From: a virus
IMG/VR virus record: IMGVR_UViG_3300003690_000024
Coordinates: 1-64,000 of that record
DNA: 64,000 nucleotides
Direction: 5' to 3' (one strand)
The notes beneath the pieces were generated by a model, which saw only the letters and a program-made list of their open reading frames with translations, was not told the origin of the DNA and searched no databases. This document shows, one piece after another, positions 1-64,000 of this stretch. A program made the translations under genes and the position numbers. Positions within the stretch are counted from its first letter, which is position 1; the number at the start of each line of letters is the position of its first letter.

Positions 1-2
1 TA

Positions 3-62
3 GACCTGGACAAGCCAGAAACCCCAGAAGTGTTCCAGAGAGTGTTTGGGGGAGCAGAATGA
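3..62 (+). CDS. C-terminal end of an upstream gene (partial)
   Basis: An open frame enters from the left edge and ends at TGA 60-62, giving the last 19 residues (DLDKPETPEVFQRVFGGAE). The stop overlaps the next start as ATGA, the coupling used throughout the window, which supports this frame over the other two. The fragment is too short to identify. By position next to packaged-protein genes it could be a head gene, but that is a guess. Confidence 0.5.
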   Translation, partial: DLDKPETPEVFQRVFGGAE

Positions 63-84
63 AACTCCTACTTGAAAACTGGCG
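59..84 (+). repeat. Copy 1 of 26-nt tag-coding repeat
   Basis: The first 26 nt of this gene are identical to 283-308 and differ at one base from 2333-2358. The copies encode MKLLLENW plus the start of the next codon. The sequence upstream of each copy is unrelated, so the identity is confined to the tag. Confidence 0.9.
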
Positions 85-286
85 AGAGTATATGAATGAA
101 GAAAGGATATCTGTAGAAGATATACACAATCGCGCAGATAAGTTAGGAATTCCTTGGGATGATAATACCGAGTTTATGAGTTGGACCAAAGATCTTACGG
201 GTAAATCTCATTTGGATAAAATGACCAATGAGGAGCTTTCTATTATTTATACAGCTTTAAAAAAGCGGGGTAAAGAAGGTAAATGA
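59..286 (+). CDS. Small protein with class A N-terminal tag
   Basis: This 75-aa protein opens with MKLLLENWREYMNEE, the class A tag shared with the genes at 283, 1229 and 2333. The rest (residues 16-75) is charged, with a helical C-terminus ending in Lys/Arg, and I recognise no fold. The tag resembles T4 capsid-targeting peptides: short, amphipathic and ending in hydrophobic-x-Glu (M-N-E, then E). The start overlaps the upstream stop as ATGA, and the gene's own stop overlaps the next start. Inference: a small internal head protein delivered with the DNA. Function of the mature part unknown. Confidence 0.75.
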   Translation: MKLLLENWREYMNEERISVEDIHNRADKLGIPWDDNTEFMSWTKDLTGKSHLDKMTNEELSIIYTALKKRGKEGK

Positions 287-308
287 AACTCCTACTTGAA
301 AACTGGCG
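283..308 (+). repeat. Copy 2 of 26-nt tag-coding repeat
   Basis: Identical over 26 nt to 59-84, covering the start of the exonuclease gene. The sequences diverge completely right after this block. Confidence 0.9.
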
Positions 309-1173
309 CAAATATGTCCTTAAAGAGGCATATATTTTGGACGATGACTTCTTCGAAGCTTCAATCGAGCAATTATTCGACAAATTGAAGGATTTTGGCG
401 ATAATACTTGGGTATTCTTCGATACGGAGACCACCGGGTTCAAACCAGAGAGCGCTCAGCTTACAGAAATTGCTGCAGTAGCTGCATACCCCAATAATTG
501 GCAATTTGAAGAGGTCGAGGCCGAAAAAGGCCTCTTTTACGACAAAATTAAGCTAAATCCGGAGACTTTAGCTGGTTTTGAGGCTTCTGATGACCCAAAA
601 GCCAAATATCCGCTTGAATTGACTCGATATGGGATGCCAAGCGACGAATATCGCGAAAAATACCCCAAAGGCATGCCTAATGAGGTCGATGTCATCAAAG
701 AGTTCCTTATATACGTCGAAAATCAGCCAAATCCGGTCCTGGTGGCCCAAAATGCCGAATTTGACATCAATTTCATCCAAACAAGGGCCGATTTTTACGA
801 TTTAAGCGTTAATTTAAGAAATTATCCCATCTTTGATACAATGATGTTGATAAAACTGTGGCATAACTCATTAATCAAGACATTAGCCGACGAAGGAGAC
901 GAAAGGGCACAAATTATATTGCAAGCACTCACTATGACGGGTAAATTTGGTGATTATGTGACTTCTTCGATGGGCCCAGTGTCAAAAGCCTATGAAATTA
1001 GCACAGATGAGTGGCATAATGCCTTAGCGGACGTTAAAATGATGATGGAGATGACAAAAGTGATATTTATGGCCCTTCAAGAGGCTTCTGATGTCGATAT
1101 TTCGAGATATCAAGGTAGAACGGCGTGGGGGCTTCGGAAAAAGAAGCACGGGTACCATAGGAGCGACAAATGA
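283..1173 (+). CDS. DEDDh 3'-5' exonuclease (DnaQ-like) with class A tag
   Basis: A 296-aa protein. Residues 1-16 are the class A tag (MKLLLENWRKYVLKEA), ending L-K-E before Ala. The body is an RNase T/DnaQ-type exonuclease: Exo I motif FFDTETTGF with Asp47 and Glu49, Exo II as AQNAEFDINF, and Exo III as HNALADV with the DEDDh His and Asp. All catalytic residues are present, so a two-metal-ion 3'-5' nuclease is expected. It is not fused to a polymerase. With the tag, it may be packaged in the capsid and act on host DNA or RNA on entry, or trim DNA in the head. The start overlaps the upstream stop (ATGA). Confidence 0.9.
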   Translation: MKLLLENWRKYVLKEAYILDDDFFEASIEQLFDKLKDFGDNTWVFFDTETTGFKPESAQLTEIAAVAAYPNNWQFEEVEAEKGLFYDKIKLNPETLAGFEASDDPKAKYPLELTRYGMPSDEYREKYPKGMPNEVDVIKEFLIYVENQPNPVLVAQNAEFDINFIQTRADFYDLSVNLRNYPIFDTMMLIKLWHNSLIKTLADEGDERAQIILQALTMTGKFGDYVTSSMGPVSKAYEISTDEWHNALADVKMMMEMTKVIFMALQEASDVDISRYQGRTAWGLRKKKHGYHRSDK

Positions 1174-1238
1174 GAAGAAAACCCTTTGTTGCTACTTTTG
1201 AACTATTTAATAAGGTAGGAGAGATATTATGGACCTAA
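1170..1238 (+). CDS. Possible 22-aa coupling peptide
   Basis: A short ORF (MRRKPFVATFELFNKVGEILWT) starts in an ATGA overlap with the exonuclease stop and ends 10 nt inside the next gene. It fills the 55-nt gap between the two genes. It may be a translated leader that carries ribosomes to 1229, or simply chance. It has no recognisable domain and no tag. Confidence 0.3.
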   Translation: MRRKPFVATFELFNKVGEILWT

Positions 1239-2260
1239 TAATGGAAAATTGGAGGAAATTCGTACATGAACAAGAGGAGGAGGAGGCTAATCCCTTTGGC
1301 CCTCGACCCTCTGATGCTCCGACAAGATTCACAACGGCTGACTTATCCCCAGAGCAATTTGTACAAATGATTGATGCCTGGGGCGCGCCAGGCAGTGGTT
1401 CAAGACATACTGCAGAAGAGATTTATGCAAAGCTGGGCGGCAAAGAAGTGCTGGCAAAGAATTATGCAATCTTAAAAAAGAGAATGGAGGCAGAGGGCAA
1501 AGGCAAACTGCCGCGAAAATACATGCCTGTCGTTAAAAAGGGATTCGTAGAGGATTTGTTTAATCGATTGAAGAAGGGTAAGCTAGACTGGACTGAGCCT
1601 TTCGCTAAAGGCTCAAAGAAGGCTCGTGGCGACGGCGGTTACGAAGGCAAACATGGCGCCGGAAGAGGCGGGAGAATTAAAAGCAAAAAAACACGAAAAC
1701 TTGCGGCGCAATCTATAAAAGAATTTGATTATGGGAGGGGAGATTATAGTCCAGAGGAAAAAGAAAAATATGCACAATATATACCATCTAAGAACTTCCC
1801 CAGTTTGCAAGACTTTGAGACAATGCCCGATCCAGAGAAGTCTAAGAGTTACTGGTTGAACAAAGGAAAGCTAGACGGAGACAAAGGAGATGATATTATA
1901 GCACCAGAATTTACTACCATGCCTGTGGCTGACCTTCATCCCTCGCAAGACAGAGTTTATGCTGACAAGATTGGGTGGAAATTATTAGAGTATGGAGCCG
2001 GTGTTCTGGCACCCCTAAAAGACCCGGATCTTGTGGATCCAAATACAGGCGACGAATCCCCGGAGGCCGACTGGAGATATCGTTCTATTGCCATTGAAGG
2101 TGGCCTTCTTTTAGACGGTCACCACAAATGGGCTCTTGCCGCGTTGTCCGGTGCAGACGCAAAGGTACCGGTATTGTTTATACCAAATCTTGACTTAGCC
2201 ACAACAATTAACCTTCTACGCTCCTATGGTGCGGCGCAAGGCTTTGCAGGGCAGGCATAA
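1229..2260 (+). CDS. ParB/sulfiredoxin-like domain protein with class A tag
   Basis: A 343-aa protein opening with a diverged class A tag, MDLIMENWRKFVHEQ (V-H-E triplet), then an acidic linker. Residues about 115-160 are Lys/Arg/Gly rich and could bind nucleic acid. The C-terminal part (about 230-343) has a ParB/sulfiredoxin-like layout: VADLHPSQ near its start and LLLDGHHKWALAAL, which matches the GxHR-type nucleotide-binding loop. Such domains include CTPases, nucleases and kinases, so the reaction cannot be fixed here. There is a good ribosome site (aggagag) before ATG 1229. Inference: packaged with the DNA. Confidence 0.7.
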   Translation: MDLIMENWRKFVHEQEEEEANPFGPRPSDAPTRFTTADLSPEQFVQMIDAWGAPGSGSRHTAEEIYAKLGGKEVLAKNYAILKKRMEAEGKGKLPRKYMPVVKKGFVEDLFNRLKKGKLDWTEPFAKGSKKARGDGGYEGKHGAGRGGRIKSKKTRKLAAQSIKEFDYGRGDYSPEEKEKYAQYIPSKNFPSLQDFETMPDPEKSKSYWLNKGKLDGDKGDDIIAPEFTTMPVADLHPSQDRVYADKIGWKLLEYGAGVLAPLKDPDLVDPNTGDESPEADWRYRSIAIEGGLLLDGHHKWALAALSGADAKVPVLFIPNLDLATTINLLRSYGAAQGFAGQA

Positions 2261-2262
2261 CA

Positions 2263-2331
2263 ATGAAAATCACCAAATCACAACTCAAACAGATTATTAA
2301 GGAAGAACCCGAAGCCGCCACAGGGCAGTAA
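2263..2331 (+). CDS. 22-aa ORF consisting almost only of a class B tag
   Basis: This ATG-to-TAA ORF encodes MKITKSQLKQIIKEE followed by seven residues, PEAATGQ. The first 15 residues match the class B tag seen at 2871, 3332 and 4060, including the I-K-E triplet. It sits 2 nt after one tagged gene and 1 nt before another, so it is in the operon. Either it is a real mini-gene for a free tag peptide, or the remnant of a tagged gene whose body was lost. Confidence 0.55.
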   Translation: MKITKSQLKQIIKEEPEAATGQ

Positions 2332-2332
2332 G

Positions 2333-2358
2333 ATGAAACTCCTAATTGAAAACTGGCG
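2333..2358 (+). repeat. Copy 3 of 26-nt tag-coding repeat (one mismatch)
   Basis: Matches 59-84 at 25 of 26 positions; the one change is c to a at the thirteenth base (Leu to Ile). About 2 kb separates it from copy 2, and the intervening class A copy at 1229 is much more diverged. Confidence 0.9.
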
Positions 2359-2848
2359 AAAATACCTAAAAGAAGCCGATAATTTGGAGCAAAAGGTCTA
2401 TTCGTTCGACTTTGACAACACCCTCATCCGTTATCACACTTTAGAAGACGGAGATGTTGTATATCTTGGACCTCACGAAGAAAACATCCAATTAGTTAAA
2501 GATTTGGCGGCCGAAGGCAACAAAGTTGTTATTGTTACGTCACGCTGTAAATTAAAAGGCGAAAAAAAGCCATGGGACGATACACCAACCCCAGAAGAGG
2601 CTATAATCGAATTTGGATTGCCTATTGAAGAAGTCTATTATACCTTTGGCGATTTTAAGGCAGACAAGCTTGTAGAGTTGGGGGTTGCAAAACATTGGGA
2701 CGATGATGAAGAAGAGGTCGCAGCTGCAGAAGTAGCAGGCATCGAAGCAGTTTTGGTCCCTACAGAGTCGGGCATCACCGATAGATTACGAAATAAATGG
2801 TGTGATTATAACGAAGAAATGAAAAAGGACTGGGAAACAACTAATTAA
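2333..2848 (+). CDS. HAD-family phosphatase with class A tag
   Basis: A 171-aa protein. Residues 1-15 are the class A tag MKLLIENWRKYLKEA (L-K-E before Ala). The body is a HAD hydrolase: motif I FDFDNTLIRY with the Asp nucleophile and second Asp, motif II IVTSR, and an acidic motif IV, KHWDDDEEE. There is no large cap, as in 5'-nucleotidase or polynucleotide-phosphatase-like members. The substrate is unknown; nucleotides or DNA/RNA 5'/3' phosphates would fit the neighbouring nuclease and ligase-like genes. Confidence 0.85.
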   Translation: MKLLIENWRKYLKEADNLEQKVYSFDFDNTLIRYHTLEDGDVVYLGPHEENIQLVKDLAAEGNKVVIVTSRCKLKGEKKPWDDTPTPEEAIIEFGLPIEEVYYTFGDFKADKLVELGVAKHWDDDEEEVAAAEVAGIEAVLVPTESGITDRLRNKWCDYNEEMKKDWETTN

Positions 2849-2870
2849 TTATGCGCCGGAGCTTCGTGTT

Positions 2871-3332
2871 ATGAAAAAGTCAGAAATTTTAAGAATAATT
2901 AGAGAAGAGGTCGAGGTTATCTTGACAAATAATGAAGCAGTTGAAATATTTGATCTCGATCCGGTGTCATTATTAGATAAGATGATGAGTGAAACAGAAT
3001 CTGACTCTGGATCTGATTTTTTGAAGAGCAAGGGTCACGATCCCGAAACAGCCGCACCTTTTAAAGGAACCAAAACGAAGAGAGGAGCAGCAAAACGCCA
3101 ACGTCGCAAAGAAAAACCTGCCGGGGAAGAGATCGAAGATCTTGAAGAAACCGAAGACAAGTCTTTTTCCAAGGCCGGAGAAGAAATCAAAGAAAAGGGC
3201 ACCGAGGGTGTCTTTACGGCCAAGGCAAAGAAAGCCGGCATGGGAGTGCAGGCATGCAAAGCTAGTACCAAGACCAAGCGCCAAGCTGCGTTTGCCAAAG
3301 GCGCTGCAACTGTTGCGCGGGAAAATAAATAA
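2871..3332 (+). CDS. Basic/acidic low-complexity protein with class B tag
   Basis: A 153-aa protein beginning MKKSEILRIIREE (I-R-E triplet), a class B tag. The middle is acidic (about residues 30-50) and the remainder is rich in Lys, Arg, Glu, Ala and Gly, with no globular signature. Composition and tag recall the internal proteins of T4 heads, which are small, charged and ejected with the DNA. The next ATG overlaps its TAA by one base (TAATG). No enzymatic motif seen. Confidence 0.7.
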   Translation: MKKSEILRIIREEVEVILTNNEAVEIFDLDPVSLLDKMMSETESDSGSDFLKSKGHDPETAAPFKGTKTKRGAAKRQRRKEKPAGEEIEDLEETEDKSFSKAGEEIKEKGTEGVFTAKAKKAGMGVQACKASTKTKRQAAFAKGAATVARENK

Positions 3333-4057
3333 TGAGCGTAGATTATAAACAATTAAAATCCCTTGTTAGAGAGGCCATGTTTACTGGCGGAGGCATTAAT
3401 GAGCCCTCAGCGCCCGAAGGAATACCTATACGTACGCCGGCGGCAGACATCAGTGGCAAAGAGCAGGATATGGGAGATCCCAAAGCAAACAAGCTTTACG
3501 AGGTGGCGCTAAAGGCTCGCGAGGCTACTGAGGAACTTATAGAAAAATTAGATCAGCCCATATACGATGAGCCATATGAGCATGCTTTTAAAGCGTCTGC
3601 ATCTCTTCGAAGAGTATTGAATAGCCTTATTGAGTCTGGCGCCCATCCGATGCCGTGGCAGCAGGTGGTGCCTCCGCCCAGTAAACAACAAAAATATGGC
3701 AATTATGTTCCCTATCAAGGTGCCCTAGCTTACGGTGCTGATGTTGGTATTCTGGGAAAGGGCCAGCTCGAAGAGGAAGGGCCCGCAGGACAAGAAGTGC
3801 CGGCGGCGGCTGGTAAAACTCAAGGAGGCCGTGCGAAGAAGATAGCCGCGGCCGCAGAAATGGGAGGAGCCCAAAGTCAAGAAGCGATTGAGCAGCAGTT
3901 AGCTGCAGTCTTGACCGGTAAGGGTGTTACTCCTATACGATTGCGCGATGCTTTAATCTCTTTGCTGACAGATTTAGGTTTATCCAATGCAAAGCCCGTG
4001 GCGGTTCTTATTGCCAAAGGGTTGGCCGCCAAACAAAAGGAACAACAAGGAAAATAG
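3332..4057 (+). CDS. Alanine-rich protein with diverged class B tag
   Basis: A 241-aa protein starting MSVDYKQLKSLVREAM, where the V-R-E before Ala fits the tag pattern. It has a predicted helical segment at about residues 50-105, then a Pro/Gly/Tyr patch, then an Ala/Gln/Gly-rich stretch and a C-terminal helical domain (about 195-241). I do not recognise a family. Overlap with the upstream stop and the shared tag place it in the same operon and the same likely role as a head-interior protein. Confidence 0.65.
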   Translation: MSVDYKQLKSLVREAMFTGGGINEPSAPEGIPIRTPAADISGKEQDMGDPKANKLYEVALKAREATEELIEKLDQPIYDEPYEHAFKASASLRRVLNSLIESGAHPMPWQQVVPPPSKQQKYGNYVPYQGALAYGADVGILGKGQLEEEGPAGQEVPAAAGKTQGGRAKKIAAAAEMGGAQSQEAIEQQLAAVLTGKGVTPIRLRDALISLLTDLGLSNAKPVAVLIAKGLAAKQKEQQGK

Positions 4058-4059
4058 TC

Positions 4060-4395
4060 ATGAAATTAACAAGAAAATCTTTGCGGGCCCTAATCACCGA
4101 AGAACTTCTTCACCAAAATTCTGTACTTTTAGAAATGCCCGAACGAGAGGAACAACGCGGCACGCACGAAGAAAGAGGCCCCGTGCAGGTTGATCCTGAC
4201 GGCCATGAAGAAGAAATAGCAAAAAGATCTCTCTATCATATGTCTCAGCAATCTCAGCAACTCCATGATATGCTAACGGATGATGAAAGCTTAGAGCCGT
4301 GGGTACAAGATAAGATTACTAAAGCTGCGGATTATTTAGAACAGGCCTTTAAAGCTATCACTTATGATAAAGGGCCTGGGCAAGAGAGAAGTTAA
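4060..4395 (+). CDS. Small phage protein with class B tag and a conserved helical tail
   Basis: A 111-aa protein that begins MKLTRKSLRALITEELL (I-T-E triplet), a clear class B tag. After an acidic linker it has LHDML and then WVQDKITKAADYLEQAF (about 80-98), a segment I recall, without a search, as recurring in uncharacterised marine phage proteins, often behind a similar tag. Function unknown. It starts 2 nt after the upstream gene. Confidence 0.75.
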   Translation: MKLTRKSLRALITEELLHQNSVLLEMPEREEQRGTHEERGPVQVDPDGHEEEIAKRSLYHMSQQSQQLHDMLTDDESLEPWVQDKITKAADYLEQAFKAITYDKGPGQERS

Positions 4396-4397
4396 TT

Positions 4398-4598
4398 ATG
4401 TGGGACTGGGCACACTTTAAAGAAGAAGGGTGGTGGACACATACAAAGCGCTCATGCAGCCTTGCATTTCTTTTGTTGTTGTCTGGAGGAGCTATGATTC
4501 TTCATATATTAGTACCATTTTGGCAACAACCGAAGGCCCTGCAAAGAGCAGAGGTGGCCTGTAAGCTATGCGAAGGGTTGAACGAGCCGCGAGAGTGA
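4398..4598 (+). CDS. Small single-pass membrane protein
   Basis: A 66-aa protein with a hydrophobic segment at about residues 20-42 flanked by a Trp/His-rich N-terminus and a short C-terminus containing Cys-x2-Cys. The layout (amphipathic start, one helix ending HILVPF) is like the small DUF6356-type inner-membrane family, but that link is tentative. It lies 2 nt after the tagged gene at 4060 and 5 nt before another membrane protein. Confidence 0.6.
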   Translation: MWDWAHFKEEGWWTHTKRSCSLAFLLLLSGGAMILHILVPFWQQPKALQRAEVACKLCEGLNEPRE

Positions 4599-4603
4599 TG
4601 TAG

Positions 4604-4921
4604 ATGAGGAAGATCGTCAGGCTAGCTTATGTACTGACGATCTTTATTCTTATAGATCTAACTGCTACAATTTATTGGATTGCTAATGACTTGGGCCATG
4701 AAGCTAATCCAATAATGAACTTTTTTTTAGAGTTTTCGCCGCTTCTTTTTGTAGTTGCTAAATTAGGTTTAAGCGGCGTAGGAATTTGGATTCTTTATTT
4801 TTTTAGAAATCGGTTTAAAGCCGCTATTTTCAAAATCCTTTTAGGTCTAAACCTAGTTTATATCTCTATATTTGTGTATCATTTATGGGGTTTGCTTTTT
4901 CTTCTTTTTTCAACTATTTAA
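4604..4921 (+). CDS. DUF5658-like membrane protein
   Basis: A 105-aa protein with three hydrophobic helices (about 8-28, 42-65, 73-103). The combination of an Asp-Leu-Thr-Ala-Thr motif in helix 1, HEANPIMNFFLE just after it, and a Lys in helix 2 is the pattern of the small DUF5658 membrane family. Role unknown. Paired with the membrane protein at 4398, it could act on the host envelope late in infection. Confidence 0.65.
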   Translation: MRKIVRLAYVLTIFILIDLTATIYWIANDLGHEANPIMNFFLEFSPLLFVVAKLGLSGVGIWILYFFRNRFKAAIFKILLGLNLVYISIFVYHLWGLLFLLFSTI

Positions 4922-4927
4922 TAGATA

Positions 4928-6052
4928 ATGTATAAATGTATCAATAATACTATCGGGAATGTTTATCACCTTGAGCAAATAGTAGATAATTTCTTTCCCT
5001 ATTCTCAAAAAAAGCTAGGGTTCGACAAAGACGTTACCATTATTTTTCAAAGCGATGAAGAGAATGCTTCAAAAGTGCTTGGTAAAACAGCACACTATGA
5101 CCCCACCAATCACGAAGTGATGTTATATATAGATAATCGCCACCCCAAAGATATTCTACGGTCACTATCTCATGAATTAGTCCACCATGCGCAGAATTGT
5201 CGAGGCGATTTTACTGGGGACTCAGCTACTTATGATGGATATGCGCAAAAGAATCCCCATCTTCGAAAAATGGAAAGAGAAGCATATACGAAAGGTAATT
5301 TGATCTTTAGAGATTTTGAAGACCTAATTAAGACAGGAAAAATTAACATCGAGATTGATTTCTCGGACTCAGGAGAACCAGAGATGTCGTTAAAAGAGTG
5401 GAAGAATAATGAAATCAACAAGAAGTTGATGAAGAAGTGGGGACTTCTTAAGGAAGAAAGAGGCCCATCTTCAGACCAGCCCGGCAAAAGTCACCGGGGA
5501 GAATCCTGCGCTGAAGCACATCCCGAAGAGACTGCTGAAGCCGGCGGCGATATCGCCGAGGGCCACCGGGCATGGATGGATCGCGGCGGCAACGGCGAAG
5601 ATGAATTAGAAGAAAGCGGCCTGTATCGCGACGACGACGAGGGCGCGTGGGGTCCTACCCGTCGTCATGATGATCCTATTCCTGTAGTGGGCGACGACGA
5701 CCCCGATATTGGCGCGTGGTCGCGAGAAAAAGACCCGGCGGAGGATCCGGAGCATCTGGATCCGTCGGGGCGCATGCGCTTAGATTACGAGCGGGATCCG
5801 GTCCATTTTAAGGGATGGGGCGGCGCGAGTCGAGGTATGAAGGGCCCGGAAGTTCCCGGCTTCGATGAACCTGAGCCCAAGACCTGGGATCGGCGCCCCG
5901 ATCGCGCTGCTAGCGAAGAAGAGCACGGTGACTGGAAAGAACGAAAGCGTGCAGCTTTCGCCAAGCAGTTCAAAGAGGGCAAAATCTCTGTAAAAGAAGT
6001 AAAAGAAATTACTCGACGTATTATCGAGCGTATTAAAAAGGAAGGTAAATAA
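4928..6052 (+). CDS. Zinc metallopeptidase with long acidic tail
   Basis: A 374-aa protein. Residues 1-150 form a gluzincin-like peptidase: SHELVHHAQN gives the HExxH zinc site (His82, Glu83, His86), and MEREAYTKGN about 35 residues later can give the third ligand Glu. After about residue 150 comes KKLMKKWGLLKEERG, which contains L-K-E before Glu, the same hydrophobic-x-Glu triplet that ends the N-terminal tags. Residues about 185-345 are Asp/Glu/Gly-rich and probably disordered, coded by a GC-rich stretch, and a basic helix closes the protein. It may process virion proteins or be a packaged protease. It is not a classical serine-type prohead protease. Confidence 0.75.
   Translation: MYKCINNTIGNVYHLEQIVDNFFPYSQKKLGFDKDVTIIFQSDEENASKVLGKTAHYDPTNHEVMLYIDNRHPKDILRSLSHELVHHAQNCRGDFTGDSATYDGYAQKNPHLRKMEREAYTKGNLIFRDFEDLIKTGKINIEIDFSDSGEPEMSLKEWKNNEINKKLMKKWGLLKEERGPSSDQPGKSHRGESCAEAHPEETAEAGGDIAEGHRAWMDRGGNGEDELEESGLYRDDDEGAWGPTRRHDDPIPVVGDDDPDIGAWSREKDPAEDPEHLDPSGRMRLDYERDPVHFKGWGGASRGMKGPEVPGFDEPEPKTWDRRPDRAASEEEHGDWKERKRAAFAKQFKEGKISVKEVKEITRRIIERIKKEGK
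5500..5940 (+). other. GC-rich, acidic-repeat-coding stretch within the metallopeptidase gene
   Basis: Base composition jumps here relative to both flanks. The codons favour GAC, GGC, CGC and CCG, and GGATCC occurs three times between about 5750 and 5810. The frame stays open and encodes an Asp/Glu/Gly/Arg-rich linker. It looks like an inserted or expanded low-complexity segment. Confidence 0.6.
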
Positions 6053-6053
6053 A

Positions 6054-6260
6054 ATGGTTGCACCATGGATTAAAAAGAAGAGAGCAGCTGCGGCTGTAGT
6101 AACAGATGCGCCGGCTGTGGTCGAGGCTCCAAAGACTTCCCCGTCGGGACCAGTCGTCGCGACGGTTGTTGAAGAGGTTGCCCCTGTGGCCGAAGCATTA
6201 AAGGCCAAGAAGCTCCGTGCTCGACGCAGCACAAAGACTACAGCTACTTCTGGAGATTAG
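6054..6260 (+). CDS. Small Ala/Val/Lys-rich protein
   Basis: A 68-aa protein with a basic N-terminus (WIKKKRAAAA), an Ala/Val/Pro-rich middle and a basic C-terminus (KAKKLRARRS). The composition is histone-like or internal-protein-like, with no recognisable domain. It starts 1 nt after the metallopeptidase stop and is followed closely by another small gene. A DNA-binding packaged protein is a reasonable guess. Confidence 0.55.
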   Translation: MVAPWIKKKRAAAAVVTDAPAVVEAPKTSPSGPVVATVVEEVAPVAEALKAKKLRARRSTKTTATSGD

Positions 6261-6263
6261 AGG

Positions 6264-6509
6264 GTGGACTTTCGCCGCATGACTCGCGAGTTCTTGCTAG
6301 GCGAGAGCCAAGCTCCCAGTTTGGCCAGCTATATTCAATCAATCTCGGAAGTTTTAAGCTCAGTCACCCCTAGGTCTCGCACTGATGAGCGCCGTATTGA
6401 GATGGCAAAGAATAGTTTAAAAGAAGTACGTCGGCATGCGCGTCGACTCCAAGAAAGAGTTAATCTTCTAGAAGAGCAAGTTAAAATTTTAGAAGAAAGT
6501 AAGGGGTAA
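6264..6509 (+). CDS. Small coiled-coil protein with tag-like start
   Basis: An 81-aa protein from a GTG start. It opens MDFRRMTREFLLGESQA, where L-G-E before Ser fits the hydrophobic-x-Glu cut pattern although the tag is diverged. Residues about 40-78 form a long charged helix with heptad Leu/Val (RRHARRLQERVNLLEEQVKI), probably a coiled coil. It lies 3 nt after the upstream stop. A scaffold or internal head component is possible. Confidence 0.6.
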   Translation: MDFRRMTREFLLGESQAPSLASYIQSISEVLSSVTPRSRTDERRIEMAKNSLKEVRRHARRLQERVNLLEEQVKILEESKG

Positions 6510-6513
6510 ACTA

Positions 6514-8664
6514 ATGGGCGGCGTCTTTGGACACATGTCTCACATTTATGATAATCCAAGTATGACCTTTGGTCAAATTAAGGATATTATGACGAAGGCT
6601 GCTGACGGTAAACTGGAGAACGTTACAGAAAAAACAGATGGTCAGAATCTGTTTGTTTCTTATAATGTAGGCGATGGAACTCAAAGGTGGGTAGAAGAAG
6701 CACAAGTTCGTGCTGCTCGGAACAAAGGCGATATCAAGAACGGCGGAATGACGCCGGAACAATTGGCCACAAAGTATGCCGGGCGAGGAGCGCTAGAGGA
6801 AGCTTTTGTTAATGCTTTCCGCGCTTTTGCTCGAACTATGGATAAGCTTTCTGATGAACAGAAGCTAACCCTTTTCGGACCCGACACAAACATATACTAT
6901 AATGCCGAAGTGATGGACCCAGCAAATCCTAATGTCATTAACTATGATACAAAAACATTTTTGATTCATCGCGCGGGACATGCAGAATACGATAAAGAAA
7001 CAGGAAAACCTATCAAGGGAGAAAAAGGTTTTTCGGAACGACAAGCCCAAAGGCTCCAGGATATTCTTGAACAATCGCAAGAAGAATTAGCTGACGATCA
7101 GTTTAGGGTTCAAGTTAATGCTATTCGTAAGGACTTGGAGCCCCTATCTGATGGGATAATTTTAGAAACAGCGATCGCTGGTATTGATAGGGCTATGAGC
7201 GCATCTGGGATGAATGACGACGATACCATTGCAGACTATATTTTTGCTCAATGGAAAGAGTTGGTTGGAGCCACACTACCCGAACTAACAGGCAAACAAG
7301 AAAAGCTCATCATCGATCGTGTTATGACTGATTACTATGGCGCCCTAGAAGGAGAAGGACCTCTAAAATCTAAAGGGCTTGAAACTCGACAAATTAAAAA
7401 AGCTATTGGCCGGCCAGACTTGGATGAAGCAATTATTTCTTTAATCAAAGACTATCCTAGACACTTTAAAGAATTTATTTTCCCCATTGAAAGCGTTATC
7501 CATCGATTTGCCGTTGAGATTCTCCGTGCTGTAAAAAGTGCATATATTATAGCTGCTGGAGGTAATGAAGCGGAGGTAGCAAGACTTCAAGCCCTGGTAG
7601 GCAACGCCATCGATACAATTCAAGCGTCCGGTAACGAAGAAGCTATGGAAATTATTAAAGATCAAGTAGAAAAACTTAGTAGAATTGAGGACGATGGTTC
7701 TATCGGGGACGTTGATCTAAGTATGATTTCGTCTGCGGCAGAAGGTATCGTTTTTGATTACGATGGACATACCTATAAATTTACCGGTGGTTTTGCGCCG
7801 GCCAACCAAATCCTAGGTTTATTCAAGTATGGGCGCAAGGGCATTCCAGCTTTTGCGGCTGAACTTGATGAGGGACTCATTCTTGAACAGAATAATAAAC
7901 AATTAATTGCCATATTTCCCGGGCGGTTCCAACCTATGGGGCCGCATCATGCCGAAACTTATAAAAAGTTGGCTCACAAATTTGGTCCGGACAACACTTT
8001 TATCGCTACTTCCAATATTGTGAAGCTTCCAAAATCCCCCTTAGATTTTGAACAAAAAAAGCGTATAATGATTAAACACGGAATTCCCGAAAGTCAAATT
8101 GTGCAAACTAAGAATCCTTATCAAGCAACCGAAATTACTAGTCGTTTTGACCCCGCGGGAGCAGCTGTTATCTTTGCTGTGGGCAAAAAAGATATGGATG
8201 AGGATCCTCGATTTGCAAATCTTGGGGGCCTTACAAAAAAAGGGGAGCCGGCATATTATAAAAAGTTTGATCCTAGCTTAGAGTTAGATAGTTTAGATAC
8301 GCATGGGTATATTACTGTTGCTCCTCACGTTTCTCGTAAAGTATCTAGCGGAAGAGAAATGAGCGGCACCACCTTGCGAGAATTTCTAAAAACAGCCGAT
8401 CGTCAAGAATTCGAAGAAGTGATGGGGTTTTTTGATGAAGAGATTTTCGAAATGCTCCAAGGGGCTCTACAAGAAATGAGTTCAATGGCTGGAGGGAACG
8501 TCCAAGGGGGATACTCAAAGAGTCCGTGGAAAGGCTTTGATGCAGTCTCTTTTAACAAAAAACAGAAAAATAATGCAAAGCTCCGCGGAGCGAAAGAATT
8601 CCTAGGAGAAGAAGAGCTGGTTAATGAAGTAGTTGACTATTTACTAGGTATAACGGTGGGCTAA
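6514..8664 (+). CDS. Ligase-like domain fused to NMNAT/cytidylyltransferase-like domain
   Basis: A 716-aa two-domain protein. The N-terminal part has motifs of the covalent nucleotidyltransferase (DNA/RNA ligase, capping enzyme) fold: EKTDGQN (Lys40, KxDG motif I), YYNAEVMDP (about 127-135, motif III-like) and AEGIVFDYDG followed by YKF (about 410-422, motifs IV/V). Motifs III and IV are separated by a long helical insertion. The C-terminal part (about 465-640) starts IAIFPGRFQPMGPHHAE, a nucleotidyltransferase HxGH-type loop in altered form, and has SGREMSGTTLREFL, the ISSTxIR-like motif. Expected chemistry is AMP transfer at both sites, perhaps ligation or repair plus NAD or nucleotide activation. 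The upstream ATG is used; ATG 6535 is an alternative. Substrate unknown. Confidence 0.75.
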   Translation: MGGVFGHMSHIYDNPSMTFGQIKDIMTKAADGKLENVTEKTDGQNLFVSYNVGDGTQRWVEEAQVRAARNKGDIKNGGMTPEQLATKYAGRGALEEAFVNAFRAFARTMDKLSDEQKLTLFGPDTNIYYNAEVMDPANPNVINYDTKTFLIHRAGHAEYDKETGKPIKGEKGFSERQAQRLQDILEQSQEELADDQFRVQVNAIRKDLEPLSDGIILETAIAGIDRAMSASGMNDDDTIADYIFAQWKELVGATLPELTGKQEKLIIDRVMTDYYGALEGEGPLKSKGLETRQIKKAIGRPDLDEAIISLIKDYPRHFKEFIFPIESVIHRFAVEILRAVKSAYIIAAGGNEAEVARLQALVGNAIDTIQASGNEEAMEIIKDQVEKLSRIEDDGSIGDVDLSMISSAAEGIVFDYDGHTYKFTGGFAPANQILGLFKYGRKGIPAFAAELDEGLILEQNNKQLIAIFPGRFQPMGPHHAETYKKLAHKFGPDNTFIATSNIVKLPKSPLDFEQKKRIMIKHGIPESQIVQTKNPYQATEITSRFDPAGAAVIFAVGKKDMDEDPRFANLGGLTKKGEPAYYKKFDPSLELDSLDTHGYITVAPHVSRKVSSGREMSGTTLREFLKTADRQEFEEVMGFFDEEIFEMLQGALQEMSSMAGGNVQGGYSKSPWKGFDAVSFNKKQKNNAKLRGAKEFLGEEELVNEVVDYLLGITVG

Positions 8665-8666
8665 AT

Positions 8667-9530
8667 ATGATCGATCGACACGAATTTGCGCAAGAAATGA
8701 TGCTTCGCGAACAGGTGCGCAAGGCCATTAATATTGTTAAAACTAAACGACAAGGACGGCGTCTTAAGTCGTTACAAGAAGAGACAATCCTTCGAGTATT
8801 TGTGCGTACTCTTCTAGGGGAAGGCCAAAGTGGAGTTGCAGATGCGGCTAGACATGATAGTACCGGGATTAATGCGCTTGAAGATCTCTTAAAAAACTCT
8901 AATATTCTCTCTGTTTTAGAAAAGGGGTATAAGTCTCTCACAACAGACGATAAACAAAGAGCTTCGTATCGTAACCACATCTTGGTGGCTGTAGAAAAAT
9001 CATTAGCTCCAGAAGATTCTCGTAAGAATGCTGGTGAGGATGTTGAGTTGGGTTCTCTAGAAGAGGATATTAATATTGATATCGATCGTCCACAAGATGA
9101 TCCAGATTTTATCGACGTTGAAGAAAAAGAAGAGGTGGTTGAAGAACCAGATGAAAGAGACTCTTTTGGCATAAATGGCGAAGATAAAACAGGAAGAAAC
9201 ATGGCATATACTGATTTCCAGTCGATTGAAAAGGTCATTTTGAGCGCTTTTGATGATTTGGATAATGCCGAAGATTCAACCATGTTTGAAGAATACCTTA
9301 TTAAGAATTTAGCTCTGTATTTTGACAAATTTGAAGCAGAATTAGATCCTACCGCAACAGAGCCAGAAGAGGCCGTCGACGCAGAGGTAGATGCAGACGT
9401 CGAAGGGGAAGAGGCGGGATTAGAAGGGACCGATGATTTAGGCTTAGAAGCTGAAGAAGTCGCAAACATCGAACTCCAAGAAATCGCTAAATTCCTCGAT
9501 ATTGATGATATTATTAAAAATATACTATAA
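8667..9530 (+). CDS. Acidic head-associated protein with tag-like start
   Basis: A 287-aa protein. The N-terminal 55 residues are basic and helical (MIDRHEFAQEMMLREQ, with L-R-E before Gln, then KRQGRRLKSL). The centre and C-terminus are very acidic, with long Asp/Glu runs at about 120-165 and 220-265. Helical segments lie between these. A charged, helical, low-complexity protein at the end of the tagged cassette could be a scaffold-like or internal head protein, but no family is recognised. Confidence 0.6.
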   Translation: MIDRHEFAQEMMLREQVRKAINIVKTKRQGRRLKSLQEETILRVFVRTLLGEGQSGVADAARHDSTGINALEDLLKNSNILSVLEKGYKSLTTDDKQRASYRNHILVAVEKSLAPEDSRKNAGEDVELGSLEEDINIDIDRPQDDPDFIDVEEKEEVVEEPDERDSFGINGEDKTGRNMAYTDFQSIEKVILSAFDDLDNAEDSTMFEEYLIKNLALYFDKFEAELDPTATEPEEAVDAEVDADVEGEEAGLEGTDDLGLEAEEVANIELQEIAKFLDIDDIIKNIL

Positions 9531-9890
9531 ATGAAACCACGGAAGTCAGAATCCCAGGGTTTTTGCAACGATTTATCATTCTCACAAAAGCTGAGAGATT
9601 TAGGAAAATCTAACGAAGCATTCGAAGTGATGCTTTCTGCACTAACTCTTGAGGAAATTATAGGTCTTAAACTAGAGTGTTCTAGTCGACTGACTAATGG
9701 AAAGCTATATGGTTTTAATTTGTGGTCAAATATAATTAATATTGTTAAGGAAGCGCTGTATAATGCAGTTATTACTGTGGCACATACCAACAAAGAGGCA
9801 GCCAGGATACTAGGTATTAATGACCAGACCTTTAAAACACTTAAGAGAAAATATAAGATAAGAGAAGAATACGACATTGACTTAGAATAG
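9531..9890 (+). CDS. Fis-type helix-turn-helix protein
   Basis: A 119-aa protein directly abutting the upstream stop. The C-terminal part (about 83-110) reads as a Fis-family HTH: TNKEAARILGINDQTFKTLKRKY, with the typical N-x-x-x-A-A-x-x-L-G-I core. The N-terminal part is helical and unrecognised. A DNA-binding regulator or architectural protein is likely. It immediately precedes the small structured RNA at 9922. Confidence 0.65.
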   Translation: MKPRKSESQGFCNDLSFSQKLRDLGKSNEAFEVMLSALTLEEIIGLKLECSSRLTNGKLYGFNLWSNIINIVKEALYNAVITVAHTNKEAARILGINDQTFKTLKRKYKIREEYDIDLE

Positions 9891-9921
9891 CTTATTTTGA
9901 GATCTATGTCAAGCACTAAAT

Positions 9922-10003
9922 GGGGGTGGTTTGGGTTTCGACGGGGATTAAAGCCTGCAAGGGCAATCTTCGGACCGCGGTTCGATTCCGCGCACCTCCA
10001 CCA
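9922..10003 (+). ncRNA. Miniature tmRNA-like RNA: tRNA-like domain without mRNA-like domain
   Basis: An 82-nt RNA gene with an encoded CCA. The acceptor pairs 9922-9928 with 9993-9999 and has a G3:U70 pair, the alanine identity element, with discriminator A10000. The T arm (9976-9980 with 9988-9992, loop TTCGATT) is complete. Instead of a D stem it has the tmRNA 5' signature ggguuucgacgggg (9933-9946), and just before the T arm cuucggac (9968-9975), like the 3' part of bacterial tmRNA. Between these, GATT 9946-9949 pairs with AATC 9965-9968 and GCC 9953-9955 with GGC 9962-9964, closing a 6-nt loop. Thus the helix 2 analogue ends in a hairpin where a tmRNA has its tag ORF and pseudoknots. There is no anticodon arm. 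It should be chargeable by AlaRS. Confidence 0.8.
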
Positions 10004-10017
10004 ATTAAATTTTTTAG

Positions 10018-10046
10018 TTGACATATACAACTATATGTTATATTAT
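10018..10046 (+). promoter_or_regulatory. Sigma70-type promoter
   Basis: TTGACA at 10018-10023 is followed after exactly 17 nt by TATTAT at 10041-10046, in an AT-rich intergenic stretch. Transcription would start near 10053, only a few bases before the lipoprotein ATG at 10060, so the leader would be very short. It separates the exported-protein pair from the RNA gene upstream. Confidence 0.65.
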
Positions 10047-10059
10047 AATTATTATAGAG

Positions 10060-10575
10060 ATGTCAAAATTATTAATAGTATTATTACTACTATATTCTTG
10101 TAACAATCAACTGACAGAAGAGGATGTACGTCAAGAGGAATACGGCGAATTATATGCCACCATGAATTGCTGGTGGAGTAGTCAGCCCAATCTATCACCA
10201 GCCCTCTTTTGGTGTACCGAAACTCTTGATACCGAACTAATTTCCGGATATGTTAGCTTAGCTATTCTAGAAGACCTAGATGGGGAAGAAATGTTTTCCA
10301 TTTGTGGTAAAAATGTAACGCTTAATTCAGGAGTTAGCATATACGACAATATTATCGCATTAATGACTGAAGATACTTATGACTGCCTTCAATCTTATGA
10401 AAGAAATCTTGGAAACGAGTTTGACTGGATCTGGGATAACCCAACGAACACGCTGCAGCTTATATGGCGCCCTACAAACGACGTCGACAAGGTTCTTACG
10501 TTATTTATACCCGAAAAGGTAGATTCTCCACGTGTTTTGGGCTCTGTTTATTACAAAACTGGATATTTTGACTAA
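10060..10575 (+). CDS. Predicted exported lipoprotein
   Basis: A 171-aa protein when started at ATG 10060. An in-frame upstream ATG would overlap the promoter and hide the signal. MSKLLIVLLLLYSCNNQ is a short lipoprotein-like signal with Cys14 after LLYS, a loose lipobox. The mature part is acidic with several Cys (CWW, WCTET, SICGK, DCLQ), suggesting disulfides outside the cytoplasm. I do not recognise the fold. It overlaps no gene and is followed 7 nt later by an exported metalloprotease, so the two probably work together at the host envelope. Confidence 0.65.
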   Translation: MSKLLIVLLLLYSCNNQLTEEDVRQEEYGELYATMNCWWSSQPNLSPALFWCTETLDTELISGYVSLAILEDLDGEEMFSICGKNVTLNSGVSIYDNIIALMTEDTYDCLQSYERNLGNEFDWIWDNPTNTLQLIWRPTNDVDKVLTLFIPEKVDSPRVLGSVYYKTGYFD

Positions 10576-10582
10576 ATATTAT

Positions 10583-11167
10583 ATGAGCAATATTACAAAG
10601 ATAGTACTATCCTTCATAGGATATGTATTTTTATTTAGTTGGACGCTCTGCGTTCTAGTACAGCCAGCAGCTGCCGGCGATTATGTGGGCAACTTTGAGC
10701 GCATACCATTGGTAGAAAATCGTCCACCTCAGGTTGGCACGTGGAAATCAACTCCAACAATTATTGTATGCGAATATGCTCCGATTAGTCAAGTTCAGAT
10801 TAACAGCGCCGCTAGCTATTGGAAAAGACTAGGTTATAAGTTTTATAATATCCAATATAAATATGATCCCTTAAATAAATGTCTTAGCGAGAACCCAAAA
10901 GGTTATATTGTTATACATTTGATTACAGCCGGCGTTAGATTGGACGATAGTTCGCTGGCTCAGACTCATTTTTATGTTGATAATGAAACAAGCAACATTG
11001 AATGGGCTATAATTTATATGCGCGCAGATATTCGTCCAACTATTTTGGAACACGAGCTTGGTCATGCACTAGGTTTTTTACACTTTAATCAAATTAATCA
11101 TTTAATGAATGAAAAGTGGACGATGAGCGGTTGGGACAACGACGGCTTAGAAAACAGGTATCGGTAG
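10583..11167 (+). CDS. Secreted metzincin-type zinc metalloprotease
   Basis: A 195-aa-class protein (194 residues) when started at ATG 10583. The first about 30 residues are a Sec signal peptide, with a hydrophobic run FIGYVFLFSWTLCVLV and a likely cut after AAA. The active site is HELGHALGFLH (His157, Glu158, His161, His167), the full HExxHxxGxxH metzincin signature, followed by HLMN, which can supply the Met-turn. It is small, like the catalytic core of matrixins, with no visible propeptide. Expected to act in the periplasm or outside; targets could be host envelope proteins or glycoprotein receptors. Confidence 0.8.
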   Translation: MSNITKIVLSFIGYVFLFSWTLCVLVQPAAAGDYVGNFERIPLVENRPPQVGTWKSTPTIIVCEYAPISQVQINSAASYWKRLGYKFYNIQYKYDPLNKCLSENPKGYIVIHLITAGVRLDDSSLAQTHFYVDNETSNIEWAIIYMRADIRPTILEHELGHALGFLHFNQINHLMNEKWTMSGWDNDGLENRYR

Positions 11168-11571
11168 GCGATTTAGTAGTCTGTGTGGACATGGCAAAAA
11201 AAGATGCCAAGGGACATACTTGCAGATTTATTGGATTAGTACTTGACAAATCTATCACAGTCTATAAAATACAAGTAGTAGATACTGGTAGAGAGCTCTA
11301 TTGGCCTATGACAGCAACTTATCTATGGGAAATAGATGTTGGTCACCAAGAAGGACCACCATGGAAAATAGTTGGAAGATTTCCAACTTTTGAGAAAGCA
11401 AATTTGAAAAGAGAGAAGCTCCTCGAAGGAGCAGAGCTGCAGGTAAAGATACATTATCAGGGATCTCCCAATAATCGTTATTTTGCAGTTAAAGCTCGAC
11501 TCGATCCCGCAATTGCATTAGCGGAGGTCCTAGCAGCAAAGCGCGACGAGAAGAAGCGCCGAAAGAAGTGA
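11116..11571 (+). CDS. Small basic protein with SH3-like N-terminal part
   Basis: A 151-aa ORF. The first about 15 residues overlap the protease end by 52 nt, so the true start may be later (ATG 11191), though that would lose the well-formed VSVGDLVV strand. VGDLVV, FIGLVLDKS, YKIQVVDTGRELYWP form a small beta-barrel-like pattern seen in uncharacterised phage proteins. The C-terminus is strongly basic (KRDEKKRRKK), suggesting RNA or DNA contact. The stop overlaps the GTG start of a methyltransferase. Confidence 0.6.
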   Translation: MDDERLGQRRLRKQVSVGDLVVCVDMAKKDAKGHTCRFIGLVLDKSITVYKIQVVDTGRELYWPMTATYLWEIDVGHQEGPPWKIVGRFPTFEKANLKREKLLEGAELQVKIHYQGSPNNRYFAVKARLDPAIALAEVLAAKRDEKKRRKK

Positions 11572-12092
11572 GGGAGGAGACGCGGCGCCGACGTTATGAT
11601 AGCAAGATCAAAACTGCTAAGAAATATCCGATTAGCCTTTGTGCTATCAATTTTCGTATTGATAGCAACCTTGGCTATCTTATTCGAAGTATTGCTTGCT
11701 TTGGTGCTGCACGGCTTTATGTGGTGGGCCACCTTCCTGATCGGAGCCAACTAAAAGCACCATCCGGGAGTTTGGTAGATTATGTGGAAATTATACAATT
11801 TGCGACACCACGAGATTTCGTGGACTATGCAAAAAGTAAAGACATTCAAATCGTCTCTGCAGAGTTGGTGGAAGGCGCTAGATCCGTGGCTTCTTATACT
11901 TTCAATTTCGCTAGCGATCTTTGCTTGGTGGTGGGTAACGAAGAATCCGGAGTTCCCTCTGAAATAATTTCCAATTCTGATGTAGTATATATAGAAATGC
12001 CGGGAGTTGGCTATTGTTTAAATACCGCACAAACAGCGAATATTTTATTATACGAAGCCGTCAACCAATATAATGGCAGCCAGTGTAGATAA
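11568..12092 (+). CDS. SpoU/TrmH-family RNA 2'-O-methyltransferase
   Basis: A 174-aa protein from GTG 11568 (GTGA overlap). It has the three SPOUT motifs: INFRIDSNLGYLIRSIACFG (motif 1, with Asn and Arg), CLVVGNEESGVPSE (motif 2) and VYIEMPGVGYCLNTAQTANI (motif 3, with Asn for the knotted SAM site). It is the length of a catalytic core without a substrate-recognition domain. Expected to methylate ribose in tRNA or rRNA with SAM. The nearby tRNA-Thr and tmRNA-like RNA are candidate targets. Confidence 0.9.
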   Translation: MREETRRRRYDSKIKTAKKYPISLCAINFRIDSNLGYLIRSIACFGAARLYVVGHLPDRSQLKAPSGSLVDYVEIIQFATPRDFVDYAKSKDIQIVSAELVEGARSVASYTFNFASDLCLVVGNEESGVPSEIISNSDVVYIEMPGVGYCLNTAQTANILLYEAVNQYNGSQCR

Positions 12093-12110
12093 CGGGAGGT
12101 GCCAACTAGT

Positions 12111-12118
12111 TATAAATA
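12111..12118 (+). promoter_or_regulatory. Possible T4-type late promoter element
   Basis: TATAAATA, the T4 late promoter octamer, lies in the short gap after the SpoU gene and 17 nt before ATG 12135. The window encodes a gp55-like factor that could read it. The octamer also occurs by chance within coding sequence (for example near 10857), so support is limited. Confidence 0.3.
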
Positions 12119-12134
12119 TAAGAGGCTTAAGAGA

Positions 12135-12323
12135 ATGCCAGACGAAAAAGAAAAAAAGTTACCTTCGTTTTTAAAAACGGTTTATCTCTCAAACAGAGAA
12201 ATCAGGTTAATATTGGCCGGCCTGTATTCACTTAAGATGCCCAAAGAAGAAGTTGAGAGTACTTTATGGAAAAAACTCCTTTTTGAGAAATTACATAAAA
12301 AAACACGTAGAAAGAAATATTAG
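12135..12323 (+). CDS. Small basic hypothetical protein
   Basis: A 62-aa protein using ATG 12135, preceded by agagg 9 nt upstream. A GTG at 12099 is in frame but has its ribosome site too close. It is Lys-rich (MPDEKEKKLPSF at the start, KKTRRKKY at the end) with one helix, LILAGLYSLK. No family recognised. Its stop overlaps the next GTG. Confidence 0.6.
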   Translation: MPDEKEKKLPSFLKTVYLSNREIRLILAGLYSLKMPKEEVESTLWKKLLFEKLHKKTRRKKY

Positions 12324-12565
12324 TGACATTGATAGAGAGAGACGATCTAATGATCGAAGCTGCTTTGGAGTTCGGGCCCGACTATATCTATAATATTAGA
12401 AACGGCACTATAGGCATTACTTTATATATTCAAGCCCCAAATAAGGCTGAAGCTTCTCATATACGCCAAAAGGCCCCAGTTAACTGGAAAAAATTATATG
12501 TGGTAGTGTTGTATTATAATGATCGAGAGTTTACAGATAGCAAACTAGATGATTCAAAGTCTTAA
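12323..12565 (+). CDS. Hypothetical protein
   Basis: An 80-aa protein from GTG 12323, overlapping the upstream TAG by one base. A small alpha/beta pattern with two beta strands (IGITLYIQA, LYVVVLYYN). No motif or family recognised. It ends 4 nt before the tRNA gene. Confidence 0.5.
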   Translation: MTLIERDDLMIEAALEFGPDYIYNIRNGTIGITLYIQAPNKAEASHIRQKAPVNWKKLYVVVLYYNDREFTDSKLDDSKS

Positions 12566-12569
12566 TTTA

Positions 12570-12645
12570 GCCGGTATAGCTCAGCTGGCAGAGCAGTTGT
12601 CTTGTAAACAACAGGTCCGCGGTTCGAATCCGTGTGCCGGCACCA
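12570..12645 (+). tRNA. tRNA-Thr (anticodon UGU)
   Basis: A 76-nt cloverleaf with encoded CCA. Acceptor 12570-12576 pairs with 12635-12641 (one U-G pair), discriminator A12642. The D arm reads GCTC-AGCTGGCA-GAGC, the anticodon loop is CTTGTAA giving UGU (reads ACA), and the T arm has GGTTCGAATC. All conserved bases are in place, so it should be functional. It lies between two protein genes in the same direction. Confidence 0.95.
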
Positions 12646-12669
12646 TTGAGAATAATTAAAGGAACAAAT

Positions 12670-13179
12670 ATGAGTAAAAAAATAATCTGTGTATCTGGAG
12701 GGTTTGATCCCGTACATATTGGTCATTTAAGAATGATGCAGGCCGCAACCCAATTTGCTGACGAAGTTATTGTTATTGTTAACTCCGATAAGTGGCTTAT
12801 GAGAAAAAAGGGATATATTTTTATGCCTTTTAGAGAACGTTGCGAAATTATTGAAGGATTTAAAGGAGTTGCAGGAACCTCCTATGTTAACGACAAAGAT
12901 AATACAGTATGCGAGGCACTGAGACGACTTAAGCCTGATTATTTCGCAAATGGGGGAGATAGAAAAACTGACAACACTCCAGAAATGGATGTTTGTAATG
13001 AGCTTGGTATTGAAATGCTATGGAATGTAGGAGGAGACAAAATTCAAAGCTCTTCTACATTAGTTGAAATATCGGGGATAATAACTGAGACAGAGACAGA
13101 AATAGATGGCGTCGATATTACGCCCTCCCGCGTAGAGATTCTCACATGTGGGGATATAGCAAAGAAGGGAGATTATTAG
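12670..13179 (+). CDS. Cytidylyltransferase-like nucleotidyltransferase
   Basis: A 169-aa protein using ATG 12670 with an aaagga ribosome site. A longer frame would start inside the tRNA and is rejected. The start is SGGFDPVHIGHLRMM with the HIGH nucleotide-binding loop. NSDKWLMRKKG and MPFRERCEII follow, and NGGDR and SSSTLVE give the conserved C-terminal signature. This is the RfaE-C/TagD-like fold, transferring CMP or AMP to a phosphorylated alcohol or sugar. It may feed the glycan block at 16-34 kb or a cofactor salvage step. Confidence 0.85.
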   Translation: MSKKIICVSGGFDPVHIGHLRMMQAATQFADEVIVIVNSDKWLMRKKGYIFMPFRERCEIIEGFKGVAGTSYVNDKDNTVCEALRRLKPDYFANGGDRKTDNTPEMDVCNELGIEMLWNVGGDKIQSSSTLVEISGIITETETEIDGVDITPSRVEILTCGDIAKKGDY

Positions 13180-13214
13180 AATTCTCTGTCTATTTATTTT
13201 AGTAAAGGGTTTAT

Positions 13215-14531
13215 ATGCCTCGTAAAACAACTTATGTGTTAGATACCAGCGTTTATCTTACCAATGCAGAATGTATTTATGCTTTCAAAACTCACGATAT
13301 TCACGTACCTCTGAAAGTTTTTGAAGAAATTGATAAACACAAGAAACGTCAAGATGCCGTCGGAGCCCAAGCGCGAAAGATTATTCGTATTTGGGACGAC
13401 CTCCGCTGCACAGGTTCCCTCGATAAGGGTGTGCGGATCCGCAAAGGATTGGGTGTAGTTAAATCTATTAGTGCCTCCGGAATTCTTGATGATGACCTCC
13501 CTAGGGACTTAGATATCAAAATTCCAGATCATTTAATTATTGCAACAGCGCTAAAAGCTCAACGTGAAAGTACACGCAAAGTGGTTCTGGTCTCGCGGGA
13601 TATTAATATGCGAGTCATTGCTGATGCGGTAGGTCTCGAATCTCAAGATTTCCAGAATAATCAAGTTGTCGACAACAGCGAAAGTATATATGAAGGGAGT
13701 GCAACTGTTTTAGTAGATGATCAAATAATTGATCGATTTTATGAAAAACAAAGCGTATATCTAGAAAACAAAGGCCTTCATCCTAACCAATATATTATGA
13801 TGGTTTCTAATGCCAACGAAAAAAAAACAGCTTTAGGCCGCTATACAAGTGATGTGATGCCTATTCGTCAATTACTGAAAAGCCAACAGATTTGGGGGGT
13901 CAAACCGCGGAATAAAGAACAGCAATTTTTGATGGATGCTCTGATGGATCCTACTATGCAAATTGTGACTGCCATTGGTAAAGCAGGAAGCGGTAAGACG
14001 ATCTGTGCGATCGCTGCAGGCCTTGAACAGACCATAGATGAGACCACACAGGAATACACCCGCGTAATCGTTTCACGGCCCGTACAACCCCTTGGAAAGG
14101 ATATTGGTTTTCTTCCCGGGAGCCTAGAAGAAAAAATGACCCCGTGGCTGATGCCGATCCAAGACAACCTTCAATTTTTAATGGGAAATGATAAACTAAC
14201 TCTTGACATTTATATGCAAAAGGGTATAATAGAGTTAGAAGCATTGACTTATATTCGTGGGCGTTCGATCTCAAATGCTTTTATTATAATTGATGAAGCA
14301 CAGAACTTGACAACTCACGAATTGAAGACTATAATAACAAGAGTAGGTGAAGGAACAAAAATCGTGTTAACTGGAGATGTAGAACAGATTGATAATGTTT
14401 ATATTGATGCGACATCTAATGGATTAACACATGCTGTTGAAAAGTTCAAGAGATTTGAGCTTGCCTCGCACGTAACTTTACATAAGGGCGAGCGCTCAAA
14501 AGTTGCAACCTTCGCCGCTGAAAATTTGTGA
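13215..14531 (+). CDS. phoH: PIN domain-PhoH ATPase fusion
   Basis: A 438-aa protein. Residues 1-150 are a PIN nuclease domain: YVLDTSVYL (Asp10), an EEIDKHK helix and VVLVSRDINMR. Residues about 225-438 are the PhoH P-loop ATPase: Walker A GKAGSGKT (255-262), SRPVQPLGKDIGFLPG and Walker B FIIIDEAQN, then LTGDVEQID. This is the PhoH2-type arrangement, in which the ATPase unwinds RNA and the PIN domain cuts it. Many marine phages carry PhoH alone; here the PIN part is intact. It starts after a 35-nt gap from the upstream gene. Confidence 0.92.
   Translation: MPRKTTYVLDTSVYLTNAECIYAFKTHDIHVPLKVFEEIDKHKKRQDAVGAQARKIIRIWDDLRCTGSLDKGVRIRKGLGVVKSISASGILDDDLPRDLDIKIPDHLIIATALKAQRESTRKVVLVSRDINMRVIADAVGLESQDFQNNQVVDNSESIYEGSATVLVDDQIIDRFYEKQSVYLENKGLHPNQYIMMVSNANEKKTALGRYTSDVMPIRQLLKSQQIWGVKPRNKEQQFLMDALMDPTMQIVTAIGKAGSGKTICAIAAGLEQTIDETTQEYTRVIVSRPVQPLGKDIGFLPGSLEEKMTPWLMPIQDNLQFLMGNDKLTLDIYMQKGIIELEALTYIRGRSISNAFIIIDEAQNLTTHELKTIITRVGEGTKIVLTGDVEQIDNVYIDATSNGLTHAVEKFKRFELASHVTLHKGERSKVATFAAENL
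14203..14230 (+). promoter_or_regulatory. Consensus sigma70 promoter inside phoH
   Basis: TTGACA at 14203-14208 and TATAAT at 14225-14230, spaced 16 nt, are both perfect consensus hexamers. They lie about 300 nt before the end of phoH, so transcription would start near 14237 and serve the genes from 14539 onward. The location within coding sequence makes coincidence possible, but two perfect hexamers at near-ideal spacing is rare. Confidence 0.45.
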
Positions 14532-14538
14532 GATTAAA

Positions 14539-14793
14539 ATGGAACAAGAAAATCCGGACTTAGATAGTCCCGTAGAAACCACCACTGGCTTAAAGGAGTT
14601 GGTAGTCAATTACATTGGCAATCGATTGAATGCTGAAGAAACTATCACGGTCGATATGGCTGTAGAAGTATTCGCAGCCGAATTCCCTGAGTTTTTAATG
14701 GCTATTGCTGAAGAAAACTTTTTAAGAGGATACGAACAAGCGTTGGTGGATGTGGAAAGTACTACCTCCTCTAAGACTAACACTAAATCATAA
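14539..14793 (+). CDS. Small acidic hypothetical protein
   Basis: An 84-aa protein with start ATG 14539, 8 nt after phoH; a longer frame from 14503 overlaps phoH and is less likely. It is acidic with a helical core (GLKELVVNYIGNRL, VDMAVEVFAAEFPEFLMAIAEENFLRGYEQAL). I recall similar short proteins in T4-like marine phages without an assigned role. The last base is shared with the next start. Confidence 0.65.
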   Translation: MEQENPDLDSPVETTTGLKELVVNYIGNRLNAEETITVDMAVEVFAAEFPEFLMAIAEENFLRGYEQALVDVESTTSSKTNTKS

Positions 14794-15413
14794 TGGAGTA
14801 TTACATACACAATATTCCTTTATTTGTGATAGATAAACTAAGTCCCGAGATTGACTTACCTTCTTTTTGCAAAGAAGTAGAAGAAATAATTCCCCGAGGC
14901 CTTTTATCACCCCTGGATGTTGTATATGTTGGAAAATTTAGAGAATTAGGCGGCCGTAACGCAACGTATATGGACGGCGCAGTTTATATAACTTCAGATG
15001 AGCCTACCAATTATGATATGCTTGAAGATTTTATTCACGAGGTTGCACACGGGCTTGATAAAATATATGGCATGCAAATTTATACTGGTGATCTCATACA
15101 AGAATTTAAAGGGAAAAGAAAACGGTTATATCATATATTAAAGGCGGAAGGTTATGATGTGAGTACTTTGTTGTTTGACTTTACAGAATACAATAAAAAA
15201 TTTGATAAGTTTTTAGCTGATGATGTGGGTTATGCTAGTCTAGTGCCGCTGACAATGGGGTTGTTTGTCTCCCCTTACGGGGCTACCTCTATTCAAGAAT
15301 ATTTTGCCAACGGATTTGAGAAGTATTTTCTCGATAATCCACGAACGGTGAGAATGATCTCACCGATTCTGTATAGAAAGATTGAAGAAATAATTAATGA
15401 TGTCAAAGCGTGA
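14793..15413 (+). CDS. Zinc metallopeptidase, ATLF-like
   Basis: A 206-aa protein with FIHEVAHGLD (zinc ligands His82 and His86, catalytic Glu83) and, further on, SIQEYFANGFEKYF, where Glu169 can be the third ligand. This spacing and the EYFAxxFxxYF motif are those of the ATLF/Pro-Pro-endopeptidase-like gluzincin group. There is no signal peptide, so it acts in the cytoplasm or virion. It is the third unrelated metalloprotease in the window. Its end overlaps the next gene by 17 nt. Confidence 0.8.
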   Translation: MEYYIHNIPLFVIDKLSPEIDLPSFCKEVEEIIPRGLLSPLDVVYVGKFRELGGRNATYMDGAVYITSDEPTNYDMLEDFIHEVAHGLDKIYGMQIYTGDLIQEFKGKRKRLYHILKAEGYDVSTLLFDFTEYNKKFDKFLADDVGYASLVPLTMGLFVSPYGATSIQEYFANGFEKYFLDNPRTVRMISPILYRKIEEIINDVKA

Positions 15414-16179
15414 ACATATATCATATTCTGAATTAAAAGATTGGGCTCACTGTCCGCATTATCATAAGAAAGTATGGATTGAAAAGGTTGACTCGTTTGA
15501 GGGTAACGAATATACGGCCTTCGGAAGCACTATACATGATGTGTGCGAGAAGAAACTTCTCAAAGAAGATATCGATGAGACAGAAACATTCCAGATAGGC
15601 TTTGCAAAGAGACTTCAAGAATTGCTGGAAAAGAATATCGAAGTTAACCCCGACAATGTGGAACAGATGAAGACATCTGGTCCCGCGATTCTCGCTGAGG
15701 TTGATGAGGCTTTAGAGAAATATTTCGGCGATTATGAAGTATTTTCTTCTGAGGAAATGCTTTATGTGCCTATCGAGAATTTCAATATTAACTTTAAAGG
15801 TTTTGTAGATGCTGTCGTTAAGGTAGGAGATATCTATCACCTCTTTGATTGGAAGACTTGCTCATGGGGCTGGGACTCGCGTAAAAAAGCGGAGAAACTG
15901 GTTACGTATCAACTGACGTTATATAAACATTTCTTCTGTCAAAAACACAAAATTGATCCACAAAAGGTGGAAACGCACTTTGCACTATTAAAAAGAACGG
16001 CCAAAAAAGACCGTGTAGAAATATTTAAAGTGACGAGCGGCCCAAAGAAAACACAAAATGCTCTTAAACTTCTCTATCAAGCAATTTATAATATAACTAA
16101 AAGATTTAGTATCAAGAATAGGCTGCATTGTCACAAGCCCTATCCCTGTAAATTGCTACATACCGAACATTGCCCATAG
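15397..16179 (+). CDS. PD-(D/E)XK nuclease, RecB/Cas4-like
   Basis: A 260-aa protein. ISYSELKDWAHCPHYH begins the fold with an N-terminal Cys, TAFGSTIHDVCE is the conserved His motif, LFDWKTCSWGWDSR is the Asp-x-Lys active-site motif (DWK), and YQLTLYKHFF is the Gln-Tyr motif. The C-terminus (NRLHCHKPYPCKLLHTEHC) supplies three more Cys, so a Cas4/AddB-type 4Fe-4S cluster is plausible, though the spacing is not the standard one. Expected activity: DNA exonuclease in recombination or host DNA breakdown. Start ATG 15397 or 15400. Confidence 0.85.
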   Translation: MMSKREHISYSELKDWAHCPHYHKKVWIEKVDSFEGNEYTAFGSTIHDVCEKKLLKEDIDETETFQIGFAKRLQELLEKNIEVNPDNVEQMKTSGPAILAEVDEALEKYFGDYEVFSSEEMLYVPIENFNINFKGFVDAVVKVGDIYHLFDWKTCSWGWDSRKKAEKLVTYQLTLYKHFFCQKHKIDPQKVETHFALLKRTAKKDRVEIFKVTSGPKKTQNALKLLYQAIYNITKRFSIKNRLHCHKPYPCKLLHTEHCP

Positions 16180-16187
16180 GAACTAAT

Positions 16188-17441
16188 ATGTCAGATAAAA
16201 TTAAAATTTTCACCCTTGGTGACCACCCTTTTTCGCCTTCTGGAGTCGGGAACCAAACACGATATATTATGGACGGTCTTCTGAAAACAGGAAAGTATCA
16301 AATTGTATCATTTGGGGGAGCCATTGAACATCCCGATCACGAACCACAAAAAACACAAGAATGGGGTGATGATTGGGTTATCTGGCCAGTCGATGGGTAT
16401 GGAAATCAAGATCAGGTCCGCGCCATGGTGCGTCAGCAGAAACCAGATATTTTATGGTTTATGACAGATCCACGTTTTTATGGATGGTTGTGGCAGATTG
16501 AAAATGAAATTCGAGCACAGGTGCCTATGGTTTATTATCATGTGTGGGATAATTATCCTTACCCAAAGTTTAATAGACCCTATTACGAGTCTAATGATCA
16601 CATCGCTTGTATATCAAAGCTTACATATGATATTGTACAAACTGTGGCCCCTTCCGTAGGCTCGACTTATCTTCCGCACGCAGTAGACGAAGAATATTTT
16701 AAGCCCCTTCCTCCACAACAGATAGCGACTTTCCGAGAAGCCAAAAACCTAGAAGATAAATTTGTATGTTTCTGGAATAATCGAAATGCTCGCAGGAAAC
16801 AGTCCGGAACGTTGATTTGGTGGTTCAAAGAATTTTTAGACCGTGTTGGAAAAGATAAAGGTACCTTGATCATGCACACAGATGTAAAAGATCAACATGG
16901 TCAAGATCTAGAAGCTATTATTCATGAATTGGGTCTCATCGATGGCGAGGTTCTCTTTTCAAGAGATAAAATTGGGCTACAGGATTTGGCCATGTGTTAT
17001 AATATTGCGGACCTTACGATCAACATCGCAGACGCAGAGGGTTTTGGTTTATCTACATTGGAATCTTTATCTTGTGGAACGCCAATCTTGGTTAATATGA
17101 CAGGGGGTCTGCAAGATCAGATTACCGACGAAGAAGGTAATTGGTTTGGTATCGGACTAGAGCCAAGTTCTAAGGCCATTATTGGGTCTCAAGGGGTACC
17201 TTATATATATGAAGATCGTCTCAATAAAAATGAGTTTGTTGATGCGTTAACAAAACTTTATGAGATGGGGCCCGAAGAAAGAGTTAAACTTGGGTCATCC
17301 GGCCGCGAATTTGTACAAAAAAACTTTGGTTTCTCTAACTTCATCCAAAAGTGGGATGATTTATTAACTAATATTCACGAAACATGCGGATCCCATGATG
17401 ATCGCAGGAACTATAAGTCATATGATATGAGGACGTTCTAA
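16188..17441 (+). CDS. Glycosyltransferase family 4-like
   Basis: A 417-aa GT-B enzyme from ATG 16188 with an aggaa ribosome site. The N-terminal acceptor domain has GVGNQTRYIMDGLL. The C-terminal donor domain has the E-x7-E motif in ADAEGFGLSTLESLSCGTPILV, which binds the sugar nucleotide. It transfers a sugar with retention from NDP-sugar; donor and acceptor cannot be read. It opens the 18-kb glycan block and abuts a second glycosyltransferase without a gap. Confidence 0.88.
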   Translation: MSDKIKIFTLGDHPFSPSGVGNQTRYIMDGLLKTGKYQIVSFGGAIEHPDHEPQKTQEWGDDWVIWPVDGYGNQDQVRAMVRQQKPDILWFMTDPRFYGWLWQIENEIRAQVPMVYYHVWDNYPYPKFNRPYYESNDHIACISKLTYDIVQTVAPSVGSTYLPHAVDEEYFKPLPPQQIATFREAKNLEDKFVCFWNNRNARRKQSGTLIWWFKEFLDRVGKDKGTLIMHTDVKDQHGQDLEAIIHELGLIDGEVLFSRDKIGLQDLAMCYNIADLTINIADAEGFGLSTLESLSCGTPILVNMTGGLQDQITDEEGNWFGIGLEPSSKAIIGSQGVPYIYEDRLNKNEFVDALTKLYEMGPEERVKLGSSGREFVQKNFGFSNFIQKWDDLLTNIHETCGSHDDRRNYKSYDMRTF

Positions 17442-19532
17442 ATGAGAAAAACCATTTTAGTTAAAGGACCCATGTTGTCGCGCTCTGGATATGGAGAACA
17501 GGCCCGCTTTGCCCTCCGCGCCCTGCGCACCCGTGAAGAGGTGTTTGATATTTATTTAATGAATATTCCATGGGGGCACACTGGCCAAATTATCGGGCAC
17601 AAAGAGGAGCGCGCCTGGATTGAGGAGCGTCTCGCACAAACAGCTCTTTTCGCACAACAGGGGGGACAGTTTGATCTGTCATTACAGATAACAATTCCCA
17701 ATGAGTTCGAAAAGATTGCGCCAATTAATATTGCCTATACCGCAGGAATTGAAACCACCAAGGTTCCGGCCCAGTGGATTGATAAAACTAATACAACTAT
17801 TGATCGAATGATAACTGTTGGCGAGCACGGAAAGAAAGTATTTGAGAATACGGTTTATACGATTAAAAACAACGAAACTGGAGAAGAGATCCCCAATTTT
17901 AAAGTTAATGTTCCCATTACTGCCGTGAATTATGCCGTTATCGAAACGGATGCTGTCCCACTCGAAATTGATTTAGTAACAGATAAAAACTTTTTAGTAG
18001 TAGCTCAGTGGGGCCCCCGTAAAAATTTAGATAATACTATTAAATGGTTTGTTGAAGAATTTAAAGATGATGAGACTGTTGGTCTTGTATTGAAAACAAA
18101 TATGGCCGGTGATTCAGTTATGGATCGAGCCATCACTCAAGCTCGTTTAAGCGCCCTGCTGCGCGATTATGGCAACGATAGAAAATGTAAAGTATATCTT
18201 TTACATGGCGAAATAACTACGGAGCAATTAACGTGGCTTTATCGGCATCCCACCATGAAAGCTTTGATTAATATTGCCCATGGCGAAGGATTTGGGCTTC
18301 CAATGTTCGAGGCTGCCTACAATGGGCTGCCTCTTATTACGGTTACTTGGAGTGGTCAAATGGATTTCATCTGCCGACCCAATAAGAAGGGAAAGACGTT
18401 CCCTCGTGTGCATCGAGTAGACTATGATCTAAAACCGGTCCAGAAAGAAGCCGTTTGGCCAGGAGTTATTGAGGAGGATAGTTTGTGGGCATTCGCTCGC
18501 GAGGCGTCTTATAAGCGCGCTATCCGTGCCGCTATGGAGAAAGAAATTCACTCCCGCGCCGAGGCCGCGGCCCTTCAAAAGTATATTAAAGAAAAATTTA
18601 CTAAGGAAAATCAGTATAAGCAATTTATACAAGCAATGGGAATTACTGATACTTTAGAAAAGGTTGATTATGTTTTCATTAATGATCTTTTTAAAGAACA
18701 ATATATGGGTGGTGCCGAATTAAGTTTACAGGCCTTAATGAATTCGTGCCCAGGAACACATATAAAGTTTAATAGTTCGGTGCTAAGCACCAATATTATA
18801 GATACTTTAAAAGATTCTACGTGGATTTTTGGGAACGTAGCTCAATTTTCGAGTCCCGACATACTTCAGTATATCATTAATTCAGGAATCAAGTATCATT
18901 TTGTTGAGTTTGATTACAAGTTCTGCGAATATCGTAACCCATCTCTTTATCAGATGCTTGAGGATGAAGAATGCGAGTATGATAAAACAGATCGGGGCAA
19001 GCTCATAACTGATTTTGTTAATCACTCGGTTCAAACGCATTTTATGTCAGAAGCTCAGCAAAGCATTTATAAGACAAGTTTGCCTGATCTAGACGAAAGT
19101 AAGACGACGGTTTTATCATCTATCTTTGATGACGAATTCTTTCAACAAATTCAGCAGCTACGGGATAGTCCCCCTCCCAAGAGTAGTGCTCACATAGTTT
19201 TGGGTTCTCGTTCGTGGGTTAAGGGTTTTGCAGAATCGGAAAAATGGTGTAAACAGAACAAGCTGGAGTATGAGGTTATCAATAATTTGCCACATTCTCA
19301 AGTACTAGAGCAACTAGCGCAGGCCAAAGGAATTGTGTTTAAGCCCACTGGTTTAGATACTTGTCCTAGATATGTTATTGAAGCGAAACTCCTAGGATGT
19401 GAATTGGAATTAAATGATAATGTACAACATCTTGATGAAGAGTGGTTCAATACTGATAATCTTGACAGCATTATAACATATCTTAAGTCCCGAAGAACGG
19501 TTTTTTGGGGTAACGTAGTTGGAAATGAATGA
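17442..19532 (+). CDS. Two-domain glycosyltransferase
   Basis: A 696-aa protein. Residues 1-400 are a complete GT4-like enzyme (SGYGEQARFALRAL near the start, AHGEGFGLPMFEAAYNGLPLI for the donor E-x7-E site). Residues about 405-696 form a second, shorter GT-B-like half: YMGGAELSLQALMNS, then LGSRSWVKGFAESEKW, and FKPTGLDTCPRYVIEAKLLG for a donor-like site. The second half lacks a clear E-x7-E pair. Such a fusion may add two sugars in turn. It directly follows the upstream gene. Confidence 0.82.
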   Translation: MRKTILVKGPMLSRSGYGEQARFALRALRTREEVFDIYLMNIPWGHTGQIIGHKEERAWIEERLAQTALFAQQGGQFDLSLQITIPNEFEKIAPINIAYTAGIETTKVPAQWIDKTNTTIDRMITVGEHGKKVFENTVYTIKNNETGEEIPNFKVNVPITAVNYAVIETDAVPLEIDLVTDKNFLVVAQWGPRKNLDNTIKWFVEEFKDDETVGLVLKTNMAGDSVMDRAITQARLSALLRDYGNDRKCKVYLLHGEITTEQLTWLYRHPTMKALINIAHGEGFGLPMFEAAYNGLPLITVTWSGQMDFICRPNKKGKTFPRVHRVDYDLKPVQKEAVWPGVIEEDSLWAFAREASYKRAIRAAMEKEIHSRAEAAALQKYIKEKFTKENQYKQFIQAMGITDTLEKVDYVFINDLFKEQYMGGAELSLQALMNSCPGTHIKFNSSVLSTNIIDTLKDSTWIFGNVAQFSSPDILQYIINSGIKYHFVEFDYKFCEYRNPSLYQMLEDEECEYDKTDRGKLITDFVNHSVQTHFMSEAQQSIYKTSLPDLDESKTTVLSSIFDDEFFQQIQQLRDSPPPKSSAHIVLGSRSWVKGFAESEKWCKQNKLEYEVINNLPHSQVLEQLAQAKGIVFKPTGLDTCPRYVIEAKLLGCELELNDNVQHLDEEWFNTDNLDSIITYLKSRRTVFWGNVVGNE

Positions 19533-20271
19533 ACATTTTACCATTATCATTCCAGCGTATAGTTGTAAAGACTGGATAGGGGTCAATTTAGAGACTACTT
19601 TCGGTCAAAAATACAGCGATTATGATATAATCTATATCGATGATCACTCTCCCGACGGAACTGCTGGAAAAGTTAGGGAGTATATAGGGAAAAATCCCTT
19701 TAGCAACGGCAATATTGAGTTTGTGGAAAACCCTTTTAATAAAGGAAAGATGGAAAATATGTTTCATGCGGTCCAATCTGCCAAAGATGAAAGCATTATA
19801 GTGGTAGTTGATGGCGACGATTGGCTTGCTTCAGACACTGTTTTGTCGACATTGGACAAGGTCTATAAAAAAGGAGATGTTTGGATGACGAATGGTTCTT
19901 ATCGCGCCGAGCCAACCCAAGAAATAGTAACCCCTCAGATAACTGAAAGCTATTGGAAAGATAATATAAGGGCTAAAACGTGGGAATTTTCTCATTTGGG
20001 AACCTTTAAAAAAGAATTGTTTTGTAAAATAAAACGTAAAGACTTAATGAACAAAGCGGGCCAGTTTTGGGGAACCACGAGTGATCAGGCTATGATGTGG
20101 CCAATGGCGGAGATGGCCGGCCCCCTCCATTTTAGGTCAATAACTGATGTTTTGTACGTCTATAATCGCTTAAATCCGCTTTCTGATGACAGGGTTAACC
20201 GCCGAGACCAGTTACTAACAGAGCAAATAATAAGAAATAAGACACCTTATGTTGCTTTGGAGACACTATGA
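19525..20271 (+). CDS. Glycosyltransferase family 2
   Basis: A 248-aa GT-A enzyme. FTIIIPAYSCKDWIGVNL and IIYIDDHSPDGT give the nucleotide-binding start, and VVVDGDDWL is the DxD metal-binding motif. ATG 19525 is chosen over an in-frame TTG at 19519; either overlaps the upstream gene. It inverts at the anomeric carbon as for the family. It has no membrane anchor, so it acts at the cytoplasmic face or on soluble acceptors. Confidence 0.88.
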   Translation: MNEHFTIIIPAYSCKDWIGVNLETTFGQKYSDYDIIYIDDHSPDGTAGKVREYIGKNPFSNGNIEFVENPFNKGKMENMFHAVQSAKDESIIVVVDGDDWLASDTVLSTLDKVYKKGDVWMTNGSYRAEPTQEIVTPQITESYWKDNIRAKTWEFSHLGTFKKELFCKIKRKDLMNKAGQFWGTTSDQAMMWPMAEMAGPLHFRSITDVLYVYNRLNPLSDDRVNRRDQLLTEQIIRNKTPYVALETL

Positions 20272-21197
20272 ACATATTTCTTGAAAATGTAGACGCCGAA
20301 TCGACATCTGGGCCCAACTATTTTGCACAGAAGTTGGTAAAATATCTTGAACTACGCGGGACGACGTTTAATCCTCGCTTTGCGTATGATCTAAAGCTGA
20401 CTTTTATTCAGTCCGTCGGTGCCAGGCCAGACCTTCCAATGATTCAGCGACTGGATGGTATCTATTTCAACGCTAATTTTGATTGCACGCACATGAATTA
20501 CAATATCAAAAAAACGTATGAGAAGGCCGACGCAGTTGTTTTCCAGACCCACTTCAATAAAAACTTAATTTTTAAATGGTTTGGCCCCCACGATATGTGG
20601 TGTGTCATTAATAACGGTGCAGATATGTTATATCTTGATACCTTTATCTGGAATTCGGACATAATAAATCAATTTGACACTTTTGAAAACGTATGGTCAT
20701 GTGCTGCACATTGGCACCCTTTTAAGCGGCTGCAAGATAATGTAGAATATTTCTTAACGTATGGAGGAGAGAAGGACTGTTTGGTCGTCGCCGGCCCCCA
20801 TCCCGACTATCTTATTAATCATCCGCGAGTATTTTACATGGGGAATCTAAACACAGAAGAACTTCTCACACTATTCAAGATATCCAAATATTTTATTCAT
20901 TTGGCATACTTAGATCATTGCCCCAATGTGGTAATCGATGCTCGCGCATGCGGATGCAAGATAATCTGTTCCTCAACGGGGGGAACTAAAGAAATTGCTG
21001 GGATTTCTGCCACTGTTATAAAAGAACCGGAATGGGACTTTAATTTTTTGGACATTAAAAAACCCCCTCAAATGAATTATGATAAAGTGTGTCAAAAGGG
21101 TATAGAATCAAACATCTCCATGGCCGCCGCCGCCAGAAACTACTCAAATTTTTTTACGGAGGTAGAAGTAAATGACAAAAACAAAAAAGAAAACTAG
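20268..21197 (+). CDS. Glycosyltransferase family 4-like
   Basis: A 309-aa GT-B-like protein. NVDAESTSGPNYFAQKLVKYL is the acceptor-domain start, ADAVVFQTHFNKNLI lies in the linker, and LDHCPNVVIDARACGCKIICSSTGG is the donor site with Asp in place of the second Glu of E-x7-E. It is shorter than usual (about 350-400). ATGA overlap with the upstream gene. Confidence 0.8.
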   Translation: MNIFLENVDAESTSGPNYFAQKLVKYLELRGTTFNPRFAYDLKLTFIQSVGARPDLPMIQRLDGIYFNANFDCTHMNYNIKKTYEKADAVVFQTHFNKNLIFKWFGPHDMWCVINNGADMLYLDTFIWNSDIINQFDTFENVWSCAAHWHPFKRLQDNVEYFLTYGGEKDCLVVAGPHPDYLINHPRVFYMGNLNTEELLTLFKISKYFIHLAYLDHCPNVVIDARACGCKIICSSTGGTKEIAGISATVIKEPEWDFNFLDIKKPPQMNYDKVCQKGIESNISMAAAARNYSNFFTEVEVNDKNKKEN

Positions 21198-22842
21198 GAT
21201 TGTGGGCTTTGCTGATTTGAATAAAGACATTGCATATTGTGTTTTGGAAGACGGACGACCCCTCATACATGCCGAACTTGAAAGGTATTCACGAATTAAA
21301 GAGGGCCCTCGCGACGCCGACCCATATCGTTTCTTTATGGAAACATATCCTGAATGGCGCACATGTGATTATGCGGTATGCACGATTAGTTCCAAGCCAA
21401 CAGCGCCCTATCGAAAATGTAAGAACTCTTATCTAGCTGTTGAAAGAGCAGTTAAAAGAAACGGAGGCGAGGTAGCTGTTCTTAGCCACCATCTTTGTCA
21501 CGCAGCAAATGCTTTTTATTCAAGCAATTTTCATGAAGCAATTATTATTACTTTGGATGGCGGAGGAGAGGAATTTATAGAGACAGAGGGGGATGGTTCT
21601 GAAGTGAATACGGTGCACACTTCTCTGACAGCATATATAGGAAAGGGCACCAAGCTAGAAAATATACGAAGGTATGAAGAGACGCTAAGCGTGGGCACAA
21701 TGTGGAGTGTTATTTGCAAGGACGTCTTTGGGATTTCAGTGGGGCCCCCCTTCGGTCACAAAGCAGGAACTGTTATGGCCATGGCAGCATACGGCAACCC
21801 TGATCGATATCTTTCTTTGTTCATAGAAAAATTAGATAATGAGAGATACCAATCAGTCGCTGAGCAAAACCTAAAAGAATTAAAGGAAGCCATTACGTCG
21901 GATGATAATGCCCCCTTCGATATTGCTGCTACACTCCAGTGGGTGACGGAATTCATTATTTATAGTATTGTGGACGATGTTTTGTCGGATCCGAAAGCTA
22001 CCTCTAAAAATCTTTGTTTAGCCGGAGGGGTTAGTTTAAATTCCGTAATGACCCACAAACTATATAAAAAATATGAGGACAAAATCGAAAATATTTATTG
22101 TGCCCCAGTTCCATACGATTCAGGTCTAGCCATTGGGAACGCGCAGTATTATTGGCACCATGTTCTAGAAAATCCGAGGGTTAAATGGCTAGATAATTTT
22201 ACGCCTTATTTGGGGGAGCTGTATTCTAAAGAGAATATATTGGAAGCTCTAGAGCCAGAAAAGGATGTGTTGCATATTGAGAGCGGCACCGATGCTCGGG
22301 TTTTAAACCTTCTAAATAAACAACAGATTGTGGCTGTCTTCGGTGGCCCTTCTGAATCTGGCCGCCGCGCCTTGGGAAATCGAAGCATTCTAGGGGATCC
22401 CCGTTCTTCAACAATGAAAGATTATATTAACGAAAAGGCAAAACACCGCGAGCCATGGCGTCCCTTTGCACCTTCCATTCTTCGAGAAGAGGTGGTCAAT
22501 TGGTTTGAAATGGATTATGATAGTCCCTATATGTCGTTTGTTAATTTCTTTAAAGAAGGAGTCCGAGATCAGGTACCTGCTGTATTACATGTGGATGGTT
22601 CCGCTAGATTACAAACAGTAACCAAAAAAGATAACCCCTGGTATTATACTTTCCTAAAGAAGTGGCAAAAGAAAACAGGAGTGCCGATTTTACTTAACAC
22701 TAGTTTTAATGATCGAGAGCCTATTGTAGAAAGCCCTCAAGATGCAATTAACTGTTTTGTGACAACTGAGATAGATTATTTGTATTTTTATGAGTATGGG
22801 ATCCTAGTATCACATCGGGAGAAAAAAGATGGGAGCCAGTAA
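21172..22842 (+). CDS. NodU/CmcH-family carbamoyltransferase
   Basis: A 556-aa protein with the two-part carbamoyltransferase architecture. The N-terminal Kae1-like part has HHLCHAANAFYSSNF (metal-binding His residues), TLDGGGEE, GPPFGHKAGTVMAMAAYG and CLAGGVSLNSV. The C-terminal YrdC-like part has GGPSESGRRALGNRSILGDPR and HREPWRPFAPSIL. It should transfer a carbamoyl group from carbamoyl phosphate with ATP to a hydroxyl, here most likely of a sugar. Full length for the family. Confidence 0.92.
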   Translation: MTKTKKKTRIVGFADLNKDIAYCVLEDGRPLIHAELERYSRIKEGPRDADPYRFFMETYPEWRTCDYAVCTISSKPTAPYRKCKNSYLAVERAVKRNGGEVAVLSHHLCHAANAFYSSNFHEAIIITLDGGGEEFIETEGDGSEVNTVHTSLTAYIGKGTKLENIRRYEETLSVGTMWSVICKDVFGISVGPPFGHKAGTVMAMAAYGNPDRYLSLFIEKLDNERYQSVAEQNLKELKEAITSDDNAPFDIAATLQWVTEFIIYSIVDDVLSDPKATSKNLCLAGGVSLNSVMTHKLYKKYEDKIENIYCAPVPYDSGLAIGNAQYYWHHVLENPRVKWLDNFTPYLGELYSKENILEALEPEKDVLHIESGTDARVLNLLNKQQIVAVFGGPSESGRRALGNRSILGDPRSSTMKDYINEKAKHREPWRPFAPSILREEVVNWFEMDYDSPYMSFVNFFKEGVRDQVPAVLHVDGSARLQTVTKKDNPWYYTFLKKWQKKTGVPILLNTSFNDREPIVESPQDAINCFVTTEIDYLYFYEYGILVSHREKKDGSQ

Positions 22843-23674
22843 GGCTGCGCCTACAGAAGAGAGGGGTTTTAAAGAAGAGGATTATTATGGCTGGAGGTGC
22901 GACGACGAGTGGGCCGACTCATATATAAATCATTGTCAAAAAGCTGTTAAGAACGAAGCAGTCTTTGCTAATTTTAGATCATCTGTGAAATATGGGCCAA
23001 TTTTAGAGCATGTTCCGCCATCTTTGGGAGCAGCTTATCTAGAAAATATATTTATCAATAATACATTTTTAGTGAACCACATAGATAAATTTATTTCTAT
23101 TAACGATAGAGTTGGTAGTCCACAAGTATGCGACTTTGAAATTGGTGTTATTAAAAAGAAATTTAAAGCGTCCCCCACAACTTTAAGATATGTTAAAGTG
23201 TTGTCTGATTTAATAAGCTTATATGGAAGCTTATATGGATTAAATATAGTTGAGATTGGCGGTGGCTATGGAGGCCTTGCTGCCGTAATAAAAGCGCAAT
23301 TTTCCTTTAATTCCTATTACGATGTAGATCTTAGGTGGCCCGGAGTTTTAGCGAAGAAATATACCTCTGCGGTAGGGATAGACAATTTTATACCGATAAC
23401 GCCAGAGAAATTGGACGACCTAGAGGATGTAAAAATAGATTTGGTCATTAGCAACTATGCTTTTTCGGAATGTAACCGTGAAACCAGAGACATCTACATT
23501 GATAAAATTTTTTCAAGGGCTGCAACAGGATATATAACTCACAATGGAGATGACGCGAGACGAAACGAGACACAGTCTTCCATTGAAGGGTATAGAAATT
23601 TTAGAATATTTGATCAAGACCTCTCGCGCAGAGAGGTGAAAAGACACCCAATATTTGTCTGGGATGCGCGATAA
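22829..23674 (+). CDS. Putative sugar O-methyltransferase (SAM-dependent)
   Basis: A 281-aa protein. IVEIGGGYGGLAAVI (about 148-162) is the SAM-binding glycine motif, SYYDVDLRWPG is motif II, and DLVISNYAFSEC is motif III/IV. The long N-terminal region and the ISNYAFSE signature match the putative sugar O-methyltransferase family found in polysaccharide clusters. It overlaps the carbamoyltransferase by 14 nt, so one sugar may be both carbamoylated and methylated, as in Nod-factor or antibiotic sugars. Confidence 0.8.
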   Translation: MGASKAAPTEERGFKEEDYYGWRCDDEWADSYINHCQKAVKNEAVFANFRSSVKYGPILEHVPPSLGAAYLENIFINNTFLVNHIDKFISINDRVGSPQVCDFEIGVIKKKFKASPTTLRYVKVLSDLISLYGSLYGLNIVEIGGGYGGLAAVIKAQFSFNSYYDVDLRWPGVLAKKYTSAVGIDNFIPITPEKLDDLEDVKIDLVISNYAFSECNRETRDIYIDKIFSRAATGYITHNGDDARRNETQSSIEGYRNFRIFDQDLSRREVKRHPIFVWDAR

Positions 23675-23676
23675 TT

Positions 23677-24768
23677 ATGAAAAACATTTCGGTTATTGGA
23701 ATAGGACGCTTAGGTTTATGCTTTAGCTTAACTCTTGAGGGGGGTGGTTACGAAGTTGTTGGTTGTGACATTAACCAAGATTATGTTAATTCTATAAACA
23801 GCAAGACCTTTGTCTCACACGAGCCGGGAGTTAATGATAAGTTACTTGTTTCTACTAATTTCAAAGCCACCACTGATTTAGAGGAGTGCGTTTCTCACGC
23901 ACGGTTAATATTTGTGACGGTGGCATCTTATTCAGAACCAGATGGTCGGTATGATCTGTCGCAAGTGGATGCTGTAGTAGATGATTTGGTGCGCCTAGGT
24001 GTACAGGAGCAGGAAAAACATTTGGTTATTTGTACGAACGTCAATCCAGGGTATTCGGATACGATTTATGGAAGACTCGAAAATTTGAACTGGCAGGTAT
24101 CATTTAATCCGGAGACAATTGCTCAGGGATCAATTCTAAAAGATCAAGAATATCCCGATTGTGTATATGTAGGCAGCGATACTCCTGAACTGGCAGCCGA
24201 GATTATTAAGACATATCATAATATGTGTATCAATACCCCATCAATTCACATTATGGATCGCCTGAGTGCTGAGTTAACCAAGATATCTCTTAACTGCTAT
24301 CTAACTTGTAAAATTTCATTTGCCAATATGGTCGGCGATTTAGCCACAAAGATAGGAGCAAACGCTGATAAAGTTTTGGCAGCCGTAGGTTCCGACAGCC
24401 GAATTAACAATAAGTTTTTTAGATATGGTTTTGGGTGGGGGGGTCCATGCTTTCCTAGAGATACTAGAGCCTTCATAAAGCTAGCCCAAAATAGCAATGT
24501 GTCCCACGCTATGTGCACCGCGTCTAATGCCATAAACAATCTTCATCTACAATTTCAGGTAGAGGAGTTCTTGTCCACAGGAGCCATCGAATATCATACA
24601 GATTCTGTTACATACAAAAAGGGAACCGTAATTCTAGAGGAATCTCAACAGCTACAATTTGCAGTTCAGCTAGCTAAGAATGGTGTTACAGTTACCATTA
24701 AAGAATCCGAAGAGGTGATAAAACAGCTAGAGCCTCTATATGGAGATTTATTTATTTATGAGCGTTAA
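23677..24768 (+). CDS. UDP-glucose/GDP-mannose dehydrogenase family
   Basis: A 363-aa protein. ISVIGIGRLGLCFSLTL is the NAD-binding Rossmann start, FNPETIAQGS is in the conserved sugar-nucleotide region, and GFGWGGPCFPRDTRAF holds the catalytic Cys. It oxidises an NDP-hexose to the uronic acid with two NAD. It is shorter than the usual about 400-430 aa because the C-terminal UDP-binding domain is reduced. It provides acidic sugars for the pathway. Confidence 0.9.
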   Translation: MKNISVIGIGRLGLCFSLTLEGGGYEVVGCDINQDYVNSINSKTFVSHEPGVNDKLLVSTNFKATTDLEECVSHARLIFVTVASYSEPDGRYDLSQVDAVVDDLVRLGVQEQEKHLVICTNVNPGYSDTIYGRLENLNWQVSFNPETIAQGSILKDQEYPDCVYVGSDTPELAAEIIKTYHNMCINTPSIHIMDRLSAELTKISLNCYLTCKISFANMVGDLATKIGANADKVLAAVGSDSRINNKFFRYGFGWGGPCFPRDTRAFIKLAQNSNVSHAMCTASNAINNLHLQFQVEEFLSTGAIEYHTDSVTYKKGTVILEESQQLQFAVQLAKNGVTVTIKESEEVIKQLEPLYGDLFIYER

Positions 24769-25678
24769 AGGAACAGTAGAAGTAGTCTTTACGATAGGTT
24801 TTGGAAACAATCTATTTCAGTATACGTACGCGCGCCTGCTAGCCAAGAAAAACGGTCTAGCACTGGCCCACAGAGCAATACCAGAATTGGGTATTGCTGC
24901 CCAAGCTCGATCCGATAATAATAATTTTCCTACTGTCATAGTTGGTGATTCCAATTATAAGAGAATTTTTTTTATGGAGGATCTCTCTAACCGTAATGTT
25001 TTAATAAATGGTTATTTTGAAGACTATAAAATTTTGGAAAACCACCTACCAGAGGTAAGAAGCTGGTTTGATACTATACCGGTGACAAATTTCACAGACT
25101 TAATCCTGCATCTACGGCTGCAAAATCGCCTGATTCAAGTAAGCCATAATAAAAACCACATCAGTGTGGATTCTTTTAAGGAGGTCATAAGCCAGTTTGA
25201 TTATGACCGACTTCACATTGTTACGGATGCCGAAAAATGGACACCGCATACATTAACAGATATTGAAAAGATCCGTAACGAAATAGCTATCGGACCAAAT
25301 CCGCCAAGTAATTCTCCGTGGGTCGAAGCAGAACAATCGCTGGAATATATGAATCATTTGATTAATGGTTTTTCTGATCTTGATCCGATTGTGCACTGCA
25401 ATGGTGCCGAAACAATACCAGGCGCCGGGGCCCTACGCGGAAGTTTTATAGATGATTTTAATTTGACAAGAAGCTTTAATCAGGTTATAATATTTAATAG
25501 CACTTTTTCTTGGTGGGCAGCAACTTTAAGCGGCGCTGAAAAAGTTGCGATATTTAATCCATGGAAGATTGCAAAGCCCCAGCATCAACGACGAAACCTC
25601 GGCAGGACAGCATTTCCTGGGTGGTTTAATTGGGGGTCAGCAGATGATCTCTACTTTAAACAGTATGGAGTAACATGA
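24758..25678 (+). CDS. GT11-like (fucosyltransferase-type) glycosyltransferase
   Basis: A 306-aa protein, started at ATG 24758, which overlaps the dehydrogenase end. GFGNNLFQYTYARLLAKKNGL corresponds to the GLGNQxFQYAxA motif of alpha-1,2-fucosyltransferases. LILHLRLQNR sits where HIRRGD is found, and NSTFSWWAATLS is the third conserved motif. The Arg-Gly-Asp part of motif I is changed, so activity or donor could differ. Together with GDP-sugar enzymes downstream this could be a fucosyl or related transferase. Confidence 0.75.
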   Translation: MSVKGTVEVVFTIGFGNNLFQYTYARLLAKKNGLALAHRAIPELGIAAQARSDNNNFPTVIVGDSNYKRIFFMEDLSNRNVLINGYFEDYKILENHLPEVRSWFDTIPVTNFTDLILHLRLQNRLIQVSHNKNHISVDSFKEVISQFDYDRLHIVTDAEKWTPHTLTDIEKIRNEIAIGPNPPSNSPWVEAEQSLEYMNHLINGFSDLDPIVHCNGAETIPGAGALRGSFIDDFNLTRSFNQVIIFNSTFSWWAATLSGAEKVAIFNPWKIAKPQHQRRNLGRTAFPGWFNWGSADDLYFKQYGVT

Positions 25679-26286
25679 TAAAACTTGTAATATTTGATTT
25701 AGATGGTGTGTTGATAGATGCGTGCGAATGGCATCGCGTGGCACTTAATGAAGCCCTCCTAGAAATCTGTGGTTATGAAATTCCTCTAGAGGAACATTCT
25801 TCTATATTCAATGGCCTTCCAACTAAAGAAAAGCTGAAGATTTTGACCAAACAAAAACTTGTTAAAAGAAAGGATTATGAAGCAATTTCTCAAAGAAAAC
25901 AAGAGCTTACCTTAGAATTAATACAAAAAAAAGCCAAGCAAAGTAAAGAAAAAATAGATATGATCAAAACTCTTAAAAAAGAAGGAATACATGTTGCGTG
26001 CTTCACAAACAGTATTCGTGAAACTGCCGAGCTAATGCTTAAAAAAACTGGTGTTTTAGATTTGCTTGAAGAGCTTGTGACCAACGAAGACGTTAAAAAG
26101 CCAAAACCAAGCCCCGAGGGATATCTAAAGGTTATTAGGAAATTTAAGGTTCCTAAAAAAAATGTTGTAATAGTAGAAGATTCTCCCAAGGGCTATGCTG
26201 CAGCCCAGGCTACAGGATGCCGCGTTATTGCTGTGGCAAATGCCAAGGGAGTAAATATTGGTCTTTTTGCTGAGTGGCTTAAATGA
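25675..26286 (+). CDS. HAD-superfamily phosphatase, beta-phosphoglucomutase-like
   Basis: A 203-aa protein: motif I VIFDLDGVLIDA (nucleophile Asp8, Asp10), a helical cap (about 15-85), motif II CFTNS, motif III Lys in KPKPSPEGY and motif IV VVIVEDSPKGYAAA. Full length for a subfamily I HAD. It would remove phosphate from a sugar phosphate or move it between positions. It overlaps both neighbours by 4 nt. Confidence 0.85.
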   Translation: MIKLVIFDLDGVLIDACEWHRVALNEALLEICGYEIPLEEHSSIFNGLPTKEKLKILTKQKLVKRKDYEAISQRKQELTLELIQKKAKQSKEKIDMIKTLKKEGIHVACFTNSIRETAELMLKKTGVLDLLEELVTNEDVKKPKPSPEGYLKVIRKFKVPKKNVVIVEDSPKGYAAAQATGCRVIAVANAKGVNIGLFAEWLK

Positions 26287-27002
26287 AGGTTTTAATTCCA
26301 ATGGCTGGAGAGGGCAGCAGATTTGTGAAAGAGGGGTACACCTTTCCTAAGCCTCTAATTGACGTGAATGGAAAGCCCATGATTCAGGTGGTTGTAGAAA
26401 ACCTCGATTTTGATTGTGAATATATCTTTCTCGTTCGTAAGTCTCATGTAGAGAAATACGCTGGCCTAGTTGATACACTCGATAGAATCACAAATGGCAA
26501 ATTTAAATATATCACAGTTGATGGTCTCACTGAAGGCGCCGCCTGCACAGCCCTCTTAGCAGAAGAATTAATAGACACCGATGAAGACCTTCTAATCGCA
26601 AATTCAGACCAGTTTGTTGAGTATGAATCCCAGAACTTTACGATGCTGAGAGATCAGACCGATTGTGATGCAATGGTCTATACATTTAATGCAGTACATC
26701 CCAAGTGGTCTTTTGTTAAAACTAATTCACGGGGTTTTATTACCGAGGTAGCAGAAAAACGCCCGATCTCAAATATTGCAACCTGTGGGATTTATTGGTA
26801 TAGGCATGGCTCCGACTTTGTTAAGTACACAAAGCAAATGATCGAAAAGAATGTTCGAGTCAACAATGAGTTTTACATAGCTCCCGTTTATAATGAATTG
26901 ATTGAGGACGGCAAAACCCTTATTCCGTTTTACGTCCATAAAATGTGGGGAATCGGCACGCCTGAGGACTTGAGATACTATTTGGATAACTACAGAAAAT
27001 GA
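26283..27002 (+). CDS. Sugar-phosphate nucleotidyltransferase
   Basis: A 239-aa protein. VLIPMAGEGSRFVKEGYTFPKPLIDVNGKPMI is typical of NTP-transferases: the glycine-rich GxGxR loop and the FPKPL lysine. LIANSDQFVEY gives the metal-binding Asp. It makes an NDP-sugar from NTP and sugar-1-phosphate, possibly using the product of the HAD enzyme next door. Short members like this lack the C-terminal left-handed helix. Confidence 0.87.
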   Translation: MKVLIPMAGEGSRFVKEGYTFPKPLIDVNGKPMIQVVVENLDFDCEYIFLVRKSHVEKYAGLVDTLDRITNGKFKYITVDGLTEGAACTALLAEELIDTDEDLLIANSDQFVEYESQNFTMLRDQTDCDAMVYTFNAVHPKWSFVKTNSRGFITEVAEKRPISNIATCGIYWYRHGSDFVKYTKQMIEKNVRVNNEFYIAPVYNELIEDGKTLIPFYVHKMWGIGTPEDLRYYLDNYRK

Positions 27003-27685
27003 AAGTAGCACTCTGTTTACATGGTCTTGTTGGAACTGATGATAAGTACGGCAAAGGCAACAAACTAATAAATCATAAGGTAGGGTATAAGCACTTTAAG
27101 CAGCACGTAATGGACGTTAACGACCAAGTCGACGTTTTTATACATACGTGGAGTGTAAACCAAAAAGATAAGGTGGTCGAGACCTATAATCCCGTGGCCA
27201 TAAAAGCAGAGCAGCAACCTAAAACTGATTATGAGATCCCAGGAGTGCATGCTAACTTTTGTCGATGGACCTCCGTAAAAGAAGTCATCTCTCTCATGAA
27301 TAAAAGTGATGTAGAGTATGATTGGGTCTTATTAACGCGATTTGATATAGCTTTGTTGGTCGACTTTGTTTTTAGCGAGTTCGACAAGACTAAATTTTAT
27401 GCTCAAGGTCCTGCAGGGCCCTCCGAAAATGGACTTCACCTTATGAATGATCTGTGGTTTTGTGCAACGCCCGATGATATGACAGTCTTTGCTACGCTGT
27501 TTGATTCGCTACCTGAGTATAAACAGCATATGATAAGTAATCATCAACTTGCGAGAAAACACTTGCTTCAAACTGGCCTCCATGATAAACTAGAGTATAA
27601 ATTTTTACGAGAATGGACTGGTGCTGCAGGCAAACTTTCAAGCGACACACCTCTCGTAAGATGGCATTATATGAATAAGGTTTAA
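26999..27685 (+). CDS. Putative glycosyltransferase-like protein
   Basis: A 228-aa protein. VALCLHGLVG at the start, VDVFIHTWSV and YDWVLLTRFDIALL (a DxD-like site is not obvious; RFD is) resemble a group of capsule-cluster proteins with GT-A-like folds. I cannot assign a family. It overlaps the nucleotidyltransferase by 4 nt and is followed 1 nt later by a TTG start. Confidence 0.6.
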   Translation: MKVALCLHGLVGTDDKYGKGNKLINHKVGYKHFKQHVMDVNDQVDVFIHTWSVNQKDKVVETYNPVAIKAEQQPKTDYEIPGVHANFCRWTSVKEVISLMNKSDVEYDWVLLTRFDIALLVDFVFSEFDKTKFYAQGPAGPSENGLHLMNDLWFCATPDDMTVFATLFDSLPEYKQHMISNHQLARKHLLQTGLHDKLEYKFLREWTGAAGKLSSDTPLVRWHYMNKV

Positions 27686-27686
27686 A

Positions 27687-28118
27687 TTGTATTTAATTGC
27701 ACATAGAGGAAACGTAGCGGGCAAAAACCCAGACTTTGAAAACACCCCTCCTTATCTTGATGTTGCTCTTGTGCGGGGTTATGATGTGGAAGTCGATGTT
27801 TGGTATGTTGATGGTAAATATTATTTAGGTCACAACGACCCCGAAATAGAAACTACCCTCGAATATTTGAGTAACGACAGATTTTGGTGTCACTGTAAAA
27901 ATGTAGAGGCGCTGCAGCAGCTAATAAGACACGGTGTGCATTGTTTCTTCCACCAAACTGATGATGTCACCTTGACATCCAAGGGGATATTGTGGACATT
28001 TCCTAAAAAGAAATTGGTTGATGGGTCTGTTTGCGTGATGCCCGAGTTGGGATACGATGGAGATTTGTTTATGTGCGGTGGTATTTGTAGCGATTTTATA
28101 GAGGATTATAAAGTATGA
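27687..28118 (+). CDS. GDPD-like (PI-PLC fold) short protein
   Basis: A 143-aa protein from TTG 27687. YLIAHRGNVAGKNPDFENT, then YDVEVDVWYVDGKYYLGHNDP matches the HRG...ENT...E-x-DV...HD pattern of glycerophosphodiester phosphodiesterases. It has only about half the normal length, with no later strands visible, so it may be a truncated or minimal member. It could trim or transfer glycerophosphate on a polymer. Confidence 0.7.
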   Translation: MYLIAHRGNVAGKNPDFENTPPYLDVALVRGYDVEVDVWYVDGKYYLGHNDPEIETTLEYLSNDRFWCHCKNVEALQQLIRHGVHCFFHQTDDVTLTSKGILWTFPKKKLVDGSVCVMPELGYDGDLFMCGGICSDFIEDYKV

Positions 28119-28936
28119 AGACTGTCTATATTCTTGGCCGCGGCCAATCATTGAGGGGCCTAGAAAACGCAGAAATTGAGAGCGACACTGATGTTATATT
28201 AGTGAACAATCATACCAATACAATTGAAAACCCTCAAATGTCAGAAAAACTAGCTGATACAAATATTTATGTGATGTGCAACATAAACCAAGCAGGATTT
28301 GTTCCCGCGGTTCTAGAGAGAGCCAATATTACAAGCTGCTTAACTAACCGATTCAAACCAGACTGGCCCCTATGGCGCAAACAAAAAGCGGCACAGCGCA
28401 AACATGATGAGGGGGGTGCTCTGAATAACCTTGGACGATTGCCATATTTAGCCGAAGATGAGCCCTATCTCTATGCTTGGCGAGGGCCAGAAGATCGTAA
28501 TCACGAGGTGATGAAAACCTATGACAATCGCGTGATTGAACATATGCCCGAAGAGGCCGAACAGTATTTAATGGAGGTTTACGAGAATAAGCTCGTTTGT
28601 AATTGCGCCTACTATGGCACACTTTATGCGTTAGTAAAACTTAAGGCAGCCAGAGTGGTATATTATGGTCTGGATTTTTACGAGAATATAGATATTAAAA
28701 AGGAGTGGTATTTACAGCCTCCCGCGTATCTCTCGCCAGATTGGTATCAACTTAGAATGCGCTATGAGGGGGAACATATGCGCCTTTTGTGGGATGAGTA
28801 CTTAGCGCGATATTTTCCAGAAGTAATATTCGAATTTAATACGATTGCTTCTTTGGATTTGAAGAGTGCGAATATAATTTATAATCTTATTTCGTTCGAA
28901 AGCCTAGGAAAGATGTCCTCTACATATTATTCATAA
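28115..28936 (+). CDS. Possible sialyltransferase (GT42/CstII-like)
   Basis: A 273-aa protein starting MKTVYILGRGQSLRGLENAEI, then DVILVNNH. This start is close in pattern to the CstII sialyltransferase opening (V-I-I-A-G-N-G-P-S-L, then DVFRCN). The same loop also occurs in DUF115/MptE-like proteins, so the class is not certain. RVVYYGLDFYEN in the C-terminal half fits the sugar-nucleotide region. The NeuA- and NeuB-like genes nearby would supply CMP-nonulosonate. A 51-nt gap follows. Confidence 0.5.
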   Translation: MKTVYILGRGQSLRGLENAEIESDTDVILVNNHTNTIENPQMSEKLADTNIYVMCNINQAGFVPAVLERANITSCLTNRFKPDWPLWRKQKAAQRKHDEGGALNNLGRLPYLAEDEPYLYAWRGPEDRNHEVMKTYDNRVIEHMPEEAEQYLMEVYENKLVCNCAYYGTLYALVKLKAARVVYYGLDFYENIDIKKEWYLQPPAYLSPDWYQLRMRYEGEHMRLLWDEYLARYFPEVIFEFNTIASLDLKSANIIYNLISFESLGKMSSTYYS

Positions 28937-28987
28937 AGATTAGTCTATTTACATGGTAGAATAAATTTGTAACAAAGGTGGGTTAAA

Positions 28988-30700
28988 ATGACAAAATTAA
29001 GTATAATATCTTCGACTGCTCCGGCTCATCCTTCTGAGATTACTAAAGAATTTAATGTGGGAAGCTTTAAGGGGATAAAAATTATGTTTATTAATATGCC
29101 CCTACGTGAATCTGCCGCCCCAAACGTGCCCCCCGAGGGTCCTGGAATACTTTCTGCTATTTGCCGAATGTACGGCGCTAAGCCATCTATACTGGACCTA
29201 AATGCTTATCGTATAAAAGACAACGCGGCCACAGGGATGCCCAACGGCCGCTATCTGACTCTCGGAGAGGCCGAAGATTTAATTGTTCGTCATTTCAATA
29301 TGTGGGACGTCCCTGATATCGTCGCGCTTTCGGGGATTATTACGACGCTTAAATGGCAAGAAGATATAGCCGCCATAGTTAAAAAGCACCTTCCAGAATG
29401 TTTCCTTGTATCAGGGAATGGCCTTGCTACCGAGATTAAAAAAGGCCTTTTTCACTGGATTCCAGAATTGGATGCTATCGCGCGCTCCGAGGGTGATGAT
29501 ATTATTTTAGCAATTCTAAGTGATGCTCAGCAAATTAAAGAGTATGGCATCGAAAAAGCTTATAAAATTGGAAAATTAAGTCCTTATTATATTGGGAACT
29601 ATGCGGGGCGCCCCAGATTTCAATATGAGGGCGATCGCCCAAAAGATTTGGATGCCCTTCCATATGCGGCCATCGACCTATTAGAGACAGATCCAGATGG
29701 CTACAATGTTCTAAATCAATATATAGATATCCCTGTATGGGGGCTAGCGGCCAATAACAGTTCAGCTACTCCTTTTACAATGAACCGAAGCTTAACAACC
29801 GTAAGCAGCCGCGGCTGTCCATATGCGTGTGCTTTTTGTTATCGCGGGGCACAAGGGGAAAGAAATTATGGGATGAGATCCAGCGAACACATAGCAAAAC
29901 AAGTTCGTGGGTACGTCGACGACTATAACCTAGACTTTATTGGATTCGTTGACGACAATTTTGCTGTCGACAAGCGACGCATTAAAAGAATGATTCCTGT
30001 TTTTAAGGAATACGGACTTGACAAAGTGCGATGGGGGACCCATACTAGAATGGACGAAGCTGATGCTCGTCTTGTTGATATGGCGGAATCAGGCTGTGTT
30101 TATATCGGTTTTGGAGCCGAGTCAGCTTCTGAGCATACTCTAATTTTAATGAAGAAGGGTGGCCATATTCTCCGAAATGGACTAGAGGAAATAAAAGTGA
30201 ATGGCACAAACTATAAGTTCCCAAAGACCATGGTTAATGGTATCAAAAACTGTCACGATACTGGGATCCATCCCAACTGTACGTGGATTATGGGATATCC
30301 TGGCGAAACGTTAGAAGATTTAAAAATAAGTGTTGCCTTTATTCTGTGGCAACAAGAATTTTGGTCGAGTTTCTATCCGGTAGGAACTCCCGAACACGCG
30401 AACGCACTAGAAGCAGTCAATCGAAAAATGTTTACAGCCACCGCCTACCCCGGTACCGAAATGTGGAAAACTGTGCAGCCCGATTTAAAGAAACACTTTA
30501 ATATAATGTTTGATGAAACAAATACTCCTATTTGTGATGAAAATTTTCACCAATATGTTTTAGAATTGGATGATGCTACTAAAGTCTTAAATTCTTTAAG
30601 TGGAGAAGAGGTTAATTATGGGGCGATGTCTTCGGACACATTCTTGGAAACTCGTTCTCATATTGATAACAATGAGATAGAAAAGATTTTGGAGATGTAA
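28988..30700 (+). CDS. B12-binding radical SAM enzyme
   Basis: A 570-aa protein. Residues 1-200 have the layout of a cobalamin-binding domain (PPEGPGILSAICRMYG, then DIVALSGIITT). The radical SAM core carries SSRGCPYACAFCYRGA with Cys277, Cys281 and Cys284 for the 4Fe-4S cluster, and GFVDDNFAVDK and YIGFGAESAS later in the barrel. Such enzymes methylate unreactive carbons or rearrange rings. In a glycan block it may build a branched or methylated sugar. It follows a 51-nt gap and has a ggtggg ribosome site. Confidence 0.88.
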   Translation: MTKLSIISSTAPAHPSEITKEFNVGSFKGIKIMFINMPLRESAAPNVPPEGPGILSAICRMYGAKPSILDLNAYRIKDNAATGMPNGRYLTLGEAEDLIVRHFNMWDVPDIVALSGIITTLKWQEDIAAIVKKHLPECFLVSGNGLATEIKKGLFHWIPELDAIARSEGDDIILAILSDAQQIKEYGIEKAYKIGKLSPYYIGNYAGRPRFQYEGDRPKDLDALPYAAIDLLETDPDGYNVLNQYIDIPVWGLAANNSSATPFTMNRSLTTVSSRGCPYACAFCYRGAQGERNYGMRSSEHIAKQVRGYVDDYNLDFIGFVDDNFAVDKRRIKRMIPVFKEYGLDKVRWGTHTRMDEADARLVDMAESGCVYIGFGAESASEHTLILMKKGGHILRNGLEEIKVNGTNYKFPKTMVNGIKNCHDTGIHPNCTWIMGYPGETLEDLKISVAFILWQQEFWSSFYPVGTPEHANALEAVNRKMFTATAYPGTEMWKTVQPDLKKHFNIMFDETNTPICDENFHQYVLELDDATKVLNSLSGEEVNYGAMSSDTFLETRSHIDNNEIEKILEM

Positions 30701-31336
30701 TTGGAGTATATCTTAATACCAGCGCGCCTCGGCTCCAAAGGATTGCCATTGAAAAATAGGATTTTGGTTCCGGAATTATTGCAAAAATTAAATGATGTGG
30801 GACTATCATCGCGAGTTGTGCTTTCAACAGATGATATGTGGATACAAAATCAGGTAACTCAATTTGAGATAAAAATTAGACAAAGACCTCCCGGAATAGC
30901 AAACGATATGACTCCAATGCGCGCAGTTTTGTTGGATATCATCGAGCACTATAAGATTGAAGAGGATAGCAATATCATGACACTATATCCCACATATCCG
31001 GAAAGAAACTACGACGATATTTGTAAATTTATAGATTTTTATTATGAAAATAATTTAAATTCTGCTTTATGTAAGAAAAATATAAAAACTCATCCGTATA
31101 TGTGTTTGATAGAGAAAGGTATCTACTCAAAAACGTTAATTGATCATAAATTGTATCGACGACAAGATTATCCAAAATGTTTTGAGATATCTCATTTTAT
31201 TTGTGCCTCAAAAGCTTCTGAGGTCGAAAAATTAAATAATCAACTTTTTAATAATTCAACGGGGTTTTACTCTATTTCTGACAAGATTGATGTAGACCAT
31301 AAGGCTGATTTAAATAAATGGAAGAACGAAGTATGA
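30701..31336 (+). CDS. neuA: CMP-nonulosonate synthetase, NeuA-like
   Basis: A 211-aa protein from TTG 30701. ILIPARLGSKGLPLKNR is the nucleotide-binding start of CMP-sialic acid synthetases (IPARxGSKxxxxKN), and RVVLSTDD, RQRPPGIANDMTPM and DVDHKADL follow the family order. It activates a nonulosonic acid with CTP. It is a little short of the usual about 225. The stop overlaps the NeuB-like start (ATGA), a classic pairing. Confidence 0.85.
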   Translation: MEYILIPARLGSKGLPLKNRILVPELLQKLNDVGLSSRVVLSTDDMWIQNQVTQFEIKIRQRPPGIANDMTPMRAVLLDIIEHYKIEEDSNIMTLYPTYPERNYDDICKFIDFYYENNLNSALCKKNIKTHPYMCLIEKGIYSKTLIDHKLYRRQDYPKCFEISHFICASKASEVEKLNNQLFNNSTGFYSISDKIDVDHKADLNKWKNEV

Positions 31337-32160
31337 GCTTTGTTAAAGTAATAGCTGAAATTGGTATCAACCATAATGGGTCGGTAGAGACAGCCAAAAG
31401 ATTGATTGAAGCCTCTATATTAGCTGGGTGTGACTATGTAAAGTTCCAAAAAAGAACTCCTGATTTATGTGTTCCAGAACAACAAAAAAATAAAATAAGA
31501 CAGACTCCGTGGGGAGAATTGCGTTATATTGACTATAAAAAGAAAATTGAATTTGGAAAGGAAGAGTGCGAGGAGCTTTTTGATTATGTTAAGGAGAAAC
31601 CAATTGAGTTGTTTGCATCGGTGTGGGACAAACCTTCCGTTGATTTTATGAAAGAGTATACTAGTATTATGAAGATCGGATCCGCGCTAATTAATGATAT
31701 AGATTTGTGTAAATATGCTCGTACAAACTGCGAACTACTTATTATTTCCACAGGCATGAGCACAGAATCCGAAATAGAAGAGTGCATCAAAAGCTGTAAT
31801 CCGAATGTTGTTATGCACACCAACTCCACTTACCCGTCGCCGGTTTCAGAGCTAAATTTAAACTATATTAACTGGCTTAAGGAAAAGTGGAACGATAAAG
31901 AAATTGGATATAGCGGCCATGAATATGGCTTGACCACAACTTTTGCAACGGTTGCGATGGGGTGCACCTGGATAGAAAGGCACCTAACGCTAGACAGAAC
32001 AATGTGGGGAAGCGATCAGATAGCTTCCGTTGAGCCGCAAGGATTGATAAAATTAGTAAAGGGAATTCGAGATATTGAAGACGCGATGGGAACTGGCGGC
32101 CCACGTAAAGTATTGGATGGTGAAAAAGCAAAAAGAAAAACCCTAAGGAGGAAAAGTTGA
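31333..32160 (+). CDS. neuB: N-acetylneuraminate synthase-like, NeuB
   Basis: A 275-aa protein from ATG 31333. VIAEIGINHNGSVETAKRLIEASILAGCDYVKFQKR is the NeuB TIM-barrel start (metal His and PEP site). STGMSTESEIEECI, MHTNSTYPSP, GYSGHEYGL and IERHLTLDRTMWGSDQIASVEP follow in order. It condenses PEP with a hexosamine-type sugar. The usual C-terminal antifreeze-like SAF domain is absent, which is the main oddity since that domain completes the active site of the partner subunit. Confidence 0.88.
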   Translation: MSFVKVIAEIGINHNGSVETAKRLIEASILAGCDYVKFQKRTPDLCVPEQQKNKIRQTPWGELRYIDYKKKIEFGKEECEELFDYVKEKPIELFASVWDKPSVDFMKEYTSIMKIGSALINDIDLCKYARTNCELLIISTGMSTESEIEECIKSCNPNVVMHTNSTYPSPVSELNLNYINWLKEKWNDKEIGYSGHEYGLTTTFATVAMGCTWIERHLTLDRTMWGSDQIASVEPQGLIKLVKGIRDIEDAMGTGGPRKVLDGEKAKRKTLRRKS

Positions 32161-32465
32161 TTTACTACGTCGACATAGATGAAACAATTTGTTACTATGA
32201 GGGCCCTAGAGAATATCCGTTCGCGCTTCCTATTCATGAGAATATCAAAAAGATTAATGATTTATATGATGCGGGACACACCGTTGTTTACTGGACTGCG
32301 CGCGGCTCTTTGAGCGGCATCGATTGGAGAGAGATAACAGAAAAGCAGTTTGAAAAGTGGGGAGTGAAGTTCCATGAATTAAGACTCCAGAAGCCGGCCT
32401 ACGATGTATTTATATGTGATAAGGCCATTAATTCAAATATATTTTTTAAAGGAAAGAAACAATGA
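32157..32465 (+). CDS. Small HAD-like phosphatase
   Basis: A 102-aa protein from TTG 32157. YYVDIDETICYYEG is motif I (DxDxT), VVYWTARGSLSGIDW is motif II, and FICDKAIN holds the acidic C-terminal residues. It has no cap domain, as in the capsule biosynthesis phosphatase group. It may dephosphorylate the nonulosonate-9-phosphate-type intermediate. It overlaps both neighbours by 4 nt. Confidence 0.8.
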   Translation: MIYYVDIDETICYYEGPREYPFALPIHENIKKINDLYDAGHTVVYWTARGSLSGIDWREITEKQFEKWGVKFHELRLQKPAYDVFICDKAINSNIFFKGKKQ

Positions 32466-33469
32466 AGAAAGTACTAGTATGTGGTGGTGGCGGTTTTATC
32501 GGTGGCGCCATGGCCAAGAGGCTAAAACAAGATGGGTACTGGGTACGCGTCGTGGATCTGAAGCTTCATGACTTTTTTGACATAATGGAGGTTGTAGATG
32601 AATTTGTACAGGGCGATCTCCGGGACCCTACAGTGTGTGATCAAGTGGTTACTGAGGACTTGGACGAAATCTATCAGTTTGCGGCCGACATGGGAGGCGC
32701 CGGATTTGTATTTACTGGCGAGAATGATGCGGATATTATGCACAACTCAGCCATGATTAATCTCAATATTGCCGAACAGTGTGTTAAGAAAGGCGTTAAT
32801 CGAATTTTTTACTCGTCATCTGCTTGTATATATCCTGAGCACAATCAGCTCGATCCGGATAATCCCAATTGTGTTGAGCACTCCGCATACCCCTCTCAGC
32901 CTGATTCAGAGTATGGTTGGGAGAAATTATTTAGTGAGCGGCTTTGGCTTGCTTTTGCGCGTAATTATGGATTAACAGTCCGCGTCGCGCGCTATCATAA
33001 CATTTTTGGGCCCTTGGGCACGTGGGACGGCGGCCGCGAGAAAGCCCCTGCCGCGTTCTGTAGAAAGGTCGCTGTAGCCTCTGAGGGCGACGAGATTGAA
33101 GTTTGGGGCGACGGTGCACAGACGAGGTCCTTCCTCTACATTGACGAGTGTATAGAGGCTACTAAGCGCCTTATGGATCATCCTACATTTGTTGGTCCTG
33201 TCAATATCGGATCCGAAGAAATGATCGCGATCAACAAGTTCGCCGAGATGGCTATTGAGATCTCGGGCAAAACGCTAACTATTGATAATATTGATGGTGG
33301 CCGCTTCGAAACTAAGTATGGATTCCCTACTCCGATCGGTGTCCGCGGCCGGAACTCAGATAACGCCCTGATTCGTGAAAAACTAGGGTGGGACTATGAG
33401 CAATCGTTGCGTGTTGGTATGGAAAAAACATATCACTGGATCAATCAGCAGGTGCAAGAAAATGGCTAA
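32462..33469 (+). CDS. GDP-mannose 3,5-epimerase-like SDR
   Basis: A 335-aa extended SDR. VLVCGGGGFIGGAMAKRL binds NAD, YQFAADMGGAGFV is characteristic of GDP-mannose 3,5-epimerase, SSSACIYPE carries the Ser region, and YGWEK is the YxxxK catalytic pair. The product would be GDP-L-galactose or a related L-sugar. Bacterial homologues occur in polysaccharide loci. It overlaps the upstream gene by 4 nt. Confidence 0.85.
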   Translation: MKKVLVCGGGGFIGGAMAKRLKQDGYWVRVVDLKLHDFFDIMEVVDEFVQGDLRDPTVCDQVVTEDLDEIYQFAADMGGAGFVFTGENDADIMHNSAMINLNIAEQCVKKGVNRIFYSSSACIYPEHNQLDPDNPNCVEHSAYPSQPDSEYGWEKLFSERLWLAFARNYGLTVRVARYHNIFGPLGTWDGGREKAPAAFCRKVAVASEGDEIEVWGDGAQTRSFLYIDECIEATKRLMDHPTFVGPVNIGSEEMIAINKFAEMAIEISGKTLTIDNIDGGRFETKYGFPTPIGVRGRNSDNALIREKLGWDYEQSLRVGMEKTYHWINQQVQENG

Positions 33470-34349
33470 ATGTCTCGTGACCGGTCACGTGGGCTATATT
33501 GGATCTAAGCTTTATAAAAAACTTCAGGATCTCGGGCATGAAGTGCTTGGGGTGGATCTAGAAGACGAGATCTCCGGCGATGTTAAAAAAGTTTTAAGTG
33601 AAGATACGGATGGCCACTTTCATCCATATTATTCTTCTTTTGAACCTGAGTATATTTTTCATTTAGCATGTTGGCCACGTGTGGTATACTCAATGGAAGA
33701 GCCAGTCGCTACTATGGAAAATAATGCGTTGGCTGGCTCCGTTCTTTTAAATTTTGCTAAAAAGTGTCCGTCGGTGAAAAGGGTTATATATTCTAGTTCT
33801 TCCTCTATTGTGGGTAATGGCCATGGCCCAACCAACCCCTATGCACTTCAAAAATATGTTACAGAGCTAGAATGTAAAATTTATGCCGAATTATTTGGGC
33901 TTGACACTGTTTCTTTAAGGTATTTTAATGTATACTCTGAAGATCAGAAGGCCACAGGGCCTTATGCTACGGCGGTCGCTAACTGGATGGAACACATTAG
34001 AACCTGTAAAACACCCTTCATAACGGGCGACGGAGAACAAAGACGGGACATGATCCACGTTGACGACGTTGTGTCGGCTAATATATTTGCGATGGATTAC
34101 GCAGAGCGATTTGACGGAGCTATTTTTGATATTGGCACAGGAGATAATATCTCTTTAAATGAAATAAAAGAGATTGCTCAGACGTACCATAATATTGAAT
34201 TTGACTACACGCCTCCACGCGATGGCGATGTTTTAGAAACCCGCGCGAACACACAGAAGTTAAAAAATATTGGCTGGAAACACTCTATATCAATTAAAGA
34301 CGGTATACATAGCTGTTTCAAAAATACACAAACAAAGGAGTTAAAATGA
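33462..34349 (+). CDS. NAD-dependent sugar-nucleotide epimerase/dehydratase
   Basis: A 295-aa extended SDR from ATG 33462; the longer frame overlapping the previous gene is rejected. CLVTGHVGYIGSKLYKKL is the NAD site, YSSSSSIVG the Ser site, NPYALQK the YxxxK pair, and RRDMIHVDDV the conserved C-terminal motif. Similar to UDP-glucose 4-epimerases. It closes the glycan block. Confidence 0.87.
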   Translation: MAKCLVTGHVGYIGSKLYKKLQDLGHEVLGVDLEDEISGDVKKVLSEDTDGHFHPYYSSFEPEYIFHLACWPRVVYSMEEPVATMENNALAGSVLLNFAKKCPSVKRVIYSSSSSIVGNGHGPTNPYALQKYVTELECKIYAELFGLDTVSLRYFNVYSEDQKATGPYATAVANWMEHIRTCKTPFITGDGEQRRDMIHVDDVVSANIFAMDYAERFDGAIFDIGTGDNISLNEIKEIAQTYHNIEFDYTPPRDGDVLETRANTQKLKNIGWKHSISIKDGIHSCFKNTQTKELK

Positions 34350-34561
34350 AACTAACCAATCAAGCAATTGGTGCCCTTATGATGGCACTTCAAAAATCAT
34401 TAATGGAACAAAGCGATATAGTTCCAACTCTTCAGGAAATGAATTTTGCGATGAATCCTGAAGATAGTAGTCATTCTACATTAGTGATAATAAACCCTCC
34501 AGTGGTCTCATTCGAAAGTGTAGACTTTACTGAGGATATAGAACAAGAAAGGAAAAATTAA
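34346..34561 (+). CDS. Small conserved phage protein
   Basis: A 71-aa protein with MKLTNQAIGALMMALQKSLMEQSDIVPTL at its start. I recall this short opening from T4-like marine phages, usually near the late sigma factor and baseplate genes. No function is assigned. It marks the return from the glycan block to core phage genes. ATGA overlap and an aaggag ribosome site. Confidence 0.75.
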   Translation: MKLTNQAIGALMMALQKSLMEQSDIVPTLQEMNFAMNPEDSSHSTLVIINPPVVSFESVDFTEDIEQERKN

Positions 34562-34562
34562 G

Positions 34563-34745
34563 ATGGCACAAACACGAACAAGCTTAAAAAAAGCAAAGAC
34601 GTCCACTAAGACAGTTTCTGAGGCCCACGTACGCGAAGTTGTTGATGAGATGCTCAGAACAGCGTTTCGTTCTCATTCCCGCGACCTCGAAACGGTTTTG
34701 AACGATATCGATCGTAGATTGCGACTATTAGAAGAAAAGAGATAA
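34563..34745 (+). CDS. Small hypothetical protein
   Basis: A 60-aa basic helical protein, with a Lys-rich start and a C-terminal helix (LETVLNDIDRRLRLLEEK) that may be a coiled coil. No family recognised; it sits 1 nt after its neighbour. Confidence 0.6.
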   Translation: MAQTRTSLKKAKTSTKTVSEAHVREVVDEMLRTAFRSHSRDLETVLNDIDRRLRLLEEKR

Positions 34746-34750
34746 CGAGC

Positions 34751-35002
34751 GTGCCTCGTTATCAATATTGTTGCTCACACTGTCGTCACACTTGTGTGAT
34801 ACAGCACTTATCTGACGATACAGTATCGATCTGTCCTGCGTGCAACAAAGAGGATGCACTTGTGAAGCAGTTAACTTCTTTCACAAGCATCAACATAAAG
34901 GCTATACCAAAGGCAAAAACCGGACAGGTAACGGAGGAGTTTATTCAAACTGCTCGGCAGGACCTTAAACAGCAAAAAAAAGAATTACTTAACAAAGACT
35001 GA
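34751..35002 (+). CDS. FmdB-like zinc-ribbon protein
   Basis: An 83-aa protein from GTG 34751. PRYQYCCSHCRHTCVIQ followed by CPACNKED gives two Cys-x2-Cys pairs, the FmdB-type zinc ribbon. The remainder is basic and helical. Possible regulator or nucleic-acid binding factor; sitting just before the sigma factor gene, it could aid late transcription, but nothing in the sequence shows that. Confidence 0.7.
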   Translation: MPRYQYCCSHCRHTCVIQHLSDDTVSICPACNKEDALVKQLTSFTSINIKAIPKAKTGQVTEEFIQTARQDLKQQKKELLNKD

Positions 35003-35004
35003 TA

Positions 35005-35334
35005 ATGCTTATATACATCATACTTGCTGTCTCTATTTTACTTAACATACTGCTTGTTTGGTATGTGATAGGACTACTCAAAAAATTCTTTTTTATATCC
35101 GAAACAATGGCCGATACCTACTTGACCGCCAAAGATTTTAGTGTCTTTGTTGAATCAATGTACAGTATGGACAGTTATCATGGGGAGCCAATGATACAAG
35201 AGTTGATGTTTAGAATCCGCGAAGTTCTACAAGAGATGGAAAAATTTAGAGAAATCTTTGAGTATACGATCGATACTGAAATTGAGGATGCCCTAGATGG
35301 TGTTGATGAAGCCGAAGAAGCAGCAGAAGCGTAA
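35005..35334 (+). CDS. Small membrane-anchored protein
   Basis: A 109-aa protein. One N-terminal membrane helix (about 3-26, IIYIILAVSILLNILLVWYVIGLL-like), then a soluble acidic domain ending in a Glu/Ala-rich tail. No family recognised. Its end overlaps the sigma factor start in another frame. Confidence 0.65.
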   Translation: MLIYIILAVSILLNILLVWYVIGLLKKFFFISETMADTYLTAKDFSVFVESMYSMDSYHGEPMIQELMFRIREVLQEMEKFREIFEYTIDTEIEDALDGVDEAEEAAEA

Positions 35335-36001
35335 AAAGAATTTATATTTTACAAAGGTACATGAAGATGCCATCGTAAAGTATGCGAACACGAATGATCG
35401 TCAGATACGCACGATTCTTTATATTGAATATATTCAGCCTGCGTTCGATCAAATGGTCGATAAAATTGTTTATACTTACAGGTTTACTACCTTACCCAAT
35501 ATAGATTATCTTAAAGATGATTGTAAGATATGGCTAACTACTATTTTAAATAAATACGACCCCTCCAAGGGGTCTAAGGCTTTTTCCTATTTTTCTGTTG
35601 TTACTAAAAATTGGTTTATTCATAAGGTAAAGCAAACACAGAAACGAAATCGAACCGAAATTTTCTTAGAAGATATGCTAGAGAGGAAGGGAGAGGAATT
35701 AGAATCCGAAGAGCCTTCGTATGAAGATGAGAGAGAAGAGGCTGAATTTTGGGTATCCTTAAGCAACGAAATTAGTACGTGGGACTCTTTTATGTTAAAA
35801 GAAAATGAGAAAAAAGTATTAATGGCTGTTCGAATCGTATTAGACTCTGCAGATGAAATAGAAATTTTTAATAAAAAAGCTATTTATTTATATCTACGGG
35901 AGATAACGGGGCTTAATACAAAACAGGTTGTCAACAATTTGAAAAAGCTACGAAAAAGATACAAGGTGTTTAGGGATAAATGGGAAAACGGCGAAATTTA
36001 A
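35309..36001 (+). CDS. 55: gp55-like RNA polymerase sigma factor for late transcription
   Basis: A 230-aa protein. ATG 35309 is preferred to 35297; both lie in the overlap with the upstream gene. The central region resembles a sigma region 2: IWLTTILNKYDPSKGSKAFSYFSVVTKNWFIHKVKQ, with the aromatic run that opens promoter DNA. This matches the layout of T4 gp55, the phage late sigma factor. The C-terminal part (about 150-230) has an HTH-like repeat, LYLREITGLNTKQVVNNLKKL, which T4 gp55 lacks. Should direct host polymerase to late promoters. Confidence 0.82.
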   Translation, partial: KPKKQQKRKKNLYFTKVHEDAIVKYANTNDRQIRTILYIEYIQPAFDQMVDKIVYTYRFTTLPNIDYLKDDCKIWLTTILNKYDPSKGSKAFSYFSVVTKNWFIHKVKQTQKRNRTEIFLEDMLERKGEELESEEPSYEDEREEAEFWVSLSNEISTWDSFMLKENEKKVLMAVRIVLDSADEIEIFNKKAIYLYLREITGLNTKQVVNNLKKLRKRYKVFRDKWENGEI

Positions 36002-36297
36002 ATCTTGATGATTATATCGATGAAGCGACTACCAACATTCGCGAGGATCGCGCTATGGCCAAATCTTTATTAATGGATGCAATTCGTGATATGAAATTGT
36101 CTGACTCTGCACGCAAAGAGTTGGGCCCCATCGCAGCCAAGTATGTTGAGAATCTGCAGCGCTCCAACGAGCAACTGGTACGCGTTTCCGGTCTTCTGCA
36201 AAAACAGAAGGCTCAGCATGTCGGCTTAACGGACGACGATCGAGAACAGCTATTTGATTTATTACATGGCGGAGGAGAGGATAATGGCAAAGGATGA
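35980..36297 (+). CDS. Small helical phage protein
   Basis: A 105-aa protein overlapping the sigma gene by 22 nt. Helical and charged, with LDDYIDEATTNIREDRAMAKSLLMDAIRD and KYVENLQRSNEQLVRVSGLLQK. I recall similar proteins between sigma and baseplate genes of marine T4-like phages, function unknown. It overlaps the next start by 14 nt. Confidence 0.65.
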   Translation: MGKRRNLNLDDYIDEATTNIREDRAMAKSLLMDAIRDMKLSDSARKELGPIAAKYVENLQRSNEQLVRVSGLLQKQKAQHVGLTDDDREQLFDLLHGGGEDNGKG

Positions 36298-37636
36298 CGA
36301 AGGACAGAGTGGGGAAGGTGGCCTAGACCTAAGAAGTCTTAGGTTTGGCACCCTTAACTTTTTAAGAGATGATTCGATCAACGATTCGGGCGATCGCCGT
36401 CGCGGAAATCCTCTAACCTTTTTAGTTCAGAGTTTAGGGAAAGCGTATGGCATTGATACGCTGAAGGACGTTATAAATTTTCGTGGAATTGTATTGAAGG
36501 CCGAGAAGGTTAACAAAGACTCAATAGTTCCTATTAACCGTTCTGAAATTTTAAATGCTTATCTTAATGTGTCCTTAGGTGCTAAAATCGTAGCAGCCTT
36601 CACTAGAGATAAGCCCGTATATGTTTATAAGGTTTATATTCCTGAATTAGAGATGAGACCTCCGCCTGTTTCCGCAGACGATCCGATTTTAGATACCTAT
36701 TTTGATGTTTATGACTCGCGCGTCTTCCCAGAAGACGATGCTGAGATCAAGAAAGGAACCGTAGTTACTGTAGTATTTGAGGACTTCAAAAACCTGCTTA
36801 ACCCTCAAATCATTGGTGCCGAAAAGAAGCCACTAATCATCAAAGGACTCCACAAGGGCGGCAGTGTCCTTGAGGCGTTAAGAAACTTTTTTGGTGGCAG
36901 CCCCGGCAAAGGCAAGGTTGGAGATAAGGAAAATGCAAGTGGATCTCCCCGAAATCCCGAAGAAGGCGCCCCAGCGCACTCTACGGGGACCGGTGATGCA
37001 GGATCTCCTGCGCGCACATTTGATGAAAACCCGCCCGACCAGGATCCTGATGCTCCTGTTATTAAGAAGATGTCTGCATCGGAAGTGGAACACATGGCAC
37101 AAAGTGAGGGAATTTTGATGAAGCTCTACAACGACCCTTATGGTTACTGTACTATTGGAGTAGGCCACCTCATACAGGGACGCGTCAACGGAGAGAACTG
37201 GAAGGGCCCCTGCAGTCAAGCAAAGCGACATGGTTTAATCCCATCCAAGTGGCTGAAAGGAGGTCTTCCTCCCGATGGAAACAACACGCGCGCCCCCTCG
37301 GAAACTATGACGAGGTCCGAAGTAATGGCTCTTTTTCAGCAAGACGTCTCCATCCGCGAGAGATGGCTTGTTAGCAAATTGCGACGGATCGGCGATGTTA
37401 GGGTTACCCAAGGCCAATTCGACGCCCTGCTCTCGGTTGTCTATAATTCTGGGGGCGGAAATGTTAGCGAATTCATTATTGACCCCCATCTAGCCAAATC
37501 GCCCCCAGATTTCAGAGGAGCAGCAGAAGCTTTTACAGTGTATAATAGACTGGGCTACCGGAGAGAAGATCATCGCAGGTATCGGGCCGGACTGAATGCC
37601 CGCAGAGAACGAGAGCAGAGCATGTTCTTTACTTAA
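36284..37636 (+). CDS. 5: Baseplate hub protein with T4-type lysozyme domain (gp5-like)
   Basis: A 450-aa protein. ATG 36284 is chosen because a strong ribosome site (ggaggagagg) lies just before it. Residues 1-190 form an OB/hub-like domain. About 195-255 is a Gly/Pro/Asp-rich, probably disordered linker. The C-terminal part (about 262-450) is a GH24 lysozyme: Glu275, Asp284 and Thr290 follow the E-x8-D-x5-T spacing of T4 lysozyme, and GVGHL is conserved. It would cut peptidoglycan as the tail enters. T4 gp5 has its lysozyme in the middle followed by a beta-helix; here the lysozyme is terminal. Confidence 0.85.
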   Translation: MAKDDEGQSGEGGLDLRSLRFGTLNFLRDDSINDSGDRRRGNPLTFLVQSLGKAYGIDTLKDVINFRGIVLKAEKVNKDSIVPINRSEILNAYLNVSLGAKIVAAFTRDKPVYVYKVYIPELEMRPPPVSADDPILDTYFDVYDSRVFPEDDAEIKKGTVVTVVFEDFKNLLNPQIIGAEKKPLIIKGLHKGGSVLEALRNFFGGSPGKGKVGDKENASGSPRNPEEGAPAHSTGTGDAGSPARTFDENPPDQDPDAPVIKKMSASEVEHMAQSEGILMKLYNDPYGYCTIGVGHLIQGRVNGENWKGPCSQAKRHGLIPSKWLKGGLPPDGNNTRAPSETMTRSEVMALFQQDVSIRERWLVSKLRRIGDVRVTQGQFDALLSVVYNSGGGNVSEFIIDPHLAKSPPDFRGAAEAFTVYNRLGYRREDHRRYRAGLNARREREQSMFFT

Positions 37637-37657
37637 AAGAACATAAGGAGTTTATTT

Positions 37658-38671
37658 ATGGGTAGCATTAAATTAGGCGGTAAGCCAAAAAAGTTTAAAT
37701 TTTCATTAGACTTATCGAAGCTGGGAAAGACCGAACGAAAACTATTTGATTCGCTGCCGCCAGTACAGCAGGCGGAATTCGTCGGCCTAGGCGAGAGTTC
37801 TAAAATTGATTTCGATACTCCGGTCTATGTTGCATCCGGAGCAGAACATCAGATAGCAAAAGGAAATGCGTCGATTGTACTCGGAGTTGACCGCCCAAGC
37901 AATCTATATTCTGGTTACGGCGGCCTAAGGAACACTCACTGTGCTTCTATTGATATAGTGGCCGGCCGAATGGGCTACCGCGCCCGTTCGACGACGGAAG
38001 ATGGGGAGTCTGTTAATGTGGATCCTAATTTTAAGTTGGATGCCGCTCGAATCTATATTTCACAGAAAGCAGATCCTGATGGATATTTTGGTCTCGCGGC
38101 GGGCAAGTCGGGAAACACCTCAAAAGAATCGCCCCGAAGTACGGTCGCAATAAAGGCCGATACAGTTCGTCTCATTTCGCGCGAGAATATAAAACTTATA
38201 ACGCGCACTGATGCAGAGAATGCCCAAGGTGGTGATTTGGATACAGGCTATACTGCGCCCTTTGGGATCGACCTTATCGCGATGAATGATGACTCCGGCT
38301 TGCAGCCACTTGTTAAGGGAGATAATTTGCTTCAGTTATTAAAGTCTATGATGGAATCAATCCATGATTTACGAGAGCTGTTCACTAATTTTTTAGAATA
38401 CGACAGAACACTAACTATGGCCCTTCTAAATCACACACACCAGTCACCATTTTTTGGAGCCTCTACATCTCCGTCGTTTGTTAAGCTTTTACCTGAAGGG
38501 ATAAAGGTGATAGTGGACAAACTAACAAACGTCGAACTACAGATGAAGCTTCAAATGCAGAAGCTCACAACACTCCAGCAGGAATATTTGGAAACTCCTG
38601 CAGGGGCAGAAACAACAGATAACGACGGGAATGGGCTCTTCATCTTGAGTAAATTTAACCATACTAATTAG
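37658..38671 (+). CDS. Putative baseplate/central spike-associated protein
   Basis: A 337-aa protein. SGAEHQIAKGNASIVLGVDRPSNLYSGYGG and ASIDIVAGRMG are Gly/Asp-rich loops, then beta-rich segments (STVAIKADTVRLIS, NIKLITRT) typical of trimeric spike repeats, and a C-terminal coiled coil (about 285-315). It immediately follows the gp5-like lysozyme, and since that protein lacks gp5C, this may be the separate needle. No firm family. Confidence 0.65.
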   Translation: MGSIKLGGKPKKFKFSLDLSKLGKTERKLFDSLPPVQQAEFVGLGESSKIDFDTPVYVASGAEHQIAKGNASIVLGVDRPSNLYSGYGGLRNTHCASIDIVAGRMGYRARSTTEDGESVNVDPNFKLDAARIYISQKADPDGYFGLAAGKSGNTSKESPRSTVAIKADTVRLISRENIKLITRTDAENAQGGDLDTGYTAPFGIDLIAMNDDSGLQPLVKGDNLLQLLKSMMESIHDLRELFTNFLEYDRTLTMALLNHTHQSPFFGASTSPSFVKLLPEGIKVIVDKLTNVELQMKLQMQKLTTLQQEYLETPAGAETTDNDGNGLFILSKFNHTN

Positions 38672-38673
38672 AG

Positions 38674-41600
38674 ATGCCAGCACTTCGAACCCCACGTAAA
38701 TATAAAGGCAAGTCAACGGGAATTCCTTTTTCGGCGGTTGAAAAGGGTTCTACGCGCTATAAGCTTAAGCTTAAAATAGATCAGGCCGTTGCGAATTTTG
38801 ATCAGCCTGCGGCAATAGAAGAGGCTGTCGATCGATATATCATTCATTATTTTCCTGAATTTTATATTGCGCTTTATGATCAACCTGCGTTTATGGCGGC
38901 CAATGAGGATCCAAACGACGCCCAGGCCGCTTTTGTCGTTCTGTGGATGTACGAGACATTGAGGGTCCAGCTTGGGAATAAAATAGAAATAGACGCGCAA
39001 TATCCCACCTCTCCTCCCTCCGATAACGAAATAATGATTTTTAGCTTAAGATACGATGTTTTTAAAGCACGGGAGCAACTAACCAATCAAATGTTTCAGG
39101 GTGAGACAGACCAAAAACAAATGCCTTCCTTTGAGGCGAGTCTGAATTACTTTAATAGTGAAAATGGATTCGGCCCCACTGAAAGTCAGACAGAATTTCC
39201 TATCAAAAAGATGCCAGCAATTTCTCAGAGTTTACAGGGTGCTTTCACAAAATTCAGTAAACAGCAGAAACGATCAAGAGGCCCGAAGGCGCCTATATCA
39301 GTCGACTTTAATTCTGTGGGGACCTCAGTTGGTAAAATAATGGCTACCCTCGTTGGTGAGCTCATGGAGACAGTTAAAGGCGCCGGCAGAACTTATAAAT
39401 TTAGAGAAGGGGATACCTTAACACTTTATTTTGGGGCCTCTACTTCGTCACCGTCGACTGAAAAGGCTGTTGTGGTTCCTGATTCTGTGATCACGGATAT
39501 AAAATATTTAGCTACCGATAAATCAATTGCCGCAGAACAGTTAAAAGTGGGACACTTTTCTCTCGTAAAGTATAGTCCACTTATAAAGGATAAGGTTGTG
39601 TTAGGCGCCTTAAAAAACTACAGTTTAGTCCTGAAGATGGATAAGGAAGCCTCCAAAAGGGGCCCCAATTCGTTTTCGGTTGATGAATTTTTTGGGGAAG
39701 CACTTGGTGTCGACACCGCTGACGGCTTTCCTTTAGAGTGGGACACATCCAATGATTCTGATGTGGAACAGGACGATGAAAATAATGCTTTAATAAATAC
39801 GGCAGTTGACCTAGGAATCATTGATATTGCCGACACCGCCGGTCTTCAAGTGAGCATCGCCGCGTATACCACAGAACAGCTTACCACTCTCAACGCAGCA
39901 GTAACCCAAAATCCCGAGCTTTATACCGAGGTGTTTGCGGGACAAGAAAAGAAAAAAGATGAAGCTTCCCCCGACTTTTTAAACCAGATTGAAAAAGTAT
40001 TAGCGGACGGCCCGATGGGTGCTGTTGCCGACAATAGCCCAGTGGGGGCATTTTTCCGCCACTTTGGTATCGATACACTCGTAAAAGAGGCGCTTTTGTG
40101 CCTTACTTTTGGGATAAATTTTGAAATCGATCGCATTACTGCCCTTATCGGCGAAATTAAGGGCCTAGCTTTCAGTGGCAACATAGTAGTAGAGTTTGGG
40201 GGTTCAGTTAAGGGAGTTACAAAGCCTCAAATATCGCTCCCTTCTCTCGGTGATCTCTCGTTAAGTTTCCCAATGTTTACCATTACAGGCGATATCTGGA
40301 AGATGATTCTAGAGATTATTATTGAAAGTCTTGAAAAAGCCTTAATTCAAGTGATTGCTCAGCTTGTAGAGCTTCTTCGCGAACTGTGTGACTTTAATAA
40401 TCCAAGGTCCCGAGATTATGGCGACACAAATATGCGCGATCTGATGCCCCTCACAGCGCCAGGCACAAAACGGGGCGCTAGGGGACAAGAGGACGACTCT
40501 AATCCTGATATGGGCGCGCAACACGACCCGTTTGATCCCTTTAGGGGCTCCAATGTAGAGGAAGCCTCGGGGATGACACCAGATGAGATCCTCGACTATC
40601 TTGAAGATCTTTCATCTATTTTAAGTTCTATGGAGATATGTGTATTGCTCACTAATCCAGCATCGGCCGAAGAAGATCTCCTTCAAAAAATATTAGATTA
40701 TAATTTAGCGTACGGGGCCAATGCACAAGTTGCACAACAGATGACCACCTTTACAGAAATCATAGGATTTTTTGCTGAGTTGGCCAAAGTGGTGGATGTA
40801 ACAGACTTGTGTAACGAGATCGCAAACGAGGTTGCAGTTCTTAATCAAGACAATCTCTGCCTTACCGAAGATGACATCCAATCTGTTAATATGGATGATG
40901 TGGATAATATTGAGACTCTTTTGGATATTTTGAAAAACGGCTTGCGACCAGGCGTTGCGGGAGTTCCGGAGGTCTTCAGGCCTAATTTCGAATGTCCAGA
41001 TAAACCCAACTATGTAGAAGACCCCACCTTTAGAAAATCAATCTACGAGACACTCAATGTTCTGATAGAAACGGTTGAGCTTCAGTTTAGCTATTCGACA
41101 GAATCTATTAAGAATGTACTGTTGGACTCCCGACTGACTGCAGCCGGCGGAGCGGCGTTTGATGCGATCGGCGCAGCTGAAGTTCCGCCTCTCTCTGAAG
41201 AGTGGGCTCCGGCGCCTAATAAGGCGATGATTGATATATTGAAGGCTATGATACAGGGCTTCGAAAACGTTGAGCAATATTCGGACGACATTGAAGACTG
41301 CATCAACGATAATCAAGATGTTTTTGGTTTAGACGTAAATCTCGACTTCGACGACATCACCAGGATCCTGAATGTCGTAAAAGAAGGAATGGAACTCGGC
41401 TTCGCTACTGGTGGACAACTAGGAGGCCTTGTCGACACGCTTGGAGACTTGTCAAACGCCTCGGAGCAAGGTACCCCTCTCATATCACGAAAAGTTTTCA
41501 ATAAACGCTTTTTGAGAGAATTTGAAGATTATATTCTCATTAGCCAGCCCTCGACCGGTTCCACGGGTGCGCCAACATGGAACCAAAACATTCTCAACTC

Positions 41601-44292
41601 GATGAACCCTGCTTCGTTCATGAACAACACCAACAGACTCTTCAACGTCCCGAGCCAAGGTACCACCGGTGCCGGCGGCGCCTACAATTTTAGGGGATCC
41701 GACCCGGCCTCGATGACGAACCTGCTCGGCTACGGCCGCGAGATTCTTACGTGGTACTTTCGGCCGCTTATGACAAAGTCGGGGGGCACCCAATTCACGA
41801 CGGCCGCCGCCGAGACCGCGGCCCAGGCCGCGGCCCTCAAGAAATTCGCTTCATGGGGGACCGGGACGATCAAGCTGTGGTACCCCCCTTACCAGGACAC
41901 GACCCTCGATGGTCTGTCGAGTTTCGCCCTGCATGCAATAGGCGTTTCAACTACGTCCGAAGCGGGTGCAGACTTTGCGGGTGACATACTGCCGGATACT
42001 GAGATAGCCAACCTTACTATGGATCCGTTTATTGAGAGTGTTAAGAGTACTCTTCGAACTGATAGATATCCCCCGGGTAATTCCATCTTCTATCAACCCG
42101 CGGCGGAGAAGTATGCACAACGCCGCGCCTTCCCGATGGCCAATGCGCTCTTGACCGATTATTTGTTTGATTATTATATTAAGAACGGGGTATTTGATGC
42201 AGCAACCCTTCAGTCACTTAGCTTTTTCCATAATAACGAAAATTGCCAGCCAGGAGATACATCTGATCTTTTAGATGTCGGCGACATCCTTAACAAGATG
42301 CTTCGGATGTTTGAAAAGCTCGCATGCGGTAGCGACCTTCCGGCGCGTAAAAAAGTACGGCTAGCTCTAAAATATGGAATGTATCTTCTGTTTGTGCAAA
42401 TCCATATTGCAGAATTTATTATTAAAAACATATTTGTGTTCGCAGCCACAGAAATAGATGAACTATTTGCTAAGCCATTTATAACCATGTATATGCGCGC
42501 GCAGATCGAGAATTCAATGGCAAACTATCTTGCTGATATTGATGAATCGGTACGAGATATGTTTGTAAACGATCTCACCGAGTTATTCCAACAAGTTAAT
42601 CAGGTTGAGGGTGGTATTACAGATTACGAAGGGAACGTAGTTTTTAATTCTGGGGAAAAGTTACCCCCAGATGAGGCTACCTATAATAAGATTATTAACT
42701 ATTTGATTGGTGAAAGGATTATGGATTCAAAATCTGCAGTGAACAATGCCATTAAGCAGGCCCACCCAAATGCAAATCCAAAGCCGCTAGATGAAATTTT
42801 CTTACATTCCATTCCTGCCTACCAGACCGCCGCGGAGTGGGCCAACGGCGGCCCGTTTCACTTGGACCCGCATTTCCAGGATGAGTTCGGCCAGGACGAT
42901 GGCTTTTTCCTTCCCCGGCCGGCCGGCAACACCCGCCGTGTCACCATCCAACGAGATTTTGGGCTCGACCACGACCGGCCACGCCTATTTATATTAAAGT
43001 CTTATTATCCACGAGTCGATCTTCTGCGTCAGTCTCGTACCCTGGGCCCCGACAGCTTTGTATCCGCGACCCTGATCCCACGGGGCATCTTCAGCGTCGA
43101 CGAGATGGTCGAGCTCGGCCCGCCCACGGCCTTGCCCTTCGACAACAACCTCCGTCTCATGCTCCTCCAAATGGACACCGACATCGAGAACGGGCTCGGA
43201 ATAGAATATATCATACGATATAAATTTTTCCTTTCTTTTCCGGACCCAGACATGTCCGCCCCCGCCGAGCGGGCCCTCGTCACCGAGCATCGACTTTATC
43301 CCCTTCTGCCGGCCGGTGATTCTGGAACTTCAGGCGCCGAGCTGGGGAGTCGTCCGGTATGGGTCGAGAGCGACCATACTTTTGATAGAACCGTCTGGTT
43401 GCCGTCTTCCGGACCAGGTGGCCGAAGAGAGTTCGAGCAAGCGCGCCCCGGGCAGGGCGAGGATTTCAAACCCATCACCCTTACGCAAGACGACGTTGAC
43501 TTCTTGATGGGAATCCCGGAGTATCAAGACTATTTTACAAACGTGTTTGACAAAGGAGTGTTAAGTATGATTCCTATCATACAAAACTTCTACTTAACAA
43601 CCAAATATTTCGATGAAATTACCGGCGCGATGAAGCCTCCGAAAGATGCATGCCTTAATATTGTAAAAAATACTATCGCAAGTGACGACAAATATGACAA
43701 GACCCCAGATATGAGTCGCGACAACGTTGCCAGCTTTACTAATACCTTTAGTGGCGATGACGCTTTTGAGTCTTTTATGCGTGATTTTATTTTGATAATG
43801 CTCATCAAGACGCCTATTGATATTCTTAAGGGGATCCTTGAATTGATTGATCCTCACGTTGCTATCAGCAAGATGATCAAAACTATCACCGGACAAGTGT
43901 TTAACATCTTGAGTCGCGTGTTTGACGAAATCCTTGACTCGGCCCCGGAAGAACTCACCACGGTGATCGATAGTGGCGAAAAACTATTGGCTATTGTCTT
44001 GTGTCTCGTGGATGTGGTAATGAAGAATCCTCCTGGCACCCCTCCCGGCCCCGCGCAGGACATGTTGTTGAAACAAAACATGGAGGCCTTCTTCCCGCGC
44101 ATCACGGCCGAAGGTATTGATTTCTTGGGGTCAATAATGGGAATGTTTATGATACCTCCTTCACCTCTAGGTATCCTTTATTTGCTTCTCTCACTAATTA
44201 ATGTGGAAGTTCCCGAGTTCGGGGTGGACACCGGAGATAATGCAGTAGTGAATTCATCGGATCCATCCGCGCCAACCGCTCCCGATTGTTAG
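38674..44292 (+). CDS. Very large virion structural protein (1872 aa)
   Basis: Lies between the hub/spike genes and gp25/gp6, so it belongs to the tail or baseplate. It has mixed helix and loop segments; amphipathic or hydrophobic helices occur at about 540-575 and 1230-1270, and a hydrophobic stretch lies near the C-terminus (about 1815-1850). No enzymatic motif seen. Some parts (coding 41540-41960, 42815-43500) use much more GC-rich codons than the rest. Tape-measure, hub extension or internal baseplate protein are all possible; the low content of continuous long helix argues against a simple tape measure. Confidence 0.7.
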   Translation: MPALRTPRKYKGKSTGIPFSAVEKGSTRYKLKLKIDQAVANFDQPAAIEEAVDRYIIHYFPEFYIALYDQPAFMAANEDPNDAQAAFVVLWMYETLRVQLGNKIEIDAQYPTSPPSDNEIMIFSLRYDVFKAREQLTNQMFQGETDQKQMPSFEASLNYFNSENGFGPTESQTEFPIKKMPAISQSLQGAFTKFSKQQKRSRGPKAPISVDFNSVGTSVGKIMATLVGELMETVKGAGRTYKFREGDTLTLYFGASTSSPSTEKAVVVPDSVITDIKYLATDKSIAAEQLKVGHFSLVKYSPLIKDKVVLGALKNYSLVLKMDKEASKRGPNSFSVDEFFGEALGVDTADGFPLEWDTSNDSDVEQDDENNALINTAVDLGIIDIADTAGLQVSIAAYTTEQLTTLNAAVTQNPELYTEVFAGQEKKKDEASPDFLNQIEKVLADGPMGAVADNSPVGAFFRHFGIDTLVKEALLCLTFGINFEIDRITALIGEIKGLAFSGNIVVEFGGSVKGVTKPQISLPSLGDLSLSFPMFTITGDIWKMILEIIIESLEKALIQVIAQLVELLRELCDFNNPRSRDYGDTNMRDLMPLTAPGTKRGARGQEDDSNPDMGAQHDPFDPFRGSNVEEASGMTPDEILDYLEDLSSILSSMEICVLLTNPASAEEDLLQKILDYNLAYGANAQVAQQMTTFTEIIGFFAELAKVVDVTDLCNEIANEVAVLNQDNLCLTEDDIQSVNMDDVDNIETLLDILKNGLRPGVAGVPEVFRPNFECPDKPNYVEDPTFRKSIYETLNVLIETVELQFSYSTESIKNVLLDSRLTAAGGAAFDAIGAAEVPPLSEEWAPAPNKAMIDILKAMIQGFENVEQYSDDIEDCINDNQDVFGLDVNLDFDDITRILNVVKEGMELGFATGGQLGGLVDTLGDLSNASEQGTPLISRKVFNKRFLREFEDYILISQPSTGSTGAPTWNQNILNSMNPASFMNNTNRLFNVPSQGTTGAGGAYNFRGSDPASMTNLLGYGREILTWYFRPLMTKSGGTQFTTAAAETAAQAAALKKFASWGTGTIKLWYPPYQDTTLDGLSSFALHAIGVSTTSEAGADFAGDILPDTEIANLTMDPFIESVKSTLRTDRYPPGNSIFYQPAAEKYAQRRAFPMANALLTDYLFDYYIKNGVFDAATLQSLSFFHNNENCQPGDTSDLLDVGDILNKMLRMFEKLACGSDLPARKKVRLALKYGMYLLFVQIHIAEFIIKNIFVFAATEIDELFAKPFITMYMRAQIENSMANYLADIDESVRDMFVNDLTELFQQVNQVEGGITDYEGNVVFNSGEKLPPDEATYNKIINYLIGERIMDSKSAVNNAIKQAHPNANPKPLDEIFLHSIPAYQTAAEWANGGPFHLDPHFQDEFGQDDGFFLPRPAGNTRRVTIQRDFGLDHDRPRLFILKSYYPRVDLLRQSRTLGPDSFVSATLIPRGIFSVDEMVELGPPTALPFDNNLRLMLLQMDTDIENGLGIEYIIRYKFFLSFPDPDMSAPAERALVTEHRLYPLLPAGDSGTSGAELGSRPVWVESDHTFDRTVWLPSSGPGGRREFEQARPGQGEDFKPITLTQDDVDFLMGIPEYQDYFTNVFDKGVLSMIPIIQNFYLTTKYFDEITGAMKPPKDACLNIVKNTIASDDKYDKTPDMSRDNVASFTNTFSGDDAFESFMRDFILIMLIKTPIDILKGILELIDPHVAISKMIKTITGQVFNILSRVFDEILDSAPEELTTVIDSGEKLLAIVLCLVDVVMKNPPGTPPGPAQDMLLKQNMEAFFPRITAEGIDFLGSIMGMFMIPPSPLGILYLLLSLINVEVPEFGVDTGDNAVVNSSDPSAPTAPDC
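41540..41960 (+). other. GC-rich patch 1 inside the 1872-aa gene
   Basis: Codons such as GCC, GGC, CGC, ACG and CTC dominate, in contrast to the AT-rich third positions on both sides. It encodes a Gly/Ala/Thr/Asn-rich segment. The frame is unbroken. Looks like a recombined or inserted segment. Confidence 0.55.
42815..43500 (+). other. GC-rich patches 2, interleaved with AT-rich pieces
   Basis: Three GC-rich blocks (about 42815-42990, 43020-43200, 43240-43480) alternate with short AT-rich blocks (about 42985-43015 and 43200-43240) in one open frame. The protein here is Pro/Arg/Asp-rich. The sharp borders suggest mosaic origin. Confidence 0.55.
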
Positions 44293-44302
44293 AGGTGTCA
44301 TA

Positions 44303-44695
44303 GTGTCGTCAGGACTGTCAGTTAAATTACCATTAACAACGAGCCCTACTTTTGGGGCCTATAATTTAAATACCACTTTCAAAGAAGTCGCCCGGCAGAA
44401 CTTAAAAATGCTAGTTCTTACGGTGCCAGGGGAGCGCATTATGGACCCTAGCTTTGGGGTGGGCCTCAAAAGGTATTTGTTCGAGTTTAATGGTCCCGAA
44501 ACCTATAGTAAGATTAGTTCAAAAATTCACGAACAGGTTGCGAAGTATATGTCATATATTGCTATTACAAATCTTAACTTTCAAATACCCGAAAGCAACC
44601 CAGATTTGTTTCCTCACACGATGTCGCTGAGGATATCTTTTAATATTGTTCCCCTGGCGACAGAAGCTGCTCTTCAAATTGATGTAAAGAACTAA
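44303..44695 (+). CDS. 25: Baseplate wedge protein gp25-like
   Basis: A 130-aa protein from GTG 44303 with agagg upstream. FKEVARQNLKMLVLTVPGERIMDPSFGVGLKRYLFE is the core of the gp25/GpW family (PGER-x-x-xPxFG-x-GL). The length matches T4 gp25 (132 aa). It sits in the inner baseplate and joins sheath to wedge. Followed by gp6 as in other contractile phages. Confidence 0.93.
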   Translation: MSSGLSVKLPLTTSPTFGAYNLNTTFKEVARQNLKMLVLTVPGERIMDPSFGVGLKRYLFEFNGPETYSKISSKIHEQVAKYMSYIAITNLNFQIPESNPDLFPHTMSLRISFNIVPLATEAALQIDVKN

Positions 44696-44710
44696 TTAAT
44701 GAGATAAAAA

Positions 44711-46504
44711 ATGCCTAAAAAACTACAACCCATTAACTATACAAGCCGTGACTTTGATTCTATTCGCAGAGATTTAGAAGATTACGCAAAAAGATATTAT
44801 CCGAATACCTTTAAAGACTTCAATGAAGCATCATTCGGATCATTGATGCTGGATACTGTATCGTATATTGGCGATATTCTTTCCTTTTATTTAGACTATC
44901 AAACAAACGAGAGTTTTCTAGAAACGGCGGTCGAATATGAGAATGTCGTGCGCCTTGCGCGCCAGATGGGATTTAGATTAAACACAAGCCCCTCTTCATT
45001 CGGGGTCCTCACTTTCTATGTTCAAATCCCATCCCTCACTAGTGGGCCAAACCTTGCGTATGCTCCGGTACTTAAGGCTGGCTCTGTGTTCTCGTCGACT
45101 GGAGGAGGCCTTTACACACTACTGGAAGATGTCGATTTTGCTAAGAGCAATAATCAAATCGTGGCCGGCCAGATAAATTCCGCAACTGGGTCGCCCTCAA
45201 CCTTTGTTATCCGTGCAGTAGGTCGCGGCGTCTCTGGCCGCGTTGTGGTGAAAGAGATCGATATCGGCGAATTTCAAAGATTTACTAGAGTTCAGCTAGA
45301 GACTAGTAACGTGGCAGAAGTTCTTTCTGTTGTGGACTCCGAGGGTCATGAGTATTATGAGGTAGATAATTTATCCCAGAATGTAATTTATAAGTCCATC
45401 CGCAACACAAATACCTCCACCAATGCAACTGTGGGCAATATTCTTAAAGCCACACCGGTAGCTAGAAGATTCACGGTAGAAAGAAACAATGATGAAACTT
45501 ATTTACAGTTCGGATATGGATCAGATTCGGAGCTATTATCCAATTCGGTGGTCGATCCTGCTGATGTTATTATGGATCTCAGCGGCCGCACATATATTAC
45601 TGATCGAGATTTTGATCCCACCAAACTGATTAGTAGCGACAAGTTTGGAATTGCTCCTTCTAATACCACGTTGATTATCAACTATCGTGTAAACACCCTA
45701 GAAGATGTTAATGCCGCAGTAGGCTCAATTACTCGTGTTGATGGTCCAATATTTAGATTCACTGATCAGAGCGCCCTCTCCGTTGGCCTTCGAAACATTT
45801 CAATAACTTCGTTAGAGGTTACTAATGAAGAGCCCTTTGTTGGTGACATTTCGCTTCCCGATTCAGATGAAATAAAACAGCGTGTATTTGGCTATTATGC
45901 TACGCAGCACCGCGCGGTGACAATTCAGGATTACCAATCAATTGCTTATGGAATGCCCACTAAGTTTGGAGCGATAAAAAGAGTCGCAGTCGTTAGGGAC
46001 TTCGATGAATTTAAGAGAAATATAAACCTATATGTGCTTTCTGAGGATACTAGCGGTAAGTTTACAACAGCTAATATAACTCTTAAAAATAATTTAAAGA
46101 CCTGGATCTTACAATATAAAATGATTAACGATACCGTTGATATTCTAGATGCGGTAATTGCTAATTTTGGTATAAATTATGTGGTTACTTTAGATTTAGA
46201 TGCGAACAGATATACGGTGATCAACAAGGCCAATGCTGCGATCGCTGCACATCTTCGTAAGAATATCTATGCCATTGGTGAAGAGATACTCATCACTGAC
46301 TTTTATAAAATTTTACAAAAGATAGAAGGAATCATAGACGTGATAGATCTGGAAGTTGTTGGAAAGTCGGGAGTAAGTTACTCAGATCTAGACTACGATT
46401 TTGAAGGGAGTCTCGCGGCGAACGGCCGCACGATCCTCGCCGCAAAAAATGTTGCATTCGAGCTGAAGTTTCCGAATATAGATATCAAAGGATCTATTCA
46501 ATAA
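44711..46504 (+). CDS. 6: Baseplate wedge protein gp6-like
   Basis: A 597-aa protein. INYTSRDFDSIRRDLEDYAKRYYP then DFNEASFGSLMLDTVSYIGDILSFYLDYQTNESFLETA is the characteristic start of T4 gp6/baseplate J proteins, and AVTIQDYQSIAYGMPTKFGAIKRV lies in the conserved C-terminal half. Forms the inner baseplate ring with gp25. Slightly shorter than T4 gp6 (660 aa). Its stop overlaps the next start as TAATG. Confidence 0.93.
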   Translation: MPKKLQPINYTSRDFDSIRRDLEDYAKRYYPNTFKDFNEASFGSLMLDTVSYIGDILSFYLDYQTNESFLETAVEYENVVRLARQMGFRLNTSPSSFGVLTFYVQIPSLTSGPNLAYAPVLKAGSVFSSTGGGLYTLLEDVDFAKSNNQIVAGQINSATGSPSTFVIRAVGRGVSGRVVVKEIDIGEFQRFTRVQLETSNVAEVLSVVDSEGHEYYEVDNLSQNVIYKSIRNTNTSTNATVGNILKATPVARRFTVERNNDETYLQFGYGSDSELLSNSVVDPADVIMDLSGRTYITDRDFDPTKLISSDKFGIAPSNTTLIINYRVNTLEDVNAAVGSITRVDGPIFRFTDQSALSVGLRNISITSLEVTNEEPFVGDISLPDSDEIKQRVFGYYATQHRAVTIQDYQSIAYGMPTKFGAIKRVAVVRDFDEFKRNINLYVLSEDTSGKFTTANITLKNNLKTWILQYKMINDTVDILDAVIANFGINYVVTLDLDANRYTVINKANAAIAAHLRKNIYAIGEEILITDFYKILQKIEGIIDVIDLEVVGKSGVSYSDLDYDFEGSLAANGRTILAAKNVAFELKFPNIDIKGSIQ

Positions 46505-48033
46505 TGAGTATTTTCAGATATACAGCTAGCGCCGACAACACTATTACAAATGCATTCACAGCTAATCTGCTTGAAATTAACCGTGGCTCAGGGTCAAACA
46601 TGGGATATGCGGATGCTTTAGAAATTTTTTCCATTTATGGGCAAGCCTCCTCATCCGCGGGCCAAACTCAAGAACTATCACGAGCGCTAATTAACTTTTC
46701 GACAGCATCTATAGCGGCAGACAGAACATCCGGTAAGATTCCGGCTTCTGGCAGCGTATCCTTTTATTTGAGGGTCTTCAACGCGCGAACCCCATTTACT
46801 CTTCCTCAAGATTTTACATTAGTCCTCGCGCCCGTTTCTCGTTCGTGGGTTGAGGGAAGCGGCCTCGATATGGATGAATATAAAGATCTTGGAAAGTCCA
46901 ACTGGATGTCCGCAAGCACTACAACGGCATGGACCAGTGTTGGAGGGGACTATCGCACAGGTTCCAATTATGAGGTAGTCTTCCCGCAGGGATATGAAGA
47001 CGTAGAACTTGACGTCACCGAGTTGATGGAAAGGTGGCTAGCTGATGAATTTGAGAGTTATGGGTTTGGCGTTCGTCTCACAGCGAGTCAAGAAGCATAT
47101 TACTCCGGCTCTTCGGGGGTAGACACGGGCAGCCTAATTCAGAATACTGATGGTGCAACACAATCATACTATACGAAAAAGTTCTTTTCCAGATCCACTG
47201 AATTCTTTTTTAAGAGACCAGTTATTGAAGCCAGGTGGGACTCTAGAATTAGCGACGATCGAGAGAACTTCTACTATTCTAGTTCTCTAGCTCCTTCTCT
47301 AGAGAATCTTAATACCATCTATCTTTATAATTACGTGCGCGGGAAGCTTGTCAATATCCCCACCATTGGTACGGGCCCAGTATATGTTTCTTTTTATTCT
47401 AGCTCCAATAACGTTCCGACAGCCTCTGCAATTAAGCTGTCTGAGGGCGGAGATGTTGTCGCGGCCCTAGATATAAATGCCACAGGTGGCTATGTGAGCA
47501 CCGGTATTTACTCCTGCTCGGTTGCCTTAACGGCCGCATCTACACCCTTTGCGCTGGTGCACGATGTATGGAGTAATTACAGCGGCACAATTCAATTCTA
47601 CACGGGATCTATCTATCCAGAATTGATGCCAACTTATGATTCGGCACCTAGCTTCAGCCGCATAACGTCTTGTAAGAATCTTAGAAAGAAGTATTCTAAT
47701 CAAGAGACCGCGCGTTTTAGATTTTTTGTGAGAAATAAAAATTGGAGCCCAACGGTGTATACTGTTTCGACTACCAACAATCCAACAGACATTATACCAA
47801 GCGCTTCATATTCAATTTTTAGAGTAACTGACAACTATAATGCAATTCCATATGGCACTGGCTCTGATTTGAGTACATATTTGTCCTATGATAAGGAGGG
47901 GAATTACTTTGACTTAGACCTATCTTTGCTAGAACAAGACTACATGTATGAAATTAGATTAGCATACTACAATGATAGCATCGGCTCATGGCAAGAACAG
48001 CCGCAAACGTTTAAATTTAGGGTTGAAGAATAA
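46504..48033 (+). CDS. Virion structural protein, baseplate-associated
   Basis: A 509-aa beta-rich protein with many Ser/Thr/Tyr (SSSAGQTQELSRALINFSTASI, RSWVEGSG, DVTELMERWLADEF). The early SRALINFSTASI and VELDVTELMERW elements resemble DNRLRE-type beta-sandwich domains. It lies between gp6 and the giant wedge protein, so it is likely a baseplate periphery protein. No exact family. Confidence 0.65.
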   Translation: MSIFRYTASADNTITNAFTANLLEINRGSGSNMGYADALEIFSIYGQASSSAGQTQELSRALINFSTASIAADRTSGKIPASGSVSFYLRVFNARTPFTLPQDFTLVLAPVSRSWVEGSGLDMDEYKDLGKSNWMSASTTTAWTSVGGDYRTGSNYEVVFPQGYEDVELDVTELMERWLADEFESYGFGVRLTASQEAYYSGSSGVDTGSLIQNTDGATQSYYTKKFFSRSTEFFFKRPVIEARWDSRISDDRENFYYSSSLAPSLENLNTIYLYNYVRGKLVNIPTIGTGPVYVSFYSSSNNVPTASAIKLSEGGDVVAALDINATGGYVSTGIYSCSVALTAASTPFALVHDVWSNYSGTIQFYTGSIYPELMPTYDSAPSFSRITSCKNLRKKYSNQETARFRFFVRNKNWSPTVYTVSTTNNPTDIIPSASYSIFRVTDNYNAIPYGTGSDLSTYLSYDKEGNYFDLDLSLLEQDYMYEIRLAYYNDSIGSWQEQPQTFKFRVEE

Positions 48034-48040
48034 TTAAGAT

Positions 48041-51000
48041 ATGAGTATTAAGAAATATTTTGAAAATGTTTCAAATATTAAAGCTCTCTCTGGTAAAACT
48101 TCTCATGATATAGGCGGACAAGTTGAGTCCGCAGAGTACCATGAACAGGATATTATCAATGAGGAGAGGTTTATTCCTCATGTGGACTTCACAAAGCCAG
48201 AGAATTTCGCAAAATATGGTTCAGCCGAGGAGTATTATTTTACTGCGCTACAAAGGATCTATAGTACCTATCCTTATGATGGATCACTGAAAGAACGACT
48301 AGAGTGGCAAAACCAGTCCACATACTTAGATCTCTATATTTATGACAATCGATACCCGCGCACGAACGGTTACATTATTTTTTCATCGGCTTCTTGGGGC
48401 ACACAGCAAAGCACCACCGATGGCTACGGACTATCAGATACTCTTGAATATATTTCTTTCGAGGGCGGCCCAAACAAAAATCCAAACGGTCTAACTCCAT
48501 CGAGAATTGAATTTACAGGTTCAAACTATTATGAAGTAGCGATGAATCGGCAGTCTAATCTGCAGCTGGATATGGCTACGGATGGTGCTTCTGTTGAGTT
48601 CTGGATGAAGAAAGATGCCTTTGATACAACCAAGACTCAAAAAGAAGTTATTTTTGACCTTTGGAACGGTAAAGGTTATGCAGCACCGGACTATGCTCGC
48701 CTTACAGTTGAGCTAACCAGCTCTACTGGTCACGCCATCGCCGGCGCCGATCCGTTCCGGCTCACGATATATTCCGGCGCGCTTGGGTTCCAAACAGCAT
48801 CAGTCTGTTCCTCAAATTTCACTACGGCTTCTGTTACCGATGGAAAGTGGCACCACTACGCGTTCACGCTCAAGTCGGCATCGGCCGGCGTACAGAGTCG
48901 CTTTTATGTTGATGGTGAACTAGAGAACGAGGCTACTATCCAGACAACCGGCAGTGCCCTCGGCGCCGCGGCAGGCATTAATGATATAGACTTTTATGGT
49001 ATGCGTGCCACCATTGGCGCGCTGGCAACAAATCCGTCTGCGTCCACTGCGGCCACCGGCTCTGGTAAGTTATCTGCATCTCTTGATGAGTTCCGATATT
49101 GGAAGACACAGAGAACAGGTGAACAGATTGGTCGGTTCTGGTTTACACAAGTTGGCGGTGGTGTTAATACTGACCCGACTCCATTTATTGAGACGAAAGA
49201 AACAGCTAACGTTAATTTGGGAGTTTATTATAAGTTTAATGAAGGTATTACGGGTGTTACAGCTACCGATCGTACGGTATTAGATTATTCTGGTCGTTTT
49301 TCCAATGGTGTGTGGACCGGATATACTAGTGGCGCGCGTAATACTGGTTCCGCTATTGTCCTTTCTGACGCTGCTATTAAAGAATTTAAAGATCCAATTA
49401 TTTATCCCTTCCATCCCGAGGTACATGATCTCATCCACGCTCTTCGTTCTAGTGGTTCGGCGTACGATGTTAATAATAATGCCTCAATTTATAATTCTAT
49501 TCCAAGCTGGATTATAGACGAGGACCAAGAGGGTTCCGGCGATGTTAAGAAATTAACCCAAATTATTTCGAGTTATTTTGATACACTGCAAATGCAGATT
49601 GAGAATTTAAACAAACTTAAGGATATTGCATACATAAGTGGAAGCAACAAGCCGTTGCCGTTTTCGGAAAAGCTCTTAAGTTCCTACGGATTCGTTGCTC
49701 CCGAACTCTTCCTCGATGCGGATATTCTTGAAAAACTTGCAAATCGAAGTGAAGATAAGGTTTATGAAAAGTCGCTGGAAGATATTAAAAACATTATCTA
49801 CCAAAATATTTATAACAACTTAAGTTACATTTATAAGTCAAAGGGTACGGAAAAAGCATTTAGGAACCTTATTCGATGCTTTGGAATCGATGATGAGCTT
49901 ATTAAAATAAATATGTACGCCGACGGCGTTGAATACAATCTCGATAGTGATCGCAGAAACGTAATTGTTACTGATCGCTATATTAATTTTAACACTGTCA
50001 ACAATAAGGTAGGAACAGTATTCAACTATCAGGATCATACTAATTCGGTGGGCTTCATAACCTCTAGTACGGTACTCTCTGGAGGGCACTCGATTACTTT
50101 AGAAACTGAGTTGCTTATGCCACTTAAGCCTCTAGCTTCCTCAATTACTTATATCGACACCAACACAATCAGCTCTTCCTTGTTTGGCGTGCATGGCGTG
50201 CGCGAAATCATCACCGGCCCTAATGATACACAGTGGCCGTCAGGAAAGCATTCAGATGCCGTTAACTTCCAAGTGTACGCCGTCCGTGACGAGATAGAGT
50301 CGACTAATGCTAGGTTTGTTTTGACCGGAACTGCTGGTGGCTATGTGCCCTCTCTGAAGAGTTCTCTATATGAAAATATCTATGATAATACTAAGTGGAA
50401 TATCTCAGTTAGAGTGCGCCCTCAAAATTATCCCTTAGCTAATTTTGCCAGTGCATCTAATAATGGTAATTTCGTTGTAGAATTACATGGTGTACAGGCC
50501 GAATCCGGCGAAATTCTTCAAGAATTTACCCTTTCTGGCACTGTTACTAACCCGACTGGTTCTTTTATAACTGGTAGCCGCCGCGTTTATATTGGCGCCC
50601 ACCGTACAGATTTTACATCTTCGCTGTTAGAGCCGTCGGATGTAAAAGTGAATGCGTGTCGTTATTGGCTTGATTATCTTGATGACGAGATTCTAAAGGC
50701 TCATATCTTAGATACCGAGAATCATGGTAATCTGCTAACGCACCAGTATGCATATACTTTCAATCCGTCTGCGTCGGATGGTGATATCACAAAATTTGAC
50801 ACTCTAGTTTTTAATTGGGAATTCCTGAACAATACTGGATCTAACGCCAGCGGCCAATTTACTGTTGAAGACGTTAGTTCTGGGTCTGTCAATCTTACTC
50901 GTTTCGGTTCTCTAGGAAAGATTCTCAACCAGCAGTACACTGCTTTGGGTTATGATTTCGCCACATCTTCGGTGACGCCTATTGATAAAGACTTTGTTGT

Positions 51001-54000
51001 TTCCTCCAAACTAAACCTTCCCGAGAATATCCAATCAACAGACATGGTAAAGGTTCTAACAGCGCAGGAACGGGATATATTCACCCGAGATACACGTCCT
51101 ATTAACTACTATTTTGCCTTCGAGAAGAGCATGTATCAGGTGGTGTCTGAGGAAATAATTAATTATTTCGCTAATGTTAACCTATATCGACCCGAATATA
51201 AATCATTAAAATTCTTAAGACAAAAGTTTTTTGAAAAGGTTGCCAACTCTCAATTAGACTTTGATAAGTTCTACGAGTTTTATAAGTGGTTTGATTCATC
51301 GCTATCCATAATGCTCAATCAGTTGGTCCCTGCATCCTCTGATTTCTCGGATAGTGTACGAACGGTTATAGAAGATCATGTTTTGGAGCGTTCAAAGCAA
51401 CGCCGTATTTTCCCATTCTTAGAGAGAAAAGGGGCCACCGATATTACTGGTGCTGTCGAGGGTGGTGGTGATGCTTCTGCGCAGGCTTCCCCCCAAGACT
51501 TCCCGCCTGGTTCTGGGTTCTTTTCTAATACGGCTTTTACAAAGCGTCAGATTGGGTCGTCAAACACAATTCAGATTGATCCATGGAAGCATGTGCATGC
51601 TCCCATAGATCATGTACCGGCTATTCCTGGACATGCAAAATCCTTAGAGTTCTCAAAGGGCGGCATCGCTGATCACTACGTTGATATAGGAACTAGTGCC
51701 ACGTGGGATGCACTCATCGGAGGCTCCGGAACCGACACCAAAGCATTTAGTTTGTCTGCCTGGGTTTATATGACAGACCAGGGCGGATCCTCCCAAGGCA
51801 CTATTATTTCCTTTTCCCAAAATGATCGAGTAATTCATTATCACAGCGTTGGCGGTGGTAGATATAAGTTTTATATGGAGGGCGCCACCAATGGCGACAA
51901 ATGGTCCAACGACGGCTCGGCCGTATTTGACACTTGGACACACATTGTTGCAACCTATGAAGGGGGCACCGCCGGCGATCTGAAGATATATATCAATGGA
52001 TCGGAACAGACCGCCATCGCGCAGACTTCGATTTCCAACCCAGACGCCATCGATGGCAGCGATTGCTACATCGGCGCGCGAGATGACGGCGTCAACGCTG
52101 TAAACGAGTGGGAGGGAAATATCTGCGATGTTGCTGTATGGGGCAAAGAGCTAAACTCTACTGAAATCACTGAGCTTTATGGTTCGGGCAAAAGAGTTTA
52201 TCTTATTGGTCCGAGGCAATATATTCTGCCGCCGCTGCCTTATCTGGATCTTTTGTCCTGGTGGAGGATGGGGTCAGACTCTCGCGATACCTACAACGGC
52301 CTGATGTACGATCAAATCGGCGGCAGGGACGGAACGCCTACTAACTTTTCCGCGGGGGAGATAACCACAATCTCCCCAGAGTTTCGAGATCCTTATGGCT
52401 GGGCTCCTGGAATTCCCGGTCTGCAGGGGGTTAATCCAAATGCAAATATATATTGGCATCGGTATAGAGAAGAAAGGAGTTCATCTGTTAGAGTCGAGCT
52501 GCTTGCTGCTATTAAAAAATCTTATGATAGACGCGTTGGATCTCCTGCAAAATTCTCAGTTGAAGGAGCAGTCACCTTCGGCGGTGTTGCCCGTCATCAA
52601 AGTAATCAGCCCAACTATGTTTTTAGGGAAGTCGCACCCCTTCCGGGCGCCTCGGGCTCGCTCACAAATATTCTAGTTACACAAAAGGCAGATGTTGAGA
52701 AACTGCTCTCATCTTCATCGGATGTTTTCTATCCAAGTCTTAAGCAACGTTTGGGATTCAATATGAATCCAGACATCAATACCGACGAGCCGAATGATCG
52801 AACCCTAGATGGAAATGTGTATGCTCCGTTTAGTATGTATAGCTCCTCGGTAAGCGGCGGATATGCCGCCACTGTGTCTAGTTCTTTTACACCTGGAGTA
52901 GATATTACCAACTTGCATCACGACTATGTGTTCAATCACGATATTCCCATGCAATCACCCTTCACCGAAAAGTTTGTGGGGGGACGTCAATATAGGCATC
53001 TTCCACTTAATAGAAGCTCCTCCTTGCGCCGGCTGGATACGAACAACTCCCGCGGCGAGGCCTTCCGTATTAAGTTTGATGGTGTGGCTTCTAGGGATGG
53101 GGGCAATTTCTCCAACTCGCTCGCCATTATACCGGCTGATTCATCCGGTTCCGCAACCACGCGCGACTTTCCCACTGCTGTTCGATTCCGAGACGAAACT
53201 GCAAAACGCCCCGTAAACATTAAAAATATTTTGATGTCAACCGCGTCGCTAGACATAAATCTGTCCGGTACCATTATGCATAGCAATATTGGAAACTACC
53301 AAAAGAATTATCAAGTTGTTCAAACCTCGGGGCGCACAACTAATGATTTGTACTTCCGCGATCAAACAATGACTTTTTCTACGGCGAGCTGCATTCCTTT
53401 TATTCGCCGTAGGACCACCGACACGGAAGGATTTGAGGGCGTAAGATGGCCTCTTTCACTATTGCGAGATAAGGTAGTTACGACGAAATCCTTTTATAGC
53501 TCCGGATCCAAGGGCGTCGACGAATCTATCTCTGCACTTCGCATCCCCTACAACAAAGCGTTCGATACCGGAGGAGAGGACGTCAATAACGGAAGTACGG
53601 GCTTTACTTTTTCCTGTTGGTATTCAGCCTCGGCCGACATGTCGAGCATCGGCGTGAACCGACCTTTCTTTTCACATGGTGTGGGCACATTTCACAGTCA
53701 AAACGTAAATGGGTATACCCCCATTAGTGTGCTTGATTGGGTCGAGTGGACGCCCAAACTAAGGTATACTCGCCTGGCTACGACGGAGACTGGCGCCGAC
53801 GCCGAAGTCACGAATATGTATGAGGTGTATACAACCTTAGAGTTGATGACAGGATCTCACATTGAGGGATGGAACCATCTTGCTTTAACTTTTCAACACT
53901 CGGGTGCGGTGGATGTAGGTGCCGCCAATTGGACTACCTATGTGTATCTTAATGGCTCTAGATACACGTTTAGTTATGGAAATTCTCCTGGCAACGCCAG

Positions 54001-57000
54001 AGCCTATCCTATAGTCAGCGGGTCAGTCTATACTACTACTACCGCCTCCTATGGACAAGATCTTACTATTAAATCCTATTTTAATGCAGATGCCTATCAG
54101 GTCCCCGCGGGAGACCATGCGGCCTATCGAAATGGTGTCAATGGCAACTTGGACGAAGTATCGTATTTCAATTCGGTGCTGACTCCGCTTCAAATTGTAC
54201 AGCTTTATAATCTTGGATGCCCAGGAGATGTCAATCTTCTTGGCGCCACGGGATGGTGGGGGATGGGCGAAAGCACCAGCGGCTCTTCTGCCGACCTTAC
54301 AACGGCCGCGGCAAACGGCGGCTTTTATATACCAGATCGTACAGACAACGGATACATCGGTTTAATGACCGGATCGTTCTCAAACACAAAGACGGACGAC
54401 GAATACGACTCAGGCAGCATCCGAGCACAAATTCCGTGCCTCATCACGCTGCCCGATACTCGCTACTTAGACTTCTTGCTCCCCAACAGAGAGGACAAGC
54501 TAGCACGCTCTAACAAGACGGTCATTGTAAACCGGTTCAGTTCTCCTGGATCATTTGAGGTTTCCTCCCGCGGGTATACAATTCAGCCAGCCGAAGAACT
54601 TTCGCCCTACAATGCAGCACCATATCGCAATAGAATAGTAATCAGTTATGGCATGACTGGATCGGCATCCGCGGATCCTATTACCGTTGTAACAATCTCG
54701 CCGCGCGACCAGATCGATAAGCCTCGTGGTTTAAATCAACTTTCTACATTACATGCAGGACAATTCGGATATGACTATGCTTATGGTTCTATCCCAACCG
54801 ATACTTACATAACTATTCCTTCCTACCAAAAAACAAATAGAAACAGAGTTCTACAGATGGTGTCTGGCTCGGGACACGATGCATACTTTACTGGATCCCA
54901 GTATGACAACCTCTTCATCCAACACGCGATCCCTCGATCAACACGACAATATAGTTGGGTAACTGCATCGTTGCCCCTAAACAGTCAAATATATGGTTTA
55001 GAAGCGGAATCATGTATCAGCGCTTCTGTTCTTCAGACTGTGACCAGCTCTGGTCGTGTTGTGGGGTTCCCCCTAGGGAACGTCCGCCAGAAAGCTATAT
55101 CCAGCCCCCCGCTACCCTACATCCACGGCAGCGCACCCTATGACATAACCTCGGGATATGGGGTGTACACTGCTTTTGTCGACGCCAATCTGCAGGGCCC
55201 CGTCGGTGCTCGACCGATAAATATGGCGGATCATACTCTTTATCGACCACTGGGCGCCTTTAACAGGCGTTCTCTTTATATGTCTGGCACAAATGAGACT
55301 AATTATAATTCGCATATTTTCATTGGCACAGCTGCTAAGTGGGATAACTTAATCGGCGGTAGCGGCGACGATGCAAGACCATTTAGCATTTCATTTTGGA
55401 TGAACGCAAGGCCACAAGATAACCTTTTCCCACGAATTGTGGATTTCTCTTCAGATATGATCATTACACTCACTCAATCGACCGGCAATCCGACGACTGC
55501 CTACGAGCTTGGCTTTACAATTTACGGAAATGGAACAAACGGCACAGTTCAAACAGCTGGAAAGCTTAGGTATGGGGACTGGTATCACTTTGTGGCAACT
55601 TTTGACGGGGGAGATCCCGAAGGGGAGGACAGCGTCAAGGCCCAGCGACTCTACGTTAACGGGATAGAACAAACTCTAAAAATCAACACCCTTGATAACC
55701 CGAAAGGTTTTTATGGATATAGTTGTTATGTGGGAAATGGAGTCGGCTGGGCAACTGGAGCGGGCAGAAACTACGTAGGAAATCTAGACGAGGTTCAAAT
55801 TTATACAGCGGCCGTGAATGTAGACCAAGTTGGTATTCTTTATAATCATTCCACGCCGGCCGATCCGTATTTATTGGCAAAAGATAATCCAGAATTTCAG
55901 GACATCGCCGATTCTTTAGTAGCGTGGTGGCGCGCCGGGGACAGAGCAACCGGTGTGTATGGTTATGATGGTTCCATCTCCGAGCATCCCAGCGGGGCTA
56001 TTCTGCATGATCATTCCGGTCACAACAACGATGCAGTGATCGGACTAGGGAGCGCAGCCGTCTCCGGCCACCCTGCATACTTTACTCTCACCTCCTCCGT
56101 TCCTGGCAATTCAGCCGGCTATTCCTTCAACACGATGATGCTGAACCGCAACGGTCCATACGGCTGGCCTACTTGGAAGCAAATTCGCGCCGGGGAACAC
56201 CCTGTTGCGCGACGAATGCGACAGCAGAACTTAATTGGATCTGTATTGCCTCCTCCGTTTATCGCCGGCGACGCCGGTATTGGGGGCGTTCTCGGCCTTA
56301 GCCCGATTACGTTCGCTGACTATTATGAATCACCAGTGAATGATTCAAATCTACCCATTAATTTTATTTTTGAGGACAACACTGACGATGCAGATTCGGC
56401 CAACAACATGCAAGTTACTGTTCCGTATGCCAATCAGTTCGAATATTTTTCTCACAATGGGCTAAACAACCTCCTAAATCTTAAGATAGATACCACACGT
56501 CGTCGAGCTTATAATTCGGTTTTAGATTATGCAGTCCAAAGCAATTTGAGTTTGGTGGCCAATTATGGTCAGCGAGTTTATCCTTCAGAACGAAATGCTT
56601 ATAAGGGCACTATTCGTGGAAGGACCAAATATAACATTACGACCATCTGGTACGACGATCGCTCTACCAGGACAGCCGAAACACTTCAAAGTAAGGCTTC
56701 GTGCTCTATGGGCTATAGGCGCGTGCTATCTCAAAGTATGTGGCCGCTGGACGGACACAACAACTTCAGGACTACATCTTCACTGGCGCGCCCGTCCCAT
56801 AATGATGGGGCGGGAGAGATGCTGGCTAGTTATACCTGCTTCACAGGATCCACCGTCTCCAGCTCGGCCCGATATACAGCGTCTTCTTCAGCGACAGCAA
56901 ATCCAGGCATCCCCGCGTCCCCGAACCAATATGCGGGCCCAACGTACGCGCAGCGAATTTATGGCGGCGCGACTTTGACTGATAATTATCCTATTTTGGC

Positions 57001-57439
57001 AGGAGATGCTGAGTGGTTGGTTGCGGAACAAGCCGGCAAAGCTCCATATCAAGATTACAAGACGTATGAGACCCATATTCGAGAAGTAGGAAAAGACCAC
57101 TCAATAATTCCCGAGTTTAGAATCTCACAACATATGGAAACTTACATTGATGGGGAGGAAAATAACTTTTTAGTAGACATTGATGGTTTATTTGAGCTCA
57201 CGGGCGCCGCCTATAGTAGTAGCGCTCAAGAGCCGTTCTATAGAACTTATTCAAACGGAGATTTTCTCAAGTACTTTAAGGTTATAGATGATGATCTGTT
57301 TGGCAAGAGACCGGCGCCTCTTACTATTGTGAGAGACAAGATTACATTAAGCTGTGATGGTCTGATTAAGTTTTTGCCATATAAGGGGTTCACGCCGGCT
57401 GAGCGTACGCTACTTCCGCCGCGATTCTTCTGGCGTTGA
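48041..57439 (+). CDS. Giant baseplate/tail protein with four LamG-like domains (3132 aa)
   Basis: Four concanavalin-like (LamG) domains can be seen: about 165-360 (VEFWMKKDAF, DGKWHHYAFTL, LDEFRYW), 1200-1386 (FSLSAWVYM, DTWTHIVATYEGG, CDVAVWGKEL), 1850-2053 (FTFSCWYSA, EGWNHLALTF, LDEVSYFN) and 2410-2603 (FSISFWMNA, GDWYHFVATFDGG, LDEVQIYT). Before them, KSKGTEKAFRNLIRCFGID (about 603-621) is a motif of phage tail proteins. By place after gp6 it may serve as gp7/gp8. LamG domains bind glycans, so it probably forms outer baseplate arms that touch the host surface. It is about three times the length of T4 gp7. Confidence 0.8.
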   Translation: MSIKKYFENVSNIKALSGKTSHDIGGQVESAEYHEQDIINEERFIPHVDFTKPENFAKYGSAEEYYFTALQRIYSTYPYDGSLKERLEWQNQSTYLDLYIYDNRYPRTNGYIIFSSASWGTQQSTTDGYGLSDTLEYISFEGGPNKNPNGLTPSRIEFTGSNYYEVAMNRQSNLQLDMATDGASVEFWMKKDAFDTTKTQKEVIFDLWNGKGYAAPDYARLTVELTSSTGHAIAGADPFRLTIYSGALGFQTASVCSSNFTTASVTDGKWHHYAFTLKSASAGVQSRFYVDGELENEATIQTTGSALGAAAGINDIDFYGMRATIGALATNPSASTAATGSGKLSASLDEFRYWKTQRTGEQIGRFWFTQVGGGVNTDPTPFIETKETANVNLGVYYKFNEGITGVTATDRTVLDYSGRFSNGVWTGYTSGARNTGSAIVLSDAAIKEFKDPIIYPFHPEVHDLIHALRSSGSAYDVNNNASIYNSIPSWIIDEDQEGSGDVKKLTQIISSYFDTLQMQIENLNKLKDIAYISGSNKPLPFSEKLLSSYGFVAPELFLDADILEKLANRSEDKVYEKSLEDIKNIIYQNIYNNLSYIYKSKGTEKAFRNLIRCFGIDDELIKINMYADGVEYNLDSDRRNVIVTDRYINFNTVNNKVGTVFNYQDHTNSVGFITSSTVLSGGHSITLETELLMPLKPLASSITYIDTNTISSSLFGVHGVREIITGPNDTQWPSGKHSDAVNFQVYAVRDEIESTNARFVLTGTAGGYVPSLKSSLYENIYDNTKWNISVRVRPQNYPLANFASASNNGNFVVELHGVQAESGEILQEFTLSGTVTNPTGSFITGSRRVYIGAHRTDFTSSLLEPSDVKVNACRYWLDYLDDEILKAHILDTENHGNLLTHQYAYTFNPSASDGDITKFDTLVFNWEFLNNTGSNASGQFTVEDVSSGSVNLTRFGSLGKILNQQYTALGYDFATSSVTPIDKDFVVSSKLNLPENIQSTDMVKVLTAQERDIFTRDTRPINYYFAFEKSMYQVVSEEIINYFANVNLYRPEYKSLKFLRQKFFEKVANSQLDFDKFYEFYKWFDSSLSIMLNQLVPASSDFSDSVRTVIEDHVLERSKQRRIFPFLERKGATDITGAVEGGGDASAQASPQDFPPGSGFFSNTAFTKRQIGSSNTIQIDPWKHVHAPIDHVPAIPGHAKSLEFSKGGIADHYVDIGTSATWDALIGGSGTDTKAFSLSAWVYMTDQGGSSQGTIISFSQNDRVIHYHSVGGGRYKFYMEGATNGDKWSNDGSAVFDTWTHIVATYEGGTAGDLKIYINGSEQTAIAQTSISNPDAIDGSDCYIGARDDGVNAVNEWEGNICDVAVWGKELNSTEITELYGSGKRVYLIGPRQYILPPLPYLDLLSWWRMGSDSRDTYNGLMYDQIGGRDGTPTNFSAGEITTISPEFRDPYGWAPGIPGLQGVNPNANIYWHRYREERSSSVRVELLAAIKKSYDRRVGSPAKFSVEGAVTFGGVARHQSNQPNYVFREVAPLPGASGSLTNILVTQKADVEKLLSSSSDVFYPSLKQRLGFNMNPDINTDEPNDRTLDGNVYAPFSMYSSSVSGGYAATVSSSFTPGVDITNLHHDYVFNHDIPMQSPFTEKFVGGRQYRHLPLNRSSSLRRLDTNNSRGEAFRIKFDGVASRDGGNFSNSLAIIPADSSGSATTRDFPTAVRFRDETAKRPVNIKNILMSTASLDINLSGTIMHSNIGNYQKNYQVVQTSGRTTNDLYFRDQTMTFSTASCIPFIRRRTTDTEGFEGVRWPLSLLRDKVVTTKSFYSSGSKGVDESISALRIPYNKAFDTGGEDVNNGSTGFTFSCWYSASADMSSIGVNRPFFSHGVGTFHSQNVNGYTPISVLDWVEWTPKLRYTRLATTETGADAEVTNMYEVYTTLELMTGSHIEGWNHLALTFQHSGAVDVGAANWTTYVYLNGSRYTFSYGNSPGNARAYPIVSGSVYTTTTASYGQDLTIKSYFNADAYQVPAGDHAAYRNGVNGNLDEVSYFNSVLTPLQIVQLYNLGCPGDVNLLGATGWWGMGESTSGSSADLTTAAANGGFYIPDRTDNGYIGLMTGSFSNTKTDDEYDSGSIRAQIPCLITLPDTRYLDFLLPNREDKLARSNKTVIVNRFSSPGSFEVSSRGYTIQPAEELSPYNAAPYRNRIVISYGMTGSASADPITVVTISPRDQIDKPRGLNQLSTLHAGQFGYDYAYGSIPTDTYITIPSYQKTNRNRVLQMVSGSGHDAYFTGSQYDNLFIQHAIPRSTRQYSWVTASLPLNSQIYGLEAESCISASVLQTVTSSGRVVGFPLGNVRQKAISSPPLPYIHGSAPYDITSGYGVYTAFVDANLQGPVGARPINMADHTLYRPLGAFNRRSLYMSGTNETNYNSHIFIGTAAKWDNLIGGSGDDARPFSISFWMNARPQDNLFPRIVDFSSDMIITLTQSTGNPTTAYELGFTIYGNGTNGTVQTAGKLRYGDWYHFVATFDGGDPEGEDSVKAQRLYVNGIEQTLKINTLDNPKGFYGYSCYVGNGVGWATGAGRNYVGNLDEVQIYTAAVNVDQVGILYNHSTPADPYLLAKDNPEFQDIADSLVAWWRAGDRATGVYGYDGSISEHPSGAILHDHSGHNNDAVIGLGSAAVSGHPAYFTLTSSVPGNSAGYSFNTMMLNRNGPYGWPTWKQIRAGEHPVARRMRQQNLIGSVLPPPFIAGDAGIGGVLGLSPITFADYYESPVNDSNLPINFIFEDNTDDADSANNMQVTVPYANQFEYFSHNGLNNLLNLKIDTTRRRAYNSVLDYAVQSNLSLVANYGQRVYPSERNAYKGTIRGRTKYNITTIWYDDRSTRTAETLQSKASCSMGYRRVLSQSMWPLDGHNNFRTTSSLARPSHNDGAGEMLASYTCFTGSTVSSSARYTASSSATANPGIPASPNQYAGPTYAQRIYGGATLTDNYPILAGDAEWLVAEQAGKAPYQDYKTYETHIREVGKDHSIIPEFRISQHMETYIDGEENNFLVDIDGLFELTGAAYSSSAQEPFYRTYSNGDFLKYFKVIDDDLFGKRPAPLTIVRDKITLSCDGLIKFLPYKGFTPAERTLLPPRFFWR

Positions 57440-57443
57440 TGCC

Positions 57444-57479
57444 AAAAAGAGGTTTAGAATATTAATGGATCCTCTTTTT
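57444..57479 (+). promoter_or_regulatory. Inverted repeat around a start codon
   Basis: AAAAAGAGG (57444-57452) is perfectly complementary to CCTCTTTTT (57471-57479). The 18-nt loop holds ATG 57465, and the ribosome site (agagg) is within the left arm. The hairpin could hold back translation of the next gene, or act as a weak terminator given the T-run. Confidence 0.4.
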
Positions 57480-59828
57480 TCTCCGGGTATTCTTTATAAC
57501 ACCATTAAGTCAGGCATTGCAATGTCTAATTTTGTTATTTGCCATACTGCCTCGGGCGAGAACGACACCGTCGAGCGCTCGATATACTCGATGGAATCTG
57601 GCTCCATGTACGAATGGTACGGCCGCCCGAAGGTAGGCTCCGGGAACCCCGGAGGGCAAAGATTTGAAGAGGGTTACCTTTATATGGATAACGTGATGGC
57701 CGTCGGCCGAAGCATATACGACTCCACCTCGCCGTACTATACGACTGTCTCCGCTAGCTCGCTTGGTTATAACATGCAAAAGGTTCCGTTTGAGGCTCTT
57801 TATAATCCCGAAAGTTTCTTTAACGGCCAAGTGATCGGTGGCCTAAGCCCTGGCTCCGGAACTATTGGACCGCCTCAAGCCATTGCAGCAGCTGCCGCCA
57901 TCGAGACCTCCGGCCAGAGCGGCGGACCATTTATATATGATCGAATGCCTTCTTCTTCTATAGCGTGGGTCCCGTCCTTCCTGACGAGTTCAGACTATTC
58001 GCTGCCGGGTACCGCAGAGTCTTATCTTCCCAAAGGAAACACCTATATCAAACTAACGGAGCTGCACGGAAGCTCTCTGTATAGAATGGCAATGGACAAC
58101 TTTTTATGCGAGACAACAAATATTTTTTCAGATGGATTTGCTAACTTTAAATCCAAGCGCGAGGAAAACTTTGCGTCTGTTGTATCGGGTAATGTTTATA
58201 CGATGGAAGTGAGACTTTATAGAACTCGACAAACAGGGTCCGCGATGTCGAACTATTTCGCGTTTCCAAATCACCGGCCGCGAGCTGGACAGCCTAGGCC
58301 TGACAGAGACAGATTTACGATGTATTCTAGAGAGTCTGCTTTTGGGCCGCCGGCGTGGTCGCCGGCCAACGGCCAGCGAGGCGCCAGCTTTGTGCATTGT
58401 TCTCCCCCCTATTATAATCAGCCCGCATCTGCTTTGATTACCTATAGTAGCTCTGTTGGGGGTATTCCAACGCTTCAGGACATTTATGATAATCTCACAA
58501 TTGAATTTAGCAACCAAGCGAGCGAGATAGGCTGGGTGGAAGCCGACACGGTACCGGGGATGCATATTAATAGTTGCGTCAACCTAACAGAGCGCCTCCT
58601 GTCCGTTCCAGAGGGGACACAAGTACAAAAGAGCAGTTGGGTTATCCAGAGCAAGTATGAGACTCCTGTGATGAATTTTGCGAATGTAAGCGCAAGTTCG
58701 CCGCCTAGTGGTAATGTTGATGCGGGATATGATGCGAGTCTCATCTCAACAAAGGGAATGTGGCATCAGTATGGAACTGTCCCTAGTGCGTCAGATAATG
58801 GAATTTTCATCGAGATACTAGACAAGCCGAGTAGATATCTGAGAGATATTCCCGGCGCCGCAGCATCCCGCCGCGCGCTTAGCGACTCGTTGGCTAAGGT
58901 AGTCGGATTTGAAACAGGCGCCCCAACCCGCGTTGGTCGAGTTCCGAATGAGCATAAATTTGAAGAAGCTATTGTGGCGGTCCCATTCAAGACAGTAGAA
59001 AATCAGAGGCAATTCTTTGCCCTTAATGCGATAACGGAGGCATCGATCACATATGAGAATATTGTGAGAGCAATGAACAAGTATGTCTTCCCGCCCAAGA
59101 TAGACTTTACGCGCCATCCGGATTTTGTTACTCCTATATTAATGTATATTTTTGAATTCGAAGCGAAACTCACGAAAAAAGACCTGACGGACATGTGGCA
59201 GAATCTTATGCCCTCCATCGCCACCAAATTCGAACAAAAGAAGGTTGTGGTAGAAGACAAAGTATTGGTCGACATCCTTGCCAACAATACCGAAAATGTG
59301 AGATGGATAGTATTTAAGGTTAAGAAGCGCGCTATTAAGAACTTCGAGAAGTACAGAAGAAGCCTCATCACAAATGACCTCACAGGCTATGAAAATGATT
59401 CAATTGGTCCGCACTCTTATAACTGGCCTTATGATTATTTCTCTTTAGTGGAGCTAGCAAAGATAGATGAAGCCGTACAGTATAAATCAGCAGATTTGGT
59501 TAACCAGATTGATACAAATGAAGCGGCCGGTGGGAGCTCCGGTACCAGTGCGACTACAGCTGCAAGTGCTGCAACTGGTGCTCCAACAGGAGGAGGAGCC
59601 ATGGGCGTTAACGCGGCGGTCACAACCACTTCTGTCGAAGCAGCTAGCATAGCCCTCGCACCGGCCGTCCGGAGGGGCGCCCCCGACGCCCCTCCAGCCC
59701 CTCCTCGTCGCCCAGTACCGCGCTTTCCGCCCCCGAGGAGGCCCTACAATCCCAACCGGCGGCGCCGGACTGCTGTTGAGGACGTGGCCCGATCGCAGAT
59801 TGAGCTGACGTCCCGACTTATAAGGTGA
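57465..59828 (+). CDS. Virion structural protein with Pro/Arg-rich tail
   Basis: A 787-aa protein following the giant wedge gene by 25 nt. The main part is beta-rich with Ser/Tyr/Asn loops; conserved-looking segments are IYSMESGSMYEWYGRP and YVFPPKIDFTRHPDFVTPILMYIFEFEAKLTKKDLTDMWQNLMP. The latter resembles a segment I associate with marine phage structural proteins. Residues about 680-735 are Ala/Thr/Gly-rich; about 735-787 are Pro/Arg-rich, with GC-rich codons. A gp8-like wedge role is possible by position only. Confidence 0.7.
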   Translation: MDPLFSPGILYNTIKSGIAMSNFVICHTASGENDTVERSIYSMESGSMYEWYGRPKVGSGNPGGQRFEEGYLYMDNVMAVGRSIYDSTSPYYTTVSASSLGYNMQKVPFEALYNPESFFNGQVIGGLSPGSGTIGPPQAIAAAAAIETSGQSGGPFIYDRMPSSSIAWVPSFLTSSDYSLPGTAESYLPKGNTYIKLTELHGSSLYRMAMDNFLCETTNIFSDGFANFKSKREENFASVVSGNVYTMEVRLYRTRQTGSAMSNYFAFPNHRPRAGQPRPDRDRFTMYSRESAFGPPAWSPANGQRGASFVHCSPPYYNQPASALITYSSSVGGIPTLQDIYDNLTIEFSNQASEIGWVEADTVPGMHINSCVNLTERLLSVPEGTQVQKSSWVIQSKYETPVMNFANVSASSPPSGNVDAGYDASLISTKGMWHQYGTVPSASDNGIFIEILDKPSRYLRDIPGAAASRRALSDSLAKVVGFETGAPTRVGRVPNEHKFEEAIVAVPFKTVENQRQFFALNAITEASITYENIVRAMNKYVFPPKIDFTRHPDFVTPILMYIFEFEAKLTKKDLTDMWQNLMPSIATKFEQKKVVVEDKVLVDILANNTENVRWIVFKVKKRAIKNFEKYRRSLITNDLTGYENDSIGPHSYNWPYDYFSLVELAKIDEAVQYKSADLVNQIDTNEAAGGSSGTSATTAASAATGAPTGGGAMGVNAAVTTTSVEAASIALAPAVRRGAPDAPPAPPRRPVPRFPPPRRPYNPNRRRRTAVEDVARSQIELTSRLIR
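59640..59820 (+). other. GC-rich Pro/Arg-coding tail
   Basis: The last about 60 codons of this structural gene are mostly CCC, CCG, CGC, CGG and GCC, in contrast with the AT-rich codons of the next gene, which starts only 8 nt after the stop. It encodes an RRGAPDAPPAPPRRP-type tail. Confidence 0.6.
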
Positions 59829-59835
59829 ATATAGA

Positions 59836-60888
59836 ATGGAATTTTTAAACAAAAAAGAAGAAGTATTTGAGTTTCAACTAACGGAGTATGGAAAGTATCT
59901 CCTATCTATTGGAAAATTAAAGCCTGAATATTACGCATTTTTTGATGATGATATTTTATATGACACAAGCGGCTCGGGGTACACTGAGATTCAGAATATG
60001 TCACGGGTCCGAATTCAGGACGAAACACCAAAATTGAAAGCGACAGTGACACGAACAAGTGCCGAGACTCGCGTCACACAGTTTTTAAATAACTTAGAAG
60101 GACCTATTGGAAGCAGCAATTCCGATCCTGCTCATCGAACTTCCTATTTTAGACAGCCTGTTTTTGAAGATAAAGGGAAAATTAATGCGCACGCTATTGG
60201 CCGTTCGTCGCTCAATACACAGTACAATCCTTCTTGGACCGCGACAGTTCTTTCATCTGCCGAAATAAGCTCATCTCGGGACTATATTGATACATCGGAT
60301 TACATCGAACACATTCCACAAATTAATATTACACTTGACTATTACACTTATTTTAAGAGCGGCGATCTAACAGACAATTCAGTTAGTACCCACCTAGAGT
60401 CTCCGCCCGGCAGCGGCCAGACTACAGATGTGTTTTTAGCGCTAAACGAGGATTATCTTTTAATGGAGATTTTAGAAGAGAACACTGATTTTGAAAAAGA
60501 AAATTTTGATATTGAAATTTACCATTCTTCATCTGCGCCCATTGGAACAGGCTCTTTTGTGCAATTAGCATACACCCCAGAGAATGACAGATTCTTCGAA
60601 TTCCCGCGCGAAATCAATAATAGTCTTAATGCTGCTGGCAATGTGGAGTATTATTTTAATGTTTTGGTAGACAAAGAAATTCCCATCGAAATTATTAAGG
60701 AACTAAATATATCAGAGAAGGCGCTTTCGACGGACGCGTCCAGAATAAAGCTAAACCGCGATTTGTATACAACAGGTGCACCTCCCGCCGGCCTGGGCCA
60801 CGGAGGAGGCCCAGGAAGAATCTCTGCCACAAATACGGTATCTACCCCTACTTACCCTGGTGACTCTGCTGATGAGGAGCCCTGCTAA
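59836..60888 (+). CDS. Conserved virion structural protein
   Basis: A 350-aa protein. Its N-terminus, KKEEVFEFQLTEYGKYLLSIGKL then PEYYAFFDDDILYD, is a pattern I recall from marine T4-like phage structural proteins. The centre is acidic and beta-rich; the C-terminus is Gly/Pro-rich with a single final Cys. It sits in the baseplate block, function unknown. The next gene follows without a gap. Confidence 0.7.
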   Translation: MEFLNKKEEVFEFQLTEYGKYLLSIGKLKPEYYAFFDDDILYDTSGSGYTEIQNMSRVRIQDETPKLKATVTRTSAETRVTQFLNNLEGPIGSSNSDPAHRTSYFRQPVFEDKGKINAHAIGRSSLNTQYNPSWTATVLSSAEISSSRDYIDTSDYIEHIPQINITLDYYTYFKSGDLTDNSVSTHLESPPGSGQTTDVFLALNEDYLLMEILEENTDFEKENFDIEIYHSSSAPIGTGSFVQLAYTPENDRFFEFPREINNSLNAAGNVEYYFNVLVDKEIPIEIIKELNISEKALSTDASRIKLNRDLYTTGAPPAGLGHGGGPGRISATNTVSTPTYPGDSADEEPC

Positions 60889-63807
60889 ATGTCTGTTTCT
60901 GCTGGCCCATACAAAGGAATTCTTCCATTTCTTAATATAGAGTCCTTCGCCGTGGCCGAGACCGCTGTCGGGCTAATTCTTTCCAACGAAATAGCCATGA
61001 CCTCAACTACTCCGGCAAAAACAATTACTTTTGGCAATTTTATTTTCTTATCGTCAAATAAAGAAATTATTGAAGGTTTAAATGTGGATGATGCCGCGCT
61101 CAAAGACAAGATTCTGAGCGGCACGGCGACGGGACAGAATAATGTTTATTATTTTACTTTGGATACCAAAACTGATTTTAGATATAAGATAAACATTCAG
61201 AGAGACCATGGTATAGATGTAGTGCAGCACAAGCACACGCAAGTCTATCATATGGATTTGAGCCCGTCTTCGACACAAGACCTTTATGTTTTGGTGGCAT
61301 CCTTTGCGAACAATGGTAATAACAACATTACCCTTGGGAACGTCCTAAAGGAAACAATTTTAATAGCTGGAAGGCCTCCTTTAGAGAGCTATTTATATAA
61401 AATGACGACCACACAAGACCATTACGGCGAAAAAGATAGTATTTGGCCCGGCGCCGTCCATCGAATCCTCCAATCGTCGATGGCGGGCCGCTATCATACG
61501 GGGGAGCCGCATCCTATTTTATCTGCTGATAAAGTTATCAACGTAAAGTCGAGAGATACTCGAATAATACATGTCGCAGCACAGGCAACCCCTCAAATTA
61601 TGGACCGTGTAGATATTTCGAATTTAAATCTGCCGGCCGTCACCCTCGGCGGCCTCGCGGCGGGACTCCTCGCCGGATCTATGGGGCACTTTTCTCCGCT
61701 TCATACATCGAGAGATCGCGATGGTGTGGTATATGGGTATTTTGCTTTTGATATACATGATTATTTCAAAGATAATTCATTATTTGGAAAATATATTCAA
61801 AACTCTGCCGCACTCGCAGCATGTGTGGAACTGCTAGATATTCAGATATTTCGTAGCGCAACTAAAAAATTAGACATTCGAAGTAATAAATTAACAGCTG
61901 GGGGCACCCAGACCGGTCTTTGCAAGTTGAAGACACCGGGTGCCCACGAGACCATTATCCAGGTTGCTTCTTTAAACAGCGGTGTTGAAGTAATTAAAAG
62001 GTTTAATGATGGAGAAATAATTGGCATAGCATTTAGAGATGATAATGCCGTACAATATGCGACTACCGGCTTCCAATACCATGTGCGAGTGCTTTTGTCC
62101 GATAAAACAAAAGAGGTGTTTATGTTGATAGCGGAACAGATCGGTCAACTGGTTAGGGAGTGCGGGCCTGACGATGCCCCTATTTCAGCTTGTCAAAATT
62201 TGGTGAACTTTTACATGGCTAGTATTGAGTTTTTGAACGGAATAGACGGATTTGGGCCCTTTACTAGGCGAGAATGGCAAAAAAACTTATTAACAGCAGT
62301 CTCTTCGTTCTCAGGCGAACACGATCTGGCCGCCCAGGCGTATGGCCTCTACGGCGAGAAAGAATATATAGTTAATTCGTTGATCCGGGCGTATGGCCTC
62401 GCGATTAGGAGTATTCTTCAATCCAATAGAGAAGGCACTAAGTCAGCAGTTGCCGATTTTCATTCTTCTATCTACCGCTCCAAGAACTTTCGCCCATTGA
62501 TGGCCATAGCGGATCTAAATGGTGGTATTGAACTCGGCACTTCCAGCGGTACGGGGCTCAATTATATCGATGATTATCTTAGCAATACGGGAGCGGTCAT
62601 CCCCTCGATAACTTACCAAAGAATGCAGCAAAGAGTTTTAGCCGAAGAAACAAAATATCCTGAAGCAACTGAAAATGCACAAACTACAAATTCGTTTGGC
62701 TACCTCACCCCAACATCAGTGGCTCTAGGCAACAATCCTCCTATCGACACTACAAGTCAAAACATTGATCTAGGAGACGACCAGGCTCTATTTGCGAATC
62801 AGGGCGCCCCGGGGCCCTGGGACATGGGGCACTCTTCCTACGAAAATAGTAATGCCGCAGTTATAAATTCTGTGGGTATTTCTATAACTGCGTTGCCGGT
62901 TAGCCTGAATAGACTAGTCGCGGCCTCAGAACTAGTAGAACCTCAGACTACTCCTAGTTCACAAATTTTAGGCGAGAATGCGTCTGCTTTTAATACGGAC
63001 AATTCTACCGAGCAAACAGCCAACAGCGGATCGGACGAGAGCATTATTAATGTGCACCTAACCCAGGAAGGAGCTTTCTCCGGCTATGGGAGTGCCCTCG
63101 CGGCTCAGCTTTTAGGTGATGAGTTTAACAACTGGTCTCAGGCTACGCCGCCGCCTGTTGGTTTAAATTATATGGATAAGGGTTCTCTTGCGGCAAACAC
63201 ACCGGCTGCGAATCAGATTCCCACAGAACCAATTCTGGGTGTACTTAATTTTGGGTCACAAGTAAGGGTGGAATATCTTTCTTCTTATGGGGTTCAAAGT
63301 GGTATTGGGGCAGAAAATTGGTCTATCTTAACCGATGTGATCTTTAGCGATGCTCGAACAAATAGTGAACTGCTTATTTGTCGACTTGTTAAGATCGAGG
63401 AGGTCCGCTACGGTACCTTCTCGAATCCAATTTTTACTCCCTTGACGACTCTTTTTATTATAGGGCCCCTTGGGAGGATAAGAATAGAAGGGAAATATGG
63501 TCCTCTGCTGAGTAGCTATATAGAGCAAAACTCTATATATCTGACTGAATTTCAGGGGTTTGCTAACGCATATAGGAACGAGGTCTTTTATTCCCAAACA
63601 GTTCCAATGCATGTGGAATCGTTGAATGCTGCAGCTGAATTTACCAGTACTCCTTCTGCGCCCGAAATACCACCCGGGGCCCCTAGCTTTACCCCAAGTA
63701 TTCCGTCATTCGACTACGCAGCCGAGTTCGAGGAGAGGCGTCAAGCCGAGGGGGAGCGCCGTCGCCTGGAACGTGAGGCCAGTGGCAAGAGTACAGGCTA
63801 TAAATAA
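60889..63807 (+). CDS. Large virion structural protein
   Basis: A 972-aa protein. The first about 200 residues are beta-rich with FFLSSNKEIIEGLNV-like and HTQVYHMDLSPSSTQDLYVLVASFANN segments; the middle is helical (about 410-560), and the C-terminus (about 915-972) is Pro-rich then strongly charged (ERRQAEGERRRLEREASGK). No family recognised. It belongs to the tail block by position. Confidence 0.65.
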   Translation: MSVSAGPYKGILPFLNIESFAVAETAVGLILSNEIAMTSTTPAKTITFGNFIFLSSNKEIIEGLNVDDAALKDKILSGTATGQNNVYYFTLDTKTDFRYKINIQRDHGIDVVQHKHTQVYHMDLSPSSTQDLYVLVASFANNGNNNITLGNVLKETILIAGRPPLESYLYKMTTTQDHYGEKDSIWPGAVHRILQSSMAGRYHTGEPHPILSADKVINVKSRDTRIIHVAAQATPQIMDRVDISNLNLPAVTLGGLAAGLLAGSMGHFSPLHTSRDRDGVVYGYFAFDIHDYFKDNSLFGKYIQNSAALAACVELLDIQIFRSATKKLDIRSNKLTAGGTQTGLCKLKTPGAHETIIQVASLNSGVEVIKRFNDGEIIGIAFRDDNAVQYATTGFQYHVRVLLSDKTKEVFMLIAEQIGQLVRECGPDDAPISACQNLVNFYMASIEFLNGIDGFGPFTRREWQKNLLTAVSSFSGEHDLAAQAYGLYGEKEYIVNSLIRAYGLAIRSILQSNREGTKSAVADFHSSIYRSKNFRPLMAIADLNGGIELGTSSGTGLNYIDDYLSNTGAVIPSITYQRMQQRVLAEETKYPEATENAQTTNSFGYLTPTSVALGNNPPIDTTSQNIDLGDDQALFANQGAPGPWDMGHSSYENSNAAVINSVGISITALPVSLNRLVAASELVEPQTTPSSQILGENASAFNTDNSTEQTANSGSDESIINVHLTQEGAFSGYGSALAAQLLGDEFNNWSQATPPPVGLNYMDKGSLAANTPAANQIPTEPILGVLNFGSQVRVEYLSSYGVQSGIGAENWSILTDVIFSDARTNSELLICRLVKIEEVRYGTFSNPIFTPLTTLFIIGPLGRIRIEGKYGPLLSSYIEQNSIYLTEFQGFANAYRNEVFYSQTVPMHVESLNAAAEFTSTPSAPEIPPGAPSFTPSIPSFDYAAEFEERRQAEGERRRLEREASGKSTGYK

Positions 63808-63810
63808 AAC

Positions 63811-64000
63811 ATGGCTATAATATATAAAAACTACCAAGATCGAATTCAATTGGTGAACTCCAACTTGGTTGGGAAAAAAGAGAGAAAGGATTGCGAAGGC
63901 ACCGCCCAGGTCGCCACCTGCTGGCACCCCGCAGCCAAAAATGATTGGGGAATTGTGGACAGGATTCGTGGTTGTTTGGGCCGCTATCTAACTGTATACA
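63811..64000 (+). CDS. Start of a gene running off the window (partial)
   Basis: ATG 63811, 3 nt after the upstream stop, opens a frame with no stop to the window end (63 codons). It starts MAIIYKNYQDRIQLVNSNL and has three Cys in its first 56 residues. Too short to identify. Confidence 0.6.
   Translation, partial: MAIIYKNYQDRIQLVNSNLVGKKERKDCEGTAQVATCWHPAAKNDWGIVDRIRGCLGRYLTVY

Follow-up and report, generated by a model that had tools for sequence, protein, structure and literature searches.

Among phage tmRNAs, the form reduced to the tRNA-like domain (TLD) appears in the literature consulted as a single curiosity, that of mycobacteriophage DS6A, which is listed as TLD only (Hudson et al. 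2014, PMC4131195). The DS6A TLD-only tmRNA inhibits endogenous tmRNA in E. coli (Mao et al. 2009, as relayed in PMC4131195 and PMC11915505), and PMC4131195 reports inhibition by a DS6A-like molecule to be independent of charging and suggests that it binds SmpB. Tag-less tmRNAs also occur in jakobid and oomycete mitochondria and in some plastids (tmRNA database 2025, PMC11915505), and the mitochondrial ones, found together with an imported SmpB, are believed to assist with incomplete mRNAs (PMC11915505). In vitro, an engineered TLD fragment combined with SmpB yields polyalanine even when no mRNA is present (Shimizu and Ueda 2006, as relayed in PMC3929946). A full-length phage tmRNA, that of Wildcat, is the most highly expressed lytic gene of its phage (PMC7474061). 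A literature search with most subscription journals and bioRxiv outside its scope found no census of TLD-only phage tmRNAs.

Here we analyse such a gene in a 64,000-nt stretch of DNA (the window), positions 1 to 64,000 of the 95,396-bp IMG/VR virus record IMGVR_UViG_3300003690_000024. An earlier note on the window, made from its letters alone, had described a tmRNA stripped to its TLD and knew of no such form among phages; the latter point does not stand, given the earlier publication of the DS6A form (PMC4131195, PMC11915505) and of tag-less organellar forms. Genes for baseplate wedge, portal, primase and SbcC-like proteins in the record mark the virus as a tailed phage, and its tail is probably contractile, judging from these genes. 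A search of INPHARED with 1 kb around the RNA gene returned no match.

Layout and locus of the RNA gene

With cmscan, positions 9922-10003 (+) of the window match the tmRNA model RF00023 from end to end (model positions 1-374 of 374) at 73.4 bits and an E value of 7.6e-28, where the score cut-off is 47 bits, and the same match is returned when the whole 95,396-bp record is scanned. The gene is 82 nt long and sits in an intergenic gap, and the central 306 model positions are represented by 13 nt. The Infernal check proposed in the earlier note thus comes out positive, and its central observation, a TLD-only gene with both tmRNA ends, is confirmed. A second model, R1, built from 26 aligned sequences with the window and its close family left out, scores the window RNA at 66 bits (E 2.5e-14). 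The features of the locus are as follows.

9531..9890 (+): conserved upstream gene, 119 aa, with a weak helix-turn-helix match (HTH_28, below cut-off)
9922..10003 (+): TLD-only tmRNA gene, 82 nt (RF00023 73.4 bits, R1 66 bits, same gap in nine relatives)
9922..9928 (+): acceptor stem, 5' strand GGGGGUG, G3 at 9924, partner 9993-9999
9929..9941 (+): D-loop-like segment GUUUGGGUUUCGA, the tmRNA 5' signature
9942..9949 (+): connector helix P2, 5' strand, partner 9965-9972; the helix covaries
9950..9964 (+): AAA bulge (9950-9952), then apical stem GCC/GGC with loop UGCAAG (9953-9964), standing where the tag frame and pseudoknots would be
9965..9975 (+): P2 3' strand and the conserved GGAC
9976..9992 (+): T arm CGCGG UUCGAUU CCGCG, 5/5 pairs; the stem covaries in the family
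9993..10003 (+): acceptor stem, 3' strand CACCUCC (U70 at 9997), followed by ACCA
10018..10575 (+): conserved downstream gene with no assigned function; the tool's start is TTG, and the ATG at 10060 is more likely

The TLD is complete in the window RNA, with a D-loop signature, a fully paired acceptor stem (7/7) that includes G3 (9924):U70 (9997), a fully paired T stem (5/5) and an encoded A73 and CCA. The G3:U70 pair and CCA end named in the earlier note are hence present as described. Pseudoknots PK1-PK4 are absent, as are a tag frame and its resume and stop codons, for which the connector is too short; the RNA has neither an anticodon arm nor a template, again as the note had it. Its "short helix with a 6-nt loop", said to replace the tag region, is right about the loop and slightly understates the helix, given that the connector consists of an 8-bp helix (9942-9949/9965-9972), an AAA bulge and a 3-bp apical stem below the 6-nt loop. 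This layout, in which the two TLD ends stand in normal order and a short closed connector without a tag frame links them, is also that of the DS6A type. The thermodynamic stability of the window RNA is modest (z -1.73) and in itself unremarkable, so the case rests on homology and covariation.

Two other identities were rejected. The model of permuted two-piece tmRNA (RF04321) reaches 25 bits against a cut-off of 47, and the gene order is 5'-3' and not permuted. A tRNA is contradicted by the missing D arm and 7-nt anticodon loop (the apical loop of the family model has 4 nt on a 3-bp stem), and ARAGORN makes no call at 9922-10003. The sole tRNA called in the window is a tRNA-Thr (tgt) at 12570-12645. 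A SpoU-family RNA methylase gene lies at 11568-12092, 1.6 kb downstream of the RNA, and no homologue of it was seen at the corresponding place in the relatives.

Within the reach of their sequence, nine IMG/VR contigs from related marine phages (L002, L007, L049, L058, L060, L065, L076, L104 and L115) have this RNA in the corresponding gap, flanked by homologues of ORF 9531-9890 and ORF 10018-10575 with 49-85% protein identity. Homologues of the upstream ORF (65-85% identity) adjoin the RNA in 8/9, the piece of L065 stopping just past the RNA, and homologues of the downstream ORF (49-69%) lie on its other side in seven. The earlier note had proposed looking for compensatory changes in such homologues, and within this close family both sides have changed at three pairs. 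It had also considered that relatives might carry a full tmRNA at this locus, with a lone deletion here; none of the nine (0/9) has a full tmRNA there, and RF00023 finds no full-length tmRNA in the relatives' records searched (all of the nine except L002 and L060).

Breadth of the class and its alanine identity

A pattern scan of IMG/VR for the two tmRNA ends spaced 8-38 nt apart gives at least 119 loci, and 118 of the 119 listed are real: the acceptor and T stems pair in 113/119, and five more score 49-72 bits with the family model, which leaves L034 as the only failure. Filtering the matches listed gives 80 distinct sequences, the window's included. The search pattern fixes UUCGAC, GGAC and some of the T-arm motifs, which are thus no evidence in themselves, whereas both acceptor strands and the discriminator were left unconstrained. 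A GG in the spacer, likewise not demanded by the pattern, is present in 79/80 of the distinct sequences among the matches listed.

Covariation was measured on an alignment of 26 gap-free sequences. Standard pairs fill 95.2% of the cells in the alignment, compared with 70.9% after shuffling and at most 49.7% in slid versions; relatedness is left uncontrolled by the shuffles and is controlled by the slid versions. Two-sided changes occur at 16/24 pairs, and the covariation score is 0.622 versus 0.167. Strong covariation is seen in the acceptor stem, connector helix, apical stem and T stem. In one and the same search, R1 gives at least 47 bits to the pattern-derived members, 19 to a full-length tmRNA-like gene and about 30 or less to tRNAs and other matches; elsewhere it gives up to 38 bits to some full or permuted tmRNAs and to diverged forms. 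tRNA genes lie within 1 kb of 15/113 listed loci, against 7.6% at random positions, a modest association. One contig (L091) holds two different TLD-only genes, at 1562-1638 and 5108-5183. Judged by sequence, TLD-only tmRNAs turn out to be a large, conserved class across many phages.

The class includes seven named phages. In the Streptomyces phages pSt2308, LuckySocke, GiJojo, Alone3 and Shaeky the RNA lies amid tRNA genes, in Stenotrophomonas virus Jojan60 it adjoins them, and in Pontimonas phage phiPsal1 (31-kb genome) it is just upstream of the capsid gene. None of the seven is annotated as tmRNA (0/7), and hypothetical-protein calls overlap two. A pattern scan of genome contigs yields almost exclusively chance matches and one clear member, L214. 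It lies on QCKN01000003.1 (130,604 bp; same contig as L008), from the single-cell assembly of Prochlorococcus sp. AG-409-P03. This contig has exactly the length of the IMG/VR record that holds L008, and so is probably a phage genome inside a bacterial assembly. When 449 bacterial genomes were searched with the model at E 1e-8, no TLD-only RNA was found, a weak negative with about 20 candidates scored per genome and no positive control.

Several BLAST matches to TLD 3' ends are full or permuted tmRNAs and were left uncounted. Permuted tmRNAs that carry no annotation at the match occur in Xanthomonas phage Rb1, Synechococcus phages S-CRM01 and S-CAM1, Pseudomonas phage PA_L9, Ruegeria phage RpAliso and Stenotrophomonas phage DLP_6 (L244, L245, L253, L258, L259, L260). 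Shorter or more diverged RNAs were seen in Vibrio phage D239 (L254:1471-1541, 38 bits with R1) and Microbacterium phage Skylord (L256:1438-1530, 37 bits); both have a full acceptor stem with G3:U70 and an altered D-loop signature, and are possible further variants.

The acceptor end carries the clearest sign of constraint. Among the matches listed, all 80 distinct sequences have G1:C72, G3:U70, G7:C66 and A73, and 79 of them have G2:C71, while acceptor pairs 4, 5 and 6 vary freely, with five or six pair types each. G3:U70 is the main AlaRS identity element in tmRNA (PMC3985003). Since the search pattern forced neither G3:U70 nor A73, their invariance points to selection, and selection for charging with alanine is the natural reading of these sequences. 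The connector shows nothing comparable: among the matches listed, GCA occurs in 57/80, with an in-frame stop before the T arm in only 18/80, and no conserved tag frame was found in the 80 distinct sequences. A stop codon or a GCA resume codon in the connector was therefore rejected as a functional signal.

SmpB (PF01668) was detected in 0/44 phage records, some of which may be fragments, against 10/14 control genomes; host SmpB would hence be needed. One contig of 123,582 bp (L017, G011) carries both a full-length tmRNA-like gene (L248:1089-1480, 94.2 bits) and a TLD-only gene (L249:987-1068), which shows that the short form does not simply replace a lost long one. The tag predicted for the full-length gene is unusual.

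Candidate action on ribosome rescue

For an RNA of this form, conserved with its alanine identity set, with no conserved tag frame and no phage SmpB detected, we propose the following action. The product would be a stand-alone tmRNA TLD that host AlaRS charges with alanine through G3:U70. Host SmpB would supply the missing anticodon arm, and host EF-Tu would deliver the complex to ribosomes stalled at the ends of broken mRNAs. There the RNA would compete with host tmRNA for SmpB and for the stalled ribosomes, and the nascent chain would move onto the RNA's own alanine. As the RNA holds no tag template, normal trans-translation, that is ssrA tagging and proteolysis, would be blocked during infection. 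We consider the arguments for and against this entry and block of tagging to be about evenly balanced. For the window RNA itself we infer charging, ribosome entry, inhibition and a benefit to the phage; for related molecules, published work describes that they are charged and bind SmpB, that a TLD fragment makes polyalanine without a template, and that the DS6A form inhibits tmRNA. The interpretation in the earlier note, which offered addition of a single Ala, competition for SmpB or AlaRS, or a block of rescue, is partly supported, and these are reasonable candidate functions.

Two observations count against an inhibitor. Inhibition by a similar molecule that is independent of charging leaves the invariant G3:U70 unexplained, and on the contig with both gene forms a plain inhibitor would strike the phage's own tmRNA. 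The main rival is a productive and not an inhibitory action. Here the nascent chain would pass to the charged RNA and SmpB and be extended, free of any template, by one or more alanines, while another factor would recycle the ribosome; the phage would thereby obtain rescue with neither tagging nor proteolysis. An invariant alanine identity demands a charged RNA, polyalanine is made without mRNA by a TLD fragment and SmpB (as relayed in PMC3929946), mitochondrial tag-less tmRNAs, accompanied by an imported SmpB, are believed to assist with incomplete mRNAs (PMC11915505), and coexistence with a full-length tmRNA in one phage fits a separate role. On the other hand, inhibition is the one function so far reported for a TLD-only RNA from a phage, as relayed in later papers, and release would require a further factor. 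We regard this tag-less rescue as unlikely, if a serious contender. It is tentatively conceivable, and rather doubtful, that the class as a whole acts charged, bringing template-free alanine addition and tag-less release to non-stop ribosomes with host SmpB in place of tagging and proteolysis, and that its members are not mere SmpB sponges.

A passive sponge would strip SmpB from host tmRNA, with charging irrelevant. PMC4131195 makes this suggestion for the DS6A-like molecule, which is inhibitory whether chargeable or not, and the phage RNA retains the parts of the D loop and T loop that SmpB recognises. The fixed alanine identity argues against it: G3:U70 and A73 in 80/80 among the matches listed, next to freely varying pairs, would be unexpected if charging were immaterial, and we find the sponge improbable.

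Phages often use ssrA as an attachment site, and the gene could be a remnant of such a site, a deletion product or a pseudogene of a full tmRNA gene. A tyrosine integrase is present in 6/33 records, and in two of these it is no more than about 1 kb from the RNA. An ssrA remnant would hold only the 3' end of the gene, beside an integrase. Both gene ends are present in tmRNA order, however, the same form recurs in nine relatives, and the strong covariation already contradicts a remnant; no integrase was found in the 95-kb window record or in 27/33 records, so that an attachment-site origin is not general. We therefore agree with the earlier note, which called a remnant unlikely, and hold it to be very improbable. 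A TLD-only gene at L107:353-434 has an integrase about 560 nt away, and the contig of L082 has one at about 1 kb; in some temperate phages the gene may be close to attP or overlap it. Two-piece tmRNAs are known, and permuted ones occur in several of the phages found, yet a split half joining in trans with a tag-bearing part encoded elsewhere is scarcely credible, because a hairpin of its own closes the connector helix in cis, which leaves no free strand for pairing, the gene order is not permuted, and the window record and the relatives searched hold no second RF00023 match above cut-off.

For the preferred reading, a charged TLD that enters stalled ribosomes and blocks tagging, the invariant alanine identity turns the idea of SmpB titration into a testable question: is charging required? 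Seven members are in named phages with recorded bacterial hosts, which makes deletion and point mutants feasible. Should the class have the breadth that the scans indicate, many phages would interfere with or rewire ribosome rescue through an RNA that current annotation misses.

Comparison with known systems

Compared with one-piece bacterial tmRNA (RF00023), the window RNA shares both TLD ends, G3:U70, A73, the UUCGAC/GGAC signature and the T arm, and differs in having no tag frame, resume codon or pseudoknots (82 nt against a 374-position model). The phage tmRNAs of Melnitz, S-CRM01, Wildcat and Bxz1 (permuted or full-length) are also phage-borne but retain the mRNA-like part with its tag. 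Tag-less tmRNAs of jakobid and oomycete mitochondria and the plastid forms of about 65 bp in Mallomonadaceae have, like the phage form, kept the TLD and lost the mRNA-like region. Some of these organellar RNAs are in two pieces, and their SmpB is nucleus-encoded and imported, whereas the phage form would rely on host SmpB. The TLD fragments engineered for crystals with SmpB and for synthesis of polyalanine have essentially the same design, with the 5' and 3' ends of tmRNA joined through a short closed hairpin; they are man-made, while in the natural phage form P2 covaries and is followed by an A-rich bulge and an apical stem. DS6A is the nearest counterpart by its described layout; it infects mycobacteria, whereas the virus analysed here is an uncultured tailed phage. 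A TLD-only phage tmRNA is thus already known from DS6A, and what is new is how broad the class is and that its alanine identity does not vary.
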